DNA from: Natrinema ejinorense | Lineage (GTDB): Archaea > Halobacteriota > Halobacteria > Halobacteriales > Natrialbaceae | Assembly: GCF_002494345.1 (NCBI RefSeq) | Contig: NZ_NXNI01000001.1 | Coordinates: 3,534,001-3,598,000, forward strand | DNA length: 64,000 nucleotides | Direction of reading: 5' to 3' | Shown: positions 1 through 64,000 of the stretch, piece by piece | Position numbering within the stretch: the first letter of the stretch is position 1 | Layout of the letters: each line of letters starts with the position of its first letter | The notes under the pieces: generated by a model | What the model saw: only the letters and a program-made list of their open reading frames with translations | Database searches by the model: none | What the model was told of the DNA's origin: nothing | Program-made: the position numbers and the translations under genes

Positions 1-662
1 GCCCCTACGCTGACTTCGCGATGGTTTTCGCCCGGACGAGCGGCGATGACGGCGACCTCGAGGGGATTACGTGTTTCCTCGTCGACGACGACACCCCCGG
101 GTTCGAGGTCGGCAAGATCCACCGGGCGATGGGAATGACCCCCGGAACGCACGCGGAACTCCACTTCGACGACTGCCGCGTCGGCGAGGACCAGGTGCTC
201 GGCGAGGTCGACCAGGGGTTCCAGGCCGCGATGAGCTGGATCGGCGGCGGCCGGATCAACATCGCCGCCGGCGCGGTGGGGACGGCCCAGTTCCTGCTCG
301 ACCTGTCGGTGGACTACGCCCGCAACCGGGAGACGTTTGGGAAACCCATCGGCCACCGGCAAGGGGTCTCCTTCCAGCTGGCCGAACTCGCGACGGACAT
401 CGAGCAGGTCCGACAGCTCTACCGCTACGCCGCCTGGAAGATGGATCAGGGCGAACGAGCCCGCAAAGAGGAGTCGATGGCGAAGCTCCGGGGCGCGAAG
501 CTCGCCAACGACGCGGCCGACGTCGCGATGCAGGTCCACGGCGGAGCCGGCTTCATGAAGGACCTGCCCATCGAGCGTAACTATCGTGCGGCTCGCGTGT
601 TCCGCATCTTCGAGGGAACCGACGAGATCCAGAAACGGACGATCGCCCGGGAACTCATCTGA
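1..662 (+). CDS. Acyl-CoA dehydrogenase, C-terminal part (5' end outside window)
   Basis: FAD enzyme that introduces the alpha-beta double bond into an acyl-CoA. The reading frame is open from base 3 and begins inside the middle beta-domain (PYADFAMVFART, the same block as in the dehydrogenase at 24496-25716). It continues through the C-terminal helical domain with the conserved RNRETFGKPIGHRQG and QVHGGAGF blocks. It ends in FRIFEGTDEIQ, whose Glu is the usual catalytic base of short- and medium-chain family members. About 170 to 190 N-terminal residues are missing because of the window edge, so it is partial rather than broken. The MBL hydrolase gene starts 10 bases after the stop, so the two are probably co-transcribed. 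Chain-length specificity cannot be told. Confidence 0.93.
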   Translation, partial: PYADFAMVFARTSGDDGDLEGITCFLVDDDTPGFEVGKIHRAMGMTPGTHAELHFDDCRVGEDQVLGEVDQGFQAAMSWIGGGRINIAAGAVGTAQFLLDLSVDYARNRETFGKPIGHRQGVSFQLAELATDIEQVRQLYRYAAWKMDQGERARKEESMAKLRGAKLANDAADVAMQVHGGAGFMKDLPIERNYRAARVFRIFEGTDEIQKRTIARELI

Positions 663-671
663 TCGGCCACG

Positions 672-1670
672 ATGGACGACCCGACGCAGCGAGACTCCGC
701 CACCGCCCCCTCGCAGGTCTCGAGACTCGACTTCGATATCGAGTGGCCCCCGAAACACGCCGCGGCGTACCTGATCGAGGAGCCGGCCCCGATCCTGGTC
801 GATACCGGCGATCCAGGGGACCGCGCCGAAGCGACGATCCGCGAGGGACTGGCCGCGACGGGGTACGAGCCGGACGACGTCGCGGCCGTCGTCGTCACCC
901 ACCCCCACAGTGACCACATCGGACAGGTCCCGCTCCTGCGCGAGGCCGGGGCTGGGGTGTACGCCTCCCGCCCGGTGCTCGAGCAACTCGAGCGCGACCC
1001 CGACGACCTCGCCGCGGGGGTTCGCGAGATCGCCCGCTCGACTGGCTACCACGGCGAGGCGATCGACCGCGCGGTCGAACACGCCCAGTCGTCCCTCGAG
1101 CGCAATCGCGGCCTGCTCGTACCCGAGGCGGCCGTTCCCTTCGAGTTCGGCGAGCCGTTTTCCGTCGCGGGCCGCGAGTTCGAGCCGATCCACACGCCGG
1201 GTCACCAGATCCACCACGCGAGCCTGGCGACGGAACTGAACGGCGAACGCGTGCTGTTCAGCGGCGACGCACTCATCGAGCCGTTTCGGCCCGGCGCGAT
1301 CCACGTCGGCATCGATTACGGTGCCTACGACGCCGTCGAGGCGTTCCACCGCGCGATGGACCGGCTCGAGGGTCGGGACGTCGATCGCGTCTTCCCCGGC
1401 CACGGCCCGGTCTTCACCGATTATCAGGGCGTCATCGAGAGCACCCGCTCGGCACTCGAGACGCTCACGGGGGAGGTTTTCGAGGCGGTGACGGCCGCCG
1501 GTCCCGCATCGCCGACGGAGCTCACCCGCCACCGCGTCGGCGAGGCCCGCCACCCGGCGCAGTTGCTCGACACGCTGGGCGCGCTCGGCACGCTCGAGGA
1601 ACGGGGCCGAGTCGAGTACGAGGCCCGCGACGGCGTTCGGTACTACTCGGTCAGGAAGGCGTCGCCGTGA
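672..1670 (+). CDS. MBL-fold metallo-hydrolase (glyoxalase II / lactamase-B type)
   Basis: A 332-residue metallo-beta-lactamase fold protein, probably a thioesterase-like or hydrolytic enzyme with a dinuclear metal site. The full ligand set is visible: THPHSDH at about 76-82, HTPGH ending at His178, FSGDA with Asp199 and FPGHGP with His244. After about residue 255 a C-terminal helical, winged-helix-like extension follows, common in the YflN/LACTB2 branch of the fold. It starts 10 bases after the acyl-CoA dehydrogenase stop, which suggests a role in CoA-ester metabolism, but the substrate is unknown. Its last 28 bases overlap the 3' end of the convergent LLM oxidoreductase gene. Confidence 0.88.
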   Translation: MDDPTQRDSATAPSQVSRLDFDIEWPPKHAAAYLIEEPAPILVDTGDPGDRAEATIREGLAATGYEPDDVAAVVVTHPHSDHIGQVPLLREAGAGVYASRPVLEQLERDPDDLAAGVREIARSTGYHGEAIDRAVEHAQSSLERNRGLLVPEAAVPFEFGEPFSVAGREFEPIHTPGHQIHHASLATELNGERVLFSGDALIEPFRPGAIHVGIDYGAYDAVEAFHRAMDRLEGRDVDRVFPGHGPVFTDYQGVIESTRSALETLTGEVFEAVTAAGPASPTELTRHRVGEARHPAQLLDTLGALGTLEERGRVEYEARDGVRYYSVRKASP

Positions 1671-2632
1671 TCCAGCGGGAGGACGACCCGGTCCGCAATG
1701 CCGCCGTAGCGCTCCCGGGCCGCCGCGAGCAGTTCGTCGGGCTGCGCTTCGATCGCGAACGTCGCCACCATCTCGTCCGTGATCAGTTCGGCCATGTCCT
1801 CCCATCGCTGGTTCTTCGAGAGGTCGTGTAGCTCCTCGCCGACGTCCCGCCAGCCGTGATGGTCGAGGACGTCGTGGTAGGTTCGAGTACTGCCGTAGAA
1901 GGCGATGCGCCGACGAACCTCCTCCCGAGACCGCTCGCGCTCCTCCTCGGTTTCCCCCGTCACGACGAACGGGCTCGCCGAGAGCGAGACGTCCTCGAGC
2001 GACCGATCCCCGCGATCGGCTCCCTCCGCGACGGTCGGAGCGACGACGTCGTCGGTGTACTCGGGTGTATTGAACGGGTGCATCGCCAGTCCGTCACAGA
2101 GCTCGCCCGCAAGCCGGATGTTGTACTCGTTGACGCCCGCGATGTAGATCGGGATCTCGGGGTGGTCGATCGGTCCCGGATCGAACGTCTCGGTCATGAG
2201 CGAGAAGGAGTAGTGGTCGCCCTCGTAGTCGAGTTCGGCCTCCCCCTGAAAGACGTCGAAGATGTGTCGGAGCGACTCGACGACCTCGCGCAGCCGCGGC
2301 CCCGGCGACTCCCAGTCGACGCTGAATCGGCGCTCGTTGTGGCCTTTGACCTGCGTGCCGAGGCCGAGCACGAACCGGCCGTCAGTGTACCGCGCGAGGT
2401 CCCAGGCGGTGTAGGCGAGCGCCATGGGACTGCGAGTAAAGGCGAGCGCGATCCGCGTTCCCTGCCGTATCTCCTCGGTCCGGTCGGCAATGAGCGGATG
2501 CGGGAGGAACGCGTCGTTGTCCGTTTCGGGCGTCCAGACGCCGTCGAAGCCGAACTCCTCGGCACGCCCGGCGGCTCCACCGGTGTCGCCTGCCAATCCC
2601 GGTACCATCGCGTCAATGCGAAGGTCTGACAT
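1643..2632 (-). CDS. LLM-class F420-dependent oxidoreductase (TIGR03617-like)
   Basis: A 329-residue luciferase-like TIM-barrel protein, expected to use coenzyme F420 (abundant in haloarchaea) or a flavin. The N-terminal block AEEFGFDGVWTPETDNDAF and the segment LGLGTQVKGHNERRFS closely match the mainly mycobacterial TIGR03617 family as I remember it. No substrate is established for that family. The gene follows the hydroxyacid dehydrogenase after 79 bases, and an A/T-rich box about 30 bases before the ATG may give it its own promoter. Its 3' end overlaps the MBL hydrolase by 28 bases. The family call is firm and the reaction is unknown. Confidence 0.88.
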   Translation of the reverse strand: MSDLRIDAMVPGLAGDTGGAAGRAEEFGFDGVWTPETDNDAFLPHPLIADRTEEIRQGTRIALAFTRSPMALAYTAWDLARYTDGRFVLGLGTQVKGHNERRFSVDWESPGPRLREVVESLRHIFDVFQGEAELDYEGDHYSFSLMTETFDPGPIDHPEIPIYIAGVNEYNIRLAGELCDGLAMHPFNTPEYTDDVVAPTVAEGADRGDRSLEDVSLSASPFVVTGETEEERERSREEVRRRIAFYGSTRTYHDVLDHHGWRDVGEELHDLSKNQRWEDMAELITDEMVATFAIEAQPDELLAAARERYGGIADRVVLPLDHGDAFLTE

Positions 2633-2711
2633 ACACAGTGGTCGACGGGGGAACCCTTCAATCTATGGACGCGTTGTGGCTCGAGCGGCGAGCGACCCTC
2701 GAATCCCGGAC

Positions 2712-3650
2712 TCAGACGACGCGGTTCTCGAGGGCCGCTCCCTCGCGAAACCGCTCGTAGTTCCGGAGGAAGACGTCGGCACACCGCTCCCAGTAGTGGG
2801 GCGTGCTCCCGGCCATGTGGGGCGTCACGAGCACGTCGTCGCGGTCCCACAGCCGCGAGTCGTCGGGCAGCGGCTCCGCCTCGAAAACGTCCAGCGCAGC
2901 GCCGCCGAGTTCGTCGGCCTCGAGCGCGTCGACCAGCGCGGGTTGATCGACGACCGCGCCCCGGGCGACGTTGACGAGGACCGCCTCGTCGCGCAGGGTC
3001 CCGAGGGCGTCGGCGTCGATCAGCCCCCGCGTCTCGTCGGTCAGCGGGCAGGCGAGGACGAGATAGTCGCTCTCGATCAGGACGGCCTCGAGGCCGTCGG
3101 GGCCGTAAATCTCGTCGACGGCGTCGGGCGAACTGGTCGGATCGCGTTTGGTCCCGATCACGCGGGCGTCGAAGGGCCGGCAGTAGTCGGCGACCTGCGA
3201 ACCGATCGCGCCGACGCCGACGATTCCGATTGTCCGATCACCGAGTTCACCACCCGTATACCGTTGCCACTCCCGCCGTTGCTGTTGGGCGACGGCGCGA
3301 TCGAACCGCCGCTCGAAGTACAGCAGATAGCCAAGAACCTGCTGGCCGATCGGTTTCGCGTGGATTCCCGAGACGGTCGTCAACGCGATGTTGCGGTCGG
3401 CCAGCGCGTCGTGATCGTAGGCGTCGGTACCCGCGCTGAGCGCCTGCACCCACTCGAGGTCGGCGGCCGCCGCGAGCGCGTCCTCGGGGAGTCGATGCGT
3501 GAGGAGCACCTCCGCGTCGGCGACGGCCTCGAGCAGGTCGTCCTCGCTCTCGACGTGCTCGAGGTCGATATCCGGCCGCCGCGTGCGGATCTCCTCGGTG
3601 ACGATCGGGCCGCCGCCCGCGAGGACGTGGGGGGTGACGATGACGGTCAC
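2712..3650 (-). CDS. D-2-hydroxyacid dehydrogenase family protein
   Basis: NAD(P)-dependent enzyme interconverting D-2-hydroxyacids and 2-oxoacids. The 312-residue length is typical. Visible are the Rossmann fingerprint GVGAIGSQ, the NVARGAVVDQPAL block carrying the substrate-binding Arg, a downstream Glu in DVFEAEPLPDDS, and the catalytic His in TPHMAGSTPHY. Only 3 bases separate it from the stop of the acyl-CoA ligase upstream, so the two form an operon. Family members from haloarchaea are often annotated as phosphoglycerate or glyoxylate reductases, and the true substrate cannot be read from sequence. Confidence 0.9.
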   Translation of the reverse strand: MTVIVTPHVLAGGGPIVTEEIRTRRPDIDLEHVESEDDLLEAVADAEVLLTHRLPEDALAAAADLEWVQALSAGTDAYDHDALADRNIALTTVSGIHAKPIGQQVLGYLLYFERRFDRAVAQQQRREWQRYTGGELGDRTIGIVGVGAIGSQVADYCRPFDARVIGTKRDPTSSPDAVDEIYGPDGLEAVLIESDYLVLACPLTDETRGLIDADALGTLRDEAVLVNVARGAVVDQPALVDALEADELGGAALDVFEAEPLPDDSRLWDRDDVLVTPHMAGSTPHYWERCADVFLRNYERFREGAALENRVV

Positions 3651-3653
3651 GGG

Positions 3654-5228
3654 CTACTCGGATGCTCCCTCGTCGCGTTCCTCGAGCTTGTACTTCTGGA
3701 TCTTCCCCGACGTCGTCCGCGGGAGTTCGTCGATGAACTCGACCTCGCGGGGGTGCTTGTAGGAGGCGACGTTGTCGAGGAAGAAGTCTTTGATCTCCTC
3801 GCTCGTGACGTCGACGCCGGGTTCGACCCCCGGCTTGGTAACGACGTAGGCCTTCGGCACCTCGTTGCGGCGCTCGTCGGGGATTCCCACCACCGCGCCC
3901 TCGGCGACCGCCTCGTGCTCGGCCAGCAACTCCTCGAGTTCGCTGGGATAGATGTTGTAGCCGGCGGAGTTGATCATGTGCTTCTTCCGGTCGACGATCT
4001 CGTAGTAGTTGTCCGCGTCCCGGCGGGCGATGTCGCCGGTACGGAGGTACCCGTCCTCGGTAAAGGCACGCTCGGTCGCCTCGGGCATCCCGTGGTAGCA
4101 TTTCATTACCTGCGGGCCGCGGACGAGGAGTTCGCCCTCCTCGCCGACGGCGACCGTCTCGCCGCTGCCGTCGACGATCTTGGCTTCGGTCATCCGGGTC
4201 GGCTGGCCGATCGTGCCGTGGCGCAGGCCGAACGTCGAGCCGCGCTGGGAGTGGGTCGCGCCGTTCGTCTCCGTCAACCCGTATCCCTCGGCCATTTCGA
4301 CGCCGGCGACCTCCTCGAACTCCTCTTGGACGGCGACGGACATCTTCGCGCCGCCCTCGCCGGCCGACTCGAGGCTGGTGAGATCGTACTCGCCGAAGTC
4401 CTCGCTGTTGATCATGTCGACGTACATCGCGGTGACGCCGACGTAGTGGGTGATCCCCTCCTCGTCGATCAGCGCCATCGCCGCGTCGGCGTCCCAGTTG
4501 GCCGCACTCCGCAGGTAGACGCTCCCGCCCCGCACGAGCGGCTGCCAGGCGGTGTGGGTAAAGCCGGTGATGTGGTACAGCGGCAGCCAGACGAGGCTGC
4601 GGACGGCTTCGTCCTCGAGGGCGTGGTCCTGGGAGAGGATGGCGAACGTCTGGGCGCGGACGTTGCGGTGGGTGAGCTCGACTCCCTTCGGCTTACCCGT
4701 CGTCCCCGAGGTGTAGGGCAACAGCGCCACGTCGTCGTCGGCCCGCTCGACGAACGTCTCCTCGCCCCGGACGTCGGCGAAGGCGTGGAAATCGTCGGCG
4801 TCCGTCCCGACCGAGATGACGACCGGGTCCCAATCGATCTCGGCGAGTGCCTCCTCGAGGAACGGTTCGAGGGCCTCGTGTGTCAACACGACGGTCGCCT
4901 CGGTGTCCTCGAGCTGGTAGGTCAGCTCCCGCTTGCGGTACTGGGGATTGACCGGCGAGACGATCACGCCCGCTTTGAAGGCACCGAGCGCGCCGATCAG
5001 GTACGGCGGGCAGTTCGGCAGGTACTGGAGCAGTACGTCGCCGGGTTCGATCCCGAGGTCGGCCAGGCCGCCGGCGACCCGCGAACTCTCGGTCTGGAGT
5101 TCGTCGTGGGACAGCGTCTCCCCGTGATACTCGATCGCCCGTGCGTCGCCGTGGTGGCGCGCCGTCTCGTCGTGCAGTCGCGCGACGTTCCCTTCTCTCG
5201 CACTTTCGCTAACGCTTGCCAAATCCAT
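3654..5228 (-). CDS. AMP-forming acyl-CoA ligase (class I adenylate-forming)
   Basis: Activates a carboxylic acid with ATP and CoA. The 524-residue protein contains the P-loop PYTSGTTGKPKGVELTH, the YGLTETN motif, the LRTGDIARRD hinge and the C-terminal lysine in PRTTSGKIQKYKL. The open frame runs further upstream, but the start MDLASVSESA at 5228 is chosen because a TATA-like box lies 21 to 30 bases before it and the extra residues look non-coding. It heads a likely three-gene unit with the hydroxyacid dehydrogenase and the LLM oxidoreductase. It is paralogous to the ligase at 9554-11173. The substrate (medium-chain, branched or aromatic acid) is not determined. Confidence 0.9.
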   Translation of the reverse strand: MDLASVSESAREGNVARLHDETARHHGDARAIEYHGETLSHDELQTESSRVAGGLADLGIEPGDVLLQYLPNCPPYLIGALGAFKAGVIVSPVNPQYRKRELTYQLEDTEATVVLTHEALEPFLEEALAEIDWDPVVISVGTDADDFHAFADVRGEETFVERADDDVALLPYTSGTTGKPKGVELTHRNVRAQTFAILSQDHALEDEAVRSLVWLPLYHITGFTHTAWQPLVRGGSVYLRSAANWDADAAMALIDEEGITHYVGVTAMYVDMINSEDFGEYDLTSLESAGEGGAKMSVAVQEEFEEVAGVEMAEGYGLTETNGATHSQRGSTFGLRHGTIGQPTRMTEAKIVDGSGETVAVGEEGELLVRGPQVMKCYHGMPEATERAFTEDGYLRTGDIARRDADNYYEIVDRKKHMINSAGYNIYPSELEELLAEHEAVAEGAVVGIPDERRNEVPKAYVVTKPGVEPGVDVTSEEIKDFFLDNVASYKHPREVEFIDELPRTTSGKIQKYKLEERDEGASE

Positions 5229-5248
5229 GCGCCATGGTATCACGCAGT

Positions 5249-5258
5249 AATATAAAAT
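5249..5258 (-). promoter_or_regulatory. TATA-like box for acyl-CoA ligase at 5228
   Basis: On the minus strand an A/T-only run (CTATTTTATA-type) is centred about 25 to 27 bases before the ATG at 5228, as expected for a leaderless haloarchaeal transcript. It decides the start codon. Confidence 0.55.
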
Positions 5259-5492
5259 AGTACCCCTGATGGGGAGAGGGCGTCGGAATCCGCAGTTCGG
5301 TCGGCTGGGACCGGCTCGTCGTCCAGACTCGAAGCGAGTTCTCGACTCCGTCTCCGCACGTGTCCATCGCCGCACGTGTACGGAACGCGCGTATGGCTCA
5401 GCAGTGTACTCGAGGCGCGGGTAACGCTCTCGATTCAGTAGCGGACGACATGGCCGGCCGCGAGACGGATGCTGTGATATACCCTACCACAA

Positions 5493-5499
5493 CTTATTT
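5493..5499 (+). promoter_or_regulatory. TATA-like box upstream of thiolase/DUF35 unit
   Basis: CTTATTT stands in a GC-rich context. Transcription would be expected to begin near 5522-5526, exactly at a short ATG ORF (5526) and about 31 bases before the GTG of the thiolase-like gene. Confidence 0.5.
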
Positions 5500-5525
5500 G
5501 CGGTCGGTCGGGATATCGGGAGAGC

Positions 5526-5564
5526 ATGGCACGATCCGAGAGGCGGAGGGACGCCTGTGACTGA
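5526..5564 (+). CDS. Possible 12-codon leaderless upstream ORF
   Basis: The ORF MARSERRRDACD begins at the place where a transcript from the TATA box at 5493-5499 should start. Its TGA at 5562-5564 lies 5 bases inside the thiolase-like gene, so the two reading frames overlap by 8 bases. A Shine-Dalgarno-like GGAGGG (5545-5550) lies inside this mini-ORF, 6 bases before the thiolase GTG. The arrangement suggests translational coupling or a regulatory leader peptide, but such a short ORF can arise by chance. Confidence 0.3.
   Translation: MARSERRRDACD
5545..5550 (+). promoter_or_regulatory. Shine-Dalgarno site deciding the GTG start at 5557
   Basis: GGAGGG sits 6 bases before GTG at 5557. It supports a leadered start for the thiolase-like gene, unlike the leaderless starts common in this window. 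Confidence 0.55.
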
Positions 5565-6705
5565 ACCGATCGTCGCGGGCGTCGCCGAAAGCGAACTCGG
5601 CGAAACGCCCGACCGGAACTGGCTCGATAACGCGGCGATCGCGACCGTTCGCGCGCTCGAGGACGCCGGCTGTACTCTCGACGAGGTCGACGGCGTCGCG
5701 GTCGCCGGCGGCGACGACTACATGCCGGCGCTGGTACTCGCGGAGTACCTCGACCTCGACGAGCCCTCGTTTCTCGAGGGGACCGAGATCGGCGGCTCGT
5801 CGTTCGAGCACTTCTGTGGCCACGTCGGCGACGCCATGGCCCGCGGCGAGGCCGATGTCGTAGTCGTCGCCTACGGCTCGACGCGCAAGACGGGCCCCGA
5901 GAGGGAGCAATCGCTCGCGGAGACCCACCCCATCGACGGCTTCGTCCGCCCGACGGGGCTCTTCAGGCCGCCCGGAGCCTACGCGATGGCCGCACGGCGA
6001 CACATGCACGAGTACGGGACGACGGAGGAACAACTCGCCGAGATCGCCGTCTCGACCCGCGAGTGGGCGTCGATGAACCCCAAAGCGGCCCATCAAGAGT
6101 CGATTACGGTCGCGGACGTCCTCGAGTCCCGACGGATCGCCGAGCCGTTCACCCTGCTGGACTGCTGTCTCGTCTCGGACGGCGGCGGCGCGGTCGTGCT
6201 CGTGAGCGAGGAGCGGGCCCGCGAACTCGACGTCCCGGAGATCGCCGTCGCCGGCGTCGCCTCGACGAGCACTCACCGGCAGGACGTAAGCGAGATGCCC
6301 GACATGACGACCACCGGCGCTGCGGTCACGGGACCGAAGGCCTTCGAGCAAGCGGGGATTACCCACGACGACGTCGACGTCGCCGAGATATACGACTCCT
6401 TTACGTACACCGCGCTGGTCACCCTCGAGGATCTGGGCTTCTGCGAAAAGGGCGAGGGCGGTGCGTTCGTCGAAGGCGGCACCACCGCTCCCGGCGGCGA
6501 GCTTCCGATGAACACGCAGGGGGGCGGGCTTTCCTACTGTCACCCCGGTCACTTCGGCGTCTTCGTCCTCGTCGAGGCCGTCCGGCAGCTCCGTGGCGAG
6601 TACACGGGCGACCGGCAGGTCGACGACGCCGAGATCGCGGTTGCCCACGGCACCGGTGGACTGTTGTCCTCGAGTAGCACGGTCGTCCTCCGGAGGGAAT
6701 CATGA
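5557..6705 (+). CDS. Thiolase-like protein (SCP2/Ltp2 type), candidate retro-aldolase
   Basis: A 382-residue thiolase-fold protein. The position that carries the nucleophilic Cys in true thiolases reads GGSSFEHFCG at 79-88, with Ser in its place. The other conserved blocks are IYDSF (Tyr279), NTQGGGLSYCHPG (Tyr327, His329) and the C-terminal HGTGGLLSSSS, which lacks the second catalytic Cys. This is the pattern of SCP2-like thiolases and of Ltp2, which cleaves beta-hydroxyacyl-CoA by retro-aldol chemistry together with a DUF35 protein. Here a DUF35 gene overlaps by 4 bases and a MaoC hydratase lies next door. The fold is certain; aldolase rather than thiolase activity is inference. Confidence 0.85.
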   Translation: MTEPIVAGVAESELGETPDRNWLDNAAIATVRALEDAGCTLDEVDGVAVAGGDDYMPALVLAEYLDLDEPSFLEGTEIGGSSFEHFCGHVGDAMARGEADVVVVAYGSTRKTGPEREQSLAETHPIDGFVRPTGLFRPPGAYAMAARRHMHEYGTTEEQLAEIAVSTREWASMNPKAAHQESITVADVLESRRIAEPFTLLDCCLVSDGGGAVVLVSEERARELDVPEIAVAGVASTSTHRQDVSEMPDMTTTGAAVTGPKAFEQAGITHDDVDVAEIYDSFTYTALVTLEDLGFCEKGEGGAFVEGGTTAPGGELPMNTQGGGLSYCHPGHFGVFVLVEAVRQLRGEYTGDRQVDDAEIAVAHGTGGLLSSSSTVVLRRES

Positions 6706-7127
6706 GCGGCCGCGTCGAGGACCGCCGCGACGAATGGGAGGGGCCAGTCCCCGTCCCGACCGGTGCGACGGTCCCGTTCTGGGAAGCGACGCTCGAGGGG
6801 GAACTCCTGTATCAGGAGTGTGACTGTGGCAACCGCCAGCTGTACCCGCGGGCGGTCTGTACCGCCTGTGGGGCCGAAGACCCGCCGTTCGCGGCAAGCG
6901 AGGGCGTCGGCACGGTCTACACCTACACCGTCTGCCACGTGCCTGGCGAGCCGGGGTTCGCCGATCGGACGCCCTACGTCGTCGGCGCGATCGATCTCGC
7001 CGAGGGGCCGCGACTGCTCGCCGTGATCGACGCCGATCCCGAGCGCCTCGAGATCGGTGCGCCGGTCGCGGTCACCTTCTGGCGAGTCTCCGAGGACGCC
7101 GCGATTCCAGTGTTCGTCCCGGGGTAA
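6702..7127 (+). CDS. Zn-ribbon / OB-fold DUF35 protein, partner of the thiolase-like protein
   Basis: A 141-residue protein with an N-terminal rubredoxin-like zinc ribbon (CDCGNRQLYPRAVCTACG: Cys pair, spacer, CxxC) followed by an OB fold (GTVYTYTVCH to the C-terminus). DUF35 proteins bind thiolase-fold partners, as in archaeal HMG-CoA synthase complexes and the steroid aldolase Ltp2-ChsH2. The start overlaps the preceding stop as ATGA, the usual sign of stoichiometric coupled translation. It is probably a structural subunit or acyl-CoA channel rather than a catalyst. Length and motifs are complete. Confidence 0.92.
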   Translation: MSGRVEDRRDEWEGPVPVPTGATVPFWEATLEGELLYQECDCGNRQLYPRAVCTACGAEDPPFAASEGVGTVYTYTVCHVPGEPGFADRTPYVVGAIDLAEGPRLLAVIDADPERLEIGAPVAVTFWRVSEDAAIPVFVPG

Positions 7128-7155
7128 AACGTTCGGCGCGCGTCTTTTCCCAGTC

Positions 7156-8181
7156 TTACTCGAGGTCGGCCGTCGCCGTTCCGGTCAGCAGCGTCTCGCC
7201 GTCGGTCGTCCGCGCCTCGAGTGCCGTCTCGACGGTTCCCGAATCGCGATCGACCTCGACGACCTCGCCGGTGGCGACGACGGTGTCGCCGGGGAACACG
7301 CGCGACTGGAATCGGAGGCCGAAACTCGTGACGTCGGCGAGGTCGAACCAGTCCGTGACGACCCGCGAGGTGATTCCGGCGGTGAACATGCCCTGGCCGA
7401 AGACGCTCTCGTTGCCCGCCGCCGTCGCGTAGGGCTCGTCGTAGTGGATCGGGTTGAAGTCGCCGCTGGCACCCGCGTACTTGACGAAGTGTTGGCGCTC
7501 GAGATCCTCGACGACGACCGTCGGCCCGGCGTCGCCGACCGCGAGGTCGTCGACCGTGCGGACCCGCTCGAACTCGGCGGTCGTGTCCGACGGCGCTGCC
7601 GGCTCCGTTCGGGCGGCTCCGCCGTTCGTCTCGGCCGTTTCGGGGCCATCGGCCGGTTCGCCCGCCTCGCCGTCGCCGTTCCCATCGCCGTCGTCGACCG
7701 CACCCTGCGTTTCGATCGCGGTCGACCGATCGGTGAGGACGAGGTCGCCGTCTCGCGTCCGGTACTCGGTCTCGAGGACGGCGAAGGTCATCGTCCCCGC
7801 GCGGCCGCCCTCGCGCTGGAAGACGTCCGCGAGGGTGGTCGTCCCCTCGAGGACGTCGCCGACGTAGACCGGTCGCTCGTACTCGTGGGCCTGCTCGCCG
7901 TGGAGGACGTACTCCGGCTGGAAGCCGAGGTCGAAGCCCTTGCCGTCGACGTCGGCGGGGGTGTACCGCGGGAACCGGGCGACCTGCGTGTAGGTCAGCG
8001 GTGCGGGGGTCCGGTCGTGGCCCCGCTCGGCCGCTGTCGTCTCGTCGCGGAAAACCGGGTCGTCGGACGTGATCGCCCGTGCGAACTCCTCGACCTTGCC
8101 GGGTTCGATGCGAAACGCCTCGGCGGTGACCCGGGAGTCGCCGACCATCGCCTCGAGTTCCTCGAGGGACTTATTCGGCAT
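7156..8181 (-). CDS. Two-domain MaoC-like (R)-enoyl-CoA hydratase
   Basis: A 341-residue double hot-dog protein. Residues 1 to about 155 form a FAS1/MaoC-N-like domain. Residues 156 to 205 are an acidic Gly/Asp/Glu-rich linker. Residues 206 to 341 form the catalytic MaoC domain with the hydratase-2 motif SGDFNPIHYDEP (Asp241, Asn243, His246). It should hydrate trans-2-enoyl-CoA to a 3-hydroxyacyl-CoA, the substrate type that a retro-aldolase such as the 5557-6705/6702-7127 pair would cleave. It converges on the DUF35 gene. A small upstream ORF overlaps its first 11 bases. Confidence 0.9.
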   Translation of the reverse strand: MPNKSLEELEAMVGDSRVTAEAFRIEPGKVEEFARAITSDDPVFRDETTAAERGHDRTPAPLTYTQVARFPRYTPADVDGKGFDLGFQPEYVLHGEQAHEYERPVYVGDVLEGTTTLADVFQREGGRAGTMTFAVLETEYRTRDGDLVLTDRSTAIETQGAVDDGDGNGDGEAGEPADGPETAETNGGAARTEPAAPSDTTAEFERVRTVDDLAVGDAGPTVVVEDLERQHFVKYAGASGDFNPIHYDEPYATAAGNESVFGQGMFTAGITSRVVTDWFDLADVTSFGLRFQSRVFPGDTVVATGEVVEVDRDSGTVETALEARTTDGETLLTGTATADLE

Positions 8182-8266
8182 CGTGGCCCTCCGTGGCTTC
8201 TGGGGCGGTCGCGGGCTGGTCGGTCGTCGCGTCGCGTCGCACCTCGGTGCGGTATCCGCGTTTCAT
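8171..8266 (-). CDS. Possible 31-residue ORF overlapping the MaoC start
   Basis: The ORF begins MKRGYRTEVRRD and ends GHDAE, 11 bases inside the MaoC gene in another frame. A TATA-like CTGTTATGTC at about 8293-8302 lies some 30 bases upstream, so a leaderless start at 8266 (or 8275) is plausible. It has an even mix of charged residues and no recognisable domain. It may be a real microprotein coupled to MaoC, or only the leader of a longer transcript. Confidence 0.33.
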   Translation of the reverse strand: MKRGYRTEVRRDATTDQPATAPEATEGHDAE

Positions 8267-8388
8267 TGGCGACATGGTTTGCGGACGACTGACATAACAG
8301 TACCCTTCTCGGATGCGAGTCGCGTGAGACCGTTCGGTCGATCTGGATTCACCGGCTGAAGTTGTCCTCCCAACGGTGATGAGTGTCC

Positions 8389-8527
8389 TGTTATCGTGGC
8401 AACACTGAACGGCCACGCCCTCCCCAACCGATTCGTTCGCTCCTTTCAGTCGCTCACTCATCCCTCGCGCAATGTCGGCCCGCGTCTCACTCGTCGTTCG
8501 CCGCGGGCCAGCGCGCGCCACCGCGTG
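8389..8527 (+). repeat. Dispersed structured repeat, copy A
   Basis: Shares three blocks with copies at 32479-32680 and 32731-32870: a CTCCCCAACCGATTCG block, CTCATCCCTCGCGCAA, and GCGCGCCACCGC. Between the last two blocks is a hairpin with arms 8477-8484 and 8502-8509 (GGCCCGCG and its exact complement). The arm sequence differs from the other copies but is still self-complementary. Confidence 0.75.
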
Positions 8528-8543
8528 CCGACCGGTCGAATCG

Positions 8544-8549
8544 CTTATA
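8544..8549 (+). promoter_or_regulatory. TATA-like box for the mini-ORF/SDR unit
   Basis: CTTATA is centred about 31 bases before the ATG at 8578, so the predicted RNA 5' end falls at the mini-ORF start, not at the SDR start 71 bases further on. Confidence 0.5.
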
Positions 8550-8577
8550 CCGGCGGTCGATGAACCCGTAGACGCTC

Positions 8578-8652
8578 ATGGCAGAGAGTATCACACTCGG
8601 CTCGAGCGAACGGTCAGTAGAACGGACGCGCGTCGCGGAGGCTCACCGATGA
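8578..8652 (+). CDS. Possible 24-residue leaderless ORF coupled to SDR
   Basis: A 24-codon ORF starting MAESITLGSSERS and ending EAHR. Its TGA overlaps the ATG of the SDR gene as ATGA. It sits where a leaderless transcript from the box at 8544 should begin. The overlap and the promoter spacing argue that ribosomes translate it before reaching the SDR. No function is recognisable. Confidence 0.4.
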   Translation: MAESITLGSSERSVERTRVAEAHR

Positions 8653-9422
8653 CGACGGCACAGTTCAGCGTCGACGGGGAAACTGCGATCGTCACCGGCT
8701 CCTCGAGCGGCATCGGGAAGACGATCGTCGAGCGGTTCGCCGACGACGGCGCGAACGTCGTCGTCACGTCTCGAGAACTCGAGAACGTCGAGCCGGTCGC
8801 CGACGCGATCAACGAGAGCGATCGGCCGGGCGAGGCGATCGCGATCGAGTGCGACGTGACGGATCGGGAGGCCGTCCAGCGGCTCGTCGACGAGACCGTC
8901 GCGGAGTTCGGCGCGCTCGACGTGTTGATCAACAACGCGGGGGCGAGCTTTCAGGCTCCGCCGGCCGAGATCAGCGAGAACGGCTGGAAGACGATCGTCG
9001 ACATCAACCTCCACGGCACGTTCCACTGTTCCCAGATCGCCGGCGAGTACATGCGCGAGCACGGCGGCGGCCGGATCGTCAACTTCGCCAGCGTCGCGGG
9101 CACCCGCGGCTCGCGGTCGATGAGTCACTACGGGGCCGCCAAGGCCGGCGTCGTCAACTTCACGACCTCCGTCGCGGCCGACTGGGCAGAAGACGACATC
9201 TGGGTCAACTGCATCGCGCCCGGCCTCGTCGCGACCGAGGGTGTCCGGACCCAGATGGGCGTCGACGACGATGCGGACGAAATCGCCCGAACGACCCCGG
9301 ACCGCACCATCGGCAGCCCCGAGGAGGTCGCCGACCTCGCGCAGTTCCTCGCCAGTCCCGCCTCCTCGTACATGGTCGGCGAGACGGTTACGATCAAAGG
9401 ACGGCCGCGCCTCGAGGAGTAA
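8649..9422 (+). CDS. SDR-family NAD(P)-dependent oxidoreductase (FabG-like)
   Basis: A 257-residue classical short-chain dehydrogenase. The TGSSSGIG cofactor motif is at 16-23, NNAG at 96-99, and the catalytic Ser148, Tyr161 and Lys165 lie in SMSHYGAAK. The start MTTAQFSVDG at 8649 is chosen over a longer frame because the fold begins there and the ATG overlaps the stop of the small ORF before it. The likely reaction is oxidation or reduction of a 3-hydroxy/3-oxoacyl-CoA or a related alcohol, given acyl-CoA genes on both sides. The substrate is not determined. Confidence 0.9.
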   Translation: MTTAQFSVDGETAIVTGSSSGIGKTIVERFADDGANVVVTSRELENVEPVADAINESDRPGEAIAIECDVTDREAVQRLVDETVAEFGALDVLINNAGASFQAPPAEISENGWKTIVDINLHGTFHCSQIAGEYMREHGGGRIVNFASVAGTRGSRSMSHYGAAKAGVVNFTTSVAADWAEDDIWVNCIAPGLVATEGVRTQMGVDDDADEIARTTPDRTIGSPEEVADLAQFLASPASSYMVGETVTIKGRPRLEE

Positions 9423-9515
9423 CGCGGCGGACGCTCACCTCGCGTATATCGCCGTGGGGATCGCCCTTCGAGTTAGGAACAGGTGTCTCGAAACATGTTG
9501 TCTGTTACCAGTACC

Positions 9516-9526
9516 CGCATATTTTT
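9516..9526 (+). promoter_or_regulatory. TATA-like box for acyl-CoA ligase at 9554
   Basis: GCATATTTTTC is centred about 32 bases before the ATG at 9554. This supports that start over the much longer open frame beginning at 8849. Confidence 0.55.
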
Positions 9527-9553
9527 CAGGTCGAACGACATACCACGGACAGT

Positions 9554-11173
9554 ATGGAGCTCGATATCGTCCCTGCGGAGACGCTCCTCGAGCCGCCCTA
9601 CGACGGGAACGTCGCCAACTTGCTCGACAGAGCGATTACGGAATCCCCTGACACGATCGCGATCGAACACGCCGGCGAGACGATCACCTACCGCGAGTTC
9701 GGCGATCGCGTTGCCCGAGTTGCGAACGGGCTCCGAGAACTCGGCCTCGAGGCCGGCGACCGGGTGGGCGTCTACATGCCGAACGGCATTCCCTTCTGTA
9801 CCGTCATCTGGGCCTGCTGTCACGCCGGCGTCATCGCGAGTCCGCTGAACCCCGAGTACCGCCGTCGCGAGATCGAATACCAGCTCGACCACGCCGACGC
9901 GGAGGTGGTGCTGATCGAGGGCGCGGCGCCACGCGCCGCGGGAGATGCGAGCGGGTATCGCCCGCGAGCCGACACCTACGTCGTCGAGGCCGTCGCGGAC
10001 CTCGAGACGGAGATCGTCAGCGCGACGCCGGGCAGCGACCACCCGTCACTGCCGGAACTCGGCGACGACGCGAACGCGGCGATCGCCGACCGCGAGGACG
10101 ACGACGTCCTCCTCCAGCCCTACACCTCGGGGACCACGGGCGAGCCCAAGGGCGTCCTGTTGACCCACCGCAATTTCCGGGTCCAGATCGCACAGGGCGT
10201 CTCGAGTTACAGCGCCAGCCCGATCGACGGCGACGGGATCATCGTCCTGCCGATGTACCACATCACCGGGTTGCTCGGGATGATGGCGTCGCTGTGTGCC
10301 GGTCGGACGCTGCACCTGCTCCGACCCGATCAGTGGGACCCGGAACGGGTCCTCCGCACGCTCGACGAGCACGACGTGCCGTCGTTTACCGGCGTCGCCG
10401 CGATGTTCGTCGATCTGCTCGAGGCCTACGATCCGGACGAGTACGACCTGTCGACGCTGGTTCGGGCGGGACAGGGGGGAGACAAGCTCCCGGCACCGAC
10501 CCAGGAGCGATTCGAGGAGCTCTTCGACGTCCCGCTTTCGGAGGGCTACGGGCTGACCGAAACGACCGCGACGACCCATACGATCCGGTGGTCGTCGCTC
10601 GGAAAGCGCCCCGGAAGCGTCGGCCAGCCGGTCGGACACACGCGGTCGAAGATCGTCGACGAGGACGGTACCGAGGTCGGACCCGGCGAGGAGGGCGAAA
10701 TCCTCGTTCAGGGACCGCAGGTGATGAAGGGCTATTACGAGAACCCCGCAGCGAACGACGAGGTATTCACGGCGGAGGGGTGGTTCCGCACGGGCGACAT
10801 CGGGACGCGGGACGCGGACAACTACTACTACGTCAAGGGGCGCGAGAAGGAGATGATCCTGACCGCGGGGTACAACGTCTATCCGCGGGAAATCGAGAAC
10901 GTGCTCTACGAGCACTCTGCCGTCCACGAGGCGGCGGTTTTCGGGGTTCCCGACGACCGACGGGGCGAGACCGTCGCCGCCGCGATCACGCCGAAAGCGG
11001 GCGCGGACCTGACCGCCGACGACGTCGAGGCGTACGTCCTCGACGAACTCGCACCCTACAAACACCCGCGGATCGTCGAGATCCGGCCCGACCTCCCGAA
11101 GACGGGGAGCGGAAAGATCCGCAAGACGACGCTACGGGACGAATTCCTCGAGGAGCACGGAACCGAATCGTGA
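9554..11173 (+). CDS. AMP-forming acyl-CoA ligase
   Basis: A 539-residue class I adenylate-forming enzyme making an acyl-CoA from acid, ATP and CoA. Key motifs are PYTSGTTGEPKGVLLTH (P-loop), GYGLTETTATTH, WFRTGDIGTRD and the C-terminal PKTGSGKIRKTTL with the catalytic Lys. It is paralogous to the ligase at 3654-5228, including the shared DADNYY and AGYN-YP segments. An MFS transporter gene starts 42 bases downstream, so uptake and activation of the same acid may be linked. Confidence 0.91.
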   Translation: MELDIVPAETLLEPPYDGNVANLLDRAITESPDTIAIEHAGETITYREFGDRVARVANGLRELGLEAGDRVGVYMPNGIPFCTVIWACCHAGVIASPLNPEYRRREIEYQLDHADAEVVLIEGAAPRAAGDASGYRPRADTYVVEAVADLETEIVSATPGSDHPSLPELGDDANAAIADREDDDVLLQPYTSGTTGEPKGVLLTHRNFRVQIAQGVSSYSASPIDGDGIIVLPMYHITGLLGMMASLCAGRTLHLLRPDQWDPERVLRTLDEHDVPSFTGVAAMFVDLLEAYDPDEYDLSTLVRAGQGGDKLPAPTQERFEELFDVPLSEGYGLTETTATTHTIRWSSLGKRPGSVGQPVGHTRSKIVDEDGTEVGPGEEGEILVQGPQVMKGYYENPAANDEVFTAEGWFRTGDIGTRDADNYYYVKGREKEMILTAGYNVYPREIENVLYEHSAVHEAAVFGVPDDRRGETVAAAITPKAGADLTADDVEAYVLDELAPYKHPRIVEIRPDLPKTGSGKIRKTTLRDEFLEEHGTES

Positions 11174-11215
11174 GCCACTTGTACGCGAGCGCTCGAATCG
11201 GTAGCTACTGCCTGA

Positions 11216-12514
11216 ATGTCTGAACAGTCCCCCTATTCGACGGCCGAGATCAGGACGATCGCCCTCGCAGTCATCGCCGGCGTCTTCTTCGGCGGGGTGG
11301 CGACGGGGGTGGCCTTCCCGACGCTCCCGCTGCTCGACGAGAAACTCGTGATCAGCGCGGTCATGCTGAGCGTGATCCTCTCGGCCAATCGGATCGCGCG
11401 ACTGTTCATGAACACGCCGGCCGGGACGATCATCGACCAGGTCGGCGCGCGGAAACCGATGATCTTCGGGCTGTTCACGCAGGCGCTGGCTCCGTTCGGT
11501 TACATCGTCGGCCTCCACACGCCGCCGACCGAGCTCGGAACGGTCCCGTTGCTCGGCGACGTGTCGCTTCCGGGGGTCGTCTTCGTCCTGGCACGGCTGT
11601 TCTGGGGCGTCGGGAGCGCGTTCGTCTTTCTCGGGGCGTTCGCGACGATCACGTACGTGACGACCTCCGACAACCGCGGCCGGTGGGTCGGCTACATGCG
11701 CGGCGGACAGTCGCTGGGCTTCCCGACCGGGCTCGTCGTCGGGGGCGTGCTGACCGACCTCGCCAGCATGCAGACGGCGTTTCTCGCCGCCGGCGTGCTC
11801 GCGCTGATCGCCGGCGCCGTCGCGACGCTCGTCCTGCCGGACGTCCACGCCGGCGCGGAGGGTCGAGGCGCGAAGCTCCGGGAGGTCCCATCGCTGCTCG
11901 CCGGCAACCCGACCGTCGTCCTGATCGGGTACGGGAACTTCACCCTTCGATTCCTCTGGGGCGGGATCATCCTCTCGACGCTCGCCCGCTACGCCAGCGA
12001 CGCCGGCCTCGAGCTCTCGGCGCTCGGCGCGGCGGGCATCAGCGGGATCGTGATGGGGCTGGGCGTGCTCACGTCGGGATCGATGACCATGGTCACCGGC
12101 CGGGTGTCGGACATGGTCAGCGATCGGACGCTGCTGACGGTGCCCGCGTTTCTGGCGATGGGCACGGGCTTTCTGATCATCGCCTACGTCCCGACGATCG
12201 AGGCGCTGCTCGGAGCGATCGTCCTCGTCGGTGGCGGGATGGGCGCGGCCGCACCGGCGCTGCTCGCGATCATGGGCGATCTCACTCCCGGCGACGAACT
12301 CGGCCGGATGGGCGGCGTCTACCAGGTGATGGGTGACGTCGGACTCAGTCTCGGACCGCTGATCGCGATCCCCGCCGTCGACCTCTGGTTTGGCTACCAG
12401 TTGACGTACGTGCTCTGTGCCGCGCTCGTCTTGAGCTGCCTGACGATCGTCTCGCTCCCGCTGTTGCGAAATCCCGACGTCTCGAGGGCGGGAGCGAAAG
12501 CGGACGAAGGGTAG
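11216..12514 (+). CDS. MFS transporter
   Basis: A 432-residue polytopic membrane protein with about 12 hydrophobic segments arranged in two halves. The cytoplasmic loop after TM2 carries the MFS-like DQVGARKP signature. There is no cleavable signal. It lies 42 bases after the acyl-CoA ligase and is probably in the same transcript, which hints at import of the carboxylic acid that the ligase activates. Substrate and direction of transport are not evident. Confidence 0.88.
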   Translation: MSEQSPYSTAEIRTIALAVIAGVFFGGVATGVAFPTLPLLDEKLVISAVMLSVILSANRIARLFMNTPAGTIIDQVGARKPMIFGLFTQALAPFGYIVGLHTPPTELGTVPLLGDVSLPGVVFVLARLFWGVGSAFVFLGAFATITYVTTSDNRGRWVGYMRGGQSLGFPTGLVVGGVLTDLASMQTAFLAAGVLALIAGAVATLVLPDVHAGAEGRGAKLREVPSLLAGNPTVVLIGYGNFTLRFLWGGIILSTLARYASDAGLELSALGAAGISGIVMGLGVLTSGSMTMVTGRVSDMVSDRTLLTVPAFLAMGTGFLIIAYVPTIEALLGAIVLVGGGMGAAAPALLAIMGDLTPGDELGRMGGVYQVMGDVGLSLGPLIAIPAVDLWFGYQLTYVLCAALVLSCLTIVSLPLLRNPDVSRAGAKADEG

Positions 12515-12542
12515 CGATCGACGCCTCGTCCGTCCCGCTGCT

Positions 12543-12621
12543 CGTACGGTCTGCCGTCGGTTCCCGGCGCACTCGCACGGCTGGGCGGGTGCTCGGCACT
12601 GCCCGACAGGAGTCCGTCTCA
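12543..12621. repeat. Degenerate copy of the 80-base palindromic repeat
   Basis: Begins CGTACGGTCTGCCGTC and ends GACAGGAGTCCGTCTCA, matching the ends of the better copies at 24418-24497 and 28781-28860, while the middle has diverged. It lies 28 bases after the MFS stop, so it may act in 3' end formation. Confidence 0.45.
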
Positions 12622-12700
12622 CGGCCGGTCCATCTCACATCCCACGGGCCAGCGGCGTTTGGGGAAGCTTTCATAGCTGCCGAGGCGATATTGGTATACA

Positions 12701-14239
12701 ATGTCTCCCACACGGAGAACGGCCGCTCGCGTGCGTCCGTGGCTTCCCCCGGTCGCCGTGGCACTCGCGGCGGGACTCGCCGCCGTGGGGGGCTCGTACC
12801 TGGCCGTCGGCCGACGGCCGGCGTTCGTCGGGACGCCGATCGACCGATTCGTCGTCACAGCCAGCCCCGAAGTACTCGTGTCGTTCGCGATCACCGAACT
12901 CGGAACGCTCGGCCACCAGTTGGCCTTCCTGACGGCCATCGCACTGACGTGCGTCTGTTTCGGACTGGCGGCGCTGCCCGGCGTCTTGCTCCTTTGGGGT
13001 CGCGGCCCCGTCCCCGGCGTGCTGGCCCGCCGAGGCGGCGGGGCCGTCACCGGCGTGATCGTCGGGGCGGCGCTGCCGGGTGCTGTCGCGTTCGGACTGA
13101 CGGGGTCGCCAGCGTCGAGCGCCGCCACCGCCGCCGGAGCCGGACTCGTCTCGCTGGTGACGGTTGCGGTGGCCGCGCTCGCCGCCGACGGGGACGCCGC
13201 CCTCGGCTCTCTCGGTCGGCGGCGCGTCCTCGGGGCCGTCGGATCGGCGGTCGGCCTGGGTGTGCTCGGCGTCTTCGTTCGCGGAACCGGGGAGGAGTCG
13301 GCCCCGTCGAGTCTCGAGGTCCCCGCGGACGCCCGGCCCGAAATCCGTGAGCTGCTCACGCGGGCCAAAGCGCAGTCCCTCGCCGTCGAGGGACTCGAGC
13401 CGCTGGTCAGCACGGACTTCTACGAAGTCGACATCGCCAACGTCGATCCCGCCGTCGACCGCGAGGAGTGGGCGCTCTCGATTACGGGGGCCGTCGAAGC
13501 GGAGGCGGAGTACGAGTTCGCGGAGATCGAGGCCATGGCCCTCGAGGACCGGTTCGTCACGTTACGCTGTGTCGGCGACCAACTCAACGGCCGGCAGATG
13601 GATACGGCCCTCTGGAGCGGTGTACCCGTCGAGGCGCTCCTCGAGGAGGCAAATCCCCGTGGGACTCGAGTTATCCTGCACGGCGCGGACGGCTACTACA
13701 ACGAGTTCCCGCTTGAGGCGCTGCGGCCGGGGCTGTTGGCCTACCGCATGAACGGCCGACCGCTGCCGCGGGCACACGGCGCGCCGGTGCGCGCGCTCGT
13801 TCCGGGCCACTGGGGCGAGATCAACGTGAAGTGGCTGACCGAGATCGAGGTCCGCGACGAGGAGACCACGGGCTACTGGGAGCACCGGGGCTGGCACGGC
13901 ACGGGCCCGGTCGAGACGGTCGCCAAGCTCTGGCAGGTCAACCGCCTCGGCGGCGGGCGTCTCGAGGTCGCCGGTCACGCCTACGCCGGTACCAGGGGTA
14001 TCGACGCCGTCGAGGTCTCGACCGACGGCGGCGATACCTGGGTCGAGGCCGAACTGTCCGACTCCCTTCCGGGCGAGGACGTCTGGCGGCAGTGGCGACA
14101 CGAGTACGGAGCGGCCGGGAGACACGAGGTGATCGTCCGGGCTCGAGACGGGAACGGCGACCTCCAAATCCCCGAGAAGGATGGGCCGAAGCCCGACGGT
14201 GCTACCGGCTGGGTTTCGGAAACTGTCGGGCCGCAGTGA
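12701..14239 (+). CDS. Membrane-anchored sulfite-oxidase-family molybdopterin oxidoreductase
   Basis: A 512-residue protein in two parts. Residues 1 to about 195 hold about five or six transmembrane segments. Residues about 200 to 512 form an oxidoreductase molybdopterin-binding domain plus a C-terminal Moco dimerisation-like domain. The molybdenum-ligand Cys290 lies in TLRCVGDQLNG. Downstream blocks GYYNEFPLEAL, PRAHGAPVRALVPG and GINVKWL-like INVKWLTEIEV fit the family. A Tat-like RRRVLGAVGSAVGLG at 173-187 directly precedes the catalytic domain, suggesting that the domain faces outside. The physiological substrate (sulfite or another oxyanion) is unknown. Confidence 0.88.
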   Translation: MSPTRRTAARVRPWLPPVAVALAAGLAAVGGSYLAVGRRPAFVGTPIDRFVVTASPEVLVSFAITELGTLGHQLAFLTAIALTCVCFGLAALPGVLLLWGRGPVPGVLARRGGGAVTGVIVGAALPGAVAFGLTGSPASSAATAAGAGLVSLVTVAVAALAADGDAALGSLGRRRVLGAVGSAVGLGVLGVFVRGTGEESAPSSLEVPADARPEIRELLTRAKAQSLAVEGLEPLVSTDFYEVDIANVDPAVDREEWALSITGAVEAEAEYEFAEIEAMALEDRFVTLRCVGDQLNGRQMDTALWSGVPVEALLEEANPRGTRVILHGADGYYNEFPLEALRPGLLAYRMNGRPLPRAHGAPVRALVPGHWGEINVKWLTEIEVRDEETTGYWEHRGWHGTGPVETVAKLWQVNRLGGGRLEVAGHAYAGTRGIDAVEVSTDGGDTWVEAELSDSLPGEDVWRQWRHEYGAAGRHEVIVRARDGNGDLQIPEKDGPKPDGATGWVSETVGPQ

Positions 14240-14370
14240 GCGCCGGGACATCCGTGGGGTGATCCCTGTATCGGACTCGTCCGTTCTGTTACGGTCGAGC
14301 GTTTCTCACTGGTGATTCCCATTCGGAAAACCGGAACAGCGTCCCTCACCGATGAAAAAAACGGCGAGAT

Positions 14371-14400
14371 CTATATGGAAAAAACATGAACGTTTATATG
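14371..14400 (+). promoter_or_regulatory. Tandem TATA-like boxes upstream of ABC transporter operon
   Basis: Two similar boxes, TCTATATGG and GTTTATATG, lie about 20 bases apart in an AT-rich stretch (14355-14415), which is unusual in this GC-rich sequence. The second would start RNA near 14420, leaving a leader of about 25 bases before the ATG at 14445. Confidence 0.5.
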
Positions 14401-14444
14401 GGAATATGGGGATGTTAGCAATGGACAAGAGTCCTTGACAACAG

Positions 14445-15860
14445 ATGACACGGGACACTATCGACAGGCGTCGGGTGCTTACAGGTGCTGGTGTCGGAAT
14501 CGCTTCAGCGATGGCAGGCTGCTTGGGTGGTGGTGGCGACGGCGGCGACGGTGAAGTCCACTTCATCACGGACTACTACAACGACTCGTGGGAGGCCCTC
14601 TGGGGAGACCTCGAGTCACAGTTCGAAGACGAGACCGACATCCAGATGAACATCGAGGAAGGCGGAATGTCGGGCACGCAGGAAGGGCGTCTCGCCCAGC
14701 TGATCCAGTCGGGGAACCCGCCGGACGCGAACACCTCCACGTTCGATCAGGTGGCCGACATCTGGGCGACCGACCAGCTCGAGCCGGTCGACGACGTGGT
14801 CTCGTCGATCGAGGAGGTCAACGGGGAACTGTCGACCGGTGGGGCGTTCCTCGGAGGCGACACCATTTACCAGATCCCTCACGGCGTGTACATCTCCAAC
14901 TTCCAGTACCGAGCGGACATCTACGACGACCTCGGTCTGGAGGAACCGGAGACGTTTCAGGACATCCTCGACAACGCCAGAGCAATCGACGAGTCGGACG
15001 AACACGACGCGCGCGGATACGGGTTGGCCGGAATGCCGACCGGGAAGAGTCAGGACGAGTTCCAGGTCCTTCTGGCAAGCGCGGGGCTCTCCGGGCTCGG
15101 GGTCCGCTGGAGCGATCCCGAGGCGCGTGATGAACTCGAGGTGTACTTCCCCGAAGAGGAAGTGACGATGGTATTGCAGTTCATGAAGGACCTTTCCCAG
15201 TACTCGCCCGATCCGACAAGCATCGGCTGGGCCGAGTCGCTCGGCGGGTGGGTTCAGGGCCAGTACGCCCAGTGCTACCACCTCAACGCCTGGCCGGTCG
15301 GCGTCACCGCGCAAACGGCCGAGGCGCAGGATAGCGACGCCCTTCGGGGGCTGGCCGAGGCGACGCAGATCATGGCCTATCCGACCTGGGAAGGGATCGA
15401 CAAGGACGAGAACTGGCTGTCGGCTCCGGCCCCGGACGGCTACCACATCTTCGCGAACGCCGAGAACACGTCGGACGCCAAGGAGTGGTTCGAGTGGGTC
15501 TACGCCGACAGCATGGAGCAGACGGTGAGCTTCTACGCGGCGGATCCGGGCCGGTTCCTGCCGAGCTACACCGACGTACTGAGCTCCGATGCGTTCCAGA
15601 ACCAGGACATCATGCAGGCCCATCCGCACCTGCTCGAGAAGCTCCAGTACGTTCAGGACGAGATCTGGGCCAACCACTACGGGAGCGTCGACGAGGCCAA
15701 CATCTCCTCGCCCGAGGCGCTGTACATGCAACGCCAGTGGTTCTACGGAGAGATGGTCAACCGGGTGGTCACCAACTCCAACACCGTCCAGGAGGCTTAC
15801 GAGTGGGGCCGCGGCAAGCTCGAGGAGGCTCTCGCGGACGCCAAGGAACAGTTCGGATAG
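14445..15860 (+). CDS. Extracellular solute-binding lipoprotein, ABC sugar transporter (CUT1)
   Basis: A 471-residue family 1 extracellular solute-binding protein. The N-terminus has a Tat signal (DRRRVLTGAGVG) ending in a lipobox MAGC with the lipidated Cys26, then a Gly/Asp-rich tether, typical of haloarchaeal binding proteins. The mature part shows the usual binding-protein blocks, including a Trp/Tyr-rich ligand-binding C-lobe. It is first in an operon with two permeases and an ATPase, all in one direction. By family it probably binds a sugar, oligosaccharide or glycerol-phosphate-like compound outside the cell. The ligand is not determinable. Confidence 0.93.
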   Translation: MTRDTIDRRRVLTGAGVGIASAMAGCLGGGGDGGDGEVHFITDYYNDSWEALWGDLESQFEDETDIQMNIEEGGMSGTQEGRLAQLIQSGNPPDANTSTFDQVADIWATDQLEPVDDVVSSIEEVNGELSTGGAFLGGDTIYQIPHGVYISNFQYRADIYDDLGLEEPETFQDILDNARAIDESDEHDARGYGLAGMPTGKSQDEFQVLLASAGLSGLGVRWSDPEARDELEVYFPEEEVTMVLQFMKDLSQYSPDPTSIGWAESLGGWVQGQYAQCYHLNAWPVGVTAQTAEAQDSDALRGLAEATQIMAYPTWEGIDKDENWLSAPAPDGYHIFANAENTSDAKEWFEWVYADSMEQTVSFYAADPGRFLPSYTDVLSSDAFQNQDIMQAHPHLLEKLQYVQDEIWANHYGSVDEANISSPEALYMQRQWFYGEMVNRVVTNSNTVQEAYEWGRGKLEEALADAKEQFG

Positions 15861-15972
15861 TGGTCCCGGGCGAGCTGACGCTTCGTAGGGCAGTTGGCTG
15901 CGTTCGGTGTGGGACGAATCGGGTACGAATGACCGTGAGATTAACATACATGGCTGTGGAGAACCCCTAGAT

Positions 15973-16926
15973 ATGGCCGGTGAAACTGGTGAACGGATTC
16001 AACCTCGCAGGGAATTCATTCCGTGGGACGACTTGCCCGTGGAGCGGGAGACCGTCGTCGGGATCGGGACCGTGCTTCCCGTCGTCGTACTGTATCTACT
16101 CATCGCGGTGCTCCCGATCGCCTTCGCGTTCTGGGCATCGTTACACAACATTCATACGCTCAACCCGGTGTGGGAGTGGGCCGGCGTCGCGAACTACACC
16201 GAGGTCCTGAACATTTCCACGTTCTGGGGCTCGCTGTGGCGTGGTATCGTCTACATGGTCGGTAGCACGCTCATTCAGCTCTCCGTCGGCCTCTGGATGG
16301 CGCTCGTACTCAACCGCGTCACCCGCGGCCAGAAGCTTCTGACCGCGGTGGTCTTTACGGCCTACCTGATTCCGACGATCATCGTCTCGCTGATCGCGCT
16401 TCGGGTGTTCGATCCGCAGGGAGGCGTGTTCCAGATGATCGGCACCGAGTGGCTCAGTCTGTGGGGCGCGCGGGAAGCCCCGTTAGGATCGCAGACGTGG
16501 GCGATGCCGCTTCTGATCCTCGTCGGCAGCTGGAAGTTCTCCGTCTTCATTACGATCTTCACCCTCGCGCAGCTGCGGGCGATTCCAAATCGGTTCTACG
16601 AAGCGGCGAAGATCTGTGGCGCGAACCGGTGGCAGATGTTCCGTGACATCACGTTCCCGCGAATCACGGGGATCATCCTGGTCGTCGTCCTGCTCCGGTC
16701 GATCTTCATGTTCAACAAGTTCGACATCATCTGGCAGCTCACGCGGGGCGGCCCCGGTAACGCGACGACTACGCTCCCCGTGCTGGCCTACAAGACCGTC
16801 TACACCGATCAGGCGTACGGACTCGCCAACGCGATCTCCGTCGTTATGTTCCTCTTCCTGTTCGTGGCGGCGGTCGCCTACTTCAAACTCTTCAATCCGA
16901 GCGACGAGGTGGAAACGACCACATGA
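15973..16926 (+). CDS. ABC transporter permease (MalF/UgpA-like)
   Basis: A 317-residue integral membrane protein with six main hydrophobic segments. The cytoplasmic EAA loop that contacts the ATPase is YEAAKICGANRWQMFRDIT. The start MAGETGERIQ at 15973 is preferred to the longer frame from 15907, whose extra residues are not membrane-protein-like. It lies 112 bases after the binding protein and its end overlaps the second permease by 4 bases (ATGA). Confidence 0.93.
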   Translation: MAGETGERIQPRREFIPWDDLPVERETVVGIGTVLPVVVLYLLIAVLPIAFAFWASLHNIHTLNPVWEWAGVANYTEVLNISTFWGSLWRGIVYMVGSTLIQLSVGLWMALVLNRVTRGQKLLTAVVFTAYLIPTIIVSLIALRVFDPQGGVFQMIGTEWLSLWGAREAPLGSQTWAMPLLILVGSWKFSVFITIFTLAQLRAIPNRFYEAAKICGANRWQMFRDITFPRITGIILVVVLLRSIFMFNKFDIIWQLTRGGPGNATTTLPVLAYKTVYTDQAYGLANAISVVMFLFLFVAAVAYFKLFNPSDEVETTT

Positions 16927-17795
16927 GTCAGAGCGAACCACCGGGAGGCATCTTCGGCCTCTCGTACGACGGCGAGACTAGCATCTTCGAAACACTGAAA
17001 CTCGTCAGCACCGCGATGATCGTCCTCGTCGGTGTCTGGCCGATCTACTGGATCACCCAGCTCGCGTTCACCGATTACAACACCGTCGAAGACGCCGTCA
17101 CCTACTTCCCCACACCCGACATCTTCTCGCTGGGCAACTTCGTCGTCCTGACCCAGCCGAGGATGTACACCTACATCTTCAATACGGTCGTGGTGGCCAT
17201 CGGCACCATCGTCACGGTCGTCATCGTCTCGCTGGTCGCCGGGTACGGTCTCGCGCGCCTCGAGTTCCCACAGAAGGAGAACTTCGCGCGGATCCTCCTG
17301 ATCGGCTACCTCTTCAGTCCGATCGTCATCGGCATCCCGCTCTACCAGATCTGGCGGAGCATCGGGCTACTCGGTACCCGCATCGGGCTCATCATCGCTC
17401 TGTCGGCCATCTCGATGCCCTTCGCGGTGTGGCTGATGTGGAAGTACATCATGACGATCCCGGAGGCCCACGAGGAGGCGGCGTGGGTCGACGGCGCCTC
17501 GCGGTGGCGGGGCTTTCGCGACGTCGTCGTTCCCCAGTGTCGACCGGCGATCATCGCTGCGGCCCTGTTCGCCTTCGCACTCGCCTGGAACGACTTCACG
17601 TTCGCGCAGATCCTCCTGCCCCAGACCGACACCACGACGTTCGCTCCCGGTATCCTCCGGGCGATGGGGCAGACCCAGTTCCTGCCGGACGCCTACCTGA
17701 TGGCGATCTCGCTCGCCATGACGCTGCCACCGCTGCTGTTCGCCTACTTCATGCAGAGCTACCTGCTGAAGGGGTTCCAGGTCAGAGCCCTCTAG
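16923..17795 (+). CDS. ABC transporter permease (MalG/UgpE-like)
   Basis: A 290-residue six-TM permease of the CUT1 type. The EAA loop reads EEAAWVDGASRWRGFRDVV. It overlaps the upstream permease by 4 bases, so the pair is translationally coupled, as expected for a heterodimeric channel. The C-terminus ends shortly after the last membrane helix. The ATPase follows after 45 bases. Confidence 0.94.
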   Translation: MSQSEPPGGIFGLSYDGETSIFETLKLVSTAMIVLVGVWPIYWITQLAFTDYNTVEDAVTYFPTPDIFSLGNFVVLTQPRMYTYIFNTVVVAIGTIVTVVIVSLVAGYGLARLEFPQKENFARILLIGYLFSPIVIGIPLYQIWRSIGLLGTRIGLIIALSAISMPFAVWLMWKYIMTIPEAHEEAAWVDGASRWRGFRDVVVPQCRPAIIAAALFAFALAWNDFTFAQILLPQTDTTTFAPGILRAMGQTQFLPDAYLMAISLAMTLPPLLFAYFMQSYLLKGFQVRAL

Positions 17796-17840
17796 TGCGG
17801 GCACCACATTTACAACCAATACCACGAGACATACTAACAT

Positions 17841-18926
17841 ATGCCAGACATCGAAATTCAGAACCTGACGAAAGTGTACGAAGAATCGGGTGATCGAATC
17901 GTCGCAGTGGACGACGTCGACCTGACCATCGAGGACGGCGAATTCGTGACGCTGGTCGGTCCCTCCGGGTGTGGGAAGACCACGACGTTGCGCTGTGTCG
18001 CAGGGCTGAACAAGCCGACCAGCGGCACGATCAGGTTCGGTGATCGGGACGTGACGGACAAGCCGGTCCAGGAGCGCAACATCGCGTTGCTCTTCCAGGA
18101 CATCGCGCTGTACCCGCACATGAGCGTACAAGAGAACATGGCCTACGGTCTCAAGATCACGGGTTTCTCGCGGGAAGAGCGCATGGCTCGCGTCCGGGAG
18201 GCCGCGGAGTTGCTCCAGATCACCGACCAACTCGAGAAGATGCCCGCGGATCTCTCGGGCGGCCAACAACAGCGCGTCGCGCTCGGCCGGTCGCTCGTGC
18301 GCGATCCGGAAGTCTTCCTGTTCGACGAACCCATGTCGGACCTGGACGCCAAGCTCAAGGCCGAGTTGCGGCCGGTCGTCGAGAAGGTGACCGACGAGAT
18401 CGGCTGCCCGACGCTGTACGTAACCCACGATCAGGAAGAGGCGATGACGATGTCCGACCGCGTTGCGGTCATCAACGACGGCCGACTCGAGCAGGTCGCC
18501 CCGCCGAAGGAGGTCTACGACGAACCGAGTTCGCAGTTCGTCAGCCAGTTCATCGGCCAGCCGTCGACCCAGTTCTTCGATGGCACCGTCAGGGCCGTCA
18601 ACGGGACCGCAGAACTGGTCGTCGGCAACTACGAGTACGACCTCGCCCGCGAGGGTCTCGAAGGATGGACCGGCGACGACGTCCGCGTCGGGCTGCGCCC
18701 GCAGTACATCGCCGTCAGCGACGACCCTGAGACCGGCATTCCAGCGACGCACCTGCTGGACGAGCCCTTGGGCGATGCGACGCACAGCTTCTTCGAGACG
18801 GAGTTCGGCGAGATCGTCGTCGTCACCGATCCCGACTTCGAGGGCGGCGGCGAGGAGTACGGGCTCGTCTTCCAGTCCGAGTCCATCCAGCTATTCGACG
18901 CCGACTCGGGCGTTCGGATCGCCTGA
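17841..18926 (+). CDS. ABC transporter ATP-binding protein (MalK/UgpC type)
   Basis: A 361-residue ATPase energising the transporter. Walker A GPSGCGKTT is at 40-48, the Q-loop in LLFQDIALYP, the LSGGQQQR signature at 138-145, Walker B VFLFDEP at 158-164 and the H-loop in YVTHDQEEA. Residues after about 240 form the C-terminal TOBE/OB regulatory domain that marks CUT1 ATPases. It completes a four-gene importer, with no fused or adjacent regulator gene. Confidence 0.95.
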   Translation: MPDIEIQNLTKVYEESGDRIVAVDDVDLTIEDGEFVTLVGPSGCGKTTTLRCVAGLNKPTSGTIRFGDRDVTDKPVQERNIALLFQDIALYPHMSVQENMAYGLKITGFSREERMARVREAAELLQITDQLEKMPADLSGGQQQRVALGRSLVRDPEVFLFDEPMSDLDAKLKAELRPVVEKVTDEIGCPTLYVTHDQEEAMTMSDRVAVINDGRLEQVAPPKEVYDEPSSQFVSQFIGQPSTQFFDGTVRAVNGTAELVVGNYEYDLAREGLEGWTGDDVRVGLRPQYIAVSDDPETGIPATHLLDEPLGDATHSFFETEFGEIVVVTDPDFEGGGEEYGLVFQSESIQLFDADSGVRIA

Positions 18927-18953
18927 GGCGGTCGCCGTGTCGCCTCGGAGCGG

Positions 18954-19529
18954 TCAGTTCTCTCGTGTTTCGTCCGCTCGAGCGGCTGCACTCGTATCAA
19001 CGTCCGCTGAGGCCGCCGCGTCGCCATCCGTCGGTGCCGTCGACTGAACGACGACCGTCCCGGCCGCGTGGTCGCCGATGCGACGGCCGTCGGTCACCAG
19101 CGCCGCCACGAGGCCGATCACGACCGGCGGGACGCCGAGCAGATCGACGTATCGAAGGAGGTTCCGCACGGCACTGGCGCGGTAGGTACACGGGCGGCCG
19201 TCCGCCATGACGACCAACAGGCCGCGGTTGACTTTCCCCGGCGTTCGGCCGTAGCGCCACTCGAGAACGAACGAGTAACTGGCGTAAATCGGCGCGAGGA
19301 CGACCAGCGACAGGAGGATCGCGTACCCGCCGAGGGCCTCGTACGGCCCGCTAAACACCACGCTGAAACCGTAGATCAACGGGAGTTCGATCAAAACGTA
19401 GCAGACGAACAGGTCGATCGCCGCCGCACCGCCGCGGGCGAGCAGTACGTCGAGGTCGTCCGCGGTCTCCAGTACCGGCGCCGGTTGCCGCTGGGTCGGC
19501 AGGAACCCGTCCAGTTTCCAGTCGATCAC
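18954..19529 (-). CDS. RDD-family membrane protein
   Basis: A 191-residue protein with about three to four hydrophobic segments and the RDD-domain features: an early Arg/Asp region (LLARGGAAAIDLFVCYVLI), a central YGRTPGKVNRGLLVV loop and a C-terminal GDHAAGTVVV. The family's role is uncertain; some members have been linked to ion or solute transport. It converges on the ABC ATPase with 27 bases between. It lies downstream of, and on the same strand as, the small membrane protein at 19615-19896. Confidence 0.82.
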   Translation of the reverse strand: MIDWKLDGFLPTQRQPAPVLETADDLDVLLARGGAAAIDLFVCYVLIELPLIYGFSVVFSGPYEALGGYAILLSLVVLAPIYASYSFVLEWRYGRTPGKVNRGLLVVMADGRPCTYRASAVRNLLRYVDLLGVPPVVIGLVAALVTDGRRIGDHAAGTVVVQSTAPTDGDAAASADVDTSAAARADETREN

Positions 19530-19614
19530 GGTGCCGTCGCCCCGCCGTTCATGAGGGAATCATTCGGCAGAGTGTACAAAATACCTGCCCCTCGATCGGC
19601 GCCGGGCGTCGTGG

Positions 19615-19896
19615 TCACTCCATGCTGACGTCCGTACGGAGCGTCGCGAGGAAGTAGATCAACAGGAGGAGGGTGATCCCGGCGAACACCTGTGTGTCGA
19701 TCGATAGGTATCCGTCCACGCGGAACAGCAAGACGCTGGTAACGGCTAGCACGAGAATAGCGCTGGCGGTTCGCCACCGTTCTCGAACCTTCTCGACGGT
19801 TACCGCTATCGGGGACTTCTCCACCGCGTCCGACGCCTCGCGAATGTTTTCCAGGCCGCCGCCTTCCGACCCTCGGCTAGTCGTATCGCTGCTCAT
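19615..19896 (-). CDS. Small two-TM membrane protein, unknown function
   Basis: A 93-residue protein with a charged N-terminal half (about 1-42) and two hydrophobic helices, ASAILVLAVTSVLLF and FAGITLLLLIYFLATL, near the C-terminus. An A/T-rich box about 30 bases before the ATG supports a leaderless start. I do not recognise the family. It may be co-transcribed with the RDD protein. Confidence 0.7.
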   Translation of the reverse strand: MSSDTTSRGSEGGGLENIREASDAVEKSPIAVTVEKVRERWRTASAILVLAVTSVLLFRVDGYLSIDTQVFAGITLLLLIYFLATLRTDVSME

Positions 19897-20021
19897 ATGT
19901 AACGGTTGTTCCCGCGTAGGCGTAAATAGCTACGGGTGCCGGGAACCGAGCAGCGAGGCCGCCCGAAACCGACCGTCCCGCACACGAAATACGAAACGGA
20001 CGCCTCGCGCCCGCCCTCGGA

Positions 20022-21281
20022 CTACTCGTCTAAGGCGTCGATGCGAAGGTCCTCGTCGAACCGGAGCGCGTCCTCGACTTCGGTTTCGTCGACGTCGTCG
20101 AACGCCCAGCGCGCGATCGACCGGCGGTGGACCTCGTCGGCCCCGTCGACGATCCGGAACGCGCGCACGTTCTCGTAGAAGTGAGCCAGCGGCAGGTCCT
20201 TCCCGATGCCGTTACCGCCACAACACTGGACTGCGAGGTCGATGGCGTCGTTGGTGATGTTCGCGGTGTACATCTTCGCCATCGCGACCTCGATTCGGGC
20301 GTCGCCGCGATCGAGTTCGCGGGCCGCGTGCCGGACCATCGTTCGGGCCGCGTGCAGGCGCGTCTCGGCGTCGGCGATGCGGTGGCGCAGCGCCTGTTTG
20401 TCCTCGAGGGCCGAGCCGAACCCCTCGCGCTCGCTGAGGTAGGCTTTCGCGATCTCGAGGGAGCGTTGGGCCATCCCGGAGTAGCGCATACAGTGGGTCA
20501 GCCGGCCGCCGCCGAGTCGCATCTGGGCGATCTGGAACCCCTGTCCTTCTTCGCCGATGGTGTTCTCGACGGGGACGCGGACGTTGTCGTACTTGACCTC
20601 CGCGTGGCCGCCCGCCCGTTCGACGGGGCCGTGGTCGCCCATGTGGTCGATGTTTCGCACGACGTTGACGCCGTCCGCCTCCCGCGGGACGAGGATGATC
20701 GAGGTCCCCTCGTAGGGGTGGGCGTCCAGATCGGTTCGGGCCATCACCAGGTAGAAGTCGGCGTCCAGCCCGTCGGAGGTCCACCACTTGTGGCCGTTGA
20801 TGACCCACTCGTCGCCGTCCTTGACGGCCGTGGTCTGGAGCATCTTCGGATCGGAGCCGCCGCCCTGCATCGGCTCGGTCATCGAGAACGCCGAGGAGAT
20901 CTCGCCCTGGACGAGCGGGCGCAGCCACTCCTCTTTCTGTTCGTCGGTGCCGACCATCTCCAGCGTGTGCATGTTCCCTTCCTGGGGCGCGTTCGCGCGG
21001 ATCGACAGCGCGCCGATGAGGGAGCGCCCGACCTGTTCGAAGGACGGCAGCATATCGCTGAAGTCCAGTCCCTGACCGCCGTACTCCTCGGGGACCTGCG
21101 GCGCGAACAGGTCGCGATCCTTGGCCTGCTCCCAGAGGTCCTCGATCTCGTCGTTCGAGATCTGCTCGCCCGTCCTGAGCGCTTCCCGTTCCCGCGGGAT
21201 CACGACCTCGTCCATAAACGCCTCTACGCGGCCCGCAACGTCCTTCGCTTTCTCGGAGTCGTGGTACTCCATATCATCCAT
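20022..21281 (-). CDS. Acyl-CoA dehydrogenase (ACAD10/11-like)
   Basis: A 419-residue FAD-dependent dehydrogenase. It has an N-terminal helical domain, a middle domain with AFSMTEPMQGGGSDP and HKWWTSDG, and a C-terminal domain ending in FRIVDGADEVHRRS. The DG-DEVH ending instead of EGT-EIQ groups it with the ACAD10/11 branch, which handles long or hydroxylated acyl-CoAs in known cases. The start MDDMEYHDS at 21281 fits a TATA-like box 24 to 28 bases upstream (about 21305-21309), so the longer frame to 21359 is not used. A thiolase gene lies just upstream on the same strand. Confidence 0.91.
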   Translation of the reverse strand: MDDMEYHDSEKAKDVAGRVEAFMDEVVIPREREALRTGEQISNDEIEDLWEQAKDRDLFAPQVPEEYGGQGLDFSDMLPSFEQVGRSLIGALSIRANAPQEGNMHTLEMVGTDEQKEEWLRPLVQGEISSAFSMTEPMQGGGSDPKMLQTTAVKDGDEWVINGHKWWTSDGLDADFYLVMARTDLDAHPYEGTSIILVPREADGVNVVRNIDHMGDHGPVERAGGHAEVKYDNVRVPVENTIGEEGQGFQIAQMRLGGGRLTHCMRYSGMAQRSLEIAKAYLSEREGFGSALEDKQALRHRIADAETRLHAARTMVRHAARELDRGDARIEVAMAKMYTANITNDAIDLAVQCCGGNGIGKDLPLAHFYENVRAFRIVDGADEVHRRSIARWAFDDVDETEVEDALRFDEDLRIDALDE

Positions 21282-21410
21282 GACAGGATACAGCATTGTA
21301 AAGCTATAGGTAACGGATCGCATACATTGGCAACCGACAGGGGCGGCTAGCGCTATCAACTCGAGACCGCGTCGGTCTCCGTCGCTCCCCGAATCGCGTC
21401 CGAACCCGCC

Positions 21411-22559
21411 TCAAACTCGCTCGAGGATCGTCGCGACGCCCTGCCCGAAGCCGATACACATCGTCGACAAGGCGGTGTCCTGGCCGGTACGCTCGAGTTC
21501 GTGGACCAACTTCGTCAGGAGCATCGCCCCGGTCGCGCCCAGCGGGTGGCCGTGGGCGATCGCGCCGCCGTTGACGTTGACGTCCTCCCAGGACGCGCCG
21601 GTCTCCTCGAGCCAGGCCCCGACGACCGCGGCGAACGCCTCGTTGACCTCGAAGAGGTCGATGTCGCCGACGGTCATGTCGGCCTTCTCGAGGACGTTTT
21701 CGGTCGCCGGGATCGGGCCTTTCAACATCGTAATCGGGTCGACGCCGACGACCTCGGTCTGGCGGATCCGGGCCATCGGCTCCCAGCCGTGTTTTTCGGC
21801 CGCTTCTTCGCTCGCGATCAGCAGCGCACAGGAGCCGTCGACGATTCCCGACGAGTTGCCGGGGTGGTGGAACCCGTTGCCCGCCTCGCGGAACGACAGC
21901 GGCAGTTCGGAGAGCGTCTCCACGTCGGTGCCGGGACGGGGGTGTTCGTCCTGCTCGACGACGACTTTCTCGCCGTCGAGTTCGGTCTCGACCGGCGTGA
22001 TCTGGTCGGCGTAGCGGCCCTCGTCCCAGGCCTCCTTCCAGCGGCGCTGGGAGTCGACGGCGATCTCGTCGAGTTCGGTGCGTGTGAGGCCGTACTCCTC
22101 GGCGATCCGTTCGGCCCCTTCGCCCTGCGTCGTCAGCTCGTCGAAGTACTCGAAGTACGTGTCGGTCGGTTTGTCGCCGTCCGATCCCATCGGCACGCGG
22201 GTCATGTGCTCGACGCCGCCCGCGATGAGCACGTCGTGCTGGCCGGCCATGACGTTCGCGGCGGCGAAGTTGGCCGCCTGCTGGCCCGAGCCGCACATTC
22301 GGTTGAGCTGGACGCCCGGAACGATATCGCCCCAGCCGGCGACCATCGGTGCGAGTCGCCCGATGTTCAGTCCCTGTTCGTCGACCGGCGTGACACAGCC
22401 GTAGATGACGTCTTCGATCGTCTCCGGCTCGAACCCGTTGCGCTCGCGCAAGGCCTCGAGGGGCTCTGCGGCCAGATCCTGTGGGTGCGTGTCCCTGAAC
22501 GAGCCGTCGCGTTTCCCGAAGGGCGTCCGGACGGCATCGACGATGACTGCGGAGTTCAT
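21411..22559 (-). CDS. Acetyl-CoA C-acyltransferase (3-ketoacyl-CoA thiolase)
   Basis: A 382-residue degradative thiolase that cleaves 3-ketoacyl-CoA with CoA. Both catalytic cysteines are present: Cys89 in LNRMCGSGQQAAN and the C-terminal Cys in STMCIGFGQG. The His of NGGAIAHGHPLGATGA is also present. This contrasts with the thiolase-like protein at 5557-6705, where these residues are changed. The start MNSAVIVDAVRTPFG at 22559 is the usual thiolase N-terminus; 15 extra upstream codons are rejected. It is followed by an acyl-CoA dehydrogenase, so the pair can catalyse the first and last steps of beta-oxidation. Confidence 0.95.
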   Translation of the reverse strand: MNSAVIVDAVRTPFGKRDGSFRDTHPQDLAAEPLEALRERNGFEPETIEDVIYGCVTPVDEQGLNIGRLAPMVAGWGDIVPGVQLNRMCGSGQQAANFAAANVMAGQHDVLIAGGVEHMTRVPMGSDGDKPTDTYFEYFDELTTQGEGAERIAEEYGLTRTELDEIAVDSQRRWKEAWDEGRYADQITPVETELDGEKVVVEQDEHPRPGTDVETLSELPLSFREAGNGFHHPGNSSGIVDGSCALLIASEEAAEKHGWEPMARIRQTEVVGVDPITMLKGPIPATENVLEKADMTVGDIDLFEVNEAFAAVVGAWLEETGASWEDVNVNGGAIAHGHPLGATGAMLLTKLVHELERTGQDTALSTMCIGFGQGVATILERV

Positions 22560-22685
22560 GACGTGTCTTTGAGTATTTCTCCATTCCTCATAGATGTTGT
22601 GCATGTATTCGTGATCGTCCGTACTGGACTCTTTCCGCCGCTATCGGGGTCTTCCTCCGCCGTGGACCCTGCTATCAGTCCACAA

Positions 22686-22693
22686 TAATTAAG
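22686..22693 (+). promoter_or_regulatory. TATA-like box for SDR at 22721
   Basis: TAATTAAG within an AT-rich patch, centred about 31 bases before the ATG at 22721. It indicates a leaderless or nearly leaderless mRNA. Confidence 0.55.
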
Positions 22694-22720
22694 TCAAATA
22701 ACGAAGTAGTCAATCGAGCA

Positions 22721-23506
22721 ATGGACCTTGGCATTCAGGACAGGACCGCGGTCGTCACTGGCGGTGCGGGACGGATCGGAAGCGCCGACTGCCGGCTCCT
22801 CGCCGGGGAGGGCGCGAACGTCGTCGTCCTCGACGTCGATGCCGACGGCGCGGCGGAGACCGCCGCGGAAATCAACGCGACGGCCGATAGCGGCGAGGCG
22901 ATGGCCCTCGAGTGTGACCTCACGGACCGCGAGGACGTCGCCGACTCGATGGCCGAGGTTCGGGACGCCTTCGGCGGCGTGGACATCCTCGTCAACAACG
23001 CGGCGATGGTCGATGCCCGCTCGCGCATCGGCGACTACGACGACGGGATCTGGGACCGGGACATCGAGATCAATCTGACCGGCACCTACAACATCAGCAC
23101 GGAACTGTTCCCGCGGATGTGCGAACGCGGCTGGGGACGGATCGTCAACATGTCTTCGATGGCCGGCTGGTACGGCGGTTTCGGCCAACTCTCCTATTCG
23201 GCGACGAAAGCCGCTATGATCGGCGTCGGTCGGACGATGGCCCTCGAGGGTGCCCAGTCGGGTGTCACGTCGAATATCATCGCGCCGAACATCGTCGTCG
23301 GGGACTGGGCGGACATGAACCCCGACGAACTCCGGGAGAACGTCGACGAGTACTTCGCTCGCATCGCCGAGGCCACCCCGATGCGTCACCTCGGCACGGA
23401 GGAAGACGTGGCCAACATGGTCACCTACCTCTGCTCGGAGCAGGCGTCCTACGTCACCGGGCAGGTTATCGGTGTCACGGGTGGGATCGACCTCTTTAGC
23501 TTTTGA
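22721..23506 (+). CDS. SDR-family oxidoreductase
   Basis: A 261-residue classical short-chain dehydrogenase. The cofactor motif TGGAGRIG is at 13-20, NNAA at 92-95, and the catalytic Ser146, Tyr159 and Lys163 lie in QLSYSATK. The Asp-rich VVLDVDADG strand end suggests NAD preference. It is divergent from the thiolase/acyl-CoA dehydrogenase pair. Its last 11 bases overlap the 3' end of the convergent DUF2071 gene. It probably works on a hydroxyacyl-CoA or similar alcohol. Confidence 0.9.
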   Translation: MDLGIQDRTAVVTGGAGRIGSADCRLLAGEGANVVVLDVDADGAAETAAEINATADSGEAMALECDLTDREDVADSMAEVRDAFGGVDILVNNAAMVDARSRIGDYDDGIWDRDIEINLTGTYNISTELFPRMCERGWGRIVNMSSMAGWYGGFGQLSYSATKAAMIGVGRTMALEGAQSGVTSNIIAPNIVVGDWADMNPDELRENVDEYFARIAEATPMRHLGTEEDVANMVTYLCSEQASYVTGQVIGVTGGIDLFSF

Positions 23507-24233
23507 GGGGCGCGCAGGGACTCGAGTCAGCCAGCCGTGTCTCACTCACGGTTGCGCTCCGTGCGGCGACCACGTCGAGACCCGGGCTGTAGTAGTAGAC
23601 GGGGTCGGGGTCCGGCTCCGCGAAGCCGTGTGCCGCCAACAGCGTGTTCGTCTCGATCTCGGCGGCGGCCGGGTACAGCGTCCAGGGGTCGTGGTCGACG
23701 TCCGTGTATCGGATCGATCCGTCCTGGGCCTGCGTGTAGAACCGATAGCGCTCGACGAGGAAGTTCCCGAACGGATCGTCGGGTGCCGAGAACGGCTCCC
23801 CGGTCGGCCAGTACGTTCCCTCGTAGTGAACGGGCCGTGCGCCCGGATGGCGACGGCGACTGCTGAATCGGACCCGACCGTCCGCCCACTCCAGCGAGAT
23901 ACGCGCGTAGTAGTACGGCAGGTGGTGGAAAACGCGGGCTCCGAGAACGCTCGCGATACCCTGTGCGTCGAGGCTAAAGAAGTAGACGCTGGGGACGCCG
24001 TCGCGAGTGACGTACGTTCTGAGGTTGAGTTCGGGCAGCCGGATGCCCAGCGGTTCGGGAAGCCCCTTCGGCCGGACGGCGACGTTGGTGAACGGGACGA
24101 CCGAGAGCCACGCCGAGCCGTCGTACACGTCGGGGTCCAGTCCGTCGGGAAGGTGGGCGTCCATCACGGCCGGGTCGACCGGCCAGTTCTCGAACAAGAG
24201 ATGCCGCCACCCCATTTCCAGCGGGACAACCAT
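23496..24233 (-). CDS. DUF2071 (YqjF-like) protein
   Basis: A 245-residue protein of the DUF2071/YqjF family, which is distantly related to acetoacetate decarboxylase by fold. Visible family blocks are WRHLLFENWPVDPAVMDAHL near the N-terminus, LPELNLRTYV, SVYFFSLDAQG and a late VERYRFYTQ. The start at 24233 (MVVPLEMGW) follows a T-rich box about 30 bases upstream and is preferred to the longer open frame to 24629, which runs through non-coding DNA and a repeat. The function of the family is not established. The end overlaps the convergent SDR gene by 11 bases. Confidence 0.82.
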   Translation of the reverse strand: MVVPLEMGWRHLLFENWPVDPAVMDAHLPDGLDPDVYDGSAWLSVVPFTNVAVRPKGLPEPLGIRLPELNLRTYVTRDGVPSVYFFSLDAQGIASVLGARVFHHLPYYYARISLEWADGRVRFSSRRRHPGARPVHYEGTYWPTGEPFSAPDDPFGNFLVERYRFYTQAQDGSIRYTDVDHDPWTLYPAAAEIETNTLLAAHGFAEPDPDPVYYYSPGLDVVAARSATVSETRLADSSPCAPLKS

Positions 24234-24417
24234 AGAAACACTTCGGAATCCGTACAAAAACGCTTTCCGGTCGGATTCCGGTGCGATGCGTCTCGTGGAG
24301 ACCGACCTCCCGGTGAACACTCGTGTACTCCCGTCCTCAGTCCTGTTGCAGAACCGCCCGTTCGGGGCGGAGAACGCGGTGGGCGCTTCGAGAGGGGGTC
24401 CGATAGCCCTAACTCGT

Positions 24418-24497
24418 ACGGTTTGCTGTCCCGATGTCCCGGTGGGACCACAGGGCGGTCCCGGTCCCACCGGTACTGGCGGACAGGAGACCGTCTC
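24418..24497 (-). repeat. 80-base palindromic repeat abutting a stop codon (copy 1)
   Basis: Left arm CGGTTTGCTGTCC...CCGGTGGGACC; right arm GGTCCCACCGG...GGACAGGAGACCG. The arms are inverted repeats of each other. The last bases contain the TGA of the acyl-CoA dehydrogenase (complement of 24496-24498). It matches the reverse complement of 28781-28860 almost base for base. It may act as a hairpin transcription terminator or be a small mobile palindrome. Confidence 0.8.
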
Positions 24498-25716
24498 AGT
24501 CCACGATCCCCATCGTCTTCGCGATCGTGTTGAGCTGAATCTCGTCGGTGCCCTCGACGATCCGCAGGATCCGCGCCTGATGGACCAGATCCATGTAGGG
24601 GTGTTCCTCTGCCAGCCCGTTGGCTCCATGCACCTGCACGGCCGCGTCGGCGACCTCCCAGAGGACGTTCGTGGCGAACCACTTCAGCACGGACGAATCC
24701 ATCACCGTCCGCTCGTCTTGGGCCATCTTCCAGGCGAGTTTGAGCCCCGCCGCGTCGGCCGCGTAGGTCTTCGCCCGCCCCCGTGCGAGCTTCGCGGAGA
24801 CCTGCTGGAAGTTCCCGATCGTCCGCCCGAAGGCCTCGCGCTCGGTGACGTACTCGCCGGCGTCCTCGAGCAGGTACTCCGCGTATCCCACGGCTTCGGC
24901 TCCCAACTCGAGGCGGCCAAGCGAGAGGAACTCCATCGCGGCGTAGAAGGCCTCGTCGACCTCGCCGAGCACGCGATCCTCGGGGACTCGAACGTCATCG
25001 AGCACGATCTCGGCCTGCGTTCCCTCGGCACCGACGGCGTTGTTGTACGAGCCGAGTTCGTACTCCTCGCGCTCGAGGATAAAGCACGTAATACCGCCGT
25101 AGCGGCCGACCTCCTCCTGTGGGGTCGTCCGGGCGAACAGCTGGACGAAGTCGGCGTAGGGTGCGTTGGTGATCCACTGCTTGCGCCCGTTCAACACCCA
25201 TTCGTCGCCGTCTCGTTCCGCCGTCGTTTCCATGTTCGGCGAGTCCGACCCGTAGCCGGGCTCGGTCTGGGCGAACGCCGTCGACTTCTCCGCGCGGACG
25301 GTCGGCTCGAGGTACCGCTCTCGCTGCTCGCCCTCGGCCTGCAACAGGAGCGGTTTCGGCCCCTCCGGCCCGGCGAGAACGTAGCGCTCGAGGCCGCCGC
25401 CGTGGGATGCGAGGTGTTTCTTCGCCCGGTACCAGGTGACCGGCGAGACGCCCTCGCCGCCCGCGTCTTCGGGCAGGTTCATCGCGTAGAAGCCGCCCTC
25501 CGCGGATCGACGCCGTATTTCCTCGCGGGCCTCGAGCAGCTCGTCGGTCCAGCGGCCGTTCTCGTGGCGTCCTTTTCGGGGATTGGTGTACGTGTCGCCG
25601 AGTTCCTCGACGATCGGCTCGACTTCGCGCTCGATGAAGTCGTCCAGACTGTCGAGGATCAGTTCGGTCTCGTCGTCGGTGTCGAAACTCACGCCGCCTG
25701 TGGTGTTTGCTCCCAT
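24496..25716 (-). CDS. Acyl-CoA dehydrogenase
   Basis: A 406-residue FAD enzyme. The middle domain has AQTEPGYGSDSPNM and GRKQWITNAPYADFVQLFART. The C-terminal domain has REAFGRTIGNFQQ, QVHGANGL and RIVEGTDEIQ with the catalytic Glu. It resembles the truncated dehydrogenase at the left edge more than the one at 20022. It starts 24 bases after the acyl-CoA ligase stop, so it is in the same operon, and its stop codon lies within a palindromic repeat. The N-terminus is slightly extended with an acidic stretch, normal for haloarchaea. Confidence 0.93.
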   Translation of the reverse strand: MGANTTGGVSFDTDDETELILDSLDDFIEREVEPIVEELGDTYTNPRKGRHENGRWTDELLEAREEIRRRSAEGGFYAMNLPEDAGGEGVSPVTWYRAKKHLASHGGGLERYVLAGPEGPKPLLLQAEGEQRERYLEPTVRAEKSTAFAQTEPGYGSDSPNMETTAERDGDEWVLNGRKQWITNAPYADFVQLFARTTPQEEVGRYGGITCFILEREEYELGSYNNAVGAEGTQAEIVLDDVRVPEDRVLGEVDEAFYAAMEFLSLGRLELGAEAVGYAEYLLEDAGEYVTEREAFGRTIGNFQQVSAKLARGRAKTYAADAAGLKLAWKMAQDERTVMDSSVLKWFATNVLWEVADAAVQVHGANGLAEEHPYMDLVHQARILRIVEGTDEIQLNTIAKTMGIVD

Positions 25717-25740
25717 AGTGAAATCCGTCGGTGGAACCGC

Positions 25741-27381
25741 TTACTGTTGTGGTGCCGGCTCGTCGTCTTCGGCCTCGAGGACCACGTCGAACCGCTCTCG
25801 CAGCGTCTTCTTGTCGAACTTCCCGGTCGAGGTCTTCGGAATCTCCTCGATGAACTCGTAGGAATCGGGCAGCCACCACGAGGGGAACGTCTCCGAGAGG
25901 TGGGTCTCGAGGTCGTCCGCGGTGAGTTCCGCCCCCGATCTCGAAACGACGATGGCCAGCGGCCGTTCCTGCCAGCGCTCGTGCTCGACCGCGATAACGG
26001 TGGCCTCGGTGACGTCCTCGTGGCCGATCAGTTCGTTCTCGAGTTGGACCGACGAGATCCACTCCCCGCCGGATTTGATCACGTCCTTGTCGCGGTCGAC
26101 GACGTCGATGTAGCCCAGTTCGTCTCGCGTGGCGATGTCGCCGGTCCGCAGGAACCCGTCCTCGGTGAAGGCCTGCTCGTTCTCGTCCGGTCGATTGTGA
26201 TAGTGATCGGTCACCCAGGGGCTGCGGACCTGCAACTCGCCCATCGTCTCCCCGTCGGCGGGGACTTCGTCGCCGTCGTCATCGACGACGCGAGTCTGCA
26301 TTCCCGGCACGGGCAACCCCGCCTTGGCACGGTACTCGTACTGTTCGTCGCTGGGCAGCGCCGCGGTCTCCTTCCGGAGCGTACTGAGTGTGCCAAGCGG
26401 CGAGGTCTCGGTCATCCCCCAGCCCTGGAGGATGGGCGCGTCGTACTCCTCGTCGTACTTCCGGATGAGCGATTCGGGCGGCGCGCTCCCCCCGACCGTC
26501 AGCCGATCGATGTTCGAGATGTCGACCTCGGGGTTCTCGTCCAAGAACTCCGCCATCTCGAGCCAGATGGTCGGCACGGCCGCGGAGAACGTCACGCCCT
26601 CCTCGTCGATCAGGCGGGCGATCGATTCGGGGTCGGTGTGGACCGAGGGGAAGACCTGCTTCGCGCCGACGAACGTCGCGCCGTAGGGGATCCCCCAGCC
26701 GTTGGCGTGGAACATCGGCACCACCGGGAGCACGGTGTCGCGCTCGCCGATCGCGTTGGCGTCGACGTGGCCGCCCATGACGCTGTGCAGGTACATCGCC
26801 CGGTGGGAGTAGGGGACGCCCTTCGGCAGCCCCGTGGTCCCCGAGGTGTGGCACATGCCGTACTCCGTGTCCTCGTCGATGTCGGGCCAGTCGTACGCCG
26901 TCGGTTGCCCCTCGAGCAGCGACTCGTAGTCCGTCACCGGCTCGAGGCTCGTCTCCGGGACCTCGTCGTCGAGGACGACGTACTGTTCGACCGTCTCGAG
27001 GTCGTCGGCGTTGGCCTCCACTTTCTCGATGAGACCGGGATCGACGAAGATCACTCGGTCCTCGGCGTCGTCGATCGTGTGGACGAAGTGGTGATCGGGC
27101 AGCCGCATGTTGCACATGTGGATCGACCGCCCCGAGCAGGCCGGCCCGAAGTAGAGTTCGAAGTGCCGGTAGTGGTTCGTCGCGACGACGCCGACCCGCT
27201 CGCCCGCCTCGAGACCGAGGTCGTCGAGCGCGCCCGCGAGCTGGTTGATCCGCTCGCCGGCGTCGGCGTACGTGTACCTGTGCGTGCTCCCGTCGGGCAG
27301 TTTCGTCACCAGTTCCCGGTCCGGGAACAGGTCGACCGCCCGCTCGAGGAGCTTGTCAAGTGTTAACTCGACGCTCATCAT
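25741..27381 (-). CDS. Long-chain-type acyl-CoA ligase (AMP-forming)
   Basis: A 546-residue adenylate-forming ligase. P-loop MCHTSGTTGLPKGVPYSH, the block PMFHANGWGIPYGA typical of medium/long-chain ligases, QGWGMTETSPLG, FLRTGDIATRDELGYIDVVD and the C-terminal KTSTGKFDKKTLR. The VPMFHANGWG block sets it apart from the two other ligases in this window. It sits between the CaiB-type gene (73 bases upstream) and the acyl-CoA dehydrogenase (24 bases downstream), forming an acid activation and oxidation unit. The start is either of two adjacent ATG codons. Confidence 0.92.
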   Translation of the reverse strand: MMSVELTLDKLLERAVDLFPDRELVTKLPDGSTHRYTYADAGERINQLAGALDDLGLEAGERVGVVATNHYRHFELYFGPACSGRSIHMCNMRLPDHHFVHTIDDAEDRVIFVDPGLIEKVEANADDLETVEQYVVLDDEVPETSLEPVTDYESLLEGQPTAYDWPDIDEDTEYGMCHTSGTTGLPKGVPYSHRAMYLHSVMGGHVDANAIGERDTVLPVVPMFHANGWGIPYGATFVGAKQVFPSVHTDPESIARLIDEEGVTFSAAVPTIWLEMAEFLDENPEVDISNIDRLTVGGSAPPESLIRKYDEEYDAPILQGWGMTETSPLGTLSTLRKETAALPSDEQYEYRAKAGLPVPGMQTRVVDDDGDEVPADGETMGELQVRSPWVTDHYHNRPDENEQAFTEDGFLRTGDIATRDELGYIDVVDRDKDVIKSGGEWISSVQLENELIGHEDVTEATVIAVEHERWQERPLAIVVSRSGAELTADDLETHLSETFPSWWLPDSYEFIEEIPKTSTGKFDKKTLRERFDVVLEAEDDEPAPQQ

Positions 27382-27454
27382 GGTCGTCCCACCTATTCTG
27401 TCCAGTACCTTATGAGTTGGGGCGAGTTCGTCCTCGTGACGGGACGACGGCCTG

Positions 27455-28618
27455 TCAGCGGATGACGTCCGCGTCGCGAAGGGCGGCTCGCTCGTCGTCG
27501 TCGTAGCCGACCGACGCGAGCAGTTCGTCGGTGTGTTCCCCGTGGTCCGGGATCGATTCGTCGTGCACTTCCGGCACGTTCGACCCCCTCGCGGGGAAGC
27601 CGATCCGCGGCGGCGCGTCCGCGGGCCGTTCGATCAGTCCGCGAGCCTCGAGCTGGGGATGCTCGAGGGCTTCGGCCGGCGTACACACCGGCCCGACCAT
27701 CGTCTCCTCGCTCAGATCCGCGAGCCACGCGTCCCGCGAGCGGCTGGCGAACAGCGCCTCGAGTTCCTCGCGGACGGCGGCCAGTTCGGCGGGGTCCTCG
27801 CTCCCGTGGGCGTCGACGAGTTCCTCGCGGTCGACCTCCTCGCAGAAGGCGGTCCAGAACTTCGGCTCGAGTGCAGCGAGAGTCACGTATCGCCCGTCGG
27901 CGGTCTCGTACACGTCGTACCAGGGCTGTTCCCCGGTGAGTGGGGTCTCGCCGGGGCGCGGATCGTCGCCGGTAAGCGCCTCGTGGGCGACGGTCTGGGA
28001 AAAGGAGGCAACCACGTCGGTCATGGCCACGTCGATATATTCGCCGCCGTTGCCCAGTTCCCGCGACAGCAGCCCGCCGACGATCGAAAAGGCCGCGAAC
28101 AGCCCGCCTCCGAGGTCGCCGATCTGGTAACCCGGGATCTGGGGTGCCATGGACTCGTCTTCGCGGGTCATATCCAGCAGGCCCGCGACCCCGACGTAGT
28201 TGAGGTCGTGGCCCGCCCGTTCGGCGTCGGGCCCGGTCTGTCCGTAGCCGGACAGCGAGCAATAGACGAGGTCCTCGTTGTACTCGACGAGCGTCTCGTA
28301 GTCGATCTCGAGCCGGGCCGCGACGCCGGGGCGAAACCCCTCGAAGACGACATCGGCGTCCTCGACCAGTCGGTAGAACGCGGTCCGCCCGTCCTCGGAC
28401 TTGAGATCGAGGGCGATGCTTCGCTTGCCGCGATTGACGCCGTCGAAGAGCGCGCCGACACCGCGATCGGTGGTCGGCGGCATGTGCCGTGCGTAGTCGC
28501 CCGCGTCGGTGTCCTCGACTTTCACGACATCCGCGCCGGCGTCGGCGAGCAATTGCGTCGCGTACGGCCCCGGAAGCAGCCGGGACAGATCGAGGATTCG
28601 GACGGAATCGAGCTGCAT
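27455..28618 (-). CDS. CaiB/BaiF-family protein, alpha-methylacyl-CoA racemase-like
   Basis: A 387-residue family III CoA-transferase fold protein. The motifs LSRLLPGPYATQLLADAGADVVKVE, split here as the N-terminal LSRLLPGPYATQLLADAGAD, plus VNRGKRSIALDLK, FRPGVAARL and AGHDLNYVGVAG (His137) are those of alpha-methylacyl-CoA racemase rather than of carnitine-CoA transferases. The racemase converts (2R)- to (2S)-methylacyl-CoA so that branched chains can enter beta-oxidation. With the ligase and dehydrogenase downstream this points to methyl-branched acids. A CoA-transferase function remains possible. Confidence 0.87.
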   Translation of the reverse strand: MQLDSVRILDLSRLLPGPYATQLLADAGADVVKVEDTDAGDYARHMPPTTDRGVGALFDGVNRGKRSIALDLKSEDGRTAFYRLVEDADVVFEGFRPGVAARLEIDYETLVEYNEDLVYCSLSGYGQTGPDAERAGHDLNYVGVAGLLDMTREDESMAPQIPGYQIGDLGGGLFAAFSIVGGLLSRELGNGGEYIDVAMTDVVASFSQTVAHEALTGDDPRPGETPLTGEQPWYDVYETADGRYVTLAALEPKFWTAFCEEVDREELVDAHGSEDPAELAAVREELEALFASRSRDAWLADLSEETMVGPVCTPAEALEHPQLEARGLIERPADAPPRIGFPARGSNVPEVHDESIPDHGEHTDELLASVGYDDDERAALRDADVIR

Positions 28619-28689
28619 GGTACCACGTCCCGATCGGGTTTCAAAAACCTACCGTCGTCGAGTAGCCGGGACGGCCGTGAGGTCGGCAC

Positions 28690-28779
28690 TCGTCGGACGG
28701 ACGGTCCCCACTCCCGAGTGACCGGCGAACCACGACCCGTCTGCAGGGTCGCCGGCACTGCCTGACAGCGACCGTCTCA
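28690..28779. repeat. Degenerate palindromic repeat relic
   Basis: The right end GGCACTGCCTGACAGCGACC and following GTCTCA match the right arm of the adjacent 80-base repeat, while the left part has diverged. It looks like a decayed tandem copy next to the intact one at 28781-28860. Confidence 0.4.
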
Positions 28780-28780
28780 T

Positions 28781-28860
28781 ACGGTCTCCTGTCCGTCAGT
28801 GCCGGTGGGACCGCGACTGTCCTGCGGTCCCACCGGGACATCGGGACAGCAAACCGTTTC
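28781..28860 (+). repeat. 80-base palindromic repeat abutting a stop codon (copy 2)
   Basis: Inverted relative to copy 1 at 24418-24497, with nearly identical arms. The end of the repeat (AAACCGTTTCA) supplies the TGA of the R2lox gene, complement of 28859-28861. That both good copies end in the stop codon of the flanking minus-strand gene, in opposite repeat orientations, is notable because the two ends of the palindrome are similar. Confidence 0.8.
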
Positions 28861-29791
28861 AGTCGTCGTCCTCGAGTGCGACCAGTTCGTCGACGTCCGG
28901 AATCTCCGCCGCCGCGTCGGTGATCTGTTGCATCCGATCGGTGTGTTTCTCGACCGCGTAGGCGGCCAGTTTCCCGTCCTCGAGGCCGGGGCGTTCCTCG
29001 GGGTCGTCGGGCTGGAACCGGTCGTCCTCGGTGATCCCCTGGACGAGCGGGACGAGTTCGTCGACGGTGTCCTGGATGAGTTCCGGATCGACGCCCTCGG
29101 CGATGAGCTTCTTGAGCTGATTCATCCCGAAACCGACGTGGCGGCCCTCGTCGCTGCGGATCTTCGTAAAGCCCTGGACGAGCCCCGGCAGATGTGGCAG
29201 GTCCTCGAACTCGCCGCCGTAGGAGGTCTGCATCCCGTAGTAGCCCGTCTGGGCCAGAATACCCTCGACCGTGAGGTGGTAGTGACAGTACGCTTTCGCC
29301 CGGTTTTCGGGGGTATCGTCATCGAGCAATCGGAACTGCGCTTTCCGGTTGCGGTCGAACAGTTCGATGTAGGGCTCGTTGAACCACCGCTCGTGGCGCG
29401 GGTCCGACCGCTCCCAGCCCAGTTCGTCCTCGACCGTCCAGACGACCTCCCGCCAGTAGCGGTCGAAGAAGTCCGCGTGCTTGGCCTCCTCGTACATCTG
29501 GGTCGTCAGGAACAGCTGATCGTCGATATCGTCGAGCACCGCTCCCAGCGGTGCGAGGTCCTCGGTGACCGCGTCCTCGCCCGCGCCGAACTTCGCGATG
29601 CCGTTGAGCGTCCCGTACCACGATTCCTGATCGTACGCTTCCGCCCCGTCGATGTAGGTCAGCAGGTTCTCGACGTCCCGCTCGAGGTCGATCTCGCCGG
29701 GATCCCAGTGGCGCTCGACCGCGTTGCGATAGTATCGGTTCGACCTCGAGTCCCGATCCATCATCGCCGTTGGCGTGTACTCCGTTGCCAT
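28859..29791 (-). CDS. R2-like ligand-binding oxidase (R2lox family)
   Basis: A 310-residue ferritin-like protein related to ribonucleotide reductase R2. It shows the six metal ligands of the R2lox family: Glu72 (GAGEDAV), Glu102 and His105 (YEEAKH), Glu176 (HLTVEG), Glu215 and His218 (DEGRH). The residues that make the family's Tyr-Val ether cross-link are also in place: Val75, three after Glu72, and Tyr171, five before Glu176. Known R2lox proteins assemble a Mn/Fe centre and bind a fatty acid; the physiological reaction is unresolved. A TATA-like box lies 22 to 31 bases upstream. It is usually mis-annotated as an R2 subunit. Confidence 0.88.
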   Translation of the reverse strand: MATEYTPTAMMDRDSRSNRYYRNAVERHWDPGEIDLERDVENLLTYIDGAEAYDQESWYGTLNGIAKFGAGEDAVTEDLAPLGAVLDDIDDQLFLTTQMYEEAKHADFFDRYWREVVWTVEDELGWERSDPRHERWFNEPYIELFDRNRKAQFRLLDDDTPENRAKAYCHYHLTVEGILAQTGYYGMQTSYGGEFEDLPHLPGLVQGFTKIRSDEGRHVGFGMNQLKKLIAEGVDPELIQDTVDELVPLVQGITEDDRFQPDDPEERPGLEDGKLAAYAVEKHTDRMQQITDAAAEIPDVDELVALEDDD

Positions 29792-29812
29792 ATACCAAGT
29801 ATTGGCGAGTCG

Positions 29813-29822
29813 ACTATTAAAT
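29813..29822 (-). promoter_or_regulatory. TATA-like box for R2lox
   Basis: CATTTAATAG on the minus strand, centred about 27 bases before the ATG at 29791. The R2lox gene therefore has its own leaderless promoter separate from the APC transporter upstream. Confidence 0.6.
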
Positions 29823-29869
29823 GTGCGGTCGTTGTCGTCTGTGCGCGTTCGCTTCGGTGCAGGGATGGC

Positions 29870-31267
29870 TCACTCCGGCGATCGGTCGTCGCGCTCGCCG
29901 GTGTCGTCGCCGACTCGCTCGTGGACGGCGAGGGTGGTCATCGTCCGATAGAGCTCGACCCGATCGATTTTCCGGAGTCGGTATCGATAGTAGCCGTACG
30001 CGACGGCGAACCAGCCGATGAGGACGACGCCGACGACGGGTCGCTGGGAGAGCGTGACGAGCCAGAACGCGCCGGTGACGATCGCCCCCCCGAGCACCGC
30101 AGCCAGGAGCCCGCGGTAGCGCCGGAGCCGAAACGGCGCGGTGGCGTAGTGGTCGGGGAACTCGCGGGGCAGGTTCCAGAGGCCGATCGCACAGAAGAAG
30201 TAGGCGGTGAGACTGGCCAGTCCGATGAACGCGGAGAGACCGACGATCTCGTCGGCGAGGGGAACGAGCAGGAACGGCGGCACGCCGAGGACGGCGACGG
30301 CGTAGTGTGGCGTGTCGAAGCGCGGGTGAATCCGGGACAGCGACGCCGGGAGCACGCCGTCGCGACTCGCGCGCATGAGCGTTCGGGAGAAGACGAGCAG
30401 CGTCGTGTTCACCGTGGTGACGACCGCGAAGATCGCGCCCGCGGCGACGACGTACTCGCCCCACCACGGGAGGAATCGCGAGGCGGCGAGCGCGAGATCT
30501 GCTTCGTTTCCCAACTGCGTGTACGGGACGACGCCGACGAGGACGGCGATGAGCGCGACGTAGAACAGCGCGACGATGCCGATACCGAGCCCCAAAACGA
30601 GCGGGATCGTCCGTCCGGGGTTCTCGATTTCCTCGCCGAGTTCGACCAGTAACCCGAACCCGAGGAACGGGTAGAACAGCGCAACGACGGCAAGGGCGAA
30701 GGCCCCGTAGTCCGGAAAGAACGGCGCGTAATTGGCGGTCTCGACCGCACTCGCGCCGGGGACGATGAACGTCAGGAGGGCGAGTAGGAGGCCGACGAAG
30801 CAGACGATCTGCACCTGCGCGACGACCCTGAGTCCGGTCAGGTTGACGAGCAGGACGAACCCGAGCAAGACGTAGACGAGTACCATCGACGGGACGTCGA
30901 AGAAGATGCGAGTGTATTCGGCGAAGCCGGTTGCCGTGATCAGCAGCGACGCCCACGCGACGAGGGGGATCGTGAACGGCACCAGGAATCCCCAGTAGGG
31001 TGCCGTGAGCCGAGAGATGTAGACGTACAGGCCGCCGGCGACCGGCATCGCCGAGCCGAGCACGGCGTTGTACAACACGACGAACCCCGCCGGGATCGCT
31101 GCGAGGACGATCGCCAGGACGACCGCCGGTCCCGCACTCCCCGCCAGCGGCCCCGGCAGGACGAATATCGGGACCGAAATCGCGTTCCCGACCAGCAGTG
31201 CTAGGACGCCGACGATGCCGATACTCGAGGGAAGCCGCTCGGACGCACCGTCACCGCCCCCGCTCAT
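29870..31267 (-). CDS. APC-superfamily amino acid/organic cation permease
   Basis: A 465-residue permease with about 12 hydrophobic segments. The first membrane helix holds the broken-helix glycine-rich motif of the superfamily (VGNAISVPIFVLPGPLAGSA). A conserved acidic block ELGEEIENPGRTIPLVLGL sits at about residues 200-220, typical of APC transporters. The N-terminus overlaps the stop of a small upstream membrane-protein gene by 4 bases. The substrate is unknown; amino acids or polyamines are the usual cargo. Confidence 0.9.
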   Translation of the reverse strand: MSGGGDGASERLPSSIGIVGVLALLVGNAISVPIFVLPGPLAGSAGPAVVLAIVLAAIPAGFVVLYNAVLGSAMPVAGGLYVYISRLTAPYWGFLVPFTIPLVAWASLLITATGFAEYTRIFFDVPSMVLVYVLLGFVLLVNLTGLRVVAQVQIVCFVGLLLALLTFIVPGASAVETANYAPFFPDYGAFALAVVALFYPFLGFGLLVELGEEIENPGRTIPLVLGLGIGIVALFYVALIAVLVGVVPYTQLGNEADLALAASRFLPWWGEYVVAAGAIFAVVTTVNTTLLVFSRTLMRASRDGVLPASLSRIHPRFDTPHYAVAVLGVPPFLLVPLADEIVGLSAFIGLASLTAYFFCAIGLWNLPREFPDHYATAPFRLRRYRGLLAAVLGGAIVTGAFWLVTLSQRPVVGVVLIGWFAVAYGYYRYRLRKIDRVELYRTMTTLAVHERVGDDTGERDDRSPE

Positions 31268-31515
31268 TCCGTCGCCGCGCGGGCGGCCCGCCGCCGGCGG
31301 ATCGCGGCGTCGCGAACCCGCCGGCCGAGGGCGAATCCGACGACGCCGCCGAGGACGGGCGCGACGAAGAGCAACGCCTCGAGGGTCACCAGCGGGAGGA
31401 CGATTCCGAGTCCGAGACCGACCACCAGTCCCCCCTCGGGATACTGCGCCGCGGCCACTTCGCGCTCGATGTCGTCCATCTCCGCGGGATCGTCCCGATA
31501 CTGTCCGATCGCCAT
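31264..31515 (-). CDS. Small membrane protein coupled to APC permease
   Basis: An 83-residue protein. After an acidic N-terminus (MAIGQYRDDPAEMDD) come two hydrophobic stretches (GGLVVGLGLGIVLPLVTLEA and LLFVAPVLGGVVGFALG) and a basic tail with RRRR. The start at 31515 is preferred over longer frames because a TATA-like CGTATTT (31541-31547) is 26 to 32 bases upstream. The last four bases overlap the permease start, so it may be an accessory subunit. I recognise no family. Confidence 0.65.
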   Translation of the reverse strand: MAIGQYRDDPAEMDDIEREVAAAQYPEGGLVVGLGLGIVLPLVTLEALLFVAPVLGGVVGFALGRRVRDAAIRRRRAARAATE

Positions 31516-31540
31516 GTCATGACCTACCATATGAAGGGTG

Positions 31541-31547
31541 AAATACG
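31541..31547 (-). promoter_or_regulatory. TATA-like box for small protein/APC permease unit
   Basis: CGTATTT on the minus strand, 26 to 32 bases before the ATG at 31515. It selects that start among three in-frame ATGs. Confidence 0.45.
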
Positions 31548-31683
31548 TTCGGGTGGCTGACATCTGCTGTGGTCGGCGACCCGACTGCGGTTGCCACACC
31601 TGCTGGTGCCGCCGGCGGAGCCGATCGGCCACGGGGTATCCTCCTCGACAAGAACTAAGTCAGTACCCGTGAAGGTTGCTGGC

Positions 31684-32421
31684 ATGGCACGAAAGCGTGC
31701 TGCCGTCGTCGGCGGCGGCATCATGGGCGCCGGTATCGCACAGGTACTCGCACGGAACGGCTACGAGGTCGTCGTCCGCGAGATAAACGAGGAACTGGCC
31801 GCGGAGGCCCGCGAACGGGTCGTCTCGGGCAACTACGGCCTCGACGACGCGGTCGAGGGCGGCTATCTCTCCGAGGACGAGAAAGCCGACGTGCTCGAGC
31901 GACTGTCGTTCACGACGGACCTCGAGGCTGCCACCGACGGCACCGAGTTCGTCATCGAGGCGGTCACGGAGGACCTCGCGATCAAAGGACAGGTCTTCCG
32001 TGATCTGGACGAGGTAACGGACGATCAGCCGCTGTACTCGAACACTAGCGGCTTCTCGGTGACGTCGATCGCGAACGGCGTCTCCGACCCCTCACGGGTC
32101 GCGGTCACGCACTTCTTCAACCCGGTGCCGGTCATGTCGATGGTCGAGATCGTCCAGGCACCCCAGACCGACGCGGCCGTCGTCGAGCGGGCCGAGGACC
32201 TCGTCGACGAACTCGGGAAGACGAGCGTCACCATCGACGACGCGCCCGGGACCTACGGTTTCCTCGCCAACCGCTGTCACGCGGCGATGCGCGAGGAGGC
32301 CCAGAAGATCGTCGACGAGGGCATCGCGACGGAGGAGCAGGTCGACAAAGCGCTCGAGGAAGGGTACAACCTCCCCGTCGGCCCGTTCTCGCTGCGCGGC
32401 ATCGGCGAGGAGTGGGACTGA
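31684..32421 (+). CDS. 3-hydroxyacyl-CoA dehydrogenase, short C-terminus
   Basis: A 245-residue NAD-dependent enzyme oxidising 3-hydroxyacyl-CoA. Rossmann motif VVGGGIMGAGIAQVLARNGY at 7-26; SNTSGFSVTSIA and HFFNPVPVMSMVEIV carry the catalytic-domain residues; the C-terminal domain begins TYGFLANRCHAAMREEAQ. The protein stops right after PVGPFSLRGIGEEWD, whereas stand-alone family members are usually about 280 to 295 residues long and continue past this point. About 40 residues of the C-terminal dimerisation domain are thus absent. A structured repeat begins 57 bases after the stop. It may be a natural short variant or a 3' truncation. Confidence 0.82.
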   Translation: MARKRAAVVGGGIMGAGIAQVLARNGYEVVVREINEELAAEARERVVSGNYGLDDAVEGGYLSEDEKADVLERLSFTTDLEAATDGTEFVIEAVTEDLAIKGQVFRDLDEVTDDQPLYSNTSGFSVTSIANGVSDPSRVAVTHFFNPVPVMSMVEIVQAPQTDAAVVERAEDLVDELGKTSVTIDDAPGTYGFLANRCHAAMREEAQKIVDEGIATEEQVDKALEEGYNLPVGPFSLRGIGEEWD

Positions 32422-32478
32422 CGGCTCGGTTCCTCGAGTCGCTGCGAACGGTCGTCTCGTTCTGGACTGACCAACCGG

Positions 32479-32680
32479 CTGCGGTGGCGCGCGCTGTGTC
32501 GCGGTGAGGACTGCGAGGGCTGAGCGGAGCGAAGCCCTCGGAGACACGAGCGGTGACCAGCGGGAACCGCGAGTCGGAACGAACCGCGACACAACCTTGC
32601 GCGAGGGATGAGCGACCGACTGAACGGAGGGAGCGAATCGGCTGGGGAGGGTGTGGCCACTCCCTGCTGCCACGATAGCA
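32479..32680 (-). repeat. Dispersed structured repeat, copy B
   Basis: Oriented opposite to copies A and C. It holds the shared blocks GCGGTGGCGCGCGCT, TTGCGCGAGGGATGAG and GAATCGGCTGGGGAGGG. A perfect 11-base stem joins 32495-32505 to 32583-32593 (TGTGTCGCGGT and its complement). Inside it is a second perfect stem, GAGGGCT with AGCCCTC. The centre is longer than in A or C. Confidence 0.75.
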
Positions 32681-32730
32681 AGGCGCTCTCTGTCGTCGGT
32701 CCCGAACGAAAAAAGAGGGACGGGTGTCCC

Positions 32731-32870
32731 ACTACCGTGACAACATGGACTTACCACGCCCTCCCCAACCGATTCGCTCACTCACTCGCGTTCGTTCGCT
32801 CATCCCTCGCGCAACGTCGTCGACTGCCCTCGCTGTCACTCGGGCAGCCGACAGCGCGCGCCACCGCAGG
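32731..32870 (+). repeat. Dispersed structured repeat, copy C
   Basis: Same orientation as copy A. Stem arms at 32819-32829 and 32842-32852 (GTCGACTGCCC and GGGCAGCCGAC) pair over 11 positions with one G-T type pair. Together with copy B it forms an inverted pair separated by about 50 bases. Confidence 0.75.
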
Positions 32871-32916
32871 TTACGAAATCGATCCGAAGTGGGACGCCGT
32901 CCGTTCGTCTTCCCCG

Positions 32917-33714
32917 CTACTTCCCTTCGAATTCGGGCTCGCGGTCCTCGGCGAACGCCGCCGCGCCCTCCGCGTGGTCCTCGGTCTCGAGGAGCCGCTT
33001 GAAGAGCTGGTAGTCGTACTCCAGCCCCTCCTCGAGCCCGGAGTGGACCGCCATGTCCGCGGATTTCTTGATCGCCTGAATCGCCAGCGGTGCCTGGCCG
33101 GCGAGGTCGGTGACGAACTCGTCGACCTCCTCGTCGAATTCGTCGTCGCCGTAGACGTGGGTGACGATGCCCTCCTCGTCCGCCCGCGTCGCGGAGACGT
33201 GCTCGCCGGTCATCGCGAGTTCCTTCGCGACGGCGGGGCTGGCCAGCTTGCTGACGTACTGGACACCGCCGGCACCGGGGAGGATCCCGAGGTTGACTTC
33301 GGGGAAGCCAAAGGTGGACCCCTCGCTTGCCAGTCGGAAGTCACAGGCCAGTGCGGTCTCGAGGCCGCCGCCCAGACAGTAGCCGTCGATCTTCGCGACG
33401 ACGGGCGCGGGGAACTCCCGGATGACGTCGTAGTGGGAGCGGGCCGAGGAGCCGCCGGCCGACTCGTCGGAGAAGCCGCCGATGTCGGCCCCCGCACAGA
33501 AGGCCTTCTCGCCGGCTCCCTCGAGCACCACTGCTCGCAGGGCGACGCCCTCGCGCTCCTCGTTTTCTTCCTCGAGGGCCTCGAGCCCCGCGATAATGTC
33601 GTCCCTGAGCTGGCCGTTCAGCGCGTTCAGCGCGTCCGGCCGGTTCATCGTGAGGGTGCCGACACCGCGGTCGTCGTCGAACTCCACCAGGACAGTGTCC
33701 AGTGATTCGTCCAT
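32917..33714 (-). CDS. Enoyl-CoA hydratase/isomerase (crotonase family)
   Basis: A 265-residue crotonase that hydrates trans-2-enoyl-CoA. The oxyanion-hole block AFCAGADIGGF is at about 71-81. Two glutamates lie 20 residues apart as in true hydratases: Glu119 in LGGGLE and Glu139 in GFPEVNLGILPGAGG. The start MDESLDTVLV at 33714 gives the standard length; the open frame further upstream is not coding-like. It is convergent with the 3-hydroxyacyl-CoA dehydrogenase, and the two catalyse consecutive steps. Confidence 0.93.
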   Translation of the reverse strand: MDESLDTVLVEFDDDRGVGTLTMNRPDALNALNGQLRDDIIAGLEALEEENEEREGVALRAVVLEGAGEKAFCAGADIGGFSDESAGGSSARSHYDVIREFPAPVVAKIDGYCLGGGLETALACDFRLASEGSTFGFPEVNLGILPGAGGVQYVSKLASPAVAKELAMTGEHVSATRADEEGIVTHVYGDDEFDEEVDEFVTDLAGQAPLAIQAIKKSADMAVHSGLEEGLEYDYQLFKRLLETEDHAEGAAAFAEDREPEFEGK

Positions 33715-33868
33715 GGGCAGTGGGTACGGGCACCAATCAAAAAGGTGTACTGTTCGGCTCCCGCTCGCGACGTCCCTGGAGTCCCACGGCCGAAGCGAGC
33801 GCTCGCTCGAGTGTCGTCTCGGCCGCTGGCCGGAGACGACGAGAATCAACGAAATGATATGTGGCTGG

Positions 33869-33913
33869 TATTATTCGGCAACAGTAAGAACGAGCGCAGT
33901 TCCGAGACGAAAC
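33869..33913 (+). repeat. Imperfect direct repeat, copy 1
   Basis: TATTATTCGGCA followed by AAGAACGAGCGCAG and GAGACGAAA. It matches 34100-34140 with a few small gaps and substitutions. Confidence 0.5.
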
Positions 33914-34099
33914 CGTTCCGGTGTTCCGATAGATGCGATCGTAGGTATTTGAGTGCCTGTACCGACAGATCTGGTCGTACGATTCGGACGCCATCTTCGA
34001 GGGGAAAATTTGGGATTGGGGGCTCGAAAACGGACAGAGTGGACGATTTAGCCGGTTCGATGAGGATACAGTGTCTGCGTATCTCATATGATATATGAG

Positions 34100-34140
34100 T
34101 ATTATCGGCAGCAAGAACGAACGCGAGTCGGAGACGAAAT
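34100..34140 (+). repeat. Imperfect direct repeat, copy 2
   Basis: TATTATCGGCA followed by AAGAACGAACGCGAG and GAGACGAAA, about 230 bases downstream of copy 1. This copy directly follows the palindrome at 34083-34099. Confidence 0.5.
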
Positions 34141-34196
34141 CGAGGAACGGAGCCCGTCGGTCCGAATCCCCTCTCGCGAGGGGTGGTCCCGACCGC

Positions 34197-35279
34197 TCAG
34201 AACGCCTGCAACTCCTCGAGGACGGCCTGTGCGCTGCCGTCGGCGATGATCTCGCGGGCCAGCTCGAGGCCGTCTTCCAAGCTGTCGACGTCCTGGCGGG
34301 CGTACATCCTGAACGCGCCGTTGAGCGCGATCGCGTCGGCGAAGTGGTCGTCGCGGTCGCCGGCGAGAACCGCCTCGGTGATCGACGCGGAGTCGGTCGC
34401 CACGTCGTCGACCGCGAGGTCCGCTCGCTCCATTTCCATGCCGTACTCGGCGGTCTCGATCTCGTAGTCCGCGAAGGATTCCTCGCCGTCGTCGCCGGCC
34501 CGATCCCATTCGGCGACCTTCGTGTAGCCGGGGCGGATGTCGTCGTATCCCTCCATTCCCTGGAAGAAGATCGCACGGGAGTACCCGAGCTGGTCGCTTT
34601 CCGTGATGAGGTCGGTCAGCTTCTTCGCGAACGCGAGGTGGTAGAACGAGCCCAGATGGACGTCGGCGTTCGCGGGGTTGGCGACGGTCTCGATGGTGTT
34701 GACGAACGTCCGGACGCCCATCCGATCGCGTCGGTCGTAGAGGTCGTCGATGCTGGGGTTGAACGCGGGCTGGTAGTAGAAGCCAAAGCCGGTCTCGTCG
34801 ACCATGTCGGCGCTTTCGGTCGGCTCGAGCTCGGTGCGAACGCCGAGTTCCGCGAGGACGTGTTTGTACGCCGTCGCTTTCTGGGAGGGAACGTAGTCGC
34901 CGGAGTGGACGACGACCGGCGTGCCCGCGGCGGCGGCGACGACGCCGGCACCGACGCCGAGAATCGCGGACGTATCCTTGCCGTCGTAGTTCGCGCCGCA
35001 GTCGACCGGATCGGCGTCGGGCTCGGCGGTGACGACCGACTCCTCGCGCATGACGTCGGTGTAGGCCGCCAGTTCCTCGGGGTTGTTCCGCTTCCAGCGG
35101 TTGGCCAGCCAGAACGCGCCGAGGGTTGTCCCGTCGGGCTCACCGGCGAGAATCCGCTGGAAGGCCTCGCGTGCCTGCTCGCGGTTCATATCGTCGGCGG
35201 ATTTGGGACCCGACCCGACGACCTCCGTCATCAGCCGTTTCAACGGCCATTCGCCGAACGTCTGTGATGCCTTCGCCAT
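34197..35279 (-). CDS. TrpD-like glycosyltransferase family 3 protein (not clearly anthranilate-specific)
   Basis: A 360-residue protein with the overall layout of anthranilate phosphoribosyltransferase: an N-terminal helical domain (FGEWPLKRLMTEVVGSG), then a nucleoside-phosphorylase-like alpha/beta domain. The diagnostic PRPP-binding loop GTGGD is absent; the corresponding segment reads DCGANYDGKDTSAILG at about 93-108. That is reminiscent of the YbiB/TrpD2 branch, whose enzymatic activity is lost or different. No other trp gene is nearby. The start at 35279 (MAKASQTFGE) trims nine unlikely upstream codons. It should not be annotated as a tryptophan enzyme without test. Confidence 0.75.
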   Translation of the reverse strand: MAKASQTFGEWPLKRLMTEVVGSGPKSADDMNREQAREAFQRILAGEPDGTTLGAFWLANRWKRNNPEELAAYTDVMREESVVTAEPDADPVDCGANYDGKDTSAILGVGAGVVAAAAGTPVVVHSGDYVPSQKATAYKHVLAELGVRTELEPTESADMVDETGFGFYYQPAFNPSIDDLYDRRDRMGVRTFVNTIETVANPANADVHLGSFYHLAFAKKLTDLITESDQLGYSRAIFFQGMEGYDDIRPGYTKVAEWDRAGDDGEESFADYEIETAEYGMEMERADLAVDDVATDSASITEAVLAGDRDDHFADAIALNGAFRMYARQDVDSLEDGLELAREIIADGSAQAVLEELQAF

Positions 35280-35863
35280 GTGCACCCGTTGGGACGGCCG
35301 GCGCAAAAACCCCCCGTTTCCGGTACTCCCTCGCCGTCGAATACGGGTGTTCGACCGGCCACGAACGGTGTTGGAAATCGGACTGCAGACCCGGTTTCAG
35401 TGTGACGGCCCGTTCACCGAGCCGGTCCCGGCGATCCCAGTCGCGTCGACGTACCGGGTCGACGATTCGTCGATCGACGCGCTAAAATAGTACGTACGAT
35501 GGTATATTTAGGGGTATCTATCGAACACTATATGAGTGTGAGTACGATCGATCAGCCGATCATAGCGATTCAACGCCCATTTCTCCGTCTCTCTTTCGTC
35601 TATCCGAGGTCGAGAGATACACTTCGATCGGCATTCTATACTACTTCGATATATTATGATTTCCGCGCGTTCAGGGCCACACTATCGGATATGGGTATTG
35701 GAAATGAAAAGCTTCGATCGGTACCGATTCGTGGCGCAGCCGACCCTGATTACAACTGGCCCGCACCACGGATGCTGTTCCGTTTCAGTCCGCGTGAATG
35801 GCTCTGTAGGGCGGTATTGTGGCCTCCACCGGGCGTACGCGTATACGAACGGAACGCATAGCT
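35280..35863. other. AT-rich intergenic region at the boundary of the surface-glycan half
   Basis: About 580 bases with markedly lower GC (35480-35720), rich in TATA-like runs. No protein-like frame and no RNA gene recognised. It separates the lipid genes from the DUF4129/glycan region. A box GCGTATACG at about 35838-35846 is a possible promoter for the gene at 35864. Confidence 0.5.
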
Positions 35864-38068
35864 ATGTATCCTCGTCGCGAACGCGAGGGCGTGAGCGATT
35901 CGCGTGCGAGCAGCGTCGTCTTCGTCACCGCCGTCGTCGTGCTCGCGAGCAGTGGCGTCGGGGTCGTCACGGCCCCCGCGACCGCGTCGCCCGCGGCGGT
36001 CGCTACCGAGCCAATGGTCGAGACGTCCCACTCTCGTCTTCTTTTCCAGACGGACGACGAGACCGACGACAACGTCACCCCTCGCCACAGGGACCCTCGC
36101 GAGTACGACGAGGACGGCAACCTCGAGGCGCTGGAACGGCGGCTGATGACTCGAATGGTCGATGACCTCGAGGCGGGCGCGCTCAGCCTCGAAGAGGGCG
36201 AATACGAACGCGCGGCGCGATCCGTCGACGAGTCGTACGCCGACTCCTTCGACCGGTACGCGGAGATCGCCGCGGAAACGGCCGGCGAAAACGACGCGGC
36301 GCTCTTCGAACTCGCGGGCGAGAACCAGGGACGGATCGTCGAGGCGGTTCGGCGGTACAACGAGACCAAAGCCGAGTACGAGCGGGCGCGGGCGGCCGGC
36401 GACGAGGGGCGGGCGCGGTCCCTCGCCCGCGATCTCGAGACGCTCGCGACGTCGATCAACGAGTCGAGCCGCGAGTTACGCGCGACCTACGATGACCTCG
36501 AGTCGGCAACCGACGCGAACCTCTCGACCGCCGACGCGGCGATCGAGACGGTAACGGAGGAGATCCGGGCCGAACAGGCGACGGTCCGCGAGACGGAGTT
36601 CGTGGCCACCGTCCTCACCGTCGACGCCGACCGCGAGATGATCTCGTTCAGTGAACCGCTGACCGCTACCGGGCGACTGCGAACGGCGACCGGGCGGCCG
36701 GTCGGGTCCGAACCGATCCGGCTCGCGGTCGGAAACGGCTCCGTCCGGACCGAGACGGCCGCCGACGGCTCGTTCGCGTTCGAGTACCGCCCGACGGCCG
36801 AACCGGTATCGACGGAGCGGCTCGCGATCGAGTACGTCCCGGCCAACGAGTCGCTCTATCTGGGCAGCGAGACGGCCGTCGACGTCTCGGTCGAGCAGGT
36901 CGACCCCACCGTCTCGGGACTCCAGACGCCGACCGCGGTCGCCTACGGCGAGACCGCGACCGTCGGCGGCGACCTCCACGTCGACGAGACTCCCGTCGAC
37001 GGCGTTCCGCTGGCGGTGACGCTCGGCGACGAGCGAATCGGGCGGACCGAGACCACCAATGGATCGTTCGAGGCGGCCGTCGAGGTGCCCGCGACGGTCC
37101 CCGACGGCGGGCGCGAACTGGGCGTCCGACTCGCTTACGAGGACCGGGCGCTCGCCGGGACGACGGCGACGACCGACGTGACGGTCCGCGAAACCGAGGT
37201 CGACGTCACCGTCTCCGCGACCCGCGTCGGCGATGCCGAGCGAACGGTCGCGGTCGACGGCACGCTCGAGACGACCGACGGATCGCCGGTCGCCGGACGG
37301 CCGGTTCGACTGGACGCGGGCGGCACTACCCTCGAGACGGTGACGACGGCCGACGACGGTTCGTTCGCCGCTACGGTCGCGGTCCCCGCCGGGGCCGTCC
37401 GCAGCGACGGAGCGATCGTCGCGACGTACGACGGGTCCGGCTCGAACCTCGCGTCGGACACTGCGGCGTCGACCGTGTCGTTCTCGACCGACGCCCGTTC
37501 GTGGTGGGGGATTCCCGCGTGGGTTTGGTTCGGACTGGGAGGCGGGCTGATAGCCTTCCTTGGTGCCGCCGTGTTCGTGTGGCGGCGACGCGGCCGGTCG
37601 TCCCCCTCGAGTCAGTCGGCGTCGGCTGGGGACGCCGCAACCGACACGGCGACGAACCCGGCAGCCGAGCGATCGAGCACCGAAATCGCCGGAGCGGTTC
37701 TCGAACACGGACGCGACGCGCTCTCGCGTGGCCGCCCCAACAGGGCGGTCGAACTGGCGTACGCGGCCGTTCGCCACGCCCTCTCGGATCGCATCGACGC
37801 CGGCGACTCGAGTACCACCCTGACCCACTGGGAGTTTTACCGCCGCTGGACCGATCGCCGGGCGGACGGGCCCGATAGCGACGACGACACGGCCGAGCGC
37901 GCCCTCCTTCGGACCGTGACCGAACGCTACGAACGGGCGACGTTCGACGTCACGGACGTCTCGTCGGCCGAGGCCGAACGCGTGCTCGAGGCCGTGGGGC
38001 GGTTGTGCGATCGACGTACCGACGGTGACGGCGGGACCCGGTCGGAACCGGGCGACCACGGCGGGTAG
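35864..38068 (+). CDS. DUF4129 membrane protein with extracellular Ig-like repeats
   Basis: A 734-residue protein. An N-terminal hydrophobic signal/anchor spans about 16-37. A charged helical region, likely coiled-coil, lies at about 85-245. Three to four beta-rich Ig/CNA-B-like domains follow (about 250-540), each with a GSFA- or GSFE-type strand. A single TM helix (WWGIPAWVWFGLGGGLIAFL) lies at about 545-570. The cytoplasmic C-terminal DUF4129 domain contains THWEFYRRWTDRR and ends near 715. DUF4129 proteins normally accompany MoxR/DUF58/DUF4350 genes, and such genes are found 19 kb downstream. A role in cell-surface assembly or sensing is inferred. Confidence 0.82.
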   Translation: MYPRREREGVSDSRASSVVFVTAVVVLASSGVGVVTAPATASPAAVATEPMVETSHSRLLFQTDDETDDNVTPRHRDPREYDEDGNLEALERRLMTRMVDDLEAGALSLEEGEYERAARSVDESYADSFDRYAEIAAETAGENDAALFELAGENQGRIVEAVRRYNETKAEYERARAAGDEGRARSLARDLETLATSINESSRELRATYDDLESATDANLSTADAAIETVTEEIRAEQATVRETEFVATVLTVDADREMISFSEPLTATGRLRTATGRPVGSEPIRLAVGNGSVRTETAADGSFAFEYRPTAEPVSTERLAIEYVPANESLYLGSETAVDVSVEQVDPTVSGLQTPTAVAYGETATVGGDLHVDETPVDGVPLAVTLGDERIGRTETTNGSFEAAVEVPATVPDGGRELGVRLAYEDRALAGTTATTDVTVRETEVDVTVSATRVGDAERTVAVDGTLETTDGSPVAGRPVRLDAGGTTLETVTTADDGSFAATVAVPAGAVRSDGAIVATYDGSGSNLASDTAASTVSFSTDARSWWGIPAWVWFGLGGGLIAFLGAAVFVWRRRGRSSPSSQSASAGDAATDTATNPAAERSSTEIAGAVLEHGRDALSRGRPNRAVELAYAAVRHALSDRIDAGDSSTTLTHWEFYRRWTDRRADGPDSDDDTAERALLRTVTERYERATFDVTDVSSAEAERVLEAVGRLCDRRTDGDGGTRSEPGDHGG

Positions 38069-38142
38069 TCCCCTCTTTACGGTCGCAGCGATCGCGATCG
38101 ACCCGGCTAACTTTCAGTCTCGACCGCCGGTACTCGATACCG

Positions 38143-39195
38143 ATGGCCGTATCCGGTTCGCTGTGGCGGCTCCTCCCGAGACCGGTTCGCGAAGTGCCGG
38201 CAGACCTCGCCGCGATCATCGCCGTGGTCGTCGCGACGAATCTGGCCGTGTTCGCGCCGGTCGTGCGGGACACGTGGCTGCGAGTCCCTCTCGGATTCGC
38301 GTTCGTGCTGTTCGGCCCCGGCTATTCGTTCGTCGCGGCGCTGTTTCCCGAACGCGCGACCCGGCCCGGCCGCGGCGGTGACGCGACGGGTGACGACGAG
38401 TTCGAGGCCGACCCGGTCCGACTCCGCCCGCTGGACGGCCCGATCCCCGACGCCGAGCGCGCCGTTCTCTCGGTCGCCTCGAGCGTCGCGATCGTGCCGT
38501 TGCTCGGCCTTGCGATACACTTCGCTCCAGTAGCGATCCGACTGCGATCGATCGTCGTCGTCCTGAGCGCGGTGACGGTCGCGATGGTGGCCGTCGCGAC
38601 GGCGAGACGACGATCGATCTCGCCGGAAGCGCGATTCCGAACGCCGCACCGACGGTGGGCCGCCGCGACTCGAACCGCGCTGTTCGACCCGGACTCGCGG
38701 GCAGAGACGGGGCTGGCGATCCTGGCGGCGACGACACTCGTTCTCGCCGTCGGCGGCGTCGGCTACGCCGTTACCGCACCTCAGCACGGCGAGACGTTCA
38801 CCGAGGTGGCCGTACTGACTGACGCCGACGGCGAACCCACCGCCGACGTCCCCTCGTCGGCCGCGGGTGACGGGACCGAGGGCGTCTTCGTCACGCTCGA
38901 GAACAACGAACGTCGGACGGTTAGCTACACCGTCGTCGCCGTGGCACAGCGAATCGCGTCCGACGGCGACCCCGGTACCGCGACCGTCCTCGAGCAGAAC
39001 GAATTGCGACGGTTCGAGCCGCGGCTCGCACACGGCGAGACGTGGACGCACTCACACGATATCGAGCCGACGCTGACCGGCGATACCGTCCGCGTCGCCT
39101 GGCTCGTCTACGCGGATGCGGACGTTCCCGCGACGCCAACCCTCGAGAACGCCGACTACTCGACGCACCGGTGGGTCGACGTGCCGACCGAATGA
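38143..39195 (+). CDS. DUF1616 membrane protein
   Basis: A 350-residue protein with four hydrophobic segments in the first 220 residues, including the family signature RVPLGFAFVLFGPGYSFVAA followed by LFPE. A C-terminal extracellular beta-rich region (from FTEVAVLTDADG to the end) is typical of haloarchaeal DUF1616 proteins. These are common in polysaccharide and S-layer glycosylation loci, but their activity is unknown. It starts 74 bases after the DUF4129 gene and is in the same direction. Confidence 0.85.
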   Translation: MAVSGSLWRLLPRPVREVPADLAAIIAVVVATNLAVFAPVVRDTWLRVPLGFAFVLFGPGYSFVAALFPERATRPGRGGDATGDDEFEADPVRLRPLDGPIPDAERAVLSVASSVAIVPLLGLAIHFAPVAIRLRSIVVVLSAVTVAMVAVATARRRSISPEARFRTPHRRWAAATRTALFDPDSRAETGLAILAATTLVLAVGGVGYAVTAPQHGETFTEVAVLTDADGEPTADVPSSAAGDGTEGVFVTLENNERRTVSYTVVAVAQRIASDGDPGTATVLEQNELRRFEPRLAHGETWTHSHDIEPTLTGDTVRVAWLVYADADVPATPTLENADYSTHRWVDVPTE

Positions 39196-39237
39196 GCGTG
39201 ACCGATCGGAATCGCGCTTCCGGCGGGACCGACGCCT

Positions 39238-41055
39238 CTATCCGTCGGGCTCGACGACCCACACGCTGACATCGCCGTTGCTGTAGATGCGGTGGGCCGC
39301 CGGATCGGCCCGCAGACGGTCGCGGTCGTCGTCGGTGTAGTGGTCGATCTCCGCTCGGCGATCCGGCGGTCGGTTCCGCGCCCATTCGATGTCCGCCGTC
39401 TTCGTGACGAGGTACGTCTCGTTCTCGTAAACGTCGCCGACCGACCCGTGATCGTCGTAGCCCAGCCTCGTGGGCAGCTGATAGCCCTCGAGCGACCGGT
39501 GGAACTGACGGTCGTCGGGATCCGCGCCGGTCGTGCCTTCGAAGTACCGCTGAAGCTGTTCGGACATCCGGAACGCCCGCGTGTCGATCCCGGAGTCGTG
39601 GTTTTCGTGGTGCCACTCCGCACCGGCCATCGTCGCGTGAGTCACGTGGCGGTCGTCCTCGTATGCGACCGCACCCGCCAGCAACGCGACGACGAGAACG
39701 CTCACGCAGAGGCCACACAGGGCGACCGTTGCCCCCCGTTGCTTCCACCGGTCGGCGGCGGCGTCGCGATACGAGACCAGGCCGGTGATCGCTAGTCCGA
39801 GCAACAGGATCGCCCCGATCACGGTGTAGCTGTTGATCCGGACGACGTTGCGAGAGAGCACTCGCGAACCGACGAAGAACACCGCGACGCCGATCCCAGC
39901 GGCGTACTGGGCGACACAGAGTCTTTCGAGACGGCTGTCGCGTCCCCTGAGGGCCCGACCGAGGATCACGGCCGCGATGCCCGCCCCGAGGCCGGCGTAG
40001 ACGAGTACCGTCCCCCACTCCAAGACGAGGAACTCCCAGACGAGTTCCCACGTCGAGTAACTAGTCTGTTGGGCGGTGCTCGCGTAGCTGGCGGCACCAC
40101 CGTCGATATCGTTGGTGACCACCCGATCGAGGAAGTGGGTCACCTGGCTGATCGAGAGATACCACAGGATGCCCGCGATCGCGAGAACGGCCGGATACCG
40201 ATAGGGCGTCGCGTACGCCCGGCCGGATTCCGCTTCGGTTTCGCTCCGGAGAAGCGGGAGTCGCCGGCGGAGCGACGGCGCGGCGACGACGCCCGCGTAT
40301 ACGACGAGCGCGAGAACCGTCACGAGCGCCGTCACCGGGTGGTAGAACACGAGCGCGATACCACAGACGAGCGCCGCGACGAAGGGGCCCGCGCGGCTCG
40401 ATCGGCGGCGGTCGGCCCACCGGTGAGCGAGGGACAGCGAGAGCGGGAGAAACGGGAGGGCGAACAGCCAGGGTAGCGTCGTCAGGTGATGGGAGACGAA
40501 GACGAGCGGCATCGCGGCCCCGAGCGTCGCGAGGCCGCCACGTGGGCCGAAAAGGCACCGCCCGAGGAGGAAACACGAGCCGACGAACAACAGGAAAAAG
40601 CAGAACGCGACGACCGGTTGTAATATCCGCATCGGGACGCCCGTGACGGTCGTCAGCGTCGCGTAGAGCAAGTGTGTAGCCGGATAGACCGTTTCGGGAA
40701 CCGTACCCGTTTCGAGCACGTCTCGAACGATTCCGAAGTGATAGAAGGCGTCGGACATCGGCGTGCCGTAGACGTAGTAGCCGCGAAATAGCGGCAGCGC
40801 GAAGAAGACGGCGTATACGCTCGCGAGCGTGACGACACCGTAGCGCCATCCGGGGCGATCGGTGATCGCCGAGCGAAACACCAGCGTGAGGCCGCCGACG
40901 AGTGCCAGTCCGAACCCGACCCACGTCTGCGGCGGATAGGCGTCGTGGATCGACGATTCGTATCCCGTGGCCGGCGGCGTCGTCAGGACGCTCCCGACGA
41001 AACCGATCGCGGCCAGCGCAGTGACCGCCGAGACGATTTGCCACCGACGATTCAT
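39238..41055 (-). CDS. Large polytopic membrane protein, possible GT-C-type glycosyltransferase
   Basis: A 605-residue protein with about 12 hydrophobic segments through residue 470 and a hydrophilic C-terminal domain of about 130 residues (from HVTHATMAGAEWHH), probably extracellular. The first large loop has RGYYVYGTPMSDAFYHFG, an acidic loop placed as in GT-C glycosyltransferases, but no AglB-type WWDYG motif is present. It is likely to handle a lipid-linked sugar or polymer at the outer face. The family is not named with confidence. It converges on DUF1616. Confidence 0.75.
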   Translation of the reverse strand: MNRRWQIVSAVTALAAIGFVGSVLTTPPATGYESSIHDAYPPQTWVGFGLALVGGLTLVFRSAITDRPGWRYGVVTLASVYAVFFALPLFRGYYVYGTPMSDAFYHFGIVRDVLETGTVPETVYPATHLLYATLTTVTGVPMRILQPVVAFCFFLLFVGSCFLLGRCLFGPRGGLATLGAAMPLVFVSHHLTTLPWLFALPFLPLSLSLAHRWADRRRSSRAGPFVAALVCGIALVFYHPVTALVTVLALVVYAGVVAAPSLRRRLPLLRSETEAESGRAYATPYRYPAVLAIAGILWYLSISQVTHFLDRVVTNDIDGGAASYASTAQQTSYSTWELVWEFLVLEWGTVLVYAGLGAGIAAVILGRALRGRDSRLERLCVAQYAAGIGVAVFFVGSRVLSRNVVRINSYTVIGAILLLGLAITGLVSYRDAAADRWKQRGATVALCGLCVSVLVVALLAGAVAYEDDRHVTHATMAGAEWHHENHDSGIDTRAFRMSEQLQRYFEGTTGADPDDRQFHRSLEGYQLPTRLGYDDHGSVGDVYENETYLVTKTADIEWARNRPPDRRAEIDHYTDDDRDRLRADPAAHRIYSNGDVSVWVVEPDG

Positions 41056-41265
41056 GAGTCGTCGCTATCACCGTCGACCACCGTGACGATCAAAAGGTTA
41101 CCCCAACCGGTATGATCTCGTGTATGTTATCCCGCCGTCCGACTTCGCCGTTACTTCTCGGACGGGACCGCTGATCCGCGATGATATATAATTATTGTGA
41201 ACGAATGTGGTATGATCTAATTTACCGTGGTCGTTGATACGTTTGGCACACCGTTCGACAACTAG

Positions 41266-41272
41266 GTTTAAG
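41266..41272 (+). promoter_or_regulatory. TATA-like box for phosphatase-like gene at 41297
   Basis: GTTTAAG, 25 to 31 bases before the ATG at 41297. The wider 41056-41296 gap is divergent and AT-rich, and a 69-codon open frame in it is rejected. Confidence 0.5.
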
Positions 41273-41296
41273 CGCTTCTGCAGTGACGATCGGAAT

Positions 41297-42187
41297 ATGT
41301 CAGACACGCTTTGTGTCCTCGGTCTCGACGCCGCTGACTATCGCCTCGCAAACCGGTGGGGGTGTGAGAACATGCTCCTCGAGAACCACGGGGAACTCGA
41401 GTCGATCACGCACTCGTTGGACGTGCCGGCGACACTCGAGGTGTGGCCGACGATCGCGACTGGACTGTCGCCGACGGACCACGGCGTCGAACTCGACGGC
41501 GTCGGCTGGGACAACGCGACCGGTCTGAGCGCCGTCGTGAGCGCGGTACAGTTGCTTCCCGATCCGCTCCACGAGCGTCTCGCCGATCTCAAAGCGCAGT
41601 TTTCGGACGGCGGCTACCCGTGTACCGACGAGTCGACCGTCTTCGAAGACGGAACCGTCCGCAATTGGCCCGGGGTGACGCCCTGTTACGTCTGGGAGCG
41701 CGAGGGCGAGTGGTTCGAGCGAGCGACCGACGGCGACCTGTCGGCCGACGAGTTCGTCCGTCGCCACTTCGGTACCACCGGCTCCTGTTTCGGGTGGCTC
41801 GCCGGCCAGTCGCTGTCGTCCGTTCCGATCGTCGGCGTCCACGCTCACGTCCTCGATCACACCGGCCACATGTACGCGCGGCGGCCGACGGCGCTTCGCC
41901 GGATCTACGAACGGGTCGACTCGCTGCTCGGGTGGCTTCGGTCCCGCGTGGATCGGCTCGTCGTCCTCTCCGACCACGGCATGCAGACGACGGCGACGGA
42001 CGACCCCGATCCCGGCGTCCACTCCGAACACGCGCTCGTCTCCACGACGGAGCCCGGCCCGTTGCCGACGGACGTGCTGTCGGTTCGTGACTGGCTCGAA
42101 GACCGGATCGACGCGGGACGGCCGGAGCGGACGAACGCGACGGTCGATGCGCCGCGCGAACATCTCGAAGACCTCGGCTATCTCTGA
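41297..42187 (+). CDS. Alkaline-phosphatase-superfamily phosphodiesterase/phosphatase
   Basis: A 296-residue metal-dependent enzyme. Predicted ligands and nucleophile: Asp11 in LGLDAAD, Thr52 in EVWPTIATG, Asp187/His191 in LDHTGH, Asp226/His227 in LSDHGM and His242 or His245 in VHSEH. The TGLSPTDHGV block is typical of type I phosphodiesterases. No signal peptide is seen, so it probably acts in the cytoplasm on a nucleotide-sugar, polyprenyl or sugar phosphate. It lies between the polytopic protein and a flippase, implying a job in glycan precursor turnover. Confidence 0.83.
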   Translation: MSDTLCVLGLDAADYRLANRWGCENMLLENHGELESITHSLDVPATLEVWPTIATGLSPTDHGVELDGVGWDNATGLSAVVSAVQLLPDPLHERLADLKAQFSDGGYPCTDESTVFEDGTVRNWPGVTPCYVWEREGEWFERATDGDLSADEFVRRHFGTTGSCFGWLAGQSLSSVPIVGVHAHVLDHTGHMYARRPTALRRIYERVDSLLGWLRSRVDRLVVLSDHGMQTTATDDPDPGVHSEHALVSTTEPGPLPTDVLSVRDWLEDRIDAGRPERTNATVDAPREHLEDLGYL

Positions 42188-42241
42188 TTGCGCGGCCGTG
42201 GTCGCGTCGACGCCCGTGGACCGATCCGTCTCGCGGTCGGC

Positions 42242-43780
42242 CTAGCCGTCGTGATCCGTCGACCCGATCGCGTCGAGAACCCGATCGGGACAGAGCGTTG
42301 CCAGTCGGGTCGTCGGAACGGGGCTGGCAGACGCGACGCGTCGAATCTCTTCCGGGCGTACCGCACCCGTCACGAACGCGAGTGCGGTAAACGCCACGGC
42401 ACCGACCGGCGGTACGACGACCAGCGAGAGCGGGTCCGACTCGAGGAGGCGGGGAAGTCCGAGGATCGGTAGCGCGGCGGCCAACACGGTGCCCGCGACC
42501 CGGACCGCGCGGACATCCGCGAGGGGGTCGAACCCGAGTCGGCGAGCGTTCCAGACGTGGAGTCCGAACATCGACCCGTAGCCGAGGCTCGTCGCGATCG
42601 CGGCCCCGATCGGCCCGAGGGCTGGGATGAGGACCACGTTCAACGCGGCGTTGAGCAGCGCCGCGAGGGCCGTGACGCCGATCAGAAGACGCAAGTTCTC
42701 CTGTCCCTGACTAATCGCGAAGACGGGGCGGGCGACGGCAAACCCGACTGCGCCGGGGAGCAGCAACAACAGCGGGACGACGGCCGTTTCGAACGCCGGT
42801 CCGAAGTAGAGCGTGAGCACCGGCTCGGCGAGCCCGGCGACGCCGAGGGCCAGCAACGCCGTACAGAGGACGGTGTACCGGACCGCTCGCGTACTGATCT
42901 CCGTGAGCCGATCGTACCGGTCGTCGACCCAGAGTTGCGACGTCGAGTGCAGGAGGGTAATCTGAATGGCGGTGGGAACGAACCAGAGGAACTCGGCGAT
43001 GACGAGGGCTGCGCGGTAGTAGCCGGTCGCCGAACTCCCGACGAACAGTCTGAGGAGGATGATGTCGACGTGATACAGCGAAAGCAACAGGAACGACAGC
43101 ACCATCGTCGATCCGCTGTAGATCGCGAGACGCGTCGCCGGTACCGGCCCCGTCGATGGGCTCGCCACCGTCGAGAGATCGACGCGACGCGAGACGAGCG
43201 CGAGCGCGAGGAGGGCCGCGATCCCGGTCGAAATGACCCGACTCGTCAGGGCGGCCGTGACGCCCCCGCCGACGACGCTCACGGTGACGATCATCGCCGC
43301 GAAGAGGACGCGGTCGACGATCTGGAGCGGTTCCGAGTACGACTCGAGGCCGAGCCCCATGAGGGCGCTTCGTCCGACCCGGAGGAAGGCTCGAACGGGG
43401 ACGATGAGTGCGAGAACGGTGAAGTAGCGGGCGAACTCCGGACCGAGGAACGAGGTCACGTGCGACGATCGGGAGAGGAGGACGACGGCGGTCACCACGA
43501 TGGCCGCGAGGACGAACACGAGCCGGACGTAGAACGCGAACACGTGATCCGTCCAGTCGTCGGATCGATCTTCGGCGATGAACTTCCGCGTTCCCTTGAA
43601 CGCTCCCGCGTAGACGAACACCAGCACCCACTGCAGCGTCGAGAGCAGGAACGAGTAATCGCCGTAGCCACCGCTCCCGAGCAGGCGCACCAGGATCGGG
43701 GTCGTGACGAGCGTCAGCGCTAACACGCCGACCCTGGAACCGAAGACGGCGCTAAACCGTCGGACGATGGTTCGACTCAT
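42242..43780 (-). CDS. Polysaccharide/oligosaccharide flippase (MOP superfamily)
   Basis: A 512-residue protein with about 14 hydrophobic segments. The N-terminal VLALTLVTTPILVRLLGSGG followed by YGDYSF is the classic start of RfbX/Wzx-like and AglR-like lipid-linked oligosaccharide flippases. It would move a dolichol-linked glycan across the membrane. The start MSRTIVRRF at 43780 is preferred over an ATG four codons earlier. It follows the glycosyltransferase at 43809-44993 by 28 bases in one operon. Confidence 0.91.
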   Translation of the reverse strand: MSRTIVRRFSAVFGSRVGVLALTLVTTPILVRLLGSGGYGDYSFLLSTLQWVLVFVYAGAFKGTRKFIAEDRSDDWTDHVFAFYVRLVFVLAAIVVTAVVLLSRSSHVTSFLGPEFARYFTVLALIVPVRAFLRVGRSALMGLGLESYSEPLQIVDRVLFAAMIVTVSVVGGGVTAALTSRVISTGIAALLALALVSRRVDLSTVASPSTGPVPATRLAIYSGSTMVLSFLLLSLYHVDIILLRLFVGSSATGYYRAALVIAEFLWFVPTAIQITLLHSTSQLWVDDRYDRLTEISTRAVRYTVLCTALLALGVAGLAEPVLTLYFGPAFETAVVPLLLLLPGAVGFAVARPVFAISQGQENLRLLIGVTALAALLNAALNVVLIPALGPIGAAIATSLGYGSMFGLHVWNARRLGFDPLADVRAVRVAGTVLAAALPILGLPRLLESDPLSLVVVPPVGAVAFTALAFVTGAVRPEEIRRVASASPVPTTRLATLCPDRVLDAIGSTDHDG

Positions 43781-43808
43781 CGTCGCTTCCACGTCCGTCC
43801 GTCGGTCG

Positions 43809-44993
43809 TCATACTGTGTCTCGACCGGCTCCGGCCGTCGCTCGGTCCGCCTCGGGCTCGACGAGGAGCCGGCGATATCGGTCCCTGATCGTCTCGTAGG
43901 CGTAGTTGCGCTCGATGTCGTCGCGGGCGATATCGCTCACCGCGTCCAGATCCTCACGCTCGAGGACGGCCGTCACCGTCCGCTCGATCGATTCCGGATC
44001 GGTCTCTCGGAGCAGGAACCCGTTCGATTCGTCCGAGACGACGTCGGGGATGCCGCCGACCGGAGCGGCGACGGGGATCGTTCCGCAGGCCATCGCCTCG
44101 AGAACGGCTTTCGGAACGCCCTCCGATCTCGAGGGCAAGAGCAGCGTTCGTGCGTCGTCGAGGCGCGCCGGGAGGTCGTCGTGGTCGACCCAGCCGGGAC
44201 AGGTCACGTTCTCCGAGAGGTCGTTGCGGTCGACGAACGCCGCGACCTCGTCCGAGAGGTCGCCGTCGCCGATCAGTTCGATCCGAATGTCCGGATTCGA
44301 CGCGACGAGGCGGGGGAGTGCGCCGAGGATGTCGTGGATTCCTTTGACGGCCGCGAACCGTCCGACGAAGACGATGTCGACCGCCCGCTCTTCGATCGGC
44401 GTTCGTTTCGCGAACTCCTCGCAGTCGACGTAGTTGACGTTGGCGGCCCGTATCGTCGGTGATATCGGCCACTCGAGGGCCGGATGGTCCATCCCGCTCG
44501 AGAGGAGGATGAGATCGTCGGCGAGCGTACACGTGACGCGTTCGACGAGGCTCACGATGCCGGCGAGTCCCCGGACGAGCGGGCCTGCCCCGCGGCGGGC
44601 GTAGACGCCGTCGGTAACCGTGCCGGTCACGAACAACAGCGTTCGAACTCCGGCGAGCGTACACGCGAGCAGGGGGAGGAGGAGCATGGTCCCGCCGATG
44701 TGGAAGAACGCGGCGTCGAGTCGATCGCGCACCCGCCAGAGCGCCGCCGCGATCCGTACCTGATACCCGACGTACTCGGCGACCGTCGACGGGAAGACGC
44801 TCAGTCGGGGACGCTGTACCGGTACCGGATCGACGATCGATCGGTCGATGTCGATTTGCTCCGGGCCGACGACAGCGATCCGGTCGACGTCGGCCTCGTA
44901 GACGTCGACGAAGTTCTGTACGTCCTGGTAAGCCGCGTGTTCGCGATCCAATACGTCTGCGAACACGACGAGCGCTATCGAACGCGGAGGCAT
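43809..44993 (-). CDS. Glycosyltransferase family 4
   Basis: A 394-residue GT-B enzyme. The C-terminal half has VFVGRFAAVKGIHDILGALP, a donor-binding FVDRNDLSENVTCPGWV segment and the family EX7E-like region around LPSRSEGVPKAVLEAMACGT, then GGIPDVVSDESNGFLL. The N-terminal domain has a central hydrophobic stretch (FFHIGGTMLLLPLLACTLAG) that may associate with the membrane. It would add a sugar to the lipid-linked glycan exported by the adjacent flippase. Donor and acceptor are unknown. Confidence 0.9.
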   Translation of the reverse strand: MPPRSIALVVFADVLDREHAAYQDVQNFVDVYEADVDRIAVVGPEQIDIDRSIVDPVPVQRPRLSVFPSTVAEYVGYQVRIAAALWRVRDRLDAAFFHIGGTMLLLPLLACTLAGVRTLLFVTGTVTDGVYARRGAGPLVRGLAGIVSLVERVTCTLADDLILLSSGMDHPALEWPISPTIRAANVNYVDCEEFAKRTPIEERAVDIVFVGRFAAVKGIHDILGALPRLVASNPDIRIELIGDGDLSDEVAAFVDRNDLSENVTCPGWVDHDDLPARLDDARTLLLPSRSEGVPKAVLEAMACGTIPVAAPVGGIPDVVSDESNGFLLRETDPESIERTVTAVLEREDLDAVSDIARDDIERNYAYETIRDRYRRLLVEPEADRATAGAGRDTV

Positions 44994-45273
44994 CTGGACC
45001 GGGCTTCCACCGACCGCGCCTTAATTCTTGACGCGATACTCGTGATCGATGCCCCCGACCCGTGTCCCGAGACCGCGGCCGACGGGTCATCGGTGTCTGA
45101 TCGCGCGCGGCCGTTCTGGCGGAGACACCGCTTCGTTCACACACGACCCGAACACAATCGCGCCTGGATATTTCCGTCAGTAACGACACCGTACTACTCC
45201 TCCCGACCGCGAAAACGGGCCATCCACCGAAACGTTCCTTACGGAGCGGGTGATCGGTTGCGGAGATGCCAGC

Positions 45274-45359
45274 CTATAGTAGCAACTGAAAGTCATTGCA
45301 CACCTGATCGCACGACAGCGTTGTGATCAGTGTGTAAATCGTTTCAGTTGCTACTATAG
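45274..45359. mobile_element. 86-base palindromic MITE-like element
   Basis: Perfect 18-base inverted repeats (CTATAGTAGCAACTGAAA at 45274-45291 and its complement at 45342-45359) enclose 50 bases that can also fold (CACACCTGATC against GATCAGTGTG). The whole forms a long hairpin. There is no transposase here. The size and shape fit a non-autonomous transposable element or an extragenic palindrome. Confidence 0.75.
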
Positions 45360-45573
45360 CCGTCCGCTCGTCGCGGCGCTCGAGGGAGCGACTGACGGCC
45401 GATTCGGTCTCCGGCGAGCGGGTCGCTCTCTCGGCGGACGCGGAGCGACGACTTCGTGAATTTGGGGACACGTAGCGGGGCCCCGCCGATCGCGTCGTAG
45501 CGTCGACCTACGAGCCGTCCGCGCGGCGTCGACGGCGGGCAACCGACGACTGTTCCCGCCGCCCGCCGGTACG

Positions 45574-45580
45574 TTTTATA
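45574..45580 (+). promoter_or_regulatory. TATA-like box for glycosyltransferase at 45610
   Basis: TTTTATA, 30 to 36 bases before the ATG at 45610, downstream of the palindromic element. Confidence 0.5.
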
Positions 45581-45609
45581 CCGAACCGCATCGAACGTGT
45601 AGGCCACGA

Positions 45610-46794
45610 ATGCGGGTCCTCAACAGCCTCGCCGATCCCCGAGTGGGCGGTCCCCAGTTGCGCGCGCTCGCCGTCGCGACGGGGCTTCGCGACCGCGGCA
45701 TCGAGACGGTGTTTCACCTGCCCGACGGCGACGACGCGTTCGAACGCATGGCGACGGACGAGGGATTCGAGGTCGTCCGACCGGGGCCGTCACAGATGCG
45801 GCCGCCGCCGAACGTCCGCGCGAACGCGCGCTTTGCCGCTCGCTTTCTCCCGTCCGTCGCCCGGCTCGCGTCGACGATCGAGCGCCGGGAGATCGACGTG
45901 GTTCACGCGAGCATGACCCTCGCCGTTCCGGCCGCGATCGCCGCCCGCCGGGCGGACACGCCGCTGGCGTGGTTCTTCAACGACACCGGCACACCGTGGC
46001 CGCTCGACCGCGTCGCCGCCCGACTCGCTCGAGCCACCGCGGACGAGATCGCCCTCGCCGCGGACGCGGTCGGCGACCACTTCTTCGACGACGCGGTCCC
46101 GACGCGGACGGTGTACCCGCCGGTCGACGTCGACGCGTTCGATCCCTCGTCGGTGGCCGACGAGGGGGGGCTCCGCGAGGAGTTGGGCGTCGCCGACGAC
46201 GTCCCGATCGTCGGCACCGTCGGCAACGTCAACCCGGTCAAGGGTCACGAGTATCTGCTGCGGGCGATCGCCCGCGTCCGCGATCGGATCGGTCCGGTCG
46301 CCGTTCCGATTGCCGGCAAACTGCTCGACTCCCGGCAGGCGTACGCGGATCGCCTCCGTCGCCTCCGGGCGCGCCTCGACCTCGCGGGAACCGTTCGGTT
46401 CCTCGGCCATCGGTCGGACGTACCGCGACTTCTGTCCGCGTTCGACGTGTTCGTCCTCCCGTCAGTGACGGAAGCCTGCCCGATAGCCGTCTTAGAAGCC
46501 ATGGCGATGGAGTCGGCGATCGTCGCGACGCGGGTCGGCGGTGTGCCCGAACAGCTCACGGACGGCACGCACGGCTGGCTCGTGCCCCCGGCCGACCCGG
46601 ACGCGCTCGCGACGGCGATCCGGCAGGCGCTTGCGGCCCCCGCGGAACGGCGTCGGCGAGGCGCGGCGGCGCGGCGCCGCGTGACCGCTCGCTTCTCGAC
46701 CGACCGATGCGTCGAACGCCATCGCGAACTGTACGAGGCGGCGCTGTCCCGGTCGGAGACGTCGCGGCCGATCGAGTCGGTAAGCGTTCGATAG
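45610..46794 (+). CDS. Glycosyltransferase family 4
   Basis: A 394-residue GT-B enzyme. The N-terminal domain opens MRVLNSLADPRVGGPQLRAL with the glycine-rich acceptor-side motif. The C-terminal domain has VGTVGNVNPVKGHEYLLRAI, GHRSDVPRLLSAFDVFVLPS and VTEACPIAVLEAMAMESA (EX7E motif) followed by VGGVPEQL. It heads the rightward run of five glycan genes. The linkage formed is unknown. Confidence 0.92.
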   Translation: MRVLNSLADPRVGGPQLRALAVATGLRDRGIETVFHLPDGDDAFERMATDEGFEVVRPGPSQMRPPPNVRANARFAARFLPSVARLASTIERREIDVVHASMTLAVPAAIAARRADTPLAWFFNDTGTPWPLDRVAARLARATADEIALAADAVGDHFFDDAVPTRTVYPPVDVDAFDPSSVADEGGLREELGVADDVPIVGTVGNVNPVKGHEYLLRAIARVRDRIGPVAVPIAGKLLDSRQAYADRLRRLRARLDLAGTVRFLGHRSDVPRLLSAFDVFVLPSVTEACPIAVLEAMAMESAIVATRVGGVPEQLTDGTHGWLVPPADPDALATAIRQALAAPAERRRRGAAARRRVTARFSTDRCVERHRELYEAALSRSETSRPIESVSVR

Positions 46795-46844
46795 GAGCGG
46801 CGATCGGTCGGCTTGCCTCGCGAAGCCGGTCGTTACGTACTGCG

Positions 46845-46851
46845 CATTTTT
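46845..46851 (+). promoter_or_regulatory. TATA-like box for wecB
   Basis: CATTTTT, about 29 to 35 bases before the ATG at 46880. It favours that start over a GTG at 46862. Confidence 0.45.
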
Positions 46852-46879
46852 CACCATCGATGTGTTGGGGAATGCACAC

Positions 46880-47959
46880 ATGGCGCCCCCCCGAATAGCG
46901 TTCGTGCTCGGCACTCGACCGGAGATTATCAAGCTCTCGCCGCTCGTTCGCGCGTGTCTCGAGCGGGCGATCCCACACGTCCTCGTCCACACCGGTCAGC
47001 ACTACTCCGAGTCGCTCGACGCCGTCTTCTTCGAGCAACTCGAGTTACCGACGCCGACGTACGACCTCGCGGTCGGGTCGGACGATCACGGCGAACAGAC
47101 GGCCGCGATGATCCGCGGGATCGAGTCCGTTCTCGAGGCGGAGCGACCGGCCCACGTCGTGGTTCAGGGCGACACGAACTCCGCGCTCGCCGGCGCGATC
47201 GCGGCGAGCAAACGCGAGCCCTCGCTGGCGCACGTCGAGGCCGGATTGCGAAGCTTCGACCGGGAGATGCCCGAGGAGATCAACCGCGTGCTGGTCGACC
47301 ACGCGGCCGATCACTGCTTCGCACCGACCGAGGAGTCCGCCCGACTCCTCGCGGCGGAAGGGATCGACGGCGACCGCGTTCGCGTCACCGGAAACACCAT
47401 CGTCGACGCGGTCTCTCAGCACCGCGACCTGGCGACGGAGAAAAGCGACGTACTCGCGGAATACGACCTCGAGGCCGGCGCGTTCTGCCTGTTGACCGCC
47501 CATCGGGCGGAGAACGTCGACGATCCCGAGCGCTTCGCGGGGATTCTCGAAGGTGTCGGCGCGTTCGCGACCCGGACCGATCGCGAGGTCGTCTATCCGA
47601 TCCATCCGCGGGCGCGGGAGGCGCTCGCGGCGTTCGACCTGTCCGTTCCGGAGCCGATTCGGCTCGTCGACCCGCTCGACTTCCTCGACTTCCTGACCCT
47701 CGAGCACCACGCGCGTCTCGCGGTCACCGATTCGGGCGGGGTCCAGGAGGAAGCGTGCATCCTCGGGACGCCGTGTGTCACGGTTCGGGACAGCACGGAG
47801 CGGCCGGAGACGGTCGATATCGGTGCGAACCGGCTCGTCGGGACCGACCCATCGGCCATCGTCGCGGGTGCCGAGGCGATGGTCGATCGCCCCGGGACGT
47901 GGTCGAACCCGTTCGGGGACGGCGACGCTGCCGACCGGATTTTGGACGCCTTACTGTAG
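46880..47959 (+). CDS. wecB: UDP-N-acetylglucosamine 2-epimerase (non-hydrolysing)
   Basis: Converts UDP-GlcNAc to UDP-ManNAc. The 359-residue protein begins PRIAFVLGTRPEIIKLSPLV and has HTGQHYS, the acidic EAGLRSFDREMPEE, CFAPTEES, LTAHRAENVDDPERF and TDSGGVQEEA, all hallmarks of WecB/MnaA. The ATG at 46880 is preferred to the GTG at 46862 because of promoter spacing and because homology starts there. UDP-ManNAc would be oxidised by the wecC-type enzyme two genes downstream. Confidence 0.94.
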   Translation: MAPPRIAFVLGTRPEIIKLSPLVRACLERAIPHVLVHTGQHYSESLDAVFFEQLELPTPTYDLAVGSDDHGEQTAAMIRGIESVLEAERPAHVVVQGDTNSALAGAIAASKREPSLAHVEAGLRSFDREMPEEINRVLVDHAADHCFAPTEESARLLAAEGIDGDRVRVTGNTIVDAVSQHRDLATEKSDVLAEYDLEAGAFCLLTAHRAENVDDPERFAGILEGVGAFATRTDREVVYPIHPRAREALAAFDLSVPEPIRLVDPLDFLDFLTLEHHARLAVTDSGGVQEEACILGTPCVTVRDSTERPETVDIGANRLVGTDPSAIVAGAEAMVDRPGTWSNPFGDGDAADRILDALL

Positions 47960-47989
47960 GGTATCGATACGTTTCGGTCGACAACTGTC

Positions 47990-48000
47990 ATAAGATAATT
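47990..48000 (+). promoter_or_regulatory. TATA-like box for epimerase at 48026
   Basis: ATAAGATAATT, about 26 to 36 bases before the ATG at 48026, so this gene can start a new transcript inside the run. Confidence 0.5.
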
Positions 48001-48025
48001 ACCACCGTTCGTGGAGCGTGGGTGT

Positions 48026-48943
48026 ATGGCATCAGTGCTCGTCACCGGTGGACTAGGAGCGATCGGTGCGCCCCTGACCGAGGAACTCGAACGACGCGGC
48101 CACGACGTCTGGGTCGCCGACCGCCCGTGGAACGAACGCGACCGGTACTACCGCTGTGACGTCAGCGAGTACCGACAACTCGAGCGGGTCTTCGCGGACC
48201 GCGAGTTCGACTACGTCTATCACCTCGGCGCGGAGTTCGGCCGCCGGAACGGCGAGGACTTCTACGAGACGATGTGGCAGTCCAACGCCGTCGGCACGAA
48301 GAACGTGTGCCGACTGCAGGCCGAGCACGATTTCCGACTGATCTTCGCTTCGAGCAGCGAGGTGTACGGCGATTACGACGACGCGATGGAGGAGTCCGTG
48401 CCCCTCGAGGAGGGGCCGCGTCAGTTGAACGATTACGCGATCTCGAAGTGGGTCAACGAACAGCAGATCATGAACGCGGCCGACCGACACGGAACCGAGT
48501 CCGTGCGGGTCCGCTTTTTCAACACGTACGGGCCGGGCGAGCGCTACAGCGAGTACCGGAGCGTCGTCTGCAAGTTCTGCTATCGGGCGTTACACGACCT
48601 GCCCTACCACGTCTACGAGGACCATCACCGCTCGTTTACCTACATCGACGACACCGTGCGCACGCTCGCGAACGTCGTCGACTCGTTCCACCCCGGCGAG
48701 GTGTACAACATCGCCGGCGAGGAGTATTACGACATCAAGGACCTCTCGGACATGGTGCTCGGCTACCTGGGCAAAGACGACGCACAGGTCGAGTACCGAG
48801 GGACCGAGGACCACAACACCCTCAACAAGAAGGCCAGCGTCGAGAAGGCCACACGCGACCTCGACCACGAACAGCGCGTCTCCCTCGAGGAGGGAATCCC
48901 GCGAACGATCGACTGGATGCGCGACTACTATGACCTCGAGTGA
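48026..48943 (+). CDS. NAD-dependent epimerase/dehydratase (extended SDR)
   Basis: A 305-residue nucleotide-sugar enzyme. The cofactor motif TGGLGAIG is near the N-terminus, a Ser triad region lies in FASSSEVYGDY and the catalytic Tyr-x3-Lys in DYAISK. The substrate-side blocks TYGPGERYSEYR and HHRSFTYIDDTVR are typical of UDP-hexose epimerases, decarboxylases and dehydratases. It overlaps the wecC-like start by 14 bases, so it is coupled to it. It may make a derivative of UDP-ManNAc(A) or a separate sugar; the exact reaction is not determinable. Confidence 0.9.
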   Translation: MASVLVTGGLGAIGAPLTEELERRGHDVWVADRPWNERDRYYRCDVSEYRQLERVFADREFDYVYHLGAEFGRRNGEDFYETMWQSNAVGTKNVCRLQAEHDFRLIFASSSEVYGDYDDAMEESVPLEEGPRQLNDYAISKWVNEQQIMNAADRHGTESVRVRFFNTYGPGERYSEYRSVVCKFCYRALHDLPYHVYEDHHRSFTYIDDTVRTLANVVDSFHPGEVYNIAGEEYYDIKDLSDMVLGYLGKDDAQVEYRGTEDHNTLNKKASVEKATRDLDHEQRVSLEEGIPRTIDWMRDYYDLE

Positions 48944-50273
48944 CCCGCGACGCGACGGCGCGGTGGATTCGGCGCGGTCCGACGACGGGGTCGAGCCGGC
49001 CGGGACTCGCGACGGTCCCGGTCCCGGCGAGCCCGAGGCCCCGGCTCTCGAGCCGATCGAGGAGGTGGTCGTCGTCGGGACCGGCTTCGTCGGCCTGCCG
49101 CTTGCGCTGTTGCTCGCCGACCGCGGTAAGCGGGTCGTCGGCGTCGACATCGACAGCAACCTGGTCCGGGCGATCAACGAGGGGACCCTGCACCTCGACG
49201 AGGCCGAACTGCAGGCGCTGCTGGAGTCCGACGCCGTCGAGCGAAACCTCGAGGCACGGACCGAGCCGACCGACGGCGACGCGTTCGTCGTCTCAGTCCC
49301 GACGCCGCTGACCGAGCCGACCAAGAGCCCGGATCTCTCCGCGCTCGAGGCCGCCCTCGAATCCATTCGGCCGTACCTCGAGCCGGGCGACCTCGTGAAC
49401 GTGGAGTCGACGGTGCCGCCGCTGACCTGCGCGGAAACGGTCGTCCCCGCGCTCGAGGCGGCCGGGCTCGAGCCGGGCGCGGAGATCCAACTCGCTCACT
49501 CGCCGGAGCGAATCCTCCCCGGCGACGTGTTCGAGGAACTCGTCACCAACGACCGTATCATCGGCGGGATCGACGAGCGGAGCCGTCGCCGGGCCGCCGC
49601 GCTCTACGAGCCCTTCCTCGAGGGGCGCGTCTACTACACCGACCTCCTGTCGGCCGAGCTCTGCAAGCTCGTCGAGAACACGTACCGGGACGTCAACGTC
49701 GCGCTGGCAAACGAGTTCGCGCTGATCGGCGAGGAACTCGACGTCGACATGAGCGAGGTGATCGGCCTCGCGAACTACCACCCGCGCGTCGATATCCTGC
49801 AGCCGGGGATCGGGGTCGGGGGTCACTGCCTGCCGATCGACCCGTGGTTCTTGAACGAGGTCGATCCGGAGCACACGAACCTGATCACGACCGCCCGCCG
49901 GATCAACGACAAGATGCCCGCCGTCGCCGCGCGGAAGGTTCGCCGGACGTTGGCCCCGCTGGCGGACCCGACGGTCGTCGCGCTCGGGGCCGCGTACAAA
50001 CCGAACGTCGACGACCGCCGAAACAGCCCCGCGGAGCGGATCGTCGCCGACCTGCGGGCGGACGGCTACCGCGTCCGACACTACGACCGCCACGTCGACG
50101 CGTTGGCCTACGACGAGTTGCGGGCGGTCCTCGAGCGCGAGTCGCCGGACGTCGTCGTCCAGTTCGTCCCCCACGAGGAAACGGTGGCGGCCCTCGCGGA
50201 GCACCGAGCGTGGCTCGACGATGCGGGCATCGAACTGCTCCAGTTCGGCGTCGGGAACCCGATCGACCCATGA
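48930..50273 (+). CDS. wecC: Nucleotide-sugar dehydrogenase, UDP-ManNAc dehydrogenase-like
   Basis: A 447-residue NAD-dependent enzyme that oxidises UDP-ManNAc to UDP-ManNAcA in two steps. After a Pro/Glu-rich extension of about 45 residues the Rossmann motif VVVGTGFVGLPLALLLADRG begins. LSAELCKLVENTYRDVNVAL is the central-domain block and the catalytic Cys lies in GVGGHCLPIDPWFL. The C-terminal UDP-binding domain has ALGAAYKPNVDDRRNSP. With wecB nearby, ManNAcA is the best substrate guess; UDP-GlcNAc or UDP-glucose dehydrogenase activity is a lesser possibility. Confidence 0.92.
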   Translation: MTSSDPRRDGAVDSARSDDGVEPAGTRDGPGPGEPEAPALEPIEEVVVVGTGFVGLPLALLLADRGKRVVGVDIDSNLVRAINEGTLHLDEAELQALLESDAVERNLEARTEPTDGDAFVVSVPTPLTEPTKSPDLSALEAALESIRPYLEPGDLVNVESTVPPLTCAETVVPALEAAGLEPGAEIQLAHSPERILPGDVFEELVTNDRIIGGIDERSRRRAAALYEPFLEGRVYYTDLLSAELCKLVENTYRDVNVALANEFALIGEELDVDMSEVIGLANYHPRVDILQPGIGVGGHCLPIDPWFLNEVDPEHTNLITTARRINDKMPAVAARKVRRTLAPLADPTVVALGAAYKPNVDDRRNSPAERIVADLRADGYRVRHYDRHVDALAYDELRAVLERESPDVVVQFVPHEETVAALAEHRAWLDDAGIELLQFGVGNPIDP

Positions 50274-51595
50274 CCGGGGACGCCACGACAGCACCGTCGC
50301 CGTCGTCGCACGATCGGACCGAACGGGGCGACGACCCGTCCGTCCTGGTCGTCTCGCAACTGTTTCCGCCGGAGTCGATGGCCGGGGCACACCGGTGGGA
50401 GAAACTCCTCCGGAACGCACCCGACCGCCTCGACGCGCGCGTGGTCTGTCCGCAGCCGTCCGTTCCCGTCGGGGAGTTCGAGCGGCGATACAGCCCGTGG
50501 TCGCGCGAGCGGGTCGACGGCGTCCCCGTCACGCGTCTGTTCACCTACCAGCCCGTCGCGGATCGGACCGACATCGAGCGCATCCTGAACCACGGGATCT
50601 TCGCGGTTCTCGCGACGCTGTACGTGCTCGTTCACGGCCGAAAGTACGACTGCGTCGTCGTCCAGATCGGCCCGCATACGACGCTCCTGCCCGGCCTCGC
50701 GGCGCTGGCGACCGGACGCGCCCTCGTCGTCGATGTCTACGACCGCTGGCTCGACAACGCGGTCGATTTCGGATTCACTACCGAGGGATCGCTCGCCTAC
50801 CGACTGCTGCGGTGGATGGAACGGGTCGCCCTCGAGCGCTGTGACCGGCTGGTCGCGCTCACCCCGACGATGGCTGCCCACTACAGGGGGACGTACGATC
50901 TCGACGACGGCAAGATCGAGACGATCCCGTTCGGCGTCGACGACGACCTCTTCGATCCCGCGGTCGCGAGCGAGGACCGGCCACGAATCATCTACACCGG
51001 CAAGCTGGGTGAGGGACAGGCCTTCGAGCCGTTCCTGCGGGGCTTCCGACGCGCCGATATCGACTACGACCTCGTCATCTACGGCTTCGGCGAGCGTCGG
51101 GCCGAACTCGAGGCGCTGGCCGCCGACCTCGGCATCGACGACCGCGTTCGGATCAACGGGCCGGTTCCCCGCGAGGACGTGCCGAGGCTGGTGTCGTCGT
51201 CGGCGATCAGCCTGGTGCCCCTCGAGACGGACCGTACCCTCGAGTACGCGCGGCCGACGAAGTTCCTCGAGACGATGGCGCTTGGCACACCCTACGTCGC
51301 CAGCGCCGTCACGGAGATCGAGGCCGTCACCGCGGACGCCGGAGCCGGACTCGCCGTCGAGAACGAGCCGGACGCCGTCTCGACGGCGCTTCGGGACCTC
51401 GCCGCCGATCCGGAGCGCCGGCGGGCGATGGGCCGGCGCGGTATCGCGTTCGTCGACCGGGAACACCGCTGGGACGAACTGGGTAATAGAATCGGCGACC
51501 TCCTCTCCGGGGTCGCTCGAGAACGCGGGACCGCCGGTTCCGGGCTCCGTACCTGGCTCGGGCGACTCGCGGCGGCTGCCGGCCGCCGTCGGTAG
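50270..51595 (+). CDS. Glycosyltransferase family 4
   Basis: A 441-residue GT-B enzyme. The N-terminal domain starts after about 24 residues with VLVVSQLFPPESMAGAHRW. A hydrophobic stretch FAVLATLYVLVHGRKYD suggests membrane contact. The C-terminal domain has IIYTGKLGEGQAFEPFLRGF, NGPVPREDVPRLVSSS and LETDRTLEYARPTKFLETMA (EX7E-like). The start overlaps the wecC stop (ATGA), so it probably transfers the sugar made by the upstream enzymes. It is the last gene of the rightward run and converges on the methyltransferase. Confidence 0.9.
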   Translation: MTGDATTAPSPSSHDRTERGDDPSVLVVSQLFPPESMAGAHRWEKLLRNAPDRLDARVVCPQPSVPVGEFERRYSPWSRERVDGVPVTRLFTYQPVADRTDIERILNHGIFAVLATLYVLVHGRKYDCVVVQIGPHTTLLPGLAALATGRALVVDVYDRWLDNAVDFGFTTEGSLAYRLLRWMERVALERCDRLVALTPTMAAHYRGTYDLDDGKIETIPFGVDDDLFDPAVASEDRPRIIYTGKLGEGQAFEPFLRGFRRADIDYDLVIYGFGERRAELEALAADLGIDDRVRINGPVPREDVPRLVSSSAISLVPLETDRTLEYARPTKFLETMALGTPYVASAVTEIEAVTADAGAGLAVENEPDAVSTALRDLAADPERRRAMGRRGIAFVDREHRWDELGNRIGDLLSGVARERGTAGSGLRTWLGRLAAAAGRRR

Positions 51596-51700
51596 TCGTC
51601 GCTTTTGGGTCGCGCCGTATCGAACGGAACGAGACACCGCGTGCAGCCGTGCGGGCGGCAAGCGGTCGCTTGCCGTCGAGTGCGTCGTCGAGGTCGTCGG

Positions 51701-52354
51701 CTACTCGCCGCTGCGGGTGGCGACGATGGCGAGCGTACTCTTGCCGACCCGGTCCGGCAGGATGCGCTCGCACAGCCAGCCGCCGATTTGGAGCGGGTCC
51801 GCGAGCGTGGGTCGACAGTCGCCGACGTACGTGATCTCGACCGGTTCGAACCCGTATCGCTCGAGGAGTTGGCGCAGAGTTGTCGCGTCGAACCAGCACG
51901 TATGGCCCGTATTGACGAACTCCTGGTCCAGGAGGCGAAGCGCGGTCCAGTGGACCGCCATCGCGTTCGGCGTCGTGACGACGAGTTTGCCGCCGTCGGC
52001 CAGGTGCTCGTCGACCGACGTCAGGAGCCCGTCGAAGTCGACGAGGTGCTCGATCAGTTCGCCGACGACGATCACGTCGAACGTCTCATCCAGCGCGAGG
52101 TCCTGTGCGTCGCCCGCGGTGACGTCGTACCCCGCGTCCGCGAGCGCGGCGAGTTCGTCCTCGAGGACGTCGACGCCGAGCGCGTCGTCGGCCGCCCGGA
52201 CGACGAGGTCGTGGAGCCACGTCTCGTCGTGTCGTTTGGCGGAATCGTGTGCGACACACCCGATGTCGAGGACGGTCTCGTCCCTGACGTGGGGCTCGAT
52301 ACAGCGCTCGAACGTCCGTTCGACGTTTCGTTTCCGCGTTTCGTTTGCTCTCAT
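51701..52354 (-). CDS. Class I SAM-dependent methyltransferase
   Basis: A 217-residue methyltransferase. Motif I is VLDIGCVAHDSAK, an acidic strand VDVLEDEL-type follows (GVDVLEDE), then the post-motif DAQDL and motif FDVIVVGELIEHL. No target-recognition domain is seen, so the acceptor is probably a sugar or small molecule. It is last in the leftward glycan operon, so methylation of a glycan residue is a reasonable inference. Confidence 0.87.
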   Translation of the reverse strand: MRANETRKRNVERTFERCIEPHVRDETVLDIGCVAHDSAKRHDETWLHDLVVRAADDALGVDVLEDELAALADAGYDVTAGDAQDLALDETFDVIVVGELIEHLVDFDGLLTSVDEHLADGGKLVVTTPNAMAVHWTALRLLDQEFVNTGHTCWFDATTLRQLLERYGFEPVEITYVGDCRPTLADPLQIGGWLCERILPDRVGKSTLAIVATRSGE

Positions 52355-52423
52355 GGTCGCTGAATTCGTCAGTCGTGCAGTCGCTTTGCCGTCGCGGGCG
52401 ATGCGCTCGGTTGGACGGCGGCG

Positions 52424-53458
52424 TCATCGCAGCCACGCGACCACGATGATGCGCGTCAGACCGACCGCAAACCCCAGTTTCGGCTTCTTGCTATCGCCGT
52501 CCTTTCGGTCCTCGATTTCGACCGGGATCTCCTCGAGCCGGAGCCCGTTCTTCCGGGCCTCGATGATCAACTCCGGCGCGTTGAATCGCTCCTCGGTGAG
52601 GGTGAGCCGCTCGAGCATCGGCCCCCGAATCGCTCGGTAGCCGTTCGTACAGTCGGTGATGTCGGTGTCCATCAGGACGTTGATCAGGCCGGTGAAAAAC
52701 CGGATGCCGGTCCGGCGAACGACGCCGTTGCCGGACCGATCGACGCCGAGGTACCGCGATCCCATCACGTAGTCGGCCTCGTCCTCGACGATCGGTGCGA
52801 CGAGCCGGTCCAACTCCGACGACGGATGTTGCCCGTCGCCGTCCGCCGTGACGACGATCGCCGCCTCGTGTTCGAGCGCGATCTCGAACCCGGTCTTCAG
52901 GGCGCCTCCCTGTCCCTGGTTGATCGGGTGCTCGACGACCATCGCGCCGCTCGAGGCGGCCCGCGCCGCGGTCCCGTCGGTCGACCCGTCGGAGACGACC
53001 AGCGGCTGGACGTCGTAGCCGCGGACCGACTCCGGGAGCGACGACACGACGGTGTCGATGGTATCGCTCTCGTTGTACGCGGGAATCACGACGAACACCG
53101 TCTCCGCGCCGCCGTCCGTCCGCGGGGCCCGGTCGACCGAGAGCGATCGGGTCAGCGCCGTGACCTCGTCGCGGGCCGCTCTGGCGACGCTCAAGGCGTA
53201 CAGGACGACGCCGAGCAGGACCAGCGTCGCGAGCAGCGACACGACGACGTAGCGCCGTTCGATCTCGAGAGCGGTCCCGACGAGGTCGAACGCCTCCGGA
53301 ACGAACACGAGCGACGCGACGCCGCTCGCGAGCGCGATCGCGATGGCGAGGTCGCGTCGCTCGAACCGTCGCCGGTAGCGGTCGAACCCCCAGTAGAGGA
53401 TGGCGACCGTGAGCGCGACCAACGCGACGTCGAGCGGGTCGGGCGGAAGCGGACTCAT
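52424..53458 (-). CDS. DUF2304-GT2 fusion glycosyltransferase
   Basis: A 344-residue protein in two parts. Residues 1 to about 95 hold three hydrophobic segments resembling DUF2304 (LVALTVAILYWGFDRYRRRF at the start). Residues about 117-344 form a family 2 glycosyltransferase: VFVVIPAYNESDTIDTVV, VVSDGSTDGTA, INQGQGGALKTGFE, the metal-binding VTADGDGQHP and the C-terminal FNAPELIIEARKNGLRL. Such enzymes load dolichyl or polyprenyl phosphate with a sugar. Start and upstream stop overlap by 4 bases. The longer open frame to 54337 is a shadow of the epimerase gene. Confidence 0.88.
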   Translation of the reverse strand: MSPLPPDPLDVALVALTVAILYWGFDRYRRRFERRDLAIAIALASGVASLVFVPEAFDLVGTALEIERRYVVVSLLATLVLLGVVLYALSVARAARDEVTALTRSLSVDRAPRTDGGAETVFVVIPAYNESDTIDTVVSSLPESVRGYDVQPLVVSDGSTDGTAARAASSGAMVVEHPINQGQGGALKTGFEIALEHEAAIVVTADGDGQHPSSELDRLVAPIVEDEADYVMGSRYLGVDRSGNGVVRRTGIRFFTGLINVLMDTDITDCTNGYRAIRGPMLERLTLTEERFNAPELIIEARKNGLRLEEIPVEIEDRKDGDSKKPKLGFAVGLTRIIVVAWLR

Positions 53459-54471
53459 GCGTTCCGTTCGACGAGTCGCCGGATCGTGTCTTCGACCGTG
53501 TGCGTGGGGTCCCAGCCGAGGCGGTCGTGTGTCCGCGTCGTCTCGACCGGGAAGGCGTCGACGAGCGTCTCGTCGCCGCGGGGGTTTTCGACGAGTTCGG
53601 TCGAGACGTCGATCCCCGCGATGTCGGCGACGCAGTCGCTGACGGCCTCGGCGAGGGCCATCACGCTGGGGTCCTCGTCGCTGGCGATCGTGAACAACTC
53701 GGCGCCGGTCTCTCCCTTCGCCAGCCGATCGACGAGCACGTCGGCGCTGCGGAGATACGCGCGTGCCACGTCCTTGACGTGGACGAAGTTCCGCGATTGG
53801 GTCCCCGGTTCGTAGACGGGCAGCGGTTCGGCCGCGAGCGCCCGTTCGACGAAGAAGTTGAGCACCGCTCCCTTCGTGATGACCTCCCCGTCGATCGTGT
53901 GATCGCCGTACAGGTTCGACTTGAGGAACAGGTGCGCCGGGAACGAGTCGGCGGCGAGGGCGTCGATGAGCCGCTCCCCCGCGAGCTTGGTCCGCCCGTA
54001 CCAGTTCAGGGGCGCTCGCGGCTGATCGGCCGTGATCGGGAACTCCTGGGGGTCGCCGACAACCGCCATGCTCGCGGGGAATATCAGGGCTGCGCCGCGT
54101 TGCCGACAGAACCGTGCGACGTGGCCCGTCCCGGTCACGTTGATCTCGTAGGCCAGCTCCGGGTTCGCTTTGCAGTCCTCGACGCCGCTGATCGCGGCGA
54201 GGTGCATCACGATGTCGGCTTCCTCGAGCGCTTCCCACAGACGATTGCGGTTCCGAACGTCGACGTGCTCGACGGTGACGTCGCCGATCCGACGCAGCGA
54301 ACCGCGGTAGAAGTCGTCGATCGCCGTGATCGACCACGCCGGTCGTTCGGACTGGAGGAGCGCGACGACGCGGCTCCCGATGTAGCCCGCCGCACCGGTG
54401 ACTGCGACGCGTACCTGTCGCGATTCGTCGCCGACTGATGCGGCATCGGATCCGTCCTCACCGGCGACCAT
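53455..54471 (-). CDS. NAD-dependent epimerase/dehydratase (extended SDR)
   Basis: A 338-residue nucleotide-sugar enzyme. After a roughly 20-residue acidic leader the cofactor motif TGAAGYIGSRVVAL appears. MHLAAISG, the FPASMAVVGD Ser region and the catalytic Tyr-x3-Lys of NWYGRTKLAGERL follow. Cofactor and fold are clear; whether it epimerises, reduces or dehydrates is not. It overlaps the next upstream epimerase by 14 bases, part of a tightly packed leftward operon of five genes. Confidence 0.9.
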   Translation of the reverse strand: MVAGEDGSDAASVGDESRQVRVAVTGAAGYIGSRVVALLQSERPAWSITAIDDFYRGSLRRIGDVTVEHVDVRNRNRLWEALEEADIVMHLAAISGVEDCKANPELAYEINVTGTGHVARFCRQRGAALIFPASMAVVGDPQEFPITADQPRAPLNWYGRTKLAGERLIDALAADSFPAHLFLKSNLYGDHTIDGEVITKGAVLNFFVERALAAEPLPVYEPGTQSRNFVHVKDVARAYLRSADVLVDRLAKGETGAELFTIASDEDPSVMALAEAVSDCVADIAGIDVSTELVENPRGDETLVDAFPVETTRTHDRLGWDPTHTVEDTIRRLVERNA

Positions 54472-55465
54472 CGACGTTCACCTCCCGCAACGACGAGTTC
54501 GGTCGCGACGCGTCCAGCACACCGGTGGCGTCACGCTGTCGCGCGAATCGATCGGCGAGTTCGCGAACGCCCGCCCGCAGCGTCCACGACGGTTCGAACC
54601 CCGTCTCCGAGAGGCGGTCGAACTCGACGTGGTAGGACGGCCCCGGCCGTTCGTCCTCGAGATAGACGATCTCGAGGTCCCGATCGAGTTCCTCCCTGAC
54701 GACGCGAGCGACGTCCTCGATGCGGTAGTTCTGTTCGGTGTGGCCGACGTTGTACACGGCCCGTGGCCACCGATCGGGCGAGATCGCTGCGTGTTCGTAC
54801 GCTCGCGCGGCGTCCCGCACGTGGATGAACGGCCGCCAGTTCCTGCCGTCGCCGTACACCGTCAGCGGTCGGCCGGTCAGCCCTCGGAAGACGAAGTGGT
54901 TGACGACGAGGTTGAACCGGATTCCGGGCGCGTAGCCGTAGTTCGTGCTCATTCGGAGCGACGTCGCCGCGAAGTCGTTGGTGGCCGCCGCCTCGCGGAC
55001 CACCTGTTCGGCCTCGACTTTCGCCTCGGCGTACGGATTACGGGGTGCCGGTGACGCCGTCTCGTCGATGTGCGTGTCCGCGACGCGGCCGTAACTGTTG
55101 CACGAGGAGGCGTACACGACCGATTCGACGCCGCGCTCACCCGCCGCCGTCGCGACGTTCTCGGTACCGCCGACGATGACGGCCCGCGTCTCTTCGCGGC
55201 GGTCGTGCGTGCTCTCGGCGCCGGTGATCGACGCGAGGTGGATCACGCGGTCGACGCCGCGCATCGCGCTCTCGACGTCGGCGTAGTCCCTGACGTCTCC
55301 CCGCCGGAACTCGAGATCGTCCCCGATCGCACCCAGCAGTGCCCGCGGTGACCCCCCTGCGAGCGAATCGAGGACCACGACTTCGGAGACCCTCTCGTTC
55401 TCGCGGAGGCGACGGACGAGCGCGCTTCCGATGTAGCCACAGCCGCCAGTGACCAGGATCCGCAC
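54458..55465 (-). CDS. NAD-dependent epimerase/dehydratase (UDP-hexose epimerase-like)
   Basis: A 335-residue extended SDR. TGGCGYIGSALVRRLREN at the N-terminus, IHLASITGAEST, YASSCNSYGRV and the catalytic PYAEAKVEAEQV (Tyr-x3-Lys). Substrate-side blocks include YGYAPGIRFNLVVNHF and VYGDGRNWRPFIHV, which resemble GalE- and RfbB-type enzymes. It starts 3 bases after the sulfoquinovose-synthase-like gene and overlaps the following one by 14 bases. Confidence 0.91.
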   Translation of the reverse strand: MRILVTGGCGYIGSALVRRLRENERVSEVVVLDSLAGGSPRALLGAIGDDLEFRRGDVRDYADVESAMRGVDRVIHLASITGAESTHDRREETRAVIVGGTENVATAAGERGVESVVYASSCNSYGRVADTHIDETASPAPRNPYAEAKVEAEQVVREAAATNDFAATSLRMSTNYGYAPGIRFNLVVNHFVFRGLTGRPLTVYGDGRNWRPFIHVRDAARAYEHAAISPDRWPRAVYNVGHTEQNYRIEDVARVVREELDRDLEIVYLEDERPGPSYHVEFDRLSETGFEPSWTLRAGVRELADRFARQRDATGVLDASRPNSSLREVNVDGRR

Positions 55466-55468
55466 GGA

Positions 55469-56641
55469 TCAGCCCTCGCTCAAAACGTCGGGGAGGAAGC
55501 GGTTCTCGTGGGCGACGATGACGTCCTCGTGCTCGAGCAGCGTCTCGATGATCGAGCGAACGCTCGTTTCGAAAGACGTCGACTGGCCGTCGATCAGCGC
55601 CTCGTAGCGATCGTTCTCGATCTCCATCGCGTGGGTCTCGTCCTCCGATCGCGGGTTCTCGACGTGCTCGACCTCGACGCCCAGCCCGAACTCGTTCGCT
55701 ACGTCGGCGACGGTCTCGGCGATTTCGACGATGCTGATCGCCCGCGTGACCTGATTGTAGACGGTGTGGTCCGCGGGGCGCTCGCTCGGATCGGCGAGCG
55801 CGAGTCGCGTCAGTCCCTCGACGGCGTCCTCGAGCGCGATGAAGGGCTTGCGCTGCTCGCCGCGCCCGTAGACGGTTATCGGATAGCCGGCGACGGCCTG
55901 TGCGCAGAACCGGTGGACGACGACGCCGAAGTAGTAGTCGAAATCGAACCGCGTCCCGAGTCTGGGGTCGGCGGCCGTCTCGGCGGTCTCGGTCCCGTGG
56001 GTGATCGCCGTCCGCACGTCCGACACCGGGATGTCGAACTGGTCGTGTGCCAGCCGCATGTTCGCTGCGTCGTGGGACTTCGTCAGGTGATACCAGCTTC
56101 CGGCCATCGCCGGAAACGGAACCTCGTCGCGCTCGCCGCGGTGCTCCATCGTCGCCCCACCTTCGGGGATGGGAAACTCGGGCGCGCCGTACACGCCGGT
56201 CGTCGTGGTCTCGATGAAGTGCGTCTCCTCGAGTCCGTGTTCCCCCAGCGACCACAGGAGGTTCCGCGTCGCCTGGAGGTTGTTGTGCTGAGTGAAGTTC
56301 GCCCGCTCGCGGCCGAGCTGGGAGTACGGTGCCGACGGTTGCGCCGCCGTGTGGACGATCGTCTCGGGTTCGTGGATTCGAATCAGCCGGTCGACGAACT
56401 CCCCGTCGGTGAGGTCCCCCTCGACGAACGACAGGGAGCGGCCGTCGTGGATCTCGCTGGCCGCCTCGAGCCGTTCCGCCATCGGGAAGACGGGCGTCGC
56501 GCTCGTCGATCCGACGGTTTCGACCCAGTCCCGTCGCGCGAAGTTGTCGACGAGAACGACCTGCTCGTCGGTTCGGGATGCGATACGAATTGCTGTAGGC
56601 CAGCCAATATATCCGTCTCCACCGGTGAGCAGCATTGACAT
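55469..56641 (-). CDS. UDP-sulfoquinovose synthase-like SDR (SQD1/Agl3 type)
   Basis: A 390-residue extended SDR with the specific signature of UDP-sulfoquinovose synthases, not just generic epimerase motifs: LLTGGDGYIGWPTAIRIA at the N-terminus, LVDNFARRDWV, HTAAQPSAPYSQ (about 97-108), FTQHNNLQATRNLLW, TTTTGVYGAPEF (145-156) and SWYHLTKSHDAANM with catalytic Tyr184 and Lys188. Known relatives make UDP-sulfoquinovose from UDP-glucose and sulfite, in plants (SQD1) and Sulfolobus (Agl3). It heads the leftward operon. A start at 56641 or 56635 fits the promoter. A sulfonated surface glycan is inferred. Confidence 0.87.
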   Translation of the reverse strand: MSMLLTGGDGYIGWPTAIRIASRTDEQVVLVDNFARRDWVETVGSTSATPVFPMAERLEAASEIHDGRSLSFVEGDLTDGEFVDRLIRIHEPETIVHTAAQPSAPYSQLGRERANFTQHNNLQATRNLLWSLGEHGLEETHFIETTTTGVYGAPEFPIPEGGATMEHRGERDEVPFPAMAGSWYHLTKSHDAANMRLAHDQFDIPVSDVRTAITHGTETAETAADPRLGTRFDFDYYFGVVVHRFCAQAVAGYPITVYGRGEQRKPFIALEDAVEGLTRLALADPSERPADHTVYNQVTRAISIVEIAETVADVANEFGLGVEVEHVENPRSEDETHAMEIENDRYEALIDGQSTSFETSVRSIIETLLEHEDVIVAHENRFLPDVLSEG

Positions 56642-56670
56642 GATGCTACCAGATAGTGATCCGAACGATA

Positions 56671-56682
56671 GCAAAAAATGTA
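56671..56682 (-). promoter_or_regulatory. TATA-like box for leftward glycan operon
   Basis: CATTTTTTGC on the minus strand, about 30 to 40 bases before the ATG at 56641. The whole 56640-56800 stretch is AT-rich compared with its surroundings. Confidence 0.5.
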
Positions 56683-56783
56683 TCCATTGGAAACATCCGG
56701 TGACAATCCGTGGGCCGTTATTTACTCATCTCCTTAGAAATCTTCGTTCTCCTAAATCAATAGTATAACGATCTAGTAAATCA

Positions 56784-56791
56784 AATTTATT
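56784..56791 (+). promoter_or_regulatory. TATA-like box for small CxxC protein
   Basis: AATTTATT, centred about 30 bases before the ATG at 56818, the standard spacing for a leaderless haloarchaeal gene. Confidence 0.6.
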
Positions 56792-56817
56792 GCTGGCGGC
56801 ATCACAACACGGGTCGT

Positions 56818-56967
56818 ATGGCCGAGACAGGCGATTCCGACGAGCCGTCAGAGGCGTGTGATCGATGCGACGACGCGACCGACGACGAACTGGTCGACGA
56901 TATCGACGACGGTGCGGGCTGTGTCGAAATCTGGCAACACCTCAGCGAGGGCCGCGACGAGGAGTGA
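56818..56967 (+). CDS. Small very acidic CxxC protein (49 residues)
   Basis: Forty-nine codons from ATG to TGA starting MAETGDSDEPSEACDRCDD and ending HLSEGRDEE. About 40% of residues are Asp or Glu, typical of haloarchaeal coding DNA. It contains CDRC and one further Cys in GAGCVEIW, possibly a metal or redox site. A TATA-like box at the right distance supports expression. No known family is recognised. It stands alone between the leftward glycan operon and the DUF58 gene. Confidence 0.65.
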   Translation: MAETGDSDEPSEACDRCDDATDDELVDDIDDGAGCVEIWQHLSEGRDEE

Positions 56968-57047
56968 GCTCTGGGACGGACGATTCCGCGTCGCGGTGTT
57001 GCAGCTGACGGTTACAACCAGTAGCTTCAACACCGTTCCTGTGGGAC

Positions 57048-58520
57048 GTGAAAAACGACATGCGTCCGACACGGACCTTCTGGAGCCGTCTCTCCCTCGC
57101 GGGGTTCCTGGCCGCGTTCGCGGTCGTCATCGATCGCCCGCTTCCCCTGGCGGGGACGGTGCTGGTCGGCGCATGGACCCTCGCGTCGCAGTACTCGTTT
57201 CTCGCTGCGCTCGAGCGAACGAAACGCCGTCTCTCGATCACTCGAGCGCTCCCGTCCGCGACCGTTCATGCCGGCGAGTCGACGCCGGTCTCGATCGATG
57301 CGACGCTCGCGGACCCGACCCCGCTTTCACTCGAAATAGACGTCGGTCTGCCGACCGCGGCGACGCCTGACCGCGACGCGGCCCTCGTACTCGAGCCGGA
57401 TGCAACGGCCGCGACGGCGACCGTGACCGTCACGTGGCCGGTCGTCGGTCGCCACCGCTTCGAGGCTCCTCGAGTGACCGCGACCGACGGTCGGTTCGTC
57501 GAGACGGTCGCGACGGGCGAGCGACCGACGGTTTCGGTCGAGTCGCGAGGCCCCCGGCGGCTGCACGTCGGGGAGGGCGGCGATCGGCTCGCGAGCCCGT
57601 ACGGTGCGCACACGCTGCGCCGGTCGGGTCGCGGGATCGAGCCGGCCGAGATACGGGAACACGTCCCCGGGGACGCGGCCAAGCGGATCGACTGGAAGAC
57701 GACCGCACGGCTCGCGACGCCCCACGTCCGCGAGTACGAGACGGAGACGACTCGCCAGACCCTCCTGGTGGTCGACCACGGCCGCTCCCTCTCGACTGGC
57801 CCGCCGGCGGGGACGAAACTCGACTACCTCCGGACAGTGATGCTCGCGACGGCCGACTGCGCCCGAGATCTCGACGACCCGCTCGGGCTCGTCGCCGTCG
57901 ACGACGGCGGCGTAACGAGCTGTATCGAGCCGACCGCGACGGCCGGGACCTACGCGACGGTTCGCCGCGACCTCCTCGCCGTCGAGCCGACGCCGTCGGA
58001 CCCGACCGCCCGGCGCGCCACCGAGCCGCCCGTCGAACCCGCCTCGTCGATCCACGAGCGACCGACGCGGGCGACGGCTCGCCGCTCGGTTCGCGATCTC
58101 GAGGGCGACGCCGCCCCCTTCGCCGAGACGCTCCGTCCGTTCTACGCCGCTTCCCAGCGGTACTGTCGGCTCGCTCGAGAACGACCGCTCTTCGATGCCG
58201 TGGAGACGGTGCTGACGGCGAACCCGTCCACGTCGTGGGTGGTCGTCTTCACCGACGACGACGATCCGGCCGCGCTTCGCGAGACGGTGTCGATGGCCCG
58301 TGCGAACGACGCCGCCGTGTCCGTCTTTCTCGCACCGACAGTCCTGTACGAACCCGGCGGTCTGGCCGACATCGAGCGAGCGTCCGACCGTTACCTCGAG
58401 TTCGAGGCGCTCCGCCGCGATCTCGCACGGTTCGACCGGGTCCGCGCGTTCGAAGTCGGGCCCGGCGATCGGCTCGCGACCGTTCTCGAGGCGGGGCGCG
58501 AGCGAGGTGATCGACGGTGA
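57048..58520 (+). CDS. DUF58 membrane protein (MoxR-associated)
   Basis: A 490-residue protein. One or two hydrophobic N-terminal segments (about 12-55) are followed by a beta-rich region and the DUF58 signature IREHVPGDAAKRIDWKTTAR at about 202-221. After it comes a VWA-like segment VVDHGRSLS with a MIDAS-type Asp-x-Gly-x-Ser. DUF58 proteins act with MoxR-type ATPases, here encoded downstream on the other strand. The start is GTG at 57048, or ATG at 57060. The two following genes overlap and are in the same operon. Confidence 0.9.
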   Translation: MKNDMRPTRTFWSRLSLAGFLAAFAVVIDRPLPLAGTVLVGAWTLASQYSFLAALERTKRRLSITRALPSATVHAGESTPVSIDATLADPTPLSLEIDVGLPTAATPDRDAALVLEPDATAATATVTVTWPVVGRHRFEAPRVTATDGRFVETVATGERPTVSVESRGPRRLHVGEGGDRLASPYGAHTLRRSGRGIEPAEIREHVPGDAAKRIDWKTTARLATPHVREYETETTRQTLLVVDHGRSLSTGPPAGTKLDYLRTVMLATADCARDLDDPLGLVAVDDGGVTSCIEPTATAGTYATVRRDLLAVEPTPSDPTARRATEPPVEPASSIHERPTRATARRSVRDLEGDAAPFAETLRPFYAASQRYCRLARERPLFDAVETVLTANPSTSWVVVFTDDDDPAALRETVSMARANDAAVSVFLAPTVLYEPGGLADIERASDRYLEFEALRRDLARFDRVRAFEVGPGDRLATVLEAGRERGDRR

Positions 58521-59185
58521 GCGATCGCCAACCCGTGGCCGCCGAGGCCGACGCTGACGACGCGTCCGGGTTACGTCGGACCGCACGCGCCGTCGTCGCC
58601 GGCCGGATGCCGGGTCGCACCGTCCCGCAGCTCCTGGCGCTTGCGGCGCTCGTCGCGGCGTTTGCCCACACGGCCGGCCGACCGGGTGCGATTGCCGGCA
58701 TCGCGACCGCCGTCGTCTGGGGCGCACTCGAGACGCCGTCCGCGATCGGTGTCGGGCACGTCGCGCTCGTCGGGCTCGTTCCGGCCGGAATCGATCCGTT
58801 TTCGGTCGCGCTCGTCGAGGCCGGGTTCGTCGCGCTCGTGCTCGCTTCGGCCCCGCGAACGGCGAGGGACGCTCGGCTCGGCCACGCCGCGGCCGCGCTG
58901 GTGAGCGCCGGCGGTCTCGGGGGACTCGCCTGGGCCGTCCTGGGTCCCGCGGGACAGCCGCTCTGGATGGCCGCCGGTGGGTCGCTCGCCGCGCTCGCCG
59001 GCGGCGTGTACGGCCTTCATCGATACGGGCTCGTCTTCGTCCTCGACCGAGCGGTACGCGACCGTCCCGATTCCGGTCCGGGGCCGAGCGAGTCGACCGC
59101 CGATCCATCGACAGCGGCGACGGAGCGCGTCGGTTCGTCGCCGTCGGACCCGGACTCGACACCCGACGCCGATACTCACCGATGA
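58517..59185 (+). CDS. Hydrophobic membrane protein of the MoxR/DUF58 cluster
   Basis: A 222-residue protein with about five hydrophobic segments between residues 35 and 180 and polar ends. It starts at GTG overlapping the DUF58 stop (GTGA), and its own stop overlaps the next gene (ATGA). It matches in position and composition the small membrane protein that usually follows DUF58 in haloarchaeal clusters, a family I would place as DUF7519 only tentatively. Function unknown. Confidence 0.78.
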   Translation: MSDRQPVAAEADADDASGLRRTARAVVAGRMPGRTVPQLLALAALVAAFAHTAGRPGAIAGIATAVVWGALETPSAIGVGHVALVGLVPAGIDPFSVALVEAGFVALVLASAPRTARDARLGHAAAALVSAGGLGGLAWAVLGPAGQPLWMAAGGSLAALAGGVYGLHRYGLVFVLDRAVRDRPDSGPGPSESTADPSTAATERVGSSPSDPDSTPDADTHR

Positions 59186-60057
59186 CCCGGAACACTGCCG
59201 ATTCGGAGCGGACCGATTCACGACCGTCGCAGAGCGACGACGCTGCGAGGGCGTCGCCAGACCGGACCGAGGCGGCAGCCAAAGCGGACCGACTGGCTGA
59301 AGAGAACGCCCACCTCCGGGCGGAGTACGCACGCGCGATGCGGGGGACCTACCGCCGTACCGCGCGATGGCTCGCCGTCGTCGGCGCGGTCGCCGTCCTC
59401 GGCGGCGGCCTGTTTCACCACGGGCGAACTGTCCTGTTCGCCCTCGGCGCGACGGGTCTGTTCGGCGCGATCCTCACGTACTATCTCACCCCCGGCCGGT
59501 TCGTCGCAGCCACCGTCGGCGACTGCGTCTACGCCGCCGCCGCGACGAACGCACAGGCCCTGGTCGACGACCTCGCCCTCGAGGACGACCGCCTCTATCT
59601 CCCCGGCACCGATCCGTCGTCGATCCGCCTGTTCGTCCCACAGCGGGCCGACAGTGACCCTCCGACGGACGCCGCTGGTCCCTTCGTTACGCGGCCGGCG
59701 GAACGAGGGCTCGTCCTCGAGCCGACCGGCGGGCGGCTCCTCGCGGCGTTCGAGCGAACGCTCGACGGTCCGTTGCCGGCCGAGCCGACGGCGGCGGCGA
59801 CGCGACTCGCCGACGGTCTCGTCGAACAGTTCGAACTCGCGACCGAGGCCGATCCGGCGGTCGATCCCGACGACGGGCGCGCGACCGTCGCCGTCCGCTC
59901 GGCCGCATTCGGTGACGTCGACCGGATCGACCATCCCGTCGCCTCCTTTCTCGCCGCCGGGTTCGCCGACGCCCTTGAGCGGCCGATCGAACTCGAGGTC
60001 GAGCCGGCCGAGGACCGCCCCGAGTGGCTGATCACCTGTCGCTGGGAGCCGGCGTGA
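59182..60057 (+). CDS. Membrane-anchored protein of the MoxR/DUF58 cluster
   Basis: A 291-residue protein. After a polar, possibly coiled-coil N-terminus (about 1-55, with ADRLAEENAHLRAEYARAM) come two hydrophobic segments (WLAVVGAVAVLGGGLFHHG and TVLFALGATGLFGAILTYY). A soluble alpha/beta domain of about 185 residues follows. It is coupled to the previous gene by a 4-base overlap. The third member of the DUF58 operon, with no assigned function (tentatively DUF7269-like). It converges on the MoxR gene 33 bases away. Confidence 0.78.
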   Translation: MTRNTADSERTDSRPSQSDDAARASPDRTEAAAKADRLAEENAHLRAEYARAMRGTYRRTARWLAVVGAVAVLGGGLFHHGRTVLFALGATGLFGAILTYYLTPGRFVAATVGDCVYAAAATNAQALVDDLALEDDRLYLPGTDPSSIRLFVPQRADSDPPTDAAGPFVTRPAERGLVLEPTGGRLLAAFERTLDGPLPAEPTAAATRLADGLVEQFELATEADPAVDPDDGRATVAVRSAAFGDVDRIDHPVASFLAAGFADALERPIELEVEPAEDRPEWLITCRWEPA

Positions 60058-60090
60058 CGTTCCTTGCAGGTCCGACCGCCCGAATCGGCG

Positions 60091-61131
60091 TCACTCCGCT
60101 GGCGACGTACCGTCGCCGCTTGCCGCCTCCTGCTCGATCGCGGCCTCGGTCCCTGGAACGTCGACGGACTCGATGACGTCCGCGACGACGTCGTCCGCGG
60201 CGAGGTCGCTCAGTCCGGCATCGGTCGTCAACACGAGGCGATGGGCCAGAATGGATTCGGCCAGCGCTTTCACGTCGTCCGGGATGGCGTACTCGCGACC
60301 GCGGATCGCGGCGCGTGCCTTGACTCCGTTGAGGTACGCGAGCGTCGCGCGCGGCGACGCTCCGTGAGCGACGTCGGGGTGTGCTCGCGTCGCCCCGACG
60401 AGGTCGACGAGATACCGCTTGACCGGGCGCGCGACGTGAACGCCGTCGGCGCGCTCCCGCGCTGTGAGTATCTCCTCGCGGTCGACCACCTGTTCGACCG
60501 CCGTCGGCCCGAGCATCGGCTCGTCGTCGAAGCGGTCGACGAGGTCCAGTTCGGCATCCTCGTCGGGGAGGGTGATCCGGTGTTTGAACTGGAAGCGGTC
60601 GCGCTGGGCCTCCGGTAGCTCGAAGACGCCCTCCATCTCGATCGGGTTCTGTGTCGCGATGACTATGAACGGCCGCGGCAACGCCAGGGTCTCCCCGCCG
60701 ATGGTAACGTGGCGCTCCTGCATGGCCTCGAGAAGGGCGCTCTGGGTCTTCGGCGTCGCGCGGTTGATCTCGTCGGCGACGACGACGTTCGCGAAGACCG
60801 GGCCCCGCTGGAGTTCGAACGTCTCTCCGTTCTCCCGGTAGATCTCCGTGCCGGTGATGTCCGCCGGCAGGATGTCGGGCGTCATCTGGACGCGGTTGGA
60901 GTCGAGGCCGCTCGCACGGGCGAAGAGGTTCGCGAGCGTCGTCTTCGCCACGCCGGGAACCCCCTCGAGAAGGAGGTGGCCACGCGTCAACAGCGCGATC
61001 GTGAGCAGTTCGACCGCGTCGTCGTTGCCGATGAGGACGCGACCGATTTCCGCACGTAATGTGTCGTAGATCGCATCCGGTTCGCCCGTCTCTGTACGAC
61101 TGCCGTCGGCTCTCGGATCGTTCTCGCTCAT
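60091..61131 (-). CDS. MoxR-family AAA+ ATPase
   Basis: A 346-residue ATPase. Walker A LEGVPGVAKTTLANLF (Lys63), ILPADITGTEIY, Walker B VVVADEINRATPKTQ (Asp120, Glu121), sensor 1 IVIATQNPIE (Asn162) and arginine finger region LPEAQRDRFQF. The C-terminal AAA lid is complete (REYAIPDDVKALAESILAHR). MoxR ATPases act as chaperones for proteins carrying VWA domains, such as DUF58 members. It follows the DUF4350 gene by 83 bases on the minus strand. Confidence 0.95.
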   Translation of the reverse strand: MSENDPRADGSRTETGEPDAIYDTLRAEIGRVLIGNDDAVELLTIALLTRGHLLLEGVPGVAKTTLANLFARASGLDSNRVQMTPDILPADITGTEIYRENGETFELQRGPVFANVVVADEINRATPKTQSALLEAMQERHVTIGGETLALPRPFIVIATQNPIEMEGVFELPEAQRDRFQFKHRITLPDEDAELDLVDRFDDEPMLGPTAVEQVVDREEILTARERADGVHVARPVKRYLVDLVGATRAHPDVAHGASPRATLAYLNGVKARAAIRGREYAIPDDVKALAESILAHRLVLTTDAGLSDLAADDVVADVIESVDVPGTEAAIEQEAASGDGTSPAE

Positions 61132-61214
61132 TCGTGGGCTGGTGTCTGGTCTGTCGGATCGGTTCGGATAGGGCCGCTCCTCGCGCCGCCGTTCGCTGCG
61201 CGGATCGGCCCCGT

Positions 61215-62354
61215 TCAGTCGACGGTATCGCGGTCATCGTCGTCCCGACGGATACGGTTACCGTCCCCTCTCACATGCTGGACCCGTTCGTCGTCCCGCT
61301 CCGCGTCGGACGGGTGGGGCATCGAGGACGATGGCTGCACCGACTGTCCCGCCCCCTCGCCCGGGTCGGCGCGTCGGGGGCGGTCGCCGAATAGCAGTCG
61401 CCGGGCGCGCGTCCCGACCGATCGAGCGCGTTGGCCGGACGCTGCCGCGATCGCGACGACGCCGCCGACGCCGAGCAGCACCTGGAGCGGTCGGGCGTCG
61501 CGTATCGTCAGGATCGCCGCGGCCAGCGGCGGGAGGTCGGCGGCGTGGGAGACGTCCAGCAGAACGCGGTCGGCACCGGCGTACAGCTCCCGAACGAACC
61601 GGCCGTTGTCCGGTCGGTCGAGCATCGCGTTGATCACGAGGCTGGGATCCCCGACCGCGACGACCCGTCCCCGACCGACGTTCTCCACGGTCGCGACCGG
61701 ATGCGGGCCGAGTTCGTCGCCCGGCTCGAGCCGATCGTCTTGGGGGGTCAGATAGGCGAGATCGCTCGTCGTGGCGAGCACCGTCGCGTTCTCCGAACCC
61801 GGTTCGATCGCCGTCGCGTAGTTGAGCGTCAACCGGTCGACCTCGTCGGTCAGCGAGTGGTTCTCGATGCCGGTCGCGACCGGCATCGCCGGCCCGCCGT
61901 CGTTCTCGTACTCGTCGCGTAGCAGGCGGCCGTCCGCGCGGGCCGTCGCACCGACGTCGGCCAGTAGCTCGTTCCCGTTTTCGCCGACGCTCTCGAGGAC
62001 GACGAGCGTCCCGCCGTTCTCGACGAACGTCCTGATCCGCGCGGCTTCCGCGTCGGTGTAGGGGTCCGCCGGTGCGACGACGAACGCGACCGTTCCGTTG
62101 GCGGCGGATGCGTCGGAAAACGCCTCGTACCTCGTCGAATCCCGGACGAGTTCGCTCTCGACGCCGGAGTCGGACTCGATCTCGTTGCGGAGGTCGGTCC
62201 CGCCGTCCCAGGCGGGGTTGTGCGGGCTGAACGCCGCCGTGGACGTCGCCGCGACGACCATCAGCGCGACGACGGTCACCAGCGTGAGCGCGAACAGGAG
62301 GACGCGGGGCCAGACGAGTTCGCCGTCGTCGACCATGCCGGCGTCCCATCTCAC
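61215..62354 (-). CDS. DUF4350 membrane protein
   Basis: A 379-residue protein. One TM helix near the N-terminus (LLFALTLVTVVALMVVAATS), then an extracellular alpha/beta DUF4350 domain with the GGTLVVLESVGENGNELL block and GDPSLVINAMLDRPDNGRFV. A second TM (PLQVLLGVGGVVAIAAAS) near residue 310 and a long basic/acidic cytoplasmic tail follow. The start is GTG at 62354, overlapping the stop of the upstream gene by 4 bases (GTGA), rather than the ATG at 62336. It is a usual partner of MoxR and DUF4129 proteins. Confidence 0.87.
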   Translation of the reverse strand: MRWDAGMVDDGELVWPRVLLFALTLVTVVALMVVAATSTAAFSPHNPAWDGGTDLRNEIESDSGVESELVRDSTRYEAFSDASAANGTVAFVVAPADPYTDAEAARIRTFVENGGTLVVLESVGENGNELLADVGATARADGRLLRDEYENDGGPAMPVATGIENHSLTDEVDRLTLNYATAIEPGSENATVLATTSDLAYLTPQDDRLEPGDELGPHPVATVENVGRGRVVAVGDPSLVINAMLDRPDNGRFVRELYAGADRVLLDVSHAADLPPLAAAILTIRDARPLQVLLGVGGVVAIAAASGQRARSVGTRARRLLFGDRPRRADPGEGAGQSVQPSSSMPHPSDAERDDERVQHVRGDGNRIRRDDDDRDTVD

Positions 62355-62629
62355 GGGATCACCTCCGGTGGAACCACCGCGAGAAGTCGGCGGGCGACGA
62401 GCGAGGCGAACCCGACGAGCCCGAGTACCGTGAGCCACTTCAGCCGCGACCGCCACGTCGGCGTCACGTTGCCTGGCGCGATGAGTTCGGTGACGACGAG
62501 CAACCCGATCAGCGAACACGCGAAGAACAACTCGGCGGAGAGCGAACCGAACACCGACAGGAGGAGCACCGTCGCTACCATCCAGGCGAGCTGTCCACGG
62601 ACGAACCGCATCCGACGCGGGGTCGCCAT
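62351..62629 (-). CDS. Small membrane protein of the MoxR/DUF4350 operon
   Basis: A 92-residue protein with about three hydrophobic segments (LAWMVATVLLLSVFG, LFFACSLIGLLVVTELI, LTVLGLVGFASLVARRLL) and positively charged loops. It is first in the leftward operon and coupled to DUF4350 by a 4-base overlap. No named family recognised. Confidence 0.78.
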   Translation of the reverse strand: MATPRRMRFVRGQLAWMVATVLLLSVFGSLSAELFFACSLIGLLVVTELIAPGNVTPTWRSRLKWLTVLGLVGFASLVARRLLAVVPPEVIP

Positions 62630-63611
62630 TCAGCGTCCCTTCGCCCTCGAGAGCTCTAACTATGTGGTGAGTACCGAGCGATAGGAGGAAACTATTCCCA
62701 TCGGGTGCGACGCTGTCCGGGGTCCGAACGGGTGCGATTGCGACGCTGCCCGGAGCCTACCGGGTGCGATATCCCCCAGCGTGGTTTGTCACCACGGACC
62801 GTCTCGCATACTGACCGTGAGAAGATCACGGATAATACATCGATAATACTATATGAAACTTCAAACCCGTTTCCGGACGACTCGCTGCTGAACGGGGTCG
62901 ACCGATCGGATCGACCGAATGGTATTACGACCATATGGCTGTAATTACGATGCGGATTGTCGTCCGTCAGGTTCGCCTCGAGACTGGTCCGCGGGACTCG
63001 CCGGAACTTCCCCGCGCCGATAGAGCGGATCGAAAGTCAGTGATGTGGGGGCTCGTCTATATTATATGTAGTCTGGTCATTCAGAAGAAGTAGACTATAT
63101 ATTATGCTTCCGCTATCGGCTTCCGGTCGGCTCCGATTCGGAGTTGGCGGCGACCGCGCCGGAACTGCGTGGCCCGGCCGACGGCAAACATCGTCGGGAT
63201 GCTCTCATATCGAGAACGGACGGATCGAGGCTATACGATGGGTCCCATCGATCGGCTTCAACCCCGTTTTTGCCGGCGCTTCCGTTCGGTGGCGAACGGA
63301 GACGGCTCCGTTCATTTTCCTGAATATCGGGCGATGCTCCTATACCCGGTGGTGCTCCCGATTACACCGTATAGTCTGTAGCTATCCACTACTGTATGAA
63401 TAGTGAGTATCATTCTATTTTGGTAGTACTGTGGCGACTCGCCCTTTGGATCGGTGATGGCTCGTTGCCCTCGTTGCCGCGATGGCGACACCGCCGAGCG
63501 CGGGGCGAGCGTCGGCCTCCGCTACGGGATCGCACACCTCTCCGTGGTGTCCTGCGAGTCGACTCGAGCGGACCCGAAAACGATACGAGCCTCTTCTCCC
63601 TAGGACAACCA
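62630..63611. other. Long divergent non-coding region
   Basis: About 980 bases with no convincing gene. It contains short direct repeats of CGGGTGCGA plus CGACGCTG (62700-62770) and AT-rich patches at 62820-62880, 63050-63105 and 63355-63430. Two TATA-like CTATATTATATG / CTATATATTATG sequences lie about 40 bases apart near 63057 and 63094. The open frames across it have no protein-like composition. An undetected small RNA or short gene is possible. Confidence 0.5.
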
Positions 63612-64000
63612 ATGAGTACCCTGTCGGGGAACTGGCGTGAGGCCATCGACGACGTGGACGCGGCACTGATCGACGGCTATCAGAGCGGCTTTCCGGTCAC
63701 GGAGCGGCCGTTCCGTCGTCTCGCGGCCGACCTCGAGATCGACGAATCGGCTGCCGTCGACCGGGTCCGCGCGCTTCGGGAAGCGGGGATCGTCCGCCGG
63801 TTCGGTGCCGTCCTCAATCCGCCCGTCATCGGCTCGTCGACGCTCGCCGCGGTTCAGGCACCGGCGGATCGCTTCGACGAGATCGCGGGGATCATCAACG
63901 ACTACCGGCAGGTCAACCACAACTACGCCCGCGACCACGAGTGGAACATGTGGTTCGTCGTCACCGCCGGCTCGCAGGCGGCTCGCGACGAGATCCTCGC
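63612..64000 (+). CDS. Siroheme decarboxylase subunit-like (AhbA/AhbB, Lrp/AsnC fold), 3' end outside window
   Basis: The first 129 residues of a protein with an Lrp/AsnC-type layout: a winged-helix part (DDVDAALIDGYQSGFPVTER to about 60), the block ALREAGIVRRFGAVLNPPVIG, then an alpha/beta domain. The segment VNHNYARDHEWNMWFVVTA is the diagnostic HNY-R-H-WNMWF motif of siroheme decarboxylases AhbA/AhbB and the related NirD/L/G/H proteins, not of amino-acid-responsive regulators. It would act in the alternative haem pathway that archaea use. It is cut by the window edge. AhbA or AhbB cannot be told apart here. Confidence 0.85.
   Translation, partial: MSTLSGNWREAIDDVDAALIDGYQSGFPVTERPFRRLAADLEIDESAAVDRVRALREAGIVRRFGAVLNPPVIGSSTLAAVQAPADRFDEIAGIINDYRQVNHNYARDHEWNMWFVVTAGSQAARDEIL

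Follow-up and report, generated by a model that had tools for sequence, protein, structure and literature searches.

A dispersed element of Halobacteriales with a three-helix fold and tandem G.A motifs, proposed to act as an RNA 3'-end module

Identification of the element

In the stretch of Natrinema ejinorense DNA analysed here (64,000 nucleotides, hereafter the window) a non-coding repeat occurs three times with a different central stem in each copy. This raises the question of whether a structure is preserved here by selection and, if so, on which strand and in what kind of molecule. Reading the window directly, we found the three copies where the earlier note had placed them, each with its own self-complementary stem. 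The arms of this variable hairpin, P2, pair perfectly in copy A (GGCCCGCG at 8477-8484 with CGCGGGCC at 8502-8509) and copy B (TGTGTCGCGGT at 32495-32505 with ACCGCGACACA at 32583-32593), and near-perfectly in copy C (GTCGACTGCCC at 32819-32829 with GGGCAGCCGAC at 32842-32852). The single imperfect pair of copy C, described in that note as one G-T, is present, but the plus strand has a mismatched A.C there, and only on the minus strand is it G.U. Model spans, conservation and within-genome matches indicate that the unit is longer than first delineated, and the hairpin noticed at the outset, although real, is only one of three conserved helices, P5 having gone unseen. The features in the window are the following:

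8368..8536, minus strand: copy A (covariance model R2, 160.7 bits, E 1.9e-50)
8466..8517, minus strand: P1 helix of copy A, enclosing P2 (arms 8466-8471 and 8512-8517; from P1 pairing over 90 copies)
8477..8509, minus strand: P2 variable hairpin of copy A (arms 8477-8484 and 8502-8509; direct reading and covariation over copies)
8430..8462, minus strand: P5 hairpin of copy A with three tandem G.A motifs (APC, column invariance and pairing over copies)
7156-8181, minus strand, and 8649-9422, plus strand: MaoC/HadAB-like dehydratase gene and SDR gene, whose divergent gap holds copy A (Pfam/NCBIfam and codon model)
32469..32701, plus strand: copy B, with an enlarged P2 loop (R2, 129.0 bits, E 3.6e-40)
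32495..32593, plus strand: P2 of copy B (arms 32495-32505 and 32583-32593; direct reading)
31591-32421, plus strand: 3-hydroxyacyl-CoA dehydrogenase gene, which copy B follows
32709..32879, minus strand: copy C, tail-to-tail with copy B (R2, 155.3 bits, E 1.2e-48)
32819..32852, minus strand: P2 of copy C (arms 32819-32829 and 32842-32852; direct reading)
32917-33849, minus strand: enoyl-CoA hydratase gene, which copy C follows

Copies B and C thus sit between convergent genes and copy A between divergent genes. As a side observation, both sites (7156-9422 and 31591-33849) lie among fatty-acid/acyl-CoA genes, as listed above.

A three-helix fold conserved on one strand

When the P2 arms of 91 copies were compared, 7.67 of 9 positions formed Watson-Crick pairs within a copy, as against 4.64 when arms were dealt between copies, the best of 2000 shuffles reaching 5.18; the complementarity is thus beyond chance. 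In the orientation of the earlier note the P2 mismatches of these 91 copies comprised 42 A.C and 8 G.T cells. Because an A.C on one strand is a G.U on the other, it is the strand complementary to the one first read that folds. Ninety copies were realigned in the corrected orientation (alignment A4). The top-ranked pairs by mutual information on A4 belonged to P2 and a third helix, and RNAalifold recovered P1, P2 and P5 from the A4 copies unaided. These three helices, P1 being of 6 bp, are shared by the 90 copies, which come from five genomes.

Over the 90 copies, 96.0% of 2201 cells were paired in the corrected orientation (78.1% when shuffled), 422 cells had changed on both sides (142 when shuffled), changes on both sides were seen in 21 of 25 pairs, and the covariation score was 0.532 (0.218 when shuffled). 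On all five measures the observed covariation was exceeded by none of 500 column shuffles, and sliding the partner columns as a control lowered pairing to 16-44%. P1 was paired in 99.8% of its cells, with changes on both sides in 4 of its 6 pairs, and P5 in 96.9%, its top APC pair being columns 58-64. It should be noted that related copies, within a genome or in neighbouring species, share ancestry, and the cell counts therefore overstate the number of independent events; a further reservation is that alignments A5 and A6 are fitted to the model. Many copies with unpaired stems would have refuted the proposal of a selected structure, whether in RNA or in single-stranded DNA; pairing held across the copies, and this core claim of the earlier note is upheld by the covariation tests.

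The P5 hairpin is typified by arms of the form GAU-GA-GC-GA-NN-GA-NN, where three tandem G.A pairs are near-invariant and the 2-bp steps that separate them covary freely. The first two motifs are retained in 88-89 of 90 copies and the third in 80 and 64, where gaps intrude. Read from the other strand, the G.A pairs would become C.T mismatches, so that one strand is singled out. The wobble pairs are likewise asymmetric, with 159 G.U against 14 A.C and G.U favoured in 19 of 20 informative pairs. This asymmetry alone cannot separate RNA from single-stranded DNA, which could give the same pattern; taken with the tandem G.A pairs, however, it led us to reject a DNA cruciform, since such an asymmetry is not expected from that or from any double-stranded role. 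Folded as a single sequence, the minus strand of copy C gave -63.2 kcal/mol (z -2.94) and contained exactly the P5 helix, whereas the plus strand gave -36.1 (z -0.39) without it. Single-copy energies are nonetheless weak evidence, with a z of only -0.76 for copy A against the -2.94 of copy C. In the 3' domain (P3/P4) the columns scarcely vary together and there is no covariation support, so that a pseudoknot there, judged from the alignment, is neither supported nor excluded. Paired mutations preserve the fold on one strand despite wide drift of the sequence, which indicates that the fold is under selection; as far as comparison of sequences allows, selection on the three-helix fold at the level of RNA, and less likely of single-stranded DNA, is well supported.

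The fading of conservation, together with the match span of closely similar copies within one genome, suggests a unit of about 165-190 nt. On the side of a CAGGAC box, conservation fades about 15 bases past the box, and on the GCGGUGG side it fades 20-30 bases past that sequence. Conserved single-stranded boxes surround the variable loops, and one conserved box is G-rich (UCGGYUGGGGAGG). The 3' part is specific to Natrialbaceae, its tail being U-rich and A-poor: 51 of the 90 tails have a U-tract, compared with 13 of 90 stretches of control DNA, and copy C ends in a clear U6 tract.

Copy number and phyletic distribution

Used as a BLAST query, copy C matched 37 places in its own genome, where covariance model R1 detected at least 27 copies, all on the main chromosome contig (C1). 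As a separate observation, these matches avoid 0.52-2.1 Mb of that contig and the two smaller contigs; the IS605 genes of the same chromosome lie at 1.49-1.54 Mb. By one protein, Natrinema gari and Natrinema altunense are the closest named genomes. Related complete Natrinema genomes carry at least 27 (G060), 51 (G062), 58 (G068) and 98 (G078) copies, and G053 has none among the matches listed in the model search. That some Natrinema genomes are without a copy among the matches listed suggests that the element is dispensable. Model R1 matched at least 96 of 125 genomes and at least 24 of 29 genera of Natrialbaceae, and R2 at least 223 of 392 genomes and at least 56 of 95 genera of Halobacteriales, in about a dozen families; counts per genome in these family- and order-wide searches are lower bounds. 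In most genomes of one genus from another family the element is present just once, retaining P1, P2 and P5 as well as the UCGGYUGGGGAGG box, but its 3' part differs. Copy positions in this genus are common within species groups and differ between them, and one copy lies among cobalamin-synthesis-like genes (judged from translations only).

Sequenced plasmids rarely carry the element (6 records), phage records gave no match, and IMG/VR gave none to one exact 18-base pattern; a viral origin was rejected on the strength of these phage and IMG/VR results.

Maintenance of the fold at individual sites

No full-length copy from the genome of the window in A4 is more than 76% identical to another, and the copies therefore dispersed long ago. 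At 15 same-site pairs of copies in this genome (G000) and its near relative G060, 22 formed pairs had changed and 21 of them still pair, 10 through single and 11 through double changes, only one being broken. At the two sites of the window the element occurs in many Natrinema species with very different stems; across these species 94.1% of cells are paired and 168 cells are double-changed, against 54.5 when shuffled. Where a genome has few copies or none, the element at these sites is degraded or absent. This comparative evidence shows that individual loci keep the fold even as their sequence changes, and the retention of structure at the same sites is evidence against a decaying transposon relic.

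Genomic context and a proposed 3'-end role

Of 112 copies classified in six genomes, 70 have an upstream gene oriented into the RNA and 42 have one that points away, as at copy A; this mixed orientation rules out an obligate terminator of the upstream gene. Both neighbours could be called for 72 copies, of which 34 were in convergent gaps, 18 antisense to both, 10 sense to both and 10 in divergent gaps. Copies whose upstream gene points away are about as good as the others in pairing (95.6%) and in U-tracts (17 of 33), so that the element cannot merely be the 3' end of the upstream gene. Adjacent copies were tail-to-tail at every site counted, about 16 distinct sites by eye.

A role at 3' ends is favoured by three features: the U-richness of the tail, the over-representation of convergent gaps and the tail-to-tail arrangement of paired copies. 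We propose that the copies belong to a new family of structured RNA elements that are dispersed in Halobacteriales and act as a 3'-end module; our judgement on this is evenly poised, with transcription and function being inferred in the absence of expression data. The predicted strand would be transcribed by whichever transcription crosses the intergenic region, and a factor such as a protein reading the G.A helix may recognise the folded RNA. With its U-rich tail it could then form a module ending or stabilising transcripts, and tail-to-tail pairs would serve both strands. We offer only tentatively the wider inference that this is an order-wide class of archaeal RNA, marked by an unusual helix in which three tandem G.A motifs are regularly spaced, and that its chromosomal copies, up to nearly 100 in number, are each individually selected and make up a genome-wide regulatory or transcript-ending system without catalogued counterpart. 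Should the element indeed end or protect transcripts, it would bear on how archaea define the 3' ends of their RNAs.

Alternative explanations

The candidate natures listed in the earlier note included both a non-coding RNA and a mobile element; a non-coding or cis-acting RNA fits best, and an ordinary mobile element (transposon, PATE or retroelement) is unsupported. Alternatively, each copy could be a gene for a small trans-acting RNA, which might, for instance, bind a protein or sequester some partner; the multiplicity of copies would then provide dosage or be a selfish by-product. This would agree with the retention of pairing and U-tail regardless of the direction of neighbouring genes, with the conserved single-stranded boxes around variable loops, and with the genome group of another family that keeps mostly single copies at common sites. 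However, no conserved promoter was evident upstream, where no AT-rich hexamer recurs and no signal lies at a fixed distance; at least 27-98 diverged copies per genome would be unusual for such an RNA, and some genomes are entirely without the element among the matches listed. We regard trans action as unlikely, if still worth entertaining, beside the 3'-end module.

Palindrome-associated transposable elements (PATEs), known from the haloarchaeon Haloquadratum, are non-coding repeats that have palindromes near their ends and fall into classes heterogeneous in sequence (PMC3119063). Like them, the present element is haloarchaeal, non-coding, dispersed, heterogeneous in sequence, palindromic and interrupted by other small hairpin elements. 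It might accordingly be an IS200/IS605-derived element of this type, with a strand-specific single-stranded DNA hairpin for an HUH transposase, and use as a single strand would yield the observed asymmetry. Unlike PATEs, however, it has no tnpA/tnpB association, possesses three helices with tandem G.A pairs and strong covariation on one strand, and occupies the same site across species. The presence of tnpA (PF01797) is uncorrelated with copy number: G060, G062 and G078, with at least 27, 51 and 98 copies, have no tnpA, whereas G053, G058, G059 and G067 have tnpA and no copy among the matches listed in the family search. Around the eight tnpB/tnpA loci of the genome of the window there was no full model match, only two short partial ones of 23 and 43 bases. 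Candidate polymorphic insertion sites were not clean empty sites, and structure is retained at old sites. A role of the PATE kind thus appears improbable, and descent from PATEs or IS605 was rejected for want of a common full-length sequence and of a tnpA correlation. The IS200/IS605 omega RNAs of haloarchaea (PMC12558985) are structured RNAs linked to mobile DNA; the present element differs in having no adjacent tnpB and no full model match at the tnpB loci of its own genome.

Pairing might also persist without selection, through template-switch correction within a palindrome or gene conversion that spreads ready-paired stems. Stem types at the B/C site do differ wholesale between species, and the spacer of about 58 bases between the tail-to-tail copies at this site is inverted, as its reverse complement, in G075 (L216) relative to G068 (L209), which indicates that the arms recombine and that recombination between tail-to-tail copies occurs. 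Nevertheless, strand-symmetric mechanisms cannot yield the excess of G.U over A.C, nor can they keep three tandem G.A motifs while the intervening base pairs vary, and we give this possibility very little weight. With its spacer inverted in this way, the B/C pair flanks an invertible segment; the spacer is otherwise conserved across several species.

Equally little credence attaches to the copies being ordinary decayed MITE relics. They are dispersed, non-coding and intergenic, their number varies by lineage, and the tail-to-tail pairs resemble long inverted repeats; but single copies have two different ends and no terminal inverted repeats, the handful of sites examined showed no clean empty site, and most diverged copies still pair. 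When two near-identical genomes were compared for clean insertion sites, the sites were rearranged or held decayed versions, leaving the exact ends and any target duplication undefined. SINE-like retro-mobility was ruled out, since reverse transcriptase PF00078 is found in none of 29 Natrinema genomes.

Comparison with catalogued elements and RNAs

The bacterial ERIC, REP/BIME and Nemis repeats are intergenic, occur in tens to hundreds of copies in either orientation, and have been proposed to be transcribed as structured RNA. The present element resembles them in its many intergenic copies in either orientation and its proposed transcribed structure, but it is archaeal, its fold is far better conserved than the sequence of its stems, it has several helices with non-canonical pairs, and no RAYT-like partner was identified. 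As regards a RAYT transposase gene flanked by the repeat, the genome of the window has one Y1_Tnp, at 1.513 Mb of C1 and far from the copies, and several copy-rich genomes have none.

The discovery route is that by which comparative genomics has found candidate structured RNA classes through covariation in intergenic DNA (e.g. PMC2864571). Rfam 15 contained no family matching at gathering score and gave four noise-level matches at E<=5; a miRNA match among this noise is attributable to the long inverted repeat formed by a tail-to-tail pair. This absence contrasts with the abundance of the element in chromosomes and its recurrence across about a dozen haloarchaeal families. Among the open-licence papers searched, none has the conserved strings in a haloarchaeal context. 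With dozens of naturally varying sequences for one fold in each genome, the element is a rare resource for RNA structure work, and intergenic palindromes of haloarchaea ought to be tested for one-strand covariation before being labelled as transposon relics.

Associated sequence motifs

Several copies, among them L006, L018, L222 and L178 (which lies at the same site as copy A), are interrupted in the middle, in the region of the P5 loop, by a small palindromic cassette, GGAAGACGC..GCGTCTTCC, reminiscent of the SMR elements that insert into PATEs of Haloquadratum. Another dispersed motif, GGGTGGGACTGAAAGGGGC, lies downstream of the RNA core in a different family (L379-L388), and in Natrialbaceae it is found alone or beside copies (also at L123 1445, L362 8056 and L395 4164).
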